Shown here in pieces: positions 1 through 21,145 of a stretch of 21,145 nucleotides of DNA. The stretch comes from a virus, in the IMG/VR virus record IMGVR_UViG_3300018063_000428, positions 1 through 21,145 of that record; one strand, written 5' to 3'. A program made the position numbers and the translations under genes. Position 1 is the stretch's first letter; every line of letters starts with the position of its first letter. The notes below the pieces were generated by a model that worked only from the letters and a program-made list of their open reading frames with translations, did no database searches and was not told where the DNA came from.

Positions 1-690
1 GAAGACGTCCGCCCGCCGGCAGACCTCGGCGAAGTCCTCGACGACCTCGATCCCCATGCGCCGGTAGTACCGAGCCAGCATCGGCAGGGCCCGGGGATGA
101 CCGTGGCCGAGGACGGTGTAGCGCTTGGCCAGCTGGGCCATGGCGAGGCGGAACTGAGGGAACGCCGGCATCGTCTCGGGGGCGATGCTGCAGGGCCAAT
201 GGAAGGCGATCGCCACCACGGGACTCGGGCCTTCCCCGCGGCTCGGCAGCTCGTCGAGCTTCGGGCACCCGACGACCTGGACGACCGCATCGGGATAGGC
301 CGCCTGCCAGCGGTCGGCGCTGGTCTGGTTGGGCATCAGGAACAGGTCGACGTCCTCGCAGTCGGCGCCGCCGGCGTAGTTGCCGAGGGTGTTCCCGTAG
401 CTCTGGCCAATGCCGTGCTCGAGGCGGACGAAGCCGCCATAGCCGCGCAGCCGGCCTCGCTTCTGGTCACCGTAGGACGCGACCATGGCCAAGGGTCCAT
501 CCGCGTTGGGCTTGACCCTGACGAACCCGCCCGCCATCCGGACCGGCTCCGCGGTGACGCCCAGCGAAGCGCAGTGGCCGACCAGCGCAGGAGCGGTCAG
601 GAACGTGCCGCGCAGCTGCTCGGGCAGCGCGCGCCACACCGGTGCCAGATGGTCCACGAAGTGAGGCTCGTAGGCGAGCGCGTCGATCAT
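1..690 (-). CDS. GT-B-like glycosyl/glycerophosphotransferase, partial (3' end outside window)
   Basis: The frame is open for 230 codons from an ATG at 690 and runs off the left edge without a stop. The start overlaps the stop of the GDP-mannose dehydratase gene as ATGA, which supports it. The protein has a central GCPKLDEL stretch (about residues 151-158), then a hydrophobic [10 protein letters not shown] strand, then [13 protein letters not shown] followed by a helix and [15 protein letters not shown]. That order resembles the linker and C-terminal Rossmann half of GT-B enzymes, particularly CDP-glycerol glycerophosphotransferase-like and epimerase-like families. No signal peptide or membrane segment is visible. 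Its position at the end of a chain of sugar-modifying genes supports a transferase role. The exact family, donor and acceptor cannot be told, and the last part of the protein is missing. Confidence 0.6.
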
Positions 691-1673
691 GCCGCTGCCA
701 GCCGTTCGTTTCGCCGTGCTTCGAGCCGGTCGAGATCAGCGTCGACCATCATGTGCACCATCTCCCGGAAGCCCATTTCCGGCCACCAGCCGAGCTCCTC
801 GCGGGCCTTCGTGGCGTCACCCAGCAGATGGGTGACCTCGGCCGGGCGATAGAGGCTCGGATCGACAACCACGTGCTCTAGGTAGTCGAGGCCGACATGG
901 GCAAACGCGACCTCGCAGAGCTCGCGCACGCTATGGGCGACGCCAGAGGCGATCACGTAGTCGCTGGGGTTGGGCTGCTGCAGCATCCGCCACATGGCCC
1001 GCACGTAGTCGCCAGCAAAGCCCCAGTCGCGTTCCGCATCGAGGCTGCCCATCAGCAGCGGGTCGTCGAGACCGCGGGAGATCCGCGCGGCCGCGCGGGT
1101 CACCTTGCGCGTCACGAACTCCGATCCCCGCCGCGGCGACTCATGGTTGAACGCGATGCCAGCCACGGCGAAGAGCCCGAAGCTCTCCCGATAGTTCACG
1201 GTCAGGTAATGGGCGTAGGCCTTGGCGACCCCGTAGGGCGAGCGCGGATGGAACGGGGTGAGCTCGGTCTGAGGCGTCTCGCGCACCTGGCCGTACATCT
1301 CCGACGACGAGGCCTGATAGAACCGGATGCTGGGATCGACCTGGCGGATCGCCTCGAGCAGGCGGGTGACGCCGAGCGCAGTCACCTCCCCGGTGTAGAC
1401 CGGCTGGTTCCAGCTGGTGGGAACGAAGCTCTGGGCGGCCAGGTTGTAGACCTCGTCGGGATGGGCCAGGCGTAGGGCTGCCACGAGCGACGCCTCGTCA
1501 AGCAGGTCGCCGGCCACGATCTCGACGTCGTCGAGGAGATGCGCGATGCGTTCGTCGGTGATCGTGCTGCTGCGCCGGACCATGCCGACGACGCGGTAGC
1601 TCTTCTCGAGAAGCAGCTCGGCCAGGTACGAGCCGTCCTGGCCGGTGATGCCGGTGATCAGCGCCGTCTTCAT
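687..1673 (-). CDS. gmd: GDP-mannose 4,6-dehydratase
   Basis: The predicted 328-aa enzyme converts GDP-mannose to GDP-4-keto-6-deoxymannose, the precursor of GDP-fucose, GDP-rhamnose and GDP-perosamine, in the cytosol. It is a short-chain dehydratase with the NADP-binding motif [13 protein letters not shown] (residues 7-19), NLAAQSFV (77-84), active-site region SSSEMYG (122-128), and PRSPYGVAK with Tyr147 and Lys151. [16 protein letters not shown] (175-190) and [14 protein letters not shown] (211-224) are further family hallmarks. Length is slightly short but normal. The ATG at 1673 is chosen because the Rossmann motif begins at once and the start overlaps the upstream methyltransferase stop as ATGA. 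No reductase or epimerase that would finish a deoxysugar is visible, so the product must be completed by a gene further left or by the host. Confidence 0.93.
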
Positions 1674-2347
1674 GGCGGCCCCACCCGTCGCCCGAGCCAC
1701 AGGTTGGGCAGCGCCGACCCGTCGGTGGTACCGATGATCTCCACATCGGCCCACGTCCCACTCGGGAGGATCACCTGATCGACCGCGCGCTGGTGCCGGT
1801 CTCGCGTCGTGTCCCGTATCCAGCCGCCCGCTCCGTCGGAGGTGTTCGCGTAGTAGTCGTGGACCGCGACCCATGCGCCGGGCGCGAGGTACGGCAGCCA
1901 CGCAAGGTAGTCATCGGTCACCGACTTGAAGGCATGGTCAGCGTCGTGGAAGAACAGGCCCACGGGCTTGGCCCACATCGCGGCGACGGAGATGGCGGTC
2001 GACCGCAGCGGGGTCGTGATAGCCCATCCGCTGACCAGCGCGATGTTCGTGCCCCAACGCTCGAGGGCTCCCTCCTCAGCCCATTCCGGGTCCTCGAGGG
2101 GATCCCCGGGCGTCCCGTAGAGGGGCCAGGGATCGATGCAGGTCACATGCGCCCCGTTCCCGGCGCGGCTGCCGGCCGCCAGCCAGCAACTGGACAGGCC
2201 GCGGTGTGATCCGATCTCGACGATGGCCTCCGCAGCCGGAACGCCTGCGGCCAGGTCGGCCAAGCGGCGCCCCTCCTCGGGGGCCACAAGGCCCTTCATG
2301 CCGAGCAACACCTCGAGCGGGAGGGTCGCCTCAGCCAGGACGGTCAT
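1670..2347 (-). CDS. class I SAM-dependent methyltransferase
   Basis: This 225-aa protein has a Rossmann-type methyltransferase core. [11 protein letters not shown] (residues 43-53) is the glycine-rich SAM-binding motif, VTCIDPW (68-74) fits the acidic strand-2 residue, and [23 protein letters not shown] (132-154) followed by GAWVAVHDY is typical of the Methyltransf_24/cephalosporin-hydroxylase-like group often found in polysaccharide clusters. The start at 2347 overlaps the FkbM gene stop by ATGA, and its own stop overlaps the dehydratase start the same way. The context suggests that it methylates a sugar or nucleotide-sugar, but the substrate cannot be read from the sequence. A longer frame upstream overlaps the FkbM gene and is not used. 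Confidence 0.8.
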
Positions 2348-2973
2348 GGCGCCCACTCGTAGAGGTAGGTCTGGCGGGTCTGGCCCCACTCGGCCGCGAG
2401 GCGGTAGCCGGGCAGCAGAGAGCCGTAGCGGCCGGTCCAGTCCTCGATGAGGATCAGTGGATGACAGCGCGCGATCGTGTCAGCGGCACCCACCAGGACT
2501 TGCGGCTCATGGGACTCGACGTCGATCTTCATCAGGGCCACGCTGCCGAAGTCGAACGAGTCGAGCGTCACCGCCTCCACCTCGAGCGGCCCATCCTCGG
2601 TGACCATGGAGTGCCCCAGGTTGGCCTCAGACCGCATCCGGAGCGTGCGCGCTCGATCGCTGAGCGCCTGCGGGTGGACTGTCACCGTCGGGTAGGCAGC
2701 CACGTTGCGGCGCAGGAGAGCCAGGTTGTCCGGCCACGGCTCGAAGGCATGGATCGCCGCGTGTCGCACGAACTCCGCCAGGAAGACGGTGTGGTTGCCG
2801 ACCATCGCGCCGGCGTCGATCAGGACGCCTCCGTCAATGCGCTTGACCAGCTCGTCGAGGATCTCGGCCTCGTAGAAGTCACCGGTCTGGCGGATCTCGT
2901 CGGACACGAAGTCACCGGGCGCATGGAGGGCCAGATGGACGCCGCGCAGCGCGACGGGGGCCGCGACGGTCAT
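2344..2973 (-). CDS. FkbM-family methyltransferase
   Basis: The 209-aa protein carries the FkbM fold signatures: GVLIDAGAMVGNHTVFLAEF (residues 49-68, SAM-binding loop), IHAFEPWPDNLALLRRN (74-90, acidic end of strand 2), and LMKIDVESHEPQVLVGA (148-164, the family's KIDVEG-like motif). FkbM enzymes are O-methyltransferases, commonly acting on sugars, polyketides or glycans. The ATG at 2973 overlaps the glycosyltransferase stop by ATGA. It forms part of the same coupled chain as the two-domain glycosyltransferase before it and the second methyltransferase after it, so two methyl marks on one glycan are plausible. That is inference; the acceptor is unknown. Confidence 0.87.
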   Translation of the reverse strand: MTVAAPVALRGVHLALHAPGDFVSDEIRQTGDFYEAEILDELVKRIDGGVLIDAGAMVGNHTVFLAEFVRHAAIHAFEPWPDNLALLRRNVAAYPTVTVHPQALSDRARTLRMRSEANLGHSMVTEDGPLEVEAVTLDSFDFGSVALMKIDVESHEPQVLVGAADTIARCHPLILIEDWTGRYGSLLPGYRLAAEWGQTRQTYLYEWAP

Positions 2974-4292
2974 GCCGACTCCTCCATCGCCTGGGGCAGC
3001 CAGCTCCCCGCCCAGTGATGGGCGGCGAACGCCCATGGCTGTGCCGCAGCGTGGTCCTCCGCGCGGAGGTGCTTCGCCTTGTAGTGGTACGGGTAGAACG
3101 ACCCTGGCGGGAACAGCAGCACGTCGGACCGGCCGGGCAGGATCGCGGTCGTGACGCCGGGCCCCGACTCCCACGCGCCGCGTCGGATCCGCTTCAGGGC
3201 CATCTCCAGGCAGGCCCGGATAGCGGGGTGCTCGGGCTCAGCGCCCAGGACCGCATCGGGCACCACCTTGGCGTCCTCCCACGCCGCGAAGGCGCGCAGC
3301 GGCAGGAGCGGCTCGAAGCTGCGGTAGGGCTCGACGTCCGAGTCGACGTAGATGCCGCCCCAGCGCCACAACGCCTCGAGGCGGATCAGGCCGGCCAGCT
3401 GGGCCCCGGAGGTGCAGGCCGACCATCGGTGGGCGGTCAGCGGCCACTCGGTGGGATCGAGCGGGTCTCGGTGGGTCAGGAGCGTCCAGTCGGGGTGCAG
3501 CTCGCCGAAGCGGTGCCACCAGGCCTCCGACTCGGCCGAGGTGACCTCCGGGACCACCCGGTGAAGGATGCGCGGGATGTTCTCGTGAGCACGGGCCTGG
3601 GGGCGAAGCAGGACGTCATCGCCGCGCAGCAGCGCCCGGATGGCCACCTGGTCGCCGAGGGACGCCGAATACTGCTCACGTCGGGCGCGGTTGGCCTGGT
3701 ACGAGGGAGAATCCCGGCGGCCTTCCGGAGCCGTCGGGTGGTACAGATGCCAGGACTCGCCCTCGATCTTGTGGAGGGTGGTGCCGAACGTCTCGCACGC
3801 GCAGGCGAAGGCGGTGTCCTCGAAGCCCCAGCCCTCGAATCGCTCATCGAAACCACCGACGGTGTCCCACAGCTGGCGGGGGATGGCGACGACCGAGCTG
3901 CACATCTGGGTGTAGGTCTTCGCGACGTACTTCCGCCAGCTGCCCTGGTCGCCGGCCATGACGCGCCGGCTGCCGCGCTCGCTCAGGTTGTGCCGACGGG
4001 TGAAGGGCAGCACCAGGCGGTTGCCCTCGTCGTGGGCGACCTCGATGGCCTCGCGGACCTGAGCGGCGTCGCAGATCACGTCCGCGTCGATCAGGAGCCC
4101 CACGTCCCAGGCGCCGGCCAGCGCGGCCGCGCGGTTGCACGCCGCCGATCGGTTGAACAGGCCCTCGGTGTGGTGGCCTTCGAAGATCGGCAGCTCGGGG
4201 AGCTCGCGTTCCCACCAGGCGCGGATCCAGGCCCAGACGCTGTCGCGGTACCCGTGGTCCTCCCGGCGAGGTACCAAGATGACGGCCTTCAT
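2970..4292 (-). CDS. two-domain glycosyltransferase (GT2/GT7C-like plus GT32-like)
   Basis: The 440-aa protein appears to hold two GT-A domains. The N-terminal half starts MKAVILVPRRE, has LLIDADVI with a DxD metal site (Asp69, Asp71), and GGFDERFEGWGFEDTAF (146-162), the galactosyltransferase C-terminal motif that binds acceptor. The C-terminal half starts IPRILHRVVPE (239-249) and contains LEALWRWGGIYVDSDVE (305-321) with a second DxD (Asp317, Asp319), the hallmark of GT32/OCH1-like and capsular sugar transferases. No membrane segment is visible, so it is probably cytosolic. Its ATG overlaps the stop of the preceding head gene (ATGA at 4289-4292), placing it directly in the virion assembly operon. 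It may add two successive sugars; donors and acceptors are unknown. Confidence 0.85.
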   Translation of the reverse strand: MKAVILVPRREDHGYRDSVWAWIRAWWERELPELPIFEGHHTEGLFNRSAACNRAAALAGAWDVGLLIDADVICDAAQVREAIEVAHDEGNRLVLPFTRRHNLSERGSRRVMAGDQGSWRKYVAKTYTQMCSSVVAIPRQLWDTVGGFDERFEGWGFEDTAFACACETFGTTLHKIEGESWHLYHPTAPEGRRDSPSYQANRARREQYSASLGDQVAIRALLRGDDVLLRPQARAHENIPRILHRVVPEVTSAESEAWWHRFGELHPDWTLLTHRDPLDPTEWPLTAHRWSACTSGAQLAGLIRLEALWRWGGIYVDSDVEPYRSFEPLLPLRAFAAWEDAKVVPDAVLGAEPEHPAIRACLEMALKRIRRGAWESGPGVTTAILPGRSDVLLFPPGSFYPYHYKAKHLRAEDHAAAQPWAFAAHHWAGSWLPQAMEESA

Positions 4293-4699
4293 GAGCCTTC
4301 CACCACGGCAGGGGAGGCCACGAAGCGACAGTCGACCTCGAGGTGATGGCCAACGCCGGCGGCGTTCCGCGGCATGCCCACCAGTTCGAAGATCGCATCC
4401 GGCAGGTCGGCGGCCACTACTCCACAGGCCGATGCCGTGTGACGGATCCGGTCGGCGTTGGTGAGATCGGTCGGGAACAGGTAGACCGTGTAGTCGCTGA
4501 GGGCCACGCCGGCTTGGCTGATGAGCGCCTTCTCACGCGCGCTCTTCGGCTGGGGGAGCCCCTTCACCGAGGCCAGCGGGACGAAGTCGCGCAGGACCTC
4601 GCCGGGGTACTCGTCGTCCTCCAGCTCCTCGCCACCCGCGATCAGATGCTCCGGCCGCTCGATGAGCAGGTCGTGGATGAGCCGATCACCAAAGCTCAT
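4289..4699 (-). CDS. putative head closure / head-tail adaptor protein
   Basis: This 136-aa protein begins MSFGDRLIHDLLIERPEHLI and has a predicted beta-rich second half (YTVYLFPTDLTNADRIRH, then GVGHHLEVDCRFVAS). Size, position two bases after the gp6-like connector and the overall pattern fit the small head-closure or stopper proteins that cap the portal channel in HK97-type siphophages. There is no catalytic motif. Start at ATG 4699, two bases after the connector stop. Its stop overlaps the glycosyltransferase start as ATGA, which is odd because neck and tail-terminator genes normally follow here. Assignment relies mostly on gene order, so a different neck protein is possible. Confidence 0.55.
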   Translation of the reverse strand: MSFGDRLIHDLLIERPEHLIAGGEELEDDEYPGEVLRDFVPLASVKGLPQPKSAREKALISQAGVALSDYTVYLFPTDLTNADRIRHTASACGVVAADLPDAIFELVGMPRNAAGVGHHLEVDCRFVASPAVVEGS

Positions 4700-4701
4700 G
4701 G

Positions 4702-5241
4702 TCAGGCGAACTCAAGGGGACGGGCCCGGAGGGTGTCGAGGATCGTCTCTCGCTCTTGGGCGTAGTTCCAGACGCTGTTCGACTGGAACACCTGGCGCCA
4801 GTCGCCGATCTCCTCTTCCTGGATCCCCGGGTGGTGATCGAGGAAGAGCTTGACCAGCGCGATCTGCACCACCTGGCGCGAGGAGTCGTCGTCGGTAGGC
4901 TCGTACTCGATCTCCACCGGCCCGGCCCAGTAGGTCGCCGGCGTGGTCCCGGTAGCCAAGCGCTTGAGGCTGACACCGTCGGACAGGAGTCGGTAGTCGT
5001 CCTCAGCGAGGGTGCGCTCGTAGGAGTAGCCGAGCCACTCCTTGACGCTGGTGATCGTCGCTGCTGGGCGGGGGAGAAAGATGAACGACCCGCCCCCATC
5101 ACGGACCTCCGTGACGTCACCCTCGACGCCAATGACCTCAGCGATCGCCTGCCACGCCGCGTCGAGCAGGAGCTCGAGGGCTTCGGCGCCCAACGCGGTG
5201 GTGACGTGGAGGCGGAAGCCCGCGACGTTGAGCGAGGCCAC
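4702..5241 (-). CDS. gp6-like head-tail connector protein
   Basis: This 179-aa protein has the alpha-helical layout of HK97 gp6-type connectors, which form a ring on the portal. An N-terminal helix carries ALELLLDAAWQAIAEVIG, a middle segment resembles the sheet region of these proteins (DDYRLLSDGVSLKRL, about residues 81-95), and a C-terminal helix carries VVQIALVKLFLDHHPG. It starts with GTG at 5241, three bases after the stop of the small zinc-knuckle gene; no strong Shine-Dalgarno is seen. Location downstream of the major capsid gene and upstream of a closure protein is the usual order. No enzymatic role is expected. Confidence 0.72.
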   Translation of the reverse strand: MASLNVAGFRLHVTTALGAEALELLLDAAWQAIAEVIGVEGDVTEVRDGGGSFIFLPRPAATITSVKEWLGYSYERTLAEDDYRLLSDGVSLKRLATGTTPATYWAGPVEIEYEPTDDDSSRQVVQIALVKLFLDHHPGIQEEEIGDWRQVFQSNSVWNYAQERETILDTLRARPLEFA

Positions 5242-5244
5242 GTT

Positions 5245-5487
5245 CTACTTCGCGGCCTTGTGCGCGGCCGCGGTGGCCGCCTTGTCCTCTTTGCCGGTCT
5301 CGGGGTCGACGACCACGACGTCCTTGCCGCGGTAGCCGGCGACGCCGCGCTTCACCTTCTGCTTCGGGACGTAGATCCTCTGTTCAGCCACGGGAGTTAC
5401 CTCGCTCAGTGCGGTGATGGGCGGGAAGGCCAGTGGCTGGTGGCCACAGGCGCCGTTGGCCTTCCCGCAAATCGGACAGGCGCTCAT
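5245..5487 (-). CDS. small head-operon protein with N-terminal zinc knuckle
   Basis: This 80-aa protein opens with CPICGKANGACGH, so Cys4, Cys7, Cys14 and His16 could bind one zinc ion. A basic middle (YVPKQKVKRGVAGYRGKDVVVV) and a Lys/Ala-rich tail follow. Proteins of this size with a similar CPxCG start are often seen between capsid and connector genes in actinophages; their job is not known to me. It lies 14 bp after the capsid stop and 3 bp before the connector start, so it is part of the head operon. ATG at 5487 is the only sensible start. Confidence 0.68.
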   Translation of the reverse strand: MSACPICGKANGACGHQPLAFPPITALSEVTPVAEQRIYVPKQKVKRGVAGYRGKDVVVVDPETGKEDKAATAAAHKAAK

Positions 5488-5501
5488 CCGTTCAGGTCAG
5501 G

Positions 5502-6824
5502 TCAGCTGGCTGCCGACCACTCGTCGAAGGTGATCTCCACGAACGCGGTCGGGAAGTACACCGGGAAGGCGAGCCGCTCCTCGAAGAGGATCACCGCCAG
5601 GTTGCGGACGAAGAAGTCCGCGTGCTGGTCGGCGGTCAGCACCGTGAGGGGCTGGCGCTCGTAGATCGTGGCCCCACCGCGGGCGCCCACCAGGGCCGTC
5701 CCTTCGGCGAGAACCTCGGTCTCGACCCGCGTGAGCTTCCAGATCGGCGGCGACTCCTCGCCCCCACCGGCGGCGAACGGGTCGCCGGCCCGGTAGCGGC
5801 CCTCAAGGTCCTTCATCAGATCGAACTCCTCGGAGTCGATCGGGTTGATGAGGATGAAGGTGGGGCGCATGCGCGACACGCCGGTGCGCACCAGGCGCCG
5901 GGCCGTCCGGACACCGTCGAGGTTGCCGTTGTCGGTGCCGCCCGACAGGTCCAGGGTCTGGATGCTCGGCTGGTCCAGGATGCCCGAGATGTTCGGGGGC
6001 GTCCCGTTGCCGTTGATCAGCTGGTCCTCTTCCTCGAGGCTGATCATGATCCGGCCCTGGTTGTCGATCAGCGACCGCATCTGGCTGGTGTCGGCCAGTG
6101 CCTGGCGGGTCGTCGCCATCCAGGTGGCGATCCACTCGGCCTCGGCCGTCCTGCGCTGCCACGCGACACTCGACTGCGGCTTCGCGCCCGTGGTCGTTGT
6201 GTCAGTCGCCTGCGCAACGGCGGCTGCGGCGTTGTCGAAGCCGCTCTGAGCCGCGTAGCTGATCGTGTCTCCTGCCGGCATGTCCTCCACCGGGAAGAGG
6301 TCGCGCACGACGCGCGGCCGCTGCGGCAGTTCGAGGACGCCCGGCAGGTAGTACGGCGTCACCAGCCCGGCGGCCGGCTGCCCGGTCTCGGTGTTGATGA
6401 CGTCGGTGGCGGCCGCCTGGAATCCGCCCTTCGGCCGGCGGCCGACGATGACGGGATCGGAGCGGAACTTCGTGTTCTCGCTCGACAGGGAGCCCGACTC
6501 GACGAGCTCCCTGTAGGCGGGGGAATCGACGAACTGCTGACCCATCGTCTTCGCGGCGTTCGGGTCGAGCTGCGTCGAGTTGAAGCGCATCGGGGTGCCG
6601 GTTGCCTTGCCGGTGTACCACTCGAAGCGCTCGCGCAGCGTGCCGACGTTGTCGTCGGTCGTCTGCGCCTTGCCCGCGGATGCGTCGAGCTCGTGGAACT
6701 CGGCCATCAGGGCGTTGAAGTGTTCCTCGTCCTCGACCTTGACGATGCCCTCGGCATCGGTCAGGGCCTTGGCCTCGGTGAGCTTGGCGAGCGCCTGCTC
6801 GCGAAGCTCGATTGCCTTGCTCAT
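5502..6824 (-). CDS. HK97-fold major capsid protein
   Basis: This 440-aa protein has an N-terminal helical, charged region (residues 1-75, coiled-coil-like, matching the scaffolding delta domain removed by the prohead protease), then the HK97 capsid domain. Telling segments are GLVTPYYLPGVLELPQRPRV (153-172), the long helix region with QMRSLIDNQGRIMISLEEEDQLINGNGTPPNISGIL (the G-(N/D)-G-T-x-x-x-x-x-G-(I/L) capsid signature) and a C-terminal beta region with FFVRNLAVILFEERLAFPVYFP. The ATG at 6824 overlaps the protease stop as ATGA, so protease and capsid are translationally coupled. Length is normal for a capsid synthesised with its own scaffold domain. The residues forming any covalent cross-link were not identified. 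Confidence 0.94.
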   Translation of the reverse strand: MSKAIELREQALAKLTEAKALTDAEGIVKVEDEEHFNALMAEFHELDASAGKAQTTDDNVGTLRERFEWYTGKATGTPMRFNSTQLDPNAAKTMGQQFVDSPAYRELVESGSLSSENTKFRSDPVIVGRRPKGGFQAAATDVINTETGQPAAGLVTPYYLPGVLELPQRPRVVRDLFPVEDMPAGDTISYAAQSGFDNAAAAVAQATDTTTTGAKPQSSVAWQRRTAEAEWIATWMATTRQALADTSQMRSLIDNQGRIMISLEEEDQLINGNGTPPNISGILDQPSIQTLDLSGGTDNGNLDGVRTARRLVRTGVSRMRPTFILINPIDSEEFDLMKDLEGRYRAGDPFAAGGGEESPPIWKLTRVETEVLAEGTALVGARGGATIYERQPLTVLTADQHADFFVRNLAVILFEERLAFPVYFPTAFVEITFDEWSAAS

Positions 6825-8419
6825 GACGGAAGAACCTCGCTACTGGTGATCCCGTAGCGCGCTGCAGCCTCGAATATCTCGAGGTGCCTGCGGGCACTCG
6901 GGGTTGTCGCAGCGGCCTCCTCCGGCTCGTCCGTATCGAGGAGCTGCCCGATCTCGTTCTGGATCGACCCGAACGAGTCCGAGAGAGCGCTGAGCTGCTC
7001 CCGGATGGGTTCAGAGACGCCTGGGCGTCCCTCCTTGGCCCGCAGCCGGGCGCGCTCACGTGCGTGGGCGACCAGCTCGGTCGCCTCGTCCGTTACCAGG
7101 GCGAGGCGTTCGCTGAATGCGAGGTGGACGCCGGGGGCTCGACCCTGCAGCGGCGGTGCCTCGCGGTCCGCGTCGGTGAGATGGCCGGCTAGGTGGGCAT
7201 GCACCCCCTGCCGGTCTGAGTCCGGGATGTCGGCGCCGCCGCGGCCGCCGTTCAGGACCGCGATGCCGCTCGAGCAGGCGCGGAGGTTCGCGGGGCCTGG
7301 CTCACCGTCACCCGAGACCTCGTGGTGGATGAACTTGTAGGACGCCTTGGCGTCCGGATCCCCGTCGTCATCGACCCAGGCGTGTGCCTGGCGAAGCGTG
7401 GAGCCGGCACCGTCGCCGGATGGCAGCCGCGCCTCGTTCGCCGGGCCGTCCCACTCGTCGTCCGAGGTCGTGGTCTTGTGGCGGCCGATGGCGGCGGCCA
7501 TGAGGGCCAGGGAAGAGAAGCTGGCAGCGGGACCGGTCCGGCGCACGTTCAGTCGCGCCATGCGCTGCACCGTGGCGTCGAGGGTGGCGATGCGGTCGAC
7601 CATGCCAACCGCCTTGGCGGCCCTGGCCAACAGCATCCGACCTTCGCCGAAGTCTGCACCGGAGACCTTCGCCGTCGACACGCCGCGCCCCTTCGCCACG
7701 GCGCCGACGAACATCGAGTAGAACTCGTCGGCCATGCTCTGGACGTGGGCGACCGCGTCATCGCTGAGCGGCAGGTCCTCGTGGCCCTCGGCCTTGTACT
7801 TGCCGGCGGTGATGAAGGTGGTCGTGATCCCGAGCGCGTCCTTGGCCCGGCTGAAGTCCTCATGGATAGCGAGGATTCCGATCGAGCCCACCTGGCCCGA
7901 TGGCGTCACCACCACCTCGTCGGCCTGGGCGGCGATGTAGTAGGCGGCAGAGCCCGCCATGGTGTTCGCGACCGCAACGATGCGCTTCGTGCCGCGGGCT
8001 TCTCGGACCTCGGTGGCGAACTCTTCGATGCCGTCGACTGCCCCACCCGGGGAGTCGATGTCGAAGACGATCGCCCCGATCTCGGGGTCTGCGAGGGCAT
8101 CGCGGAACTGGCCAGTGAGCTGCTCGACCGACGTCCCGCCGCTCAGCGCGGTCATGAGCGTCATCCGCTGGCTGATGACGCCGTAGATGGGGATGAGCGC
8201 CACGCCAGTGGCGTTCGGACCGCCACGCCGGGGACCGTTGGCCTGGGCCTCGATCCGATGGCGGATCTCGTCCTCGCTGAAGGTGCCGCCTTCAGCCCGG
8301 AAGCGTGCGACCTCGGCAATGATGCCGAGCATCTCGGGCGTGATCGCCCACGGCGTGTCGAAGACCGCCTTCAGAACGTGGGGATACCTGGTCGGTGCCT
8401 GTGCTGTTGCCCCTGGCAC
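6821..8419 (-). CDS. S49-type prohead protease with C-terminal extension
   Basis: The 532-aa protein should mature the capsid by cleaving the delta domain. Residues 72-295 form a ClpP/crotonase-fold S49 (SppA-like) peptidase: FDIDSPGGAVDG (119-130), MAGSAAYY with nucleophile Ser157, VGSIG (177-181) and AGKYKAEG whose second Lys (about 209) matches the general base. Residues about 322-425 hold a separate block with WDGP, SYKFIHHEV, LNGGRGGADIP and HLAGHL that I have seen fused to phage head proteases but cannot name with certainty. The end is helical and acidic (about 435-505), perhaps scaffold-like. It starts with GTG at 8419, preceded by a GGAGG site seven bases away. The stop overlaps the capsid ATG. 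Confidence 0.88.
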   Translation of the reverse strand: MPGATAQAPTRYPHVLKAVFDTPWAITPEMLGIIAEVARFRAEGGTFSEDEIRHRIEAQANGPRRGGPNATGVALIPIYGVISQRMTLMTALSGGTSVEQLTGQFRDALADPEIGAIVFDIDSPGGAVDGIEEFATEVREARGTKRIVAVANTMAGSAAYYIAAQADEVVVTPSGQVGSIGILAIHEDFSRAKDALGITTTFITAGKYKAEGHEDLPLSDDAVAHVQSMADEFYSMFVGAVAKGRGVSTAKVSGADFGEGRMLLARAAKAVGMVDRIATLDATVQRMARLNVRRTGPAASFSSLALMAAAIGRHKTTTSDDEWDGPANEARLPSGDGAGSTLRQAHAWVDDDGDPDAKASYKFIHHEVSGDGEPGPANLRACSSGIAVLNGGRGGADIPDSDRQGVHAHLAGHLTDADREAPPLQGRAPGVHLAFSERLALVTDEATELVAHARERARLRAKEGRPGVSEPIREQLSALSDSFGSIQNEIGQLLDTDEPEEAAATTPSARRHLEIFEAAARYGITSSEVLPS

Positions 8420-8426
8420 GATGCAG

Positions 8427-8431
8427 CCTCC
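8427..8431 (-). promoter_or_regulatory. Shine-Dalgarno site for the prohead protease GTG start
   Basis: Reads GGAGG on the minus strand, seven bases before the GTG at 8419. It decides the start of the protease gene, which has no nearby ATG. Confidence 0.6.
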
Positions 8432-8549
8432 GCTCGATGCGCTCGGGGCACGTGCGCGAAGGCCACAGGATCCGGACGGGGCACGGAGGCCACTGCCGGC
8501 AGGTATTCGACTGCTGCGAGTCTAGATCACGGCGTCAACCCGCAATGAG

Positions 8550-8921
8550 TCAGCTCCCAGCTGGGCCGACGGTCACGTCCGGTCGCACGGTCATCCGTCC
8601 CTCGATCGGCGTCGAGATCAGCCCATCGCTGTCGGTGACCTGGATGTCGTAGTACAGCCCGGTTCGATGCGCCGGCAGACCGGCTGTGTCGGCGGATGTG
8701 AGAGTCATCGTCGCCAGGCCACCGGTGGGGTTGGTGACCTCGATGCCGTCGCCGCTCGTCTTCACGATAACCGCCTCTTCATCGGGATCGGTGAGCCGGC
8801 GCTTGGCGGTGAACTGGAGCTCGCAATCGGTGAGGTCGAACGGCTCGCCGGCGGATCCGGTCACGGTGATGGCGTACTCCTCGTCGTCGCCCCGCTTGGC
8901 CACGAGATTGATCTCAGACAT
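8550..8921 (-). CDS. small beta-rich virion protein (BppU N-terminal/Ig-like)
   Basis: This 123-aa protein begins MSEINLVAKRGDDEEYAITV and continues as alternating strands: FDLTDCELQFTAKRR, EEAVIVKTSGDGIEV, GLATMTLTSADTAGL, GLYYDIQVTDSDG and STPIEGRMTVRPDVT. The pattern resembles the N-terminal beta-sandwich of BppU-type baseplate or tail proteins, often used to attach fibres. It starts at ATG 8921, overlapping the end of the repeat-rich fibre gene by 8 nt, so the two are probably made together. Unusually, it sits between portal and protease genes. A structural, non-enzymatic role is likely; a capsid decoration role is equally possible. Confidence 0.6.
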   Translation of the reverse strand: MSEINLVAKRGDDEEYAITVTGSAGEPFDLTDCELQFTAKRRLTDPDEEAVIVKTSGDGIEVTNPTGGLATMTLTSADTAGLPAHRTGLYYDIQVTDSDGLISTPIEGRMTVRPDVTVGPAGS

Positions 8922-10356
8922 CGGTAATCGATCCTCCGCTGCTCTGGCGAGAGACGGTCCCGCCTTGTTGTGGTAGCCGGTCCACTGCGCCGGCTGTCGG
9001 TCGCGTATCGACGTCAGATGTTGTCCCTGCTGCGTTCGTCCCGGCCTGGTGGGCGATGACGACCCAGCCGGCTCGCGTACTGAATGCGGCGAGCGCTGCT
9101 GCCGAGACGGCTGAAACCATCGCCCCGCCCAGCCCACCCTTCGCTCCGGATGCCGTTGCGGTCGAGGCGTGGACGACCGGCTCGGCTGCACCTGATCCCC
9201 CAGTATCGGCGGCACCATCCGCACTCGTGGCCGAGACGTGGGTAGCTGCGCTCGCGACGCCCAGCGCGCCCTTCTGGCCGGCGGCCGTGGAGCCGCTAGC
9301 GTGTGCGGCGGGGCTGGCTGCGCCCTGCGCCCCAGCTGCTCCGCTGGCGCTGGTGGCCGAGTCGATCGGGACCGTAGCGAAGCCGGTGCCGTTCCGCTGA
9401 CCGGTCCCCGTAGCTGACGTGGTGGCCATGGCGGTGGCGGTCCCGTGACCCTCGCGCATCCCCACACCCGACGTCGCGCTGGCAGTGGTGGCAGATCCCG
9501 CACCGGCGCGCGTCGTCCCGCCCGGGGTGGCATCTGTCGCCGACACGTGCGAGGCGGCACCGGATCCCGAACGGCCACCCATACCGATCGCGCTCGTCGT
9601 ACTCGCATGGGACACGGCATCGGCGGCGCCTGAGTGCTGCTCCGGCTGGAAGCCCTCGGCGCTCGTGGACGAGCTGTGGGCTGCCGCGGTGGCGGTGCCC
9701 GCGCCGCCCTTCAGGCCGGAGACGGCGGCGGCGCTCGTGTGGCTCGCCGCCGCCGCGGTTCCGGCGGCCGCCTTCGCGCCAGTCGAGCTGGTCGAGCTGG
9801 CGTGGCTGGCCGCGCTCGCCGCGCCCGAGAAGTGCTCGGTGTAGTGGACCGTGACCCGGATGAAATCGACCTGTATGTCGGTGTTCGCCGCGTCGGCCTG
9901 GACCGAGAGGAAGACAGCGAAACCGACGGCGTTGAGCTGCGCGACGGTCAGACCGGCGGCCCAGGTATCCGACGATGAGCCGTAGCTCTTCAGCGCCTCT
10001 GTGGTCGGCCAATCGAGCGCGGTGTCGGCTTTGTTATCCCCGACTAGGGTGGCGAAGGTGGTCCCGGTCGCGAGCTGGACCCGGTTGTCACTGGCGGCAC
10101 CCGCGCTGTTGCGCCGCATGATCTCGACCACGATCCCATTGATGGCCGAGGCGGCCGGGATCGCGAAGTCGAAGTCCGACGCGACGAGGAGCGCACTGAT
10201 GTCCGGCGAGTCGTAAGTCGCCGCGGTGATGACCGCCTCGCTGGTGTCATCCGCGACGATGTTGCCGGGGTTGACCCAGGGCTCGGCGTTCTCGCTCGTC
10301 CCAGCGTTGTTGAGGGTGGCCCCGGAGTCGGGGAAGTTCGGCCCTTGGGATGGCAC
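8914..10356 (-). CDS. repeat-rich fibre-like virion protein
   Basis: This 480-aa protein has two parts. Residues 1-175 are a folded, strand-rich domain (FAIPAASAINGIVVEIMRR and FIRVTVHYTEHF are strands), resembling jelly-roll domains at the start of phage structural proteins. Residues about 178-428 are roughly 12 degenerate repeats of 19-23 residues rich in Ala, Ser, Thr and Gly, typified by SGAADAVSHASTTSAIGMGG and LGVASAATHVSATSADGAA. The last 50 residues lack the repeat. There are no Cys residues. It starts with GTG at 10356, preceded by a GGGAGGG Shine-Dalgarno, 19 bp after the upstream stop. The low-complexity region may form an extended fibre or a Ser/Thr-rich surface for glycan attachment. 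Both ideas are inference. Confidence 0.65.
   Translation of the reverse strand: MPSQGPNFPDSGATLNNAGTSENAEPWVNPGNIVADDTSEAVITAATYDSPDISALLVASDFDFAIPAASAINGIVVEIMRRNSAGAASDNRVQLATGTTFATLVGDNKADTALDWPTTEALKSYGSSSDTWAAGLTVAQLNAVGFAVFLSVQADAANTDIQVDFIRVTVHYTEHFSGAASAASHASSTSSTGAKAAAGTAAAASHTSAAAVSGLKGGAGTATAAAHSSSTSAEGFQPEQHSGAADAVSHASTTSAIGMGGRSGSGAASHVSATDATPGGTTRAGAGSATTASATSGVGMREGHGTATAMATTSATGTGQRNGTGFATVPIDSATSASGAAGAQGAASPAAHASGSTAAGQKGALGVASAATHVSATSADGAADTGGSGAAEPVVHASTATASGAKGGLGGAMVSAVSAAALAAFSTRAGWVVIAHQAGTNAAGTTSDVDTRPTAGAVDRLPQQGGTVSRQSSGGSITDV
9073..9825 (-). repeat. degenerate ~60-bp coding tandem repeats
   Basis: About 12 imperfect units of 57-69 bp encode the Ala/Ser/Thr/Gly blocks of the fibre-like protein. 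A unit consensus is roughly G-x-A-x-x-A-x-H-x-S-x-T-S-A-x-G-x-x-G. Units differ in length and are diverged at the DNA level, so this is an old expansion rather than a recent slippage tract. Confidence 0.65.
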
Positions 10357-10375
10357 GGTCGGCGCCCTCCCGGGG

Positions 10376-10726
10376 CTACGTCAGGCTGATGTCGGCGTCG
10401 GTGAGGGTGTAGGTGCCCTGCCCCGCGAAGACCTCATCCGTCAGCTCGGCATCGCCATAGAACGTGCCGGCCGTCACGGCGTCCCAGAAGCCGAGCCGTC
10501 GGACGGTTGTGCCGGCGGGAACGTCGAAGACCTCGCTGCCAGTCAGGTCGATGTTACCGCTGGCCGCGGCGCCCCAGGCGGCCGACTGGCGCGCATAGGC
10601 GGGTGAGCCACCCGTGACTTCCCCGCCCGAGCCGGAGCCAACGACGTCGGTATGGAGGCTCACGAAGTCGATGACCGCCGCCAAGGCGTCGAGCATCAGG
10701 TTGAGTGCTGCCGTGTTGAGTCCCAT
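10376..10726 (-). CDS. putative tail fibre/decoration protein
   Basis: This 116-aa protein starts with a helix (MGLNTAALNLMLDALAAV), then a Gly/Ser segment, then a beta-rich domain with PAYARQSAAWGAAASGNIDL (residues 42-61), VFDVPAGTTVRRLGFWDAVTAGTFYG (about 66-91) and QGTYTLTDADISL at the end. The NVPAGTTVxxxGxWDAxTAGTF...GTYTLTxAxI pattern recurs in small actinophage minor tail or fibre proteins, from memory. The ATG at 10726 overlaps the TAA of the preceding 59-aa gene (TAATG). A structural virion role is likely; which part of the particle it belongs to is unclear because it sits among head genes. Confidence 0.62.
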   Translation of the reverse strand: MGLNTAALNLMLDALAAVIDFVSLHTDVVGSGSGGEVTGGSPAYARQSAAWGAAASGNIDLTGSEVFDVPAGTTVRRLGFWDAVTAGTFYGDAELTDEVFAGQGTYTLTDADISLT

Positions 10727-10905
10727 TAGTCTTCCTTCCTGGCCGCCTGCGCGACCTCTCGCCTGATGTCGGCGGCGGTGCGCCCGTCGCCCTCACTACT
10801 CTTGTGACCCGCGGCCCGGAAGCGGGCCTGAAGGTGCAGCTTCTCGAGCATGGCTCGGACGCTCTTGCCGCCCTCTGCACGGGCGGTACTCCCGATCTTC
10901 ATCAT
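10726..10905 (-). CDS. small basic protein of unknown function
   Basis: This 59-aa protein was found by reading the gap after the portal gene. It starts ATGATG at 10905 behind an AGGAG Shine-Dalgarno at 10912-10916 and ends in a TAATG overlap with the next gene. The sequence begins MMKIGSTARAEGGKSVRAML and ends in a charged helix (TAADIRREVAQAARKED). It contains no Cys, membrane segment or known motif. Good ribosome binding site, tight spacing and coupling to both neighbours make it a convincing gene. Function is unknown; a small head or assembly protein is a guess. Confidence 0.7.
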   Translation of the reverse strand: MMKIGSTARAEGGKSVRAMLEKLHLQARFRAAGHKSSEGDGRTAADIRREVAQAARKED

Positions 10906-10911
10906 CGCGTG

Positions 10912-10916
10912 CTCCT
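10912..10916 (-). promoter_or_regulatory. Shine-Dalgarno site for the 59-aa gene
   Basis: Reads AGGAG on the minus strand, six bases before ATG 10905. It is one of the clearest ribosome binding sites in the window and supports a gene too short to be obvious otherwise. Confidence 0.6.
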
Positions 10917-10921
10917 CTTAG

Positions 10922-12460
10922 CTAGGCGGCTGCCTGGACCTGGTGACAACGTGGGCAGGTGAAGCGATACGGCGGCGCAGCCTGCTCGGCCAGGAGCTGA
11001 TTGCACCCGAGGCAGCGAATCTCGCCAGCCACGACCAACGCGGTGCTCCCACCACCCGCAAGGAGCTCCGTGCCGTTCCCGTTCGCCGCACCCGGGGCGT
11101 TGAGGAGGCGGGTGCCGCTGGGGGGTTGGCCCCCCCCAGCTGGCATGACGACGTAGTTGTTCGGGATCACATAGACCTCGTCGCCGTCAGTGACCTTCTC
11201 GCCGATCGCCCGCTTGAAGGTCGCGCGGGTGATGAGGCCCTTGGTCGCCGACGACTCGTGGCGCTTCCAGATGCCCTCGATGCTCTCCTGGAGGGCCTTA
11301 ACGTTGCGGTAGTCGAAGCCAGTCTCGAGACCCTCGCGCTCGATCTGGTCCTCGCTCGCGAAGTCCGGCAGCAGCTGGACGTCGAGGTCGGCGGCGATGA
11401 GCGACTGGAGCGGGATGCACGACTCCTCGTAGGCGGCCTTTCGGGCTTCGCCGTAGTTCGTGAACGTGCTCCGCTCGAGGCCGGCACCGAGGCCGGCGAC
11501 CATGGCGGCGATGCCGAGCACGCCGCTGATCCGCTCCTCGGGGATCTTGCGCAGCTCGCGCAGGTTCATTTGCTCGGGGCTGAAGCTCAGTACCTTCACG
11601 TCTGTCGGCGCCGTCAGCACCAGCGGCTCGCCGCGCTTGTCGCCACCGAACTTCTCCATGAACGCCGTCTTCACCGCCTCCGGATCGGTCCTGCTGCTGG
11701 CCACGCCGGTATTGGCCGGCGCGATGACGACGCCCGGCACGCCCAGGTTGGTGAGCAGCTGCGCGGTGAAGTTCGCCGCCTCGTCGTCGGTGTAGATCTC
11801 GCGGAACAGGCTGGCCAGCTTCGACAGTCCGAGGCGCGGGTTGTTGGGGTCGATGCCATCGCGCAGATGGATGACGTCCTCTTCACGCAGCCGATAGATG
11901 ACGCCGCCGACGGTGTACTCGTAGTGGCTGATGAACACCGTGCCGTCTGGCGGCCAGACCGGCTTGATGAAGCGCTTGGGTATCCACCACAGCTGGATGA
12001 CGCGGCCCGAGGGCGCCCGGATCTTGACGATGTAGCCGTTGCCGGTGGCGTAGAGGTCGGTCACCACCGCGCGCCACATCAGCACGCCGGACATGTAGGG
12101 ATTGGGGCGCCGCAGCAGCGCCAGCATCGCCCCGGGCCCAGTGCCACCGTTGCCCGGAAGGCGGCCGCGCTTGATCCGCTCGGGGCTGCCAGCCAGGTCC
12201 TGGGTGATCTGCACCGGTGCATCGGGGAAGTTGCGGGCGATCCAGCCCACCACTGACGCGACGGCGCTGTTGTTCGCCGGATCGGTGAGCCGGCCGGCGT
12301 AGTCGATCCGGGTACGGTTGAGGAACACCTGCCAGCCGGACACTGAGTTCCCGCCCCACACCATCGCGCTCCGGATGGTCGTGGTCGTCGCGGCCGCGAA
12401 GCGTCCGACGCCGCGGGCCGCTGCCCCGATCGGGGTGCGGTTCAGGGCCGTGAGATCCAT
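10922..12460 (-). CDS. HK97-type portal protein with C-terminal zinc ribbon
   Basis: This 512-aa protein forms the dodecameric DNA channel at the head vertex. Family signatures are NNSAVASVVGWIARNFPDAP (residues 63-82), LLRRPNPYMSG, LYATGNGYIVKIR, a QLWWIPKRFI segment, VIHLRDGIDPNNPRLGLSKL and TAQLLTNLGVPGVVI. These match HK97 portals in order, with the usual wing, stem and crown regions. The C-terminus is unusual: after a Gly/Ala linker (about 437-475) it carries IRCLGCNQLL and FTCPRCHQ, a four-Cys zinc ribbon (Cys483, 486, 502, 505) resembling the Com protein of phage Mu. The ATG at 12460 shares one base with the large terminase stop. The function of the added ribbon is unknown. Confidence 0.92.
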   Translation of the reverse strand: MDLTALNRTPIGAAARGVGRFAAATTTTIRSAMVWGGNSVSGWQVFLNRTRIDYAGRLTDPANNSAVASVVGWIARNFPDAPVQITQDLAGSPERIKRGRLPGNGGTGPGAMLALLRRPNPYMSGVLMWRAVVTDLYATGNGYIVKIRAPSGRVIQLWWIPKRFIKPVWPPDGTVFISHYEYTVGGVIYRLREEDVIHLRDGIDPNNPRLGLSKLASLFREIYTDDEAANFTAQLLTNLGVPGVVIAPANTGVASSRTDPEAVKTAFMEKFGGDKRGEPLVLTAPTDVKVLSFSPEQMNLRELRKIPEERISGVLGIAAMVAGLGAGLERSTFTNYGEARKAAYEESCIPLQSLIAADLDVQLLPDFASEDQIEREGLETGFDYRNVKALQESIEGIWKRHESSATKGLITRATFKRAIGEKVTDGDEVYVIPNNYVVMPAGGGQPPSGTRLLNAPGAANGNGTELLAGGGSTALVVAGEIRCLGCNQLLAEQAAPPYRFTCPRCHQVQAAA

Positions 12461-14220
12461 CAGGCTGCCGTCCAGATGCCAGGCGCTTCGCCATAGGCGA
12501 GCCAGCGGTTGAGGGCCATGTTGAGGGCGACCATGCCGTCGATCCGTTCCGAGCTGTGCCGCTTCGACGGCTTCTGGTTACCGGCCGGATCGGTCTCGAC
12601 CTCGACGTTGCCGGCCATCCAGCGCAGGATCGGGTGACCGCCATGGACCAGGCGATGCTCGAGGACGAGCTTCTCGAGCTCGCGCCAGGCAGGGCCCAGG
12701 CCGGCGTGGGTCTGCGGGATGGCGGTGCAGGTGGCGCCGTCGGCCTGGAGCTCGCTCACGAGCTGGGTGGCGTTCCACTTGTCGAAGCCGATGTCGCCGA
12801 TCGCGTACTGCTCGGCGAGCGCCAGCTGCTCGGCCCGGACGTAGGAGTAGTCGGTGACGTTGCCCGGAGTGGCCACCAAGTAGCCATCGCGGACCCAGTC
12901 GGCATACGGCACCCCGTCGTGGGTGCTGCGCTGGGCAATCCCATCCTCGGGGCACCAGAATCGGGCCACGACGACGAATCGGGCCTGGTCGCCCTCCTGC
13001 TCCCCGGGGATCTGGAACAGGAGGATCAGCGCGGTCAGGTCCTTCACGCTGGCCAGGTCCAGGCCCTCGTAGCCGCCGGCGGCCGGGGGCACCATCGCGG
13101 CCACCCATTCGTCATACGGGAGGTTGGCCGGGTTGCCCGCGCACAGGTCCCACTCCTCGATGGCGATCGCGCGGGTGGCCACCGCGGTCGGGATGTTCGT
13201 CCGGAACCGTAGGAAAGCGCCGAGTGCCGCCGGTGAACGGCGCGCCTTGGCAGCCTGGGCGCGCAAGGTGTCGAGCATCACCGACACACCCAGGTTGGGG
13301 TTGGCCTTTGGCCAGACGGCCTCGTCGAACGGGTCGTCGCCCTCGTCGAGGGTGTAGATCAACGCGAAGGTCGAGTCGTCAGTGGCCCGGCCCTCGATGA
13401 TGGCCACCGCGTCGGCGCGTTCGTCGGCCCACACCGACTCGCGCTTCACACCGGCGGTGGTGATCTTCCAGATCATGGGCTGGGTCCGGGCGCTGGTGGC
13501 GGTCTCCAGGTTGTCGACGACGCCGCGGTCATCGAGGATGTGGAGCTCGTCGACGATGCCGCCCGACGGGTTGATGCCGTGATCGGTGTCGGAGTCCTTG
13601 CCCAGCGGTTGGAACAGCTGCGCCATGGCCTGGCGTGACAGGCTGCCGGCCGAGACCTTGATCCGGGACCGCAGGCCCAGGTTCTTCTTCACCATCTGGA
13701 CCGCGTCCTTCCAGACCAGCTTGGCCTGGTCGCGTTTGCTCGCGACCGAGTAGACCTCCGCCCCGGGCTCGTCGTCGAAGAAGGCCAGGAGGATGCCGAT
13801 CCCGGCGGCCATGAGGGTCTTCCCGTTCTTCTTGGCGACCTCGACGTACACGTTGCGGAACCGGCGTAGCCCGTCGGTGCGCTTCCAGCCGAAGGCCGAC
13901 CCGACGATGAACTGCTGCCAGGCGTTGAGGATGATGGGGTCGCCCTGGGGCTTGCCCGGGTGCGGACCCCACTGGCCCTTGTAGTGCCGCAGCAGCGGGA
14001 AGAAGTCGATCGCCTTCTGAGCGGCGGCCGGGTCCCACACCAGACCGCGCGCGGAGCCGTCAGAGAGGTCGCGCAGGTGTCGCTCGCACGCCTTGAACAC
14101 CAGCTGGCCAGCCACGATGCGACGGGCCACGACGTCGAGGGCGTACTGCGTCACCGGATCCGGCGGCGCCGGCGCCTGCATCCGGCGTCGGGCGCGCGGG
14201 GCGAGAGTCGAGACGGTCAT
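12460..14220 (-). CDS. terminase large subunit
   Basis: The 586-aa motor-nuclease packages DNA into the prohead. The ATPase half has an adenine-binding region (ILNAWQQFIVGSAFGW, 97-112), Walker A VAKKNGKT (128-135) and Walker B GGIVDELH (220-227, catalytic Glu225). The nuclease half has EGLDLASVKDLTAL with Asp388, GDIGFDKWNA with Asp480 and ERIDGMVALNMAL with Asp561, the acidic triad of RNase H-like terminase nucleases. The layout matches the HK97/Terminase_1 family and the length is normal. ATG at 14220 overlaps the stop of the small membrane gene as ATGA. The neighbouring HNH gene suggests a cohesive-end packaging strategy, but this is inference. Confidence 0.95.
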   Translation of the reverse strand: MTVSTLAPRARRRMQAPAPPDPVTQYALDVVARRIVAGQLVFKACERHLRDLSDGSARGLVWDPAAAQKAIDFFPLLRHYKGQWGPHPGKPQGDPIILNAWQQFIVGSAFGWKRTDGLRRFRNVYVEVAKKNGKTLMAAGIGILLAFFDDEPGAEVYSVASKRDQAKLVWKDAVQMVKKNLGLRSRIKVSAGSLSRQAMAQLFQPLGKDSDTDHGINPSGGIVDELHILDDRGVVDNLETATSARTQPMIWKITTAGVKRESVWADERADAVAIIEGRATDDSTFALIYTLDEGDDPFDEAVWPKANPNLGVSVMLDTLRAQAAKARRSPAALGAFLRFRTNIPTAVATRAIAIEEWDLCAGNPANLPYDEWVAAMVPPAAGGYEGLDLASVKDLTALILLFQIPGEQEGDQARFVVVARFWCPEDGIAQRSTHDGVPYADWVRDGYLVATPGNVTDYSYVRAEQLALAEQYAIGDIGFDKWNATQLVSELQADGATCTAIPQTHAGLGPAWRELEKLVLEHRLVHGGHPILRWMAGNVEVETDPAGNQKPSKRHSSERIDGMVALNMALNRWLAYGEAPGIWTAA

Positions 14221-14426
14221 CGGGCGTACCGCCGGCGCTGGATCGTCGGCGCGCTCTTCGGGCGGATCGCGGCATGCCGGCGCATGGCATCACCCACATG
14301 GAGCAGGAAGGCCAGGTCGCGGCGGCGCCGCCGCCGCACCTGGTGGCGATCAAAGAGCCACGTCACGGCCAGGATGACGAAGAGCGCGACAGCGGCCATG
14401 AGCGGCCCGACGAGGAGATCGGTCAC
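14217..14426 (-). CDS. single-pass small membrane protein between the terminase genes
   Basis: This 69-aa protein starts with GTG at 14426 (GTGA overlap with the small terminase stop) and ends in ATGA overlap with the large terminase. Residues 4-24 (LLVGPLMAAVALFVILAVTWL) form one clear transmembrane helix. They are followed by a strongly basic stretch (RHQV then six Arg, 27-36) and a basic tail, so the C-terminus should face the cytoplasm. No enzyme motif is seen. Tight coupling on both sides makes it a real gene despite its size. It could tether packaging to the membrane or be a misplaced lysis or exclusion protein; neither is shown. Confidence 0.65.
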   Translation of the reverse strand: MTDLLVGPLMAAVALFVILAVTWLFDRHQVRRRRRRDLAFLLHVGDAMRRHAAIRPKSAPTIQRRRYAR

Positions 14427-14899
14427 GGCGCGGCCCCGGCCTCCCATGCCTCGAGCGGGTCGGCGGGGCCGACGTCGGCGGCGGACACCTTGGCCCGGGA
14501 CGCCGGCGTGAGCCCGAACTCGGTCAGCATCAGCTTCGCCCGCCGCCAAGCATCGGCGGCGATGTAGACCTCGGGGCGCTGGCGCAGCATCTTCCCAGCG
14601 TCGCCCTCGGTCTCGTAGCTGGCACCCTCCTTCTCGACGACCGCCCGAGCGGCCATGTAGTCGGCCAGGGCGTCGCACAGCAGGCCCAGGGCGACCGGAT
14701 CGGCTCCGGTCATGACCTGCATCTGCACCAGCAGCGGTCGGATGCGTCTCCACCACGGCCGCGACGTCGTCCGCAGCCAAGCTGGCGGGCGCTCACGAGG
14801 ATTCGCCGGAGGAGGCTTCGGCTCCGCCGGATTCGCGCGATCGGGGCGATCAGTCCCCTCGAGGAGCTTCAGCGTCGTTGGCTTCCGTGGGCGGCCCAT
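14423..14899 (-). CDS. terminase small subunit (P27 family)
   Basis: The 158-aa protein begins MGRPRKPTTLKLLEGTDRPD, the typical opening of P27-type small terminases, then a Pro-rich linker and helices: RPWWRRIRPLLVQMQVMT, ADPVALGLLCDALADYMAARAVV and EVYIAADAWRRAKLMLTEFGLTPASRAKV. It should bind the packaging site and regulate the large subunit. ATG at 14899 is in an ATGA overlap with the upstream HNH gene. Its partner large terminase follows after an intervening membrane protein gene, which is unusual since the two are normally adjacent. Confidence 0.88.
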   Translation of the reverse strand: MGRPRKPTTLKLLEGTDRPDRANPAEPKPPPANPRERPPAWLRTTSRPWWRRIRPLLVQMQVMTGADPVALGLLCDALADYMAARAVVEKEGASYETEGDAGKMLRQRPEVYIAADAWRRAKLMLTEFGLTPASRAKVSAADVGPADPLEAWEAGAAP

Positions 14900-15210
14900 C
14901 AGGTCATCACCGCCCTCGAGGTGATCTTCAGGCCGAGGCGAGAGTGGCAGCGGTGCTCGGGGCAGTCGCAGAGCCAGCGGCGACGCGTGCCGCCCATCGA
15001 GCCAGGAACGACGTGGTCGCGGTGGAGGTCCCGACTACAGCCGCACGCCTCGCAACGCGCCCCAGGGAGTGCGCGAGCGCGCTCGCGCTGGTGTGCCCCG
15101 CCGTAGCCGCGCTGACTGGTCGTCCGCCGATGAGTGGAGCAGCGGCCTCGGTCAGTGGCCTGGTTGGGGCACTGCGGCTCGCTGCAGGCGACCGGAGCCG
15201 AGCTCGGCAT
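14899..15210 (-). CDS. HNH endonuclease
   Basis: This 103-aa protein has an HNH nuclease core with the first Cys pair CEACG (about residues 53-57), DLHRDHVVPGSMGG (61-74, the catalytic His of the DHV motif) and WLCDCPEHRCHSRL, in which the last His and Cys pair complete the zinc-supported beta-beta-alpha fold. Before it lies a separate Cys-rich knot, CSEPQCPNQATDRGRCSTH. HNH proteins of this size just upstream of terminase genes are common in HK97-type phages, where they assist terminase cutting at cos ends. Start ATG 15210, preceded by a GGGGGTGG-like Shine-Dalgarno. The adjacent non-coding gap (15211-15315) could hold a packaging site. Confidence 0.87.
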   Translation of the reverse strand: MPSSAPVACSEPQCPNQATDRGRCSTHRRTTSQRGYGGAHQRERARALPGARCEACGCSRDLHRDHVVPGSMGGTRRRWLCDCPEHRCHSRLGLKITSRAVMT

Positions 15211-15315
15211 CAGCCACCCCCATGACGCGGCGATGCCGGGGTCGGCGTTTCCGCCGCCCCGGCCAGTGCCGTCCGCGGGAGAGTGCCGGTGGTCAACCGG
15301 CGGCTCCTCGCGTGC

Positions 15316-15552
15316 TCAATCCTCGGCCACCTGGTCGTCGGCATCAGCCTCTGCGGCGTATTCCGCGAGGGCGGCACGAGCTGCCGCAACGCCGTCTTCG
15401 GGCGCCGAGGCCTGGACGGTGAAGTGCTCGCCGGCGAAGCCGAACTCGCCGTCCGCCTCGACCGCCTCGGCGAGGTCTGCGGCCGCCTTGAGGGCTTCGG
15501 CCTCTCCCTTCTTGGAGTCAGCCGAGCCGCTGATGCTGATCGTGTAGCTCAT
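15316..15552 (-). CDS. small acidic protein of unknown function
   Basis: This 78-aa protein begins MSYTISISGSADSKKGEAEA, then an Ala-rich helix (LKAAADLAEAVEA), a strand region GEFGFAGEHFTVQAS, a second helix and an acidic end. Two helices with a strand-forming start and a FxFxGEHFTV strand suggest a small alpha/beta fold. Similar small proteins occur near the lysis genes of actinophages, but I know of no function. The ATG overlaps the holin-like gene stop as ATGA, so it is made with the lysis cassette. No Cys and no membrane segment are present. Confidence 0.62.
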   Translation of the reverse strand: MSYTISISGSADSKKGEAEALKAAADLAEAVEADGEFGFAGEHFTVQASAPEDGVAAARAALAEYAAEADADDQVAED

Positions 15553-15782
15553 GACCAGCCGACCTCCTTGGCCGGGCTGACGAAGAACCGCGTCACCAGG
15601 CCGATGATGAGCGGCAACGCCCAGCCGCCCTTCTCGGGTGCGAGCGCCAGGGCGACGGTGTCGAGCAGGTCCTGTCCGATCAGGCCGTTACCCTGCGCCA
15701 GCTGAAGCACGGCCAAGATGGCCGAGGCTATGAAGCCGACCCACAATGCGGGGCCGCCTTTGACATCGAGTGGGTTGGTCAC
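15549..15782 (-). CDS. small membrane protein, holin candidate
   Basis: This 77-aa protein starts with GTG at 15782 in GTGA overlap with the upstream gene. It begins VTNPLDVKGGPALWVGFIAS and has a first hydrophobic segment (about residues 12-30), a middle loop with GLIGQDLLDTVALALAPEKG, and a second hydrophobic segment (WALPLIIGLVTRFFVSP). Size, two membrane segments, a short charged tail and position next to an endolysin fit a holin. The first segment alone is convincing, so a single-pass topology is possible. A GTG chosen further upstream would overlap the neighbouring gene heavily. Confidence 0.6.
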   Translation of the reverse strand: MTNPLDVKGGPALWVGFIASAILAVLQLAQGNGLIGQDLLDTVALALAPEKGGWALPLIIGLVTRFFVSPAKEVGWS

Positions 15783-16087
15783 GGGAGATCCTCCTCTGCG
15801 TTCAGCTGGTAGGTCGCGGGGCCTGGGACTGTTGCCCCAGCCTTCGCCCCGCTGTCGGTGGCGTTCTGCTGCTGGCGGGCCGTGGCCGCCGCGGTCGCGG
15901 TTCCGAACACCCACTGCAGCGCAGCGCCCATGAAGCCGATCAGGGCGATGGCAAACGACTCGCCCTCCTGTGGCAGGGCCAGGGCGTTCGGATCGAGGAA
16001 GGCCTCGTAGAAGAAGAAGCTCCCGAAGCCGAACACCACGAGGGCGAACAGATAGCCGAATACGACGCGGACAAGATCGAGGGTCAT
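15779..16087 (-). CDS. two-pass small membrane protein, holin candidate
   Basis: This 102-aa protein has two hydrophobic segments: VVFGYLFALVVFGFGSFFFYEAFL (about residues 8-31) and FAIALIGFMGAALQWVFGTATAAA (about 45-68). A soluble tail of Ala, Gln and acidic residues follows. It starts with ATG 16087, one base after the endolysin stop, and its stop overlaps the next holin-like gene as GTGA. The pairing of two small membrane proteins directly after a peptidase suggests holin and antiholin, but which is which cannot be read. The charged tail after the second helix is in keeping with this group. Confidence 0.62.
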   Translation of the reverse strand: MTLDLVRVVFGYLFALVVFGFGSFFFYEAFLDPNALALPQEGESFAIALIGFMGAALQWVFGTATAAATARQQQNATDSGAKAGATVPGPATYQLNAEEDLP

Positions 16088-16088
16088 A

Positions 16089-17066
16089 TCAGCCTCCGAG
16101 TGCTTTCTTGGCGGCGTTCTTGTGGGTGACCGCGGCGGCGCGCGCCCGGTAGATCGCGTTGAGGTCCGCGGTCAAAGCGTTCAGGTTCACCAGTGCCGCG
16201 GGGATGTCGATCGCCGGCGGGACTGGAACGGGTGCCGGTGCCGGTTCGGGGGCCGGTTCGGGGGCCGGGACAGGTGCTGGAGCGGGCGCCGGTGGAAGCG
16301 GCACGGGGTCGAGGGTGATCTGGGAGTTCGCGAGCAGATAGCCCGCCATCGCACCGTTCTGTACGAGCTGGTACGGCCCAGCGGGCCACCCCGAAGGCGT
16401 GGGCGTGATGGTGTACTCGGCGCTGGCCAGGGCCGGCGACCCAGCCCCGAACGTCCCGGTGGCGGTCAGCGGCGGGGGATCGAGCCGCCGCCCAACCAGG
16501 ATCCCGGCCTTCGTGTACCAGGTCCTCGGTGACGGGTAGGTGACGACGTCCACCTTGGATGGCGGGGCGTACTCGCTCTCACGGATCTCGCGGGCATCGT
16601 TGACGCCGGCGCCCTTGGCCCAGGCCACGATGATCGCGGCGTCGATCAGCTGCCCCGGGCTCTGGTTCGGCGTCATCGGATCGAAGAGCAGGACTGTGCC
16701 CAGGGGTTTGGGAACGACGAACACCGAGTGGTACTGGGCGAAGCCCGCCTGCTGCCAGGCCGTTCCCGGGATACACCCGAAGCCGGCCAGGACCAGACCG
16801 ATGCCAGGGCGGGTGACGGCGTCGGCGATGCTGCCGGTCGAGAGTGCGCGGATGGTCTTGCCGTAGCGGGCCTGGACGGCAGGGATCAGCGTGCCGTAGT
16901 CGCCGACCCGGGGCACGCCCGTAGCCTCGAGGGCCTCGCCCTCCGCGATGCTGTAGATCCCGAGCGGGAAGGCGGTGAAGCCCCCATACACCAGCCCGGT
17001 CAGGGCCGAGATGGTCACACAGGCGTCGTAGTTGCCGTGCTCCGACCAGTTCAGCGGGTCAGCCAT
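16089..17066 (-). CDS. C39-like cysteine peptidase with Pro/Ala linker, likely endolysin
   Basis: This 325-aa protein probably breaks cell wall or cross-bridges during lysis. The N-terminal domain (1-180) has the order of a C39-like papain-fold peptidase: NYDACVTISALTG with candidate nucleophile Cys16, QYHSVFVV with His113, and LLFDPMTP with Asp129. There is no signal peptide, so export would need a holin. Residues 183-252 form a strand-rich middle domain (ILVGRRLDP, YTITPTPSGWPAGPYQLVQN). A Pro/Ala-Glu-rich linker of about 33 residues (253-285) then leads to a short helical, basic C-terminus. The ATG overlaps the CAP gene stop as ATGA. Being flanked by membrane proteins supports the lysis role. 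It could instead be a structural peptidase. Confidence 0.6.
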   Translation of the reverse strand: MADPLNWSEHGNYDACVTISALTGLVYGGFTAFPLGIYSIAEGEALEATGVPRVGDYGTLIPAVQARYGKTIRALSTGSIADAVTRPGIGLVLAGFGCIPGTAWQQAGFAQYHSVFVVPKPLGTVLLFDPMTPNQSPGQLIDAAIIVAWAKGAGVNDAREIRESEYAPPSKVDVVTYPSPRTWYTKAGILVGRRLDPPPLTATGTFGAGSPALASAEYTITPTPSGWPAGPYQLVQNGAMAGYLLANSQITLDPVPLPPAPAPAPVPAPEPAPEPAPAPVPVPPAIDIPAALVNLNALTADLNAIYRARAAAVTHKNAAKKALGG

Positions 17067-17584
17067 CAGCGGGCCTCCATCGCCGTGTCCGGGAGCTCGT
17101 CAACGATCGGCGGACCGATCAAGCCGCCCGGGGTACCGACGATGCAGACGAAGTAGTCGTAGGGGGCATCGTCGGCGTCGTCATCGCCGCCCACGTTCGG
17201 GTCGGGAACGAGCCGGTGGTCGCAGCCGATCCGCAGGTAGGCCGGGTCGGTGAGAATCGTCAGGTGCGGGTCTGAGCTCATCCAGCCCGCCACGGCGGCC
17301 GCGGACGCAGCGGAGAGGTCAGCGTAGCCCCGGTTCCAGGCGATGACCTCGCCCCACGACCAGGCACCGAGACCGTAAGCATCGAGGTCGGCGTGGACGA
17401 AGTCGGCGTCCGCCGTGCGGGCGGCAGCGGCCGACGCCAGGGTCTCGTCGTAGATCCGGGCCAGCCCGGTGGCGCTGGCGACCAGGTTGGCGAGCGCCTG
17501 CCCGCCATCAGCTGCAGAAGCACTCGGGCTGCCCAGCAGCAGGCCCAGCGCGAGGGTGAGGGCGACCAGACCTCGCCTAGCCAT
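17066..17584 (-). CDS. secreted CAP (SCP/PR1)-like protein
   Basis: This 172-aa protein starts with a clear signal peptide (MARRGLVALTLALGLLLGSPSASA, cleavage near residue 25). The rest matches the core of a CAP domain: DADFVHADLDAYGLGAWSWGEVIAWN (about 60-85), AVAGWMSSDPHLTILTDPAYLRIGC (about 96-120) and YDYFVCIVG near the end. WGEVIA stands where the GEN motif is normally found, and the first His of the fold could be His64. Two Cys (about 120 and 147) might form a disulfide. The ATG at 17584 overlaps the upstream membrane gene by 8 nt. CAP proteins bind sterols, lipids or peptidoglycan in various hosts, so the role in a phage is open. Confidence 0.65.
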   Translation of the reverse strand: MARRGLVALTLALGLLLGSPSASAADGGQALANLVASATGLARIYDETLASAAAARTADADFVHADLDAYGLGAWSWGEVIAWNRGYADLSAASAAAVAGWMSSDPHLTILTDPAYLRIGCDHRLVPDPNVGGDDDADDAPYDYFVCIVGTPGGLIGPPIVDELPDTAMEAR

Positions 17585-17879
17585 GAGCCCGCTCCCTGCT
17601 CACGGCGCGGACGAAGATGCCAGCGCTCAGCGAGGCCACGACCTGGATCCCCATGACGATGCCGAACAGGGACTGGGCGAGCTCCCCGGGGAGCACCTGG
17701 AAGATCGCGCCCACCAGCAGGAGGTCAAGGCCGACCAGGCTGACCACGGTCAGGTAGACCGTCGTCTGGTGCAGGAACCGATCGCCGGCGATGAGCGGGC
17801 GCACGCCGATGGCGGCGACGACCCACAGGACCGCGGCGACGGCGGCACCCAGGGCGCCTAGGCCGATCAGGAGGCTCAC
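17577..17879 (-). CDS. small multi-pass membrane protein
   Basis: This 100-aa protein starts with GTG at 17879 (GTGA overlap) and has three hydrophobic stretches: LIGLGALGAAVAAVLWVVAAIGV (about 4-26), TVYLTVVSLVGLDLLLVGAIFQVL (about 40-63) and LFGIVMGIQVVASLSAGIFV (about 71-90), with a basic tail. No motif identifies a family. It belongs to the chain of three small membrane genes before the CAP gene. A holin-like or envelope-modifying role fits the context but is unproven. Confidence 0.6.
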   Translation of the reverse strand: MSLLIGLGALGAAVAAVLWVVAAIGVRPLIAGDRFLHQTTVYLTVVSLVGLDLLLVGAIFQVLPGELAQSLFGIVMGIQVVASLSAGIFVRAVSRERAHG

Positions 17880-18085
17880 GAATCACCCCGGTGGCGGAAC
17901 AGGTTCACGCCCTCGGCCACGAACAGGCCGCCGACCATGCCGCCGACCAGGAAGTAGAACTGGCTGTCAACGATGATCCGCTCGCCGAACACCGCCCGGG
18001 CGATGACGACGAAGACGAGCAGGCCGAGCAGGACGATGACGACCCAGCGCCGGAGCGTGGCCATTGGGTCGGGGGCATCAGCCAC
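17876..18085 (-). CDS. small membrane protein
   Basis: This 69-aa protein has a long hydrophobic helix (VVIVLLGLLVFVVIARAVF, about 14-32) and a second, weaker, Gly-rich segment (FYFLVGGMVGGLFVAEGVNLF). A GTG at 18085 gives VADAPDPMATLRRW; the internal ATG at 18064 would give a 62-aa product and is an equally good start. The stop overlaps the next gene as GTGA. Function unknown; it is one of a run of small membrane proteins at the start of the probable lysis operon. Confidence 0.58.
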   Translation of the reverse strand: MADAPDPMATLRRWVVIVLLGLLVFVVIARAVFGERIIVDSQFYFLVGGMVGGLFVAEGVNLFRHRGDS

Positions 18086-18212
18086 GCACCCTGCTCCCCC
18101 GGATCTGCAGAAGCAGCCAATCGACCGCGTCGCGGAAGTTCAGACCGATGAAGAAGCCGATCAGGAGCCAGGGCAGGGCAGCCGGCAGGTCGGTCAACAA
18201 CGACACGGCCAC
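18078..18212 (-). CDS. very small membrane protein (44 aa)
   Basis: The frame runs from GTG at 18212 (or GTG at 18206) to a stop at 18078-18080 and overlaps the next gene start by 8 nt. The translation begins VAVSLLTDLPAALPWLLIGF and goes on as FIGLNFRDAVDWLLLQIRGS with a basic end. One hydrophobic helix (about residues 11-24) is followed by an amphipathic helix. It is the first gene after the promoter at 18291-18318, and its start lies at the base of a strong hairpin. The evidence is the good hydrophobic pattern and coupling; with no clear Shine-Dalgarno at normal spacing, it remains a probable rather than a certain gene. Confidence 0.5.
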   Translation of the reverse strand: MAVSLLTDLPAALPWLLIGFFIGLNFRDAVDWLLLQIRGSRVRG

Positions 18213-18253
18213 CGGTCCGGGTTGGCCGCCCAATGCCGCGCCGGACCGGTGGC
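18208..18253 (-). repeat. 13-bp perfect inverted repeat (hairpin) in the leader
   Basis: The plus-strand arm 18208-18220 (gccaccggtccgg) pairs exactly with 18241-18253 (ccggaccggtggc), leaving a 20-nt loop. In the minus-strand transcript it lies about 30-76 nt after the promoter. A GAGGAG (18254-18259) precedes it and the GTG start of the 44-aa gene is at its 3' foot. There is no T run, so a normal rho-independent terminator is unlikely. Confidence 0.6.
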
Positions 18254-18290
18254 TCCTCGGAGGGAGGGTGCAGGGCCCCGCATCACACCG

Positions 18291-18318
18291 ATTAGACCGA
18301 TCTGAAATCTACTGTCAA
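18291..18318 (-). promoter_or_regulatory. sigma70-like promoter driving the lysis/late operon
   Basis: On the minus strand TTGACA (18313-18318) and TCTAAT (18291-18296) are separated by 16 bp, with AT-rich bases in a very GC-rich region. It reads toward the lysis and, possibly, packaging and head genes. No other site in the window matches as well. Confidence 0.55.
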
Positions 18319-18331
18319 CCCGCACATGGGC

Positions 18332-18616
18332 TCAGGCGGCGGTTGCGCGGCCCTCGAGACGGTATGAAGCTGGCCGGCCAGCCGGTTCGTGGCGGACGGG
18401 ATCGTGGCTATGGATGCGCTGGTTCTGGATCACCCAGTGCATGAAGTCCAGCGCGGTGTAGTCGCCCTGCTGGGCGCTGATGCGGTCGAAGGCGCGGGCC
18501 CACTGGTGCATCGCCTCGAGCATCGCCTCGGAGAACTCGGTCGGTGGGACGGACTCGGGCTTCGTCATGCCGACGATGCCGCACTCGGGGCAGGTCCAGG
18601 TCCGCGCCCGGGCCAT
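18332..18616 (-). CDS. small CxxC zinc-finger-like protein of unknown function
   Basis: This 94-aa protein opens MARARTWTCPECGIVGMTKP: Cys9 and Cys12 form one knuckle, but no second Cys pair follows, so zinc binding would need other ligands (His residues are present at about 37, 60, 69, 71 and 76). The middle is a helix (EFSEAMLEAMHQWARAFDRISAQQ) and the tail is basic. ATG at 18616 is the first start; the frame upstream is open back to a TGA at about 18665 and includes the repeat at 18623-18647, but no ATG, GTG or TTG lies in it. It is the last gene of the recombination module before the late promoter. Function unknown. Confidence 0.6.
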   Translation of the reverse strand: MARARTWTCPECGIVGMTKPESVPPTEFSEAMLEAMHQWARAFDRISAQQGDYTALDFMHWVIQNQRIHSHDPVRHEPAGRPASYRLEGRATAA

Positions 18617-18622
18617 CAGGTT

Positions 18623-18647
18623 TGAGCCCTTATCTGAGCCCTTATTC
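18623..18647 (-). repeat. 25-nt repeat, copy 1 (tandem 12-mer)
   Basis: On the minus strand this reads GAATAAGGGCTCA then GATAAGGGCTCA, so it contains two direct 12-mers (G-A/T-AATAAGGGCTCA pattern). An identical 25-nt copy lies at 18792-18816. Its AT content is clearly higher than its surroundings. It is a candidate integrase arm-type binding site. Confidence 0.7.
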
Positions 18648-18791
18648 GAACCGTCCCATGCGTGTCAGGCGGTCCCAGCGTGCTCGCGCCGTCGCGGCCT
18701 GCGACGCTCACCACCGGCCGGGAGCAAATCCGGTATGCGGTACCACTCACGCTCACGGCAGAGTCACTCCGTGCTCACCCGACTCGTCGGA
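18648..18791. other. putative phage attachment site (attP) core region
   Basis: This 144-bp stretch is flanked by two identical 25-nt direct repeats and lies next to the tyrosine integrase gene. It includes the non-coding gap 18648-18752 and the 3' end of the 72-aa gene. It contains a small inverted repeat, ggta-tgcgg-tacc (18732-18744), that could be core-type. The layout of paired arm sites on both sides of a core matches known tyrosine integrase attP sites, but the crossover point cannot be fixed from sequence alone. Confidence 0.35.
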
Positions 18792-18971
18792 TGAGCCCTT
18801 ATCTGAGCCCTTATTCTCGACGACCGCGCGTAGAACCGACAGCAACCGCTGCTGCTCATGCTCCCGCCAGGCGCCTAGGACGTGGGCCATCGCGGTCGCG
18901 GCCCGGGTGGCGGCGACGCACGACTGGCTGTATGCCTCGAATGCTCGCGCGAGCTGACGGACGTCAGTCAT
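18753..18971 (-). CDS. small protein of unknown function next to integrase
   Basis: This 72-aa protein starts with ATG 18971, overlapping the integrase stop by ATGA. It begins MTDVRQLARAFEAYSQSCVA, continues as a long amphipathic helix (ATAMAHVLGAWREHEQQRLLSVLRAVVE), and ends in a Ser/Gly/Lys tail that contains the repeat-encoded NKGSDKGS. No known motif. Its tight coupling to the integrase suggests a role in integration or in regulating it, but this is context only. The coding of NKGSDKGS uses codons (AAT, AAG, GAT, TCA) rare in this window, as though the DNA, not the protein, is being conserved. Confidence 0.6.
   Translation of the reverse strand: MTDVRQLARAFEAYSQSCVAATRAATAMAHVLGAWREHEQQRLLSVLRAVVENKGSDKGSSDESGEHGVTLP
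18792..18816 (-). repeat. 25-nt repeat, copy 2 (tandem 12-mer)
   Basis: Identical to 18623-18647, 169 bp away, same orientation, but inside the 3' part of the 72-aa gene. It is read there as NKGSDKGS. It is the candidate second integrase arm site. Confidence 0.7.
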
Positions 18972-20116
18972 CCCGTCCCCCTCCCGAGCAGCTGGTCGAG
19001 GGTCCGGACCGCCTCGGCCTGCATCGTCGGCAGGACGTGGGCGTAGGTGTCCAGGGTCATCGTGACGGTCGAGTGGCCGAGCATCTCGCTGACGACCTTC
19101 GCGTTGACGCCGCCGGCGAGGAGCAGGGTCGCCGCGGTGTGACGGAGATCGTGGAACCGGATCCGCGGCAGGCCGGCCGCGACCAGGAGCGGGCGGAGCT
19201 CGCGCTCGGCCAGGTGGTTGCCCTGCAGCGGCTCGCCGGCGGCGTCGGTGAAGACCAGGTCGACGTCGGTGACGCGGTGACCGATGGCCAGCAGCTGCTC
19301 CGCCTGGCGGACACGGTGGGCACGGAGGACGGCCAGCGTCGGGTCGGTCAGGTCGATGCTGCGTCGGCCGCGCGATGTCTTCGGCTCCCCGATCCACCAT
19401 CGGCCCTGCATCCGCGACAGGGTGCCCGTGACGCGGATCCGCCGGGCCGACCAGTCGACGTCCTGCCAGCGGAGGGCGAGGAGCTCGCCGGAACGCATCG
19501 CGGTGGTGATGGCCAGCAGCCACAGGGCATGGAGCTCGTGGTCCGCGGCCACCTCGAGGAACCTGCGCACCTGGTCAGGATCCAGGACGGCCATCTCGGT
19601 CCGCTGCCGGCGCGGCTGGGTGACCGCGTCGACCGGGTTCCGCGCCAGGAGCTGCCACCGAACCGCCTGGTCGAGGGCGCCGTGGAGGACGGCGTGGAGG
19701 TAGCGGATGCTCGAGCTCGACTGCCCCGCGTCGGCGAGGTCGGCGTACAGCTTCGCCAGGTGCTGCGGTGTCAACTGGCCGAGCCGGAGACGGCCGAGGG
19801 TGGGCAGGACGTGCTTCCGGACGAGGCCGTCGTACCGCTCCCAGCTGCGGCCGCGGAGCTTGTGGCGGGCGACATCGTCGAGCCAGTGGCGGAGGAAGTG
19901 CTCGAGCGTCTGCCCCGGGCCGGCGACGACGATGCCCTGGGCGAGATCTCGGAGCGCGGCGTCGCGTTTGTCGGCTGCTTCCTGGGAGCTCCGCCCGTAG
20001 ACCGGATGGCGACGGCTGTCCGATCCGATGTAGCGCGATCGCCATCGGCCATCGGCCTGAAGTCGCGGCCGCTCCCCGGTGCCCTTCTGCCGTCGACGAG
20101 CCATGGGGGCGATCAT
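18968..20116 (-). CDS. int: tyrosine site-specific integrase
   Basis: The 382-aa recombinase inserts and excises the phage genome. The N-terminus (1-65) is an arm-binding domain rich in Arg/Lys with RRQKGTGERPRLQADGRW. Residues 70-165 form the SAM-like core-binding domain (TLEHFLRHWLDDVARHKLRG). The catalytic domain (about 175-375) has all six expected features: Arg208 in TTAMRSGELLALRW, Lys246 in GEPKTSRGRRSIDL, His322 and Arg325 in FHDLRHTAAT, His348 in LGHSTVTMTLD, and nucleophile Tyr358 in DTYAH. It is complete. ATG 20116 lies three bases after the HTH gene stop; ATG 20104 (MARRRQ) is an alternative start. The excisionase-like genes precede it, and the likely attP follows it. Confidence 0.95.
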   Translation of the reverse strand: MIAPMARRRQKGTGERPRLQADGRWRSRYIGSDSRRHPVYGRSSQEAADKRDAALRDLAQGIVVAGPGQTLEHFLRHWLDDVARHKLRGRSWERYDGLVRKHVLPTLGRLRLGQLTPQHLAKLYADLADAGQSSSSIRYLHAVLHGALDQAVRWQLLARNPVDAVTQPRRQRTEMAVLDPDQVRRFLEVAADHELHALWLLAITTAMRSGELLALRWQDVDWSARRIRVTGTLSRMQGRWWIGEPKTSRGRRSIDLTDPTLAVLRAHRVRQAEQLLAIGHRVTDVDLVFTDAAGEPLQGNHLAERELRPLLVAAGLPRIRFHDLRHTAATLLLAGGVNAKVVSEMLGHSTVTMTLDTYAHVLPTMQAEAVRTLDQLLGRGTG

Positions 20117-20119
20117 AGG

Positions 20120-20323
20120 TCAGCGCCCATACCGGGCCGCGGCCGCGGCGAGCTGGTCCTCGATGAAACGGTCGAGCTCGCGGCGCAGAACCCTCCACCC
20201 GGACCCGACCCGGAAGCCGGCCAGCTCGCCCGTGGTGACCATCCGGTGCGCGGTCGATCGACTGACGCGCAGGGCCTCCGCGACCTCGCTGAGGGTCATC
20301 GACAGGCCGGCGAGCTCGGTCAT
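20120..20323 (-). CDS. excisionase-like helix-turn-helix protein (copy 2 of 2)
   Basis: This 67-aa protein contains a MerR/excisionase-type winged helix-turn-helix: MTLSEVAEALRVSRSTAHRM (residues 9-28), then TGELAGFRVGSGWRVLRRELDRFI (31-54), with the wing residues GSGWRV typical of this group. It probably binds DNA next to the attachment site to direct excision or regulates the operon. The ATG overlaps the preceding HTH gene stop as ATGA, and its own stop is three bases before the integrase start, which supports a recombination-directionality role. Confidence 0.83.
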   Translation of the reverse strand: MTELAGLSMTLSEVAEALRVSRSTAHRMVTTGELAGFRVGSGWRVLRRELDRFIEDQLAAAAARYGR

Positions 20324-20499
20324 CGGGCGATCCTCGCGGCCAGGTAGGCGTCGACGTCGCGCCGGAAGAACCGCAGATCGCCCCGTTCCACGATGCGGTA
20401 CGCCTCCAGCTGGCGGCGCTGGACGAGCCGCTTGACGGTGTTGCCGTGGACCCCGAGCAGCTCGGCGACCTGGCGGGCGGTCAGCAGCTGCGCGGTCAT
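20320..20499 (-). CDS. excisionase-like helix-turn-helix protein (copy 1 of 2)
   Basis: This 59-aa protein has the same fold: LLTARQVAELLGVHGNTVKR (about 5-24), LVQRRQLEAYRI (25-36) and GDLRFFRRDVDAYLAAR (41-57). It starts with ATG 20499, in ATGA overlap with the RuvC-like gene. An earlier start would extend into that gene and is unlikely. It differs from its neighbour in sequence, so the pair is not a recent duplication. One may act as excisionase and the other as a regulator, which cannot be decided here. Confidence 0.83.
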   Translation of the reverse strand: MTAQLLTARQVAELLGVHGNTVKRLVQRRQLEAYRIVERGDLRFFRRDVDAYLAARIAR

Positions 20500-20990
20500 G
20501 CCGCCAGATCCCCCGCCGTTACGGCGACGGCCAGCGCCGACCACAGGTCGTTGGCGATGCCGTACAGCGGACCCGGCGCCTTCTTCGTGCCCTTCGCGGA
20601 CGGGCCGCCGTACCGGTCGAGCAGCGCCTGGCGGATGTTGGGATCCTTTGCTTGAGCGGTCCCGCAGAGATGGACCTTGATCGTTCGTCGGCCAATGCGG
20701 TCGACCGGCAACGGCTGGGCCGCCTCGGCGAAGCGCCCTGACCAGTAGACGGTCTCGAACACCTCGGCGCCGACGGCCATGCCGAAGCTCTCGACCTTCT
20801 CGATGACGAGGCGGGTGACGGTTCCTGTTCCGAATCCGCTGCCGCCAACCGAGGCATCAGGCGAGAGATGGCGTAACTGCTGGCGGAGCCAATCGTTGGG
20901 CGAGATGGCCGCGTCGCGCACGATGCCGTCGTCGTAGACCACCCAGGCTGACTGCTCGGGCCCGGGATCGATAGCCATCAGGACGGTCAC
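20496..20990 (-). CDS. RuvC-like Holliday junction resolvase / RNase H-fold nuclease
   Basis: This 164-aa protein shows the RuvC-type order: MAIDPGPEQSAWVV with Asp8, LVIEKVESFGM with Glu64 (and Glu67), the Lys-rich KGTKKAPGPLYGIANDLWSALAVA near the end with an Asp148 in the expected last acidic place, and DPNIRQALLDRYG (116-128) between them. RuvC-like nucleases resolve branched DNA in replication and packaging. It starts with GTG at 20990 in GTGA overlap with the upstream partial gene; ATG 20978 is an alternative and begins the same motif. Its exact substrate is inferred from family only. Confidence 0.82.
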   Translation of the reverse strand: MTVLMAIDPGPEQSAWVVYDDGIVRDAAISPNDWLRQQLRHLSPDASVGGSGFGTGTVTRLVIEKVESFGMAVGAEVFETVYWSGRFAEAAQPLPVDRIGRRTIKVHLCGTAQAKDPNIRQALLDRYGGPSAKGTKKAPGPLYGIANDLWSALAVAVTAGDLAA

Positions 20991-21145
20991 GTCAGGGCCC
21001 TCGGGTTGAGCAGGCGGTCCAGCTTCTGCTCGATCCGGCGCAGGGCCTCCTCGGCCTGGGGGACCGAGACCACCTCCCACTCGGGTCCGATGATCAGGGT
21101 CCCATCGCGCTTGGTGGTGCGCCGGATCGTCGAGCGGATCTCCTC
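20987..21145 (-). CDS. unknown protein, 5' end outside window (partial)
   Basis: The frame is open from the right edge to a stop at 20987-20989, 52 residues. It ends in GPEWEVVSVPQAEEALRRIE and QKLDRLLNPRALT, an amphipathic C-terminal helix. The stop overlaps the RuvC-like gene start by GTGA, so it is part of the same operon. There are too few residues to assign a family. Confidence 0.55.
   Translation of the reverse strand, partial: EEIRSTIRRTTKRDGTLIIGPEWEVVSVPQAEEALRRIEQKLDRLLNPRALT

Follow-up and report, generated by a model that had tools for sequence, protein, structure and literature searches.

The stretch of DNA analysed here (the window, a virus record of 21,145 bases) encodes a tyrosine integrase, next to which short direct repeats occur in two blocks. 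This arrangement raises the question of whether the locus is the site at which the phage recombines into a host chromosome and, if so, which host sequence serves as its target. An earlier note on the sequence had proposed that positions 18,623-18,816 are a likely attP.

Repeat blocks and genes next to the integrase

Two identical 25-nt blocks, TGAGCCCTTATCTGAGCCCTTATTC, lie at 18,623-18,647 and 18,792-18,816, with a start-to-start distance of 169 nt and 144 nt between them. The unit TGAGCCCTTAT is present in four copies and nowhere else in the window even at up to one mismatch; shuffled sequences searched with the same tolerance gave a mean of 0.10 and a maximum of 1, and four copies were reached in 0 of 100 shuffles. 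The blocks had been described as paired 12-mer direct repeats. Their identity and spacing hold, but the two 12-mers of each block differ in their last base (..TATC vs ..TATT), so that the exact repeated unit is an 11-mer with a period of 12. Read on the minus strand, which is the direction of the integrase gene, this unit is ATAAGGGCTCA, again with a period of 12. The features of the region are as follows.

18,332-18,616, minus strand: 94-aa open reading frame (ORF), starting 7 nt from the D block
18,623-18,647, minus strand: distal arm block D, with two predicted arm-type sites ATAAGGGCTCA at 18,635-18,645 and 18,623-18,633
18,727-18,745, plus strand: attP core AATCCGGTATGCGGTACCA, equal to the 3' end of tRNA-Glu(CTC) (T-loop/T-stem, acceptor strand and CCA)
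18,732-18,744, no strand assigned: short inverted repeat GGTA-TGCGG-TACC inside the 19-nt core
18,753-18,971, minus strand: 72-aa ORF directly after the integrase gene, a putative gene that contains the P block
18,792-18,816, minus strand: integrase-proximal arm block P, with two predicted arm-type sites ATAAGGGCTCA at 18,804-18,814 and 18,792-18,802
18,968-20,116, minus strand: tyrosine integrase of 382 aa, with N-terminal strands and helix, a SAM-like core-binding domain (PF14659) and a catalytic domain (PF00589)
20,120-20,323, minus strand: small HTH_17 protein of 67 aa (profile match), candidate excisionase or regulator
20,320-20,499, minus strand: second small HTH_17 protein, of 59 aa (profile match), candidate excisionase or regulator

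In the direction of the integrase gene, the two sites of the P block start 69 and 57 nt ahead of the core, and those of the D block start 100 and 112 nt after the core start. The local G+C content is about 0.56-0.60 at both blocks vs 0.60-0.80 in the surroundings, the earlier note having remarked on AT-rich codons in the block inside the ORF. This block (18,792-18,816) does lie within an ORF, in which it reads ..ENKGSDKGSS..; that the ORF is a coding gene, as had been stated, is unproven, its family matches reaching E values of 0.0015-0.08 only. Upstream of the attP region, a perfect 13-nt inverted repeat (18,208-18,220 and 18,241-18,253, with 20 nt between its arms) is a possible terminator.

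The integrase matches the profiles PF00589 (E 8e-26), PF14659 (E 2e-10) and phrog_1 (E 5e-77). Residues R208, K246, H322, R325, H348 and Y358, which we take to be the catalytic set of tyrosine recombinases, are invariant across nine aligned integrase sequences. The predicted structural model has a mean pLDDT of 85 and begins, at residues 14-59 (block pLDDT mostly 65-86), with three strands and one helix, presumably a domain of the type by which integrases of this family contact their arm sites. The best Foldseek matches of the model were Tn1549 Int (6en2, E 1e-13) and lambda Int (1z1b, E 1.7e-13), and the alignments to full-length lambda Int covered 354-364 columns in most rows, a whole-protein comparison with the N-terminal domain included. 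Both HTH_17 proteins, encoded as a pair upstream of the integrase, match phrog_66 (excisionase and transcriptional regulator; E 6e-10 and 4e-9). A Holliday-junction-resolvase-like protein is also encoded near the integrase, at 20,496-21,080 (phrog_1770, E 3.7e-13).

The core matches the 3' end of a bacterial tRNA-Glu(CTC) gene

ARAGORN called no tRNA gene in the window. By ARAGORN and alignment, the core is identical at 19 of 19 nt to tRNA-Glu(CTC) 3' ends. The short inverted repeat that had been put forward as the core candidate is real and falls within these 19 nt.

An 18-nt query from the core region matched, with up to two mismatches, in 90 of 400 sampled Chloroflexota genomes. ARAGORN called tRNA-Glu(CTC) in 17 of the 20 regions fetched from these matches and in none of L046, L047 and L048. 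The tRNA 3' end was identical to the core over 19 nt in 13 of the 17 (L031, L032, L033, L035, L036 and L038-L045); it differed by one base in L034 and L037 and by one or two in L049 and L050. Within the class to which genome G343 belongs, the 19-mer (last base T or G, up to one mismatch) occurred in 120 of 177 genomes, and the reversed control in 0. The exact core 19-mer was found in 0 of 396 genomes from the phylum of a Rubrobacter MAG, and a core test in the six genomes of loci L005-L010 gave no match. We take the phylum of G001 to be Chloroflexota and that of G004 to be Actinomycetota; our guess for the Chloroflexota class with the core is Limnocylindria.

Related integrases keep the two-sided layout

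Integrases 50-64% identical to that of the phage, in bacteria and in viral contigs, are followed by the same succession: a pair with 12-nt period, then the tRNA-Glu core, then another pair lying some 99 nt beyond the start of the core. Close relatives in the class of G343 were found in G518 (56%), G027 (54%), G526 (64%, over partial length) and G045 (50% and 56%). The tRNA-Glu core lies 192-322 nt beyond the end of the tblastn match in L083/L135, L087, L081 and L086, as well as in the fragment in L046. Pairs of the ATAAGGG type are present on both sides of the core in L135 and L087 and on the integrase side in L081 and L086; in L046 a clear pair is present on the far side only. The P pair lies 69 nt from the core here vs 86-109 nt in most relatives, although 66-67 nt also occurs. 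No core was found within 600 nt behind the 50% identical integrase of G045 (L084), and this locus was left out of the supporting relatives. The repeats on which the attP proposal had been built are thus kept in relatives with the same kind of integrase, where they are paired around the core at conserved distances while the spacer has diverged.

Identical 25-mers 169 nt apart could also be the ends of, or a local duplication from, some other insertion. Given that the tRNA-Glu core sits within the intervening 144 nt and that relatives have the same two-sided layout around an unrelated spacer, we regard this explanation as scarcely credible. The same extremely low probability attaches to the idea that the repeats are a protein repeat, KGSDKGS, in the ORF behind the integrase that was duplicated by chance into the other block. 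Block 18,792-18,816 is in frame in the 72-aa ORF, its 12-nt period equals four codons, and the P pair is read in the integrase frame in L135 and L087; yet the D block lies outside the 72-aa ORF, the P pair of L081 lies behind the integrase stop codon, and it is the DNA motif, with its distance from the core, that is conserved.

In L135:2130-3623 and L087:1501-2334, the near arm pair and the core are read through in the integrase frame; the integrated and the circular form should therefore have integrases with different C-termini.

In more distant relatives, the 3' end of the integrase gene faces the 3' end of a tRNA gene (tRNA-Phe in L005, tRNA-Val in L008-L010). A plain search for direct repeats of at least 11 nt in the six distant loci L005-L010 gave nothing useful on the 3' side, and in L008 returned tRNA sequence only. 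A finer search found a pair with a period of 11-12 between the integrase and the tRNA or core in 8 of 8 loci (L005, L008, L009, L010, L081, L088, L089 and L155; the two loci with no tRNA call, L006 and L007, were left out). Six of these (L005, L008, L009, L010, L088 and L089) have related integrases, with tRNA-Phe, -Val, -Arg and -Lys as neighbours, and their pair motifs differ.

Arm pairs and junctions in bacterial genomes

The paired motif ATAAGGGNNCNNATAAGGGNNC was found at 47 places in 15 of 177 genomes, and the backward-read pattern at 0. At 42 of the 47 places, a core in the same orientation (up to two mismatches) starts 97-100 nt before or 66-109 nt after the pair. Among the five places without a good core, that in G361 has a core-like stretch with five mismatches at -99, and four have no core at the expected distance (G027 C4:982977, G518 C341, G518 C447 and G518 C485:20481).

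We then counted arm pairs around the distinct cores of the fetched loci, excluding six cores near contig ends. The far pair D accompanied 0 of the 19 tRNA-linked cores and the near pair P 5 of 19; around the 54 other cores, D was present in 36, P in 14 and neither pair in 17, counts that describe these loci, picked for having a core or motif, and not all genomes. At 10,800 random positions the far pair occurred at a rate of 0.14% and the near pair at 1.05%. To judge from these sequences, the pattern is the one expected of attL (integrase side plus tRNA), attR and element-to-element junctions.

Cross-comparison of 46 island loci yielded 64 alignments of at least 250 nt. Among the 60 of these that were listed, seven were found by eye to start or stop at the core in both loci (L081/L140, L135/L181, L135/L137, L149/L150, L087/L135, L135/L148 and L087/L148). 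Locus L081 (G027) is 97.8% identical to L140 (G045) over 1007 nt, the alignment ending 2 nt past the core; beyond it, one of the two runs into tRNA-Glu and the other does not. The alignments indicate that homology between islands breaks at the core.

Many of the cores not linked to a tRNA (L137, L142, L143, L135 and others) end in ..GGATG, ..GGACT or ..GGAAT, the tRNA ending in ..GGATT. Strand exchange would take place before core position 18, counted in the integrase direction, if the far-arm side is where these variants belong. L150:6726-7555 (G361) contains a degenerate core, 99 nt from which lies a far arm pair. This stretch is 85% identical to one beginning at an intact core in L149, and looks like a decayed site.

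Viral contigs with the same core

An exact scan of viral contigs with 18 nt of the core returned five contigs (L152, L153, L154, L155 and L156). In four of the five, tblastn located an integrase ending next to the core, with identities over the matched part of 52% (L155), 53% (L153), 29% (L154) and 39% (L152); no integrase was found within the 1.1 kb of L156 that was searched. The near and far blocks of L155 are identical over 29 nt, compared with 25 nt in the window, and the pairs of L153 are ATAAGGG-like, each with a single mismatch. At similar places, L156, L152 and L154 carry period-12 pairs whose motifs are different (GTTGCTAC, GGTTGCCA) and some of which have two mismatches in nine. Because pairs with up to one mismatch in nine turn up at random places at rates of 7.9% in the near zone and 2.8% in the far zone, imperfect pairs are weak on their own. 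Taken as a set, these contigs point to a constant layout and a core common to phages, with a variable arm sequence.

The exact 25-mer block had no match in the viral contigs, and the integrase as a single query against them gave seven pattern matches, none of them a relative. A nucleotide search of 16,500-21,145 in phage records found no match and no lysogen of the phage. Tandem ATAAGGGnnC pairs are present in six viral contigs (L157-L162), none with the core or a related integrase; we rejected these as background, and the paired motif alone is not diagnostic. L159 and L162 have a very similar stretch in common.

The repeats might instead be operators of a regulator, or binding sites of an excisionase, that flank the core by chance, a reading favoured by the two small HTH_17 proteins encoded just upstream of the integrase and by the ORF that starts 7 nt from the D block. 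We consider it very unlikely, as the pairs keep a fixed distance from the core (97-100 nt for D), are common to elements with quite different neighbouring genes, and differ in sequence where the integrase is distant (L152 and L154, 29-39% identity). Furthermore, excisionase sites would be expected on one side of a core rather than as equal pairs on both.

The attP and a model of integration

We conclude with near certainty that 18,623-18,816 is the attP of the phage, with arm-type sites for the adjacent integrase, and that the attB is the 3' end of the host tRNA-Glu(CTC). Arm-type repeats flank the core on both sides and are kept in relatives, the core equals the bacterial attB, and related elements have their junctions at the core. 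The attP proposal of the earlier note is therefore upheld by a tRNA-Glu core between arm pairs and by the same anatomy and the expected junction pattern in relatives; the host attachment site, which the note had left to be found, is the tRNA-Glu(CTC) 3' end, as found in a Chloroflexota class. As an attP, it is of an ordinary, already known kind.

In the model that we propose, the catalytic and core-binding domains of the integrase would contact the 19-nt core at 18,727-18,745, and its N-terminal domain would bind the four ATAAGGGCTCA arm-type sites, one pair per side. Bridging by the integrase would fold attP into a complex that captures attB, and strand exchange between attP and attB would presumably be carried out by the phage integrase. 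Since attB is an identical tRNA-Glu(CTC) 3' end, the tRNA gene would stay intact upon insertion. In the integrated phage, attL, the junction on the tRNA side, would have the P pair beside the integrase gene, and attR, the far junction, would be marked by the D pair. As both arm pairs flank one core in the window, the contig derives either from phage DNA that was free, whether circular or packaged, or from the junction of two tandem elements, and not from a single prophage end.

Through its attP, an anonymous 21-kb viral contig acquires an insertion site, which is tRNA-Glu(CTC), and the attP sequence suggests a host that likely belongs to one class of Chloroflexota. Core and arms behave as separate modules, in that integrases with the tRNA-Glu core have different arm motifs, and the architecture, with its period of 12 and its far pair some 99 nt beyond the start of the core, is nearly constant. 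This layout provides a rule by which attP can be sought in uncultured phages, and it also brings to light small elements in arrays that follow the same grammar.

Arrays of small elements between tRNA-Glu cores

More unusual than the attP itself are stacked short elements, of about 1.2-4.7 kb and with one or few genes, that lie between successive tRNA-Glu cores in several genomes (L137:9605-13120, L040:904-4265, L045:655-13326, L140:3619-7933, L142:38-3107 and L143:4014-8120). They are bounded by this core and by arm pairs as in the phage attP. Their genes were called by a simple longest-ORF rule, and most of the small elements had no match to an HMM built from the nine aligned integrases. Examples are listed below.

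G027 C5, 115,505-117,018: both pairs, 1.5 kb, one PALP-family enzyme gene
G343 C11: both pairs, 3.4 kb, two cyclase-domain proteins
G522 C177: both pairs, 4.1 kb, one large cyclase/ATPase-like protein (named by eye)
G027 C5, 117,018-119,020: far pair, near pair not found, FAD-binding protein
G518 C485: far pair, near pair not found, phosphonate-binding-like protein
G014 C1, 6,098-8,632 of L045: near pair of another motif, sigma factor and Kelch protein

In the elements of G516 (C130) and G027 (C4:981687), the D pair is identical to the phage arms over 23 nt, which makes them potential substrates of the phage integrase itself. About 1.6 kb further along, the G027 C4 element also contains a distant integrase-like ORF. 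A bolder reading, which we put forward as speculative and rather improbable, is that in this Chloroflexota class phage-type att sites form the borders of a gene-cassette system. Its elements, of about 1.2-4 kb and lacking a related integrase, would each begin at a tRNA-Glu core with a D pair, in some cases finish at a P pair, stack up, and be moved in trans by integrases of phages similar to this one.

Comparison with known systems

Our literature search found no papers on Limnocylindria prophages, nor on Chloroflexota phage integrases with a tRNA attB. The closest comparison is with mycobacteriophages, as described in the part of one paper available to us (PMC3203893). In the Cluster K phages, 11 bp repeat pairs flank a core that is the tmRNA 3' end in the CrimD attP, and repeat pairs flank a core overlapping tRNA-Lys in Pixie; in L5 and Giles the arm pairs are in direct orientation (PMC3203893). 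The attP described here resembles all four in having pairs of short repeats around the core, and L5 and Giles in their direct orientation. It differs from Cluster K, L5 and Giles, as far as that part of the paper covers them, in its target, the tRNA-Glu(CTC) of a Chloroflexota class, in its period of 12 and in its arm sequence ATAAGGGCTCA. The core lies 3' of the integrase gene here, whereas in CrimD it lies 5' and the right pair is inverted (PMC3203893). Arm sequences can also differ between mycobacteriophages that share one attachment site (PMC3203893), the relation seen here among the phages with the tRNA-Glu core.

The integrase is like those of lambda and Tn1549 in the fold of its core-binding and catalytic domains and in its N-terminal strands and helix, according to the predicted model, but its sequence identity to them is only about 17-23% in the Foldseek alignments.

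Stacked elements bounded by copies of an RNA 3' end are described, in the parts of the sources at hand, for the ssrA islands of Dehalococcoides, where some elements are without an integration module and serine recombinases are used (PMC3146451), and for an additive island at tRNA-Lys in Methylophilaceae, in connection with tycheposons (PMC10872708). The arrays described here have paired arm sites, which those parts do not mention for either island (PMC3146451, PMC10872708); they resemble the ssrA and tRNA-Lys islands in being stacked and bounded by RNA 3'-end copies.
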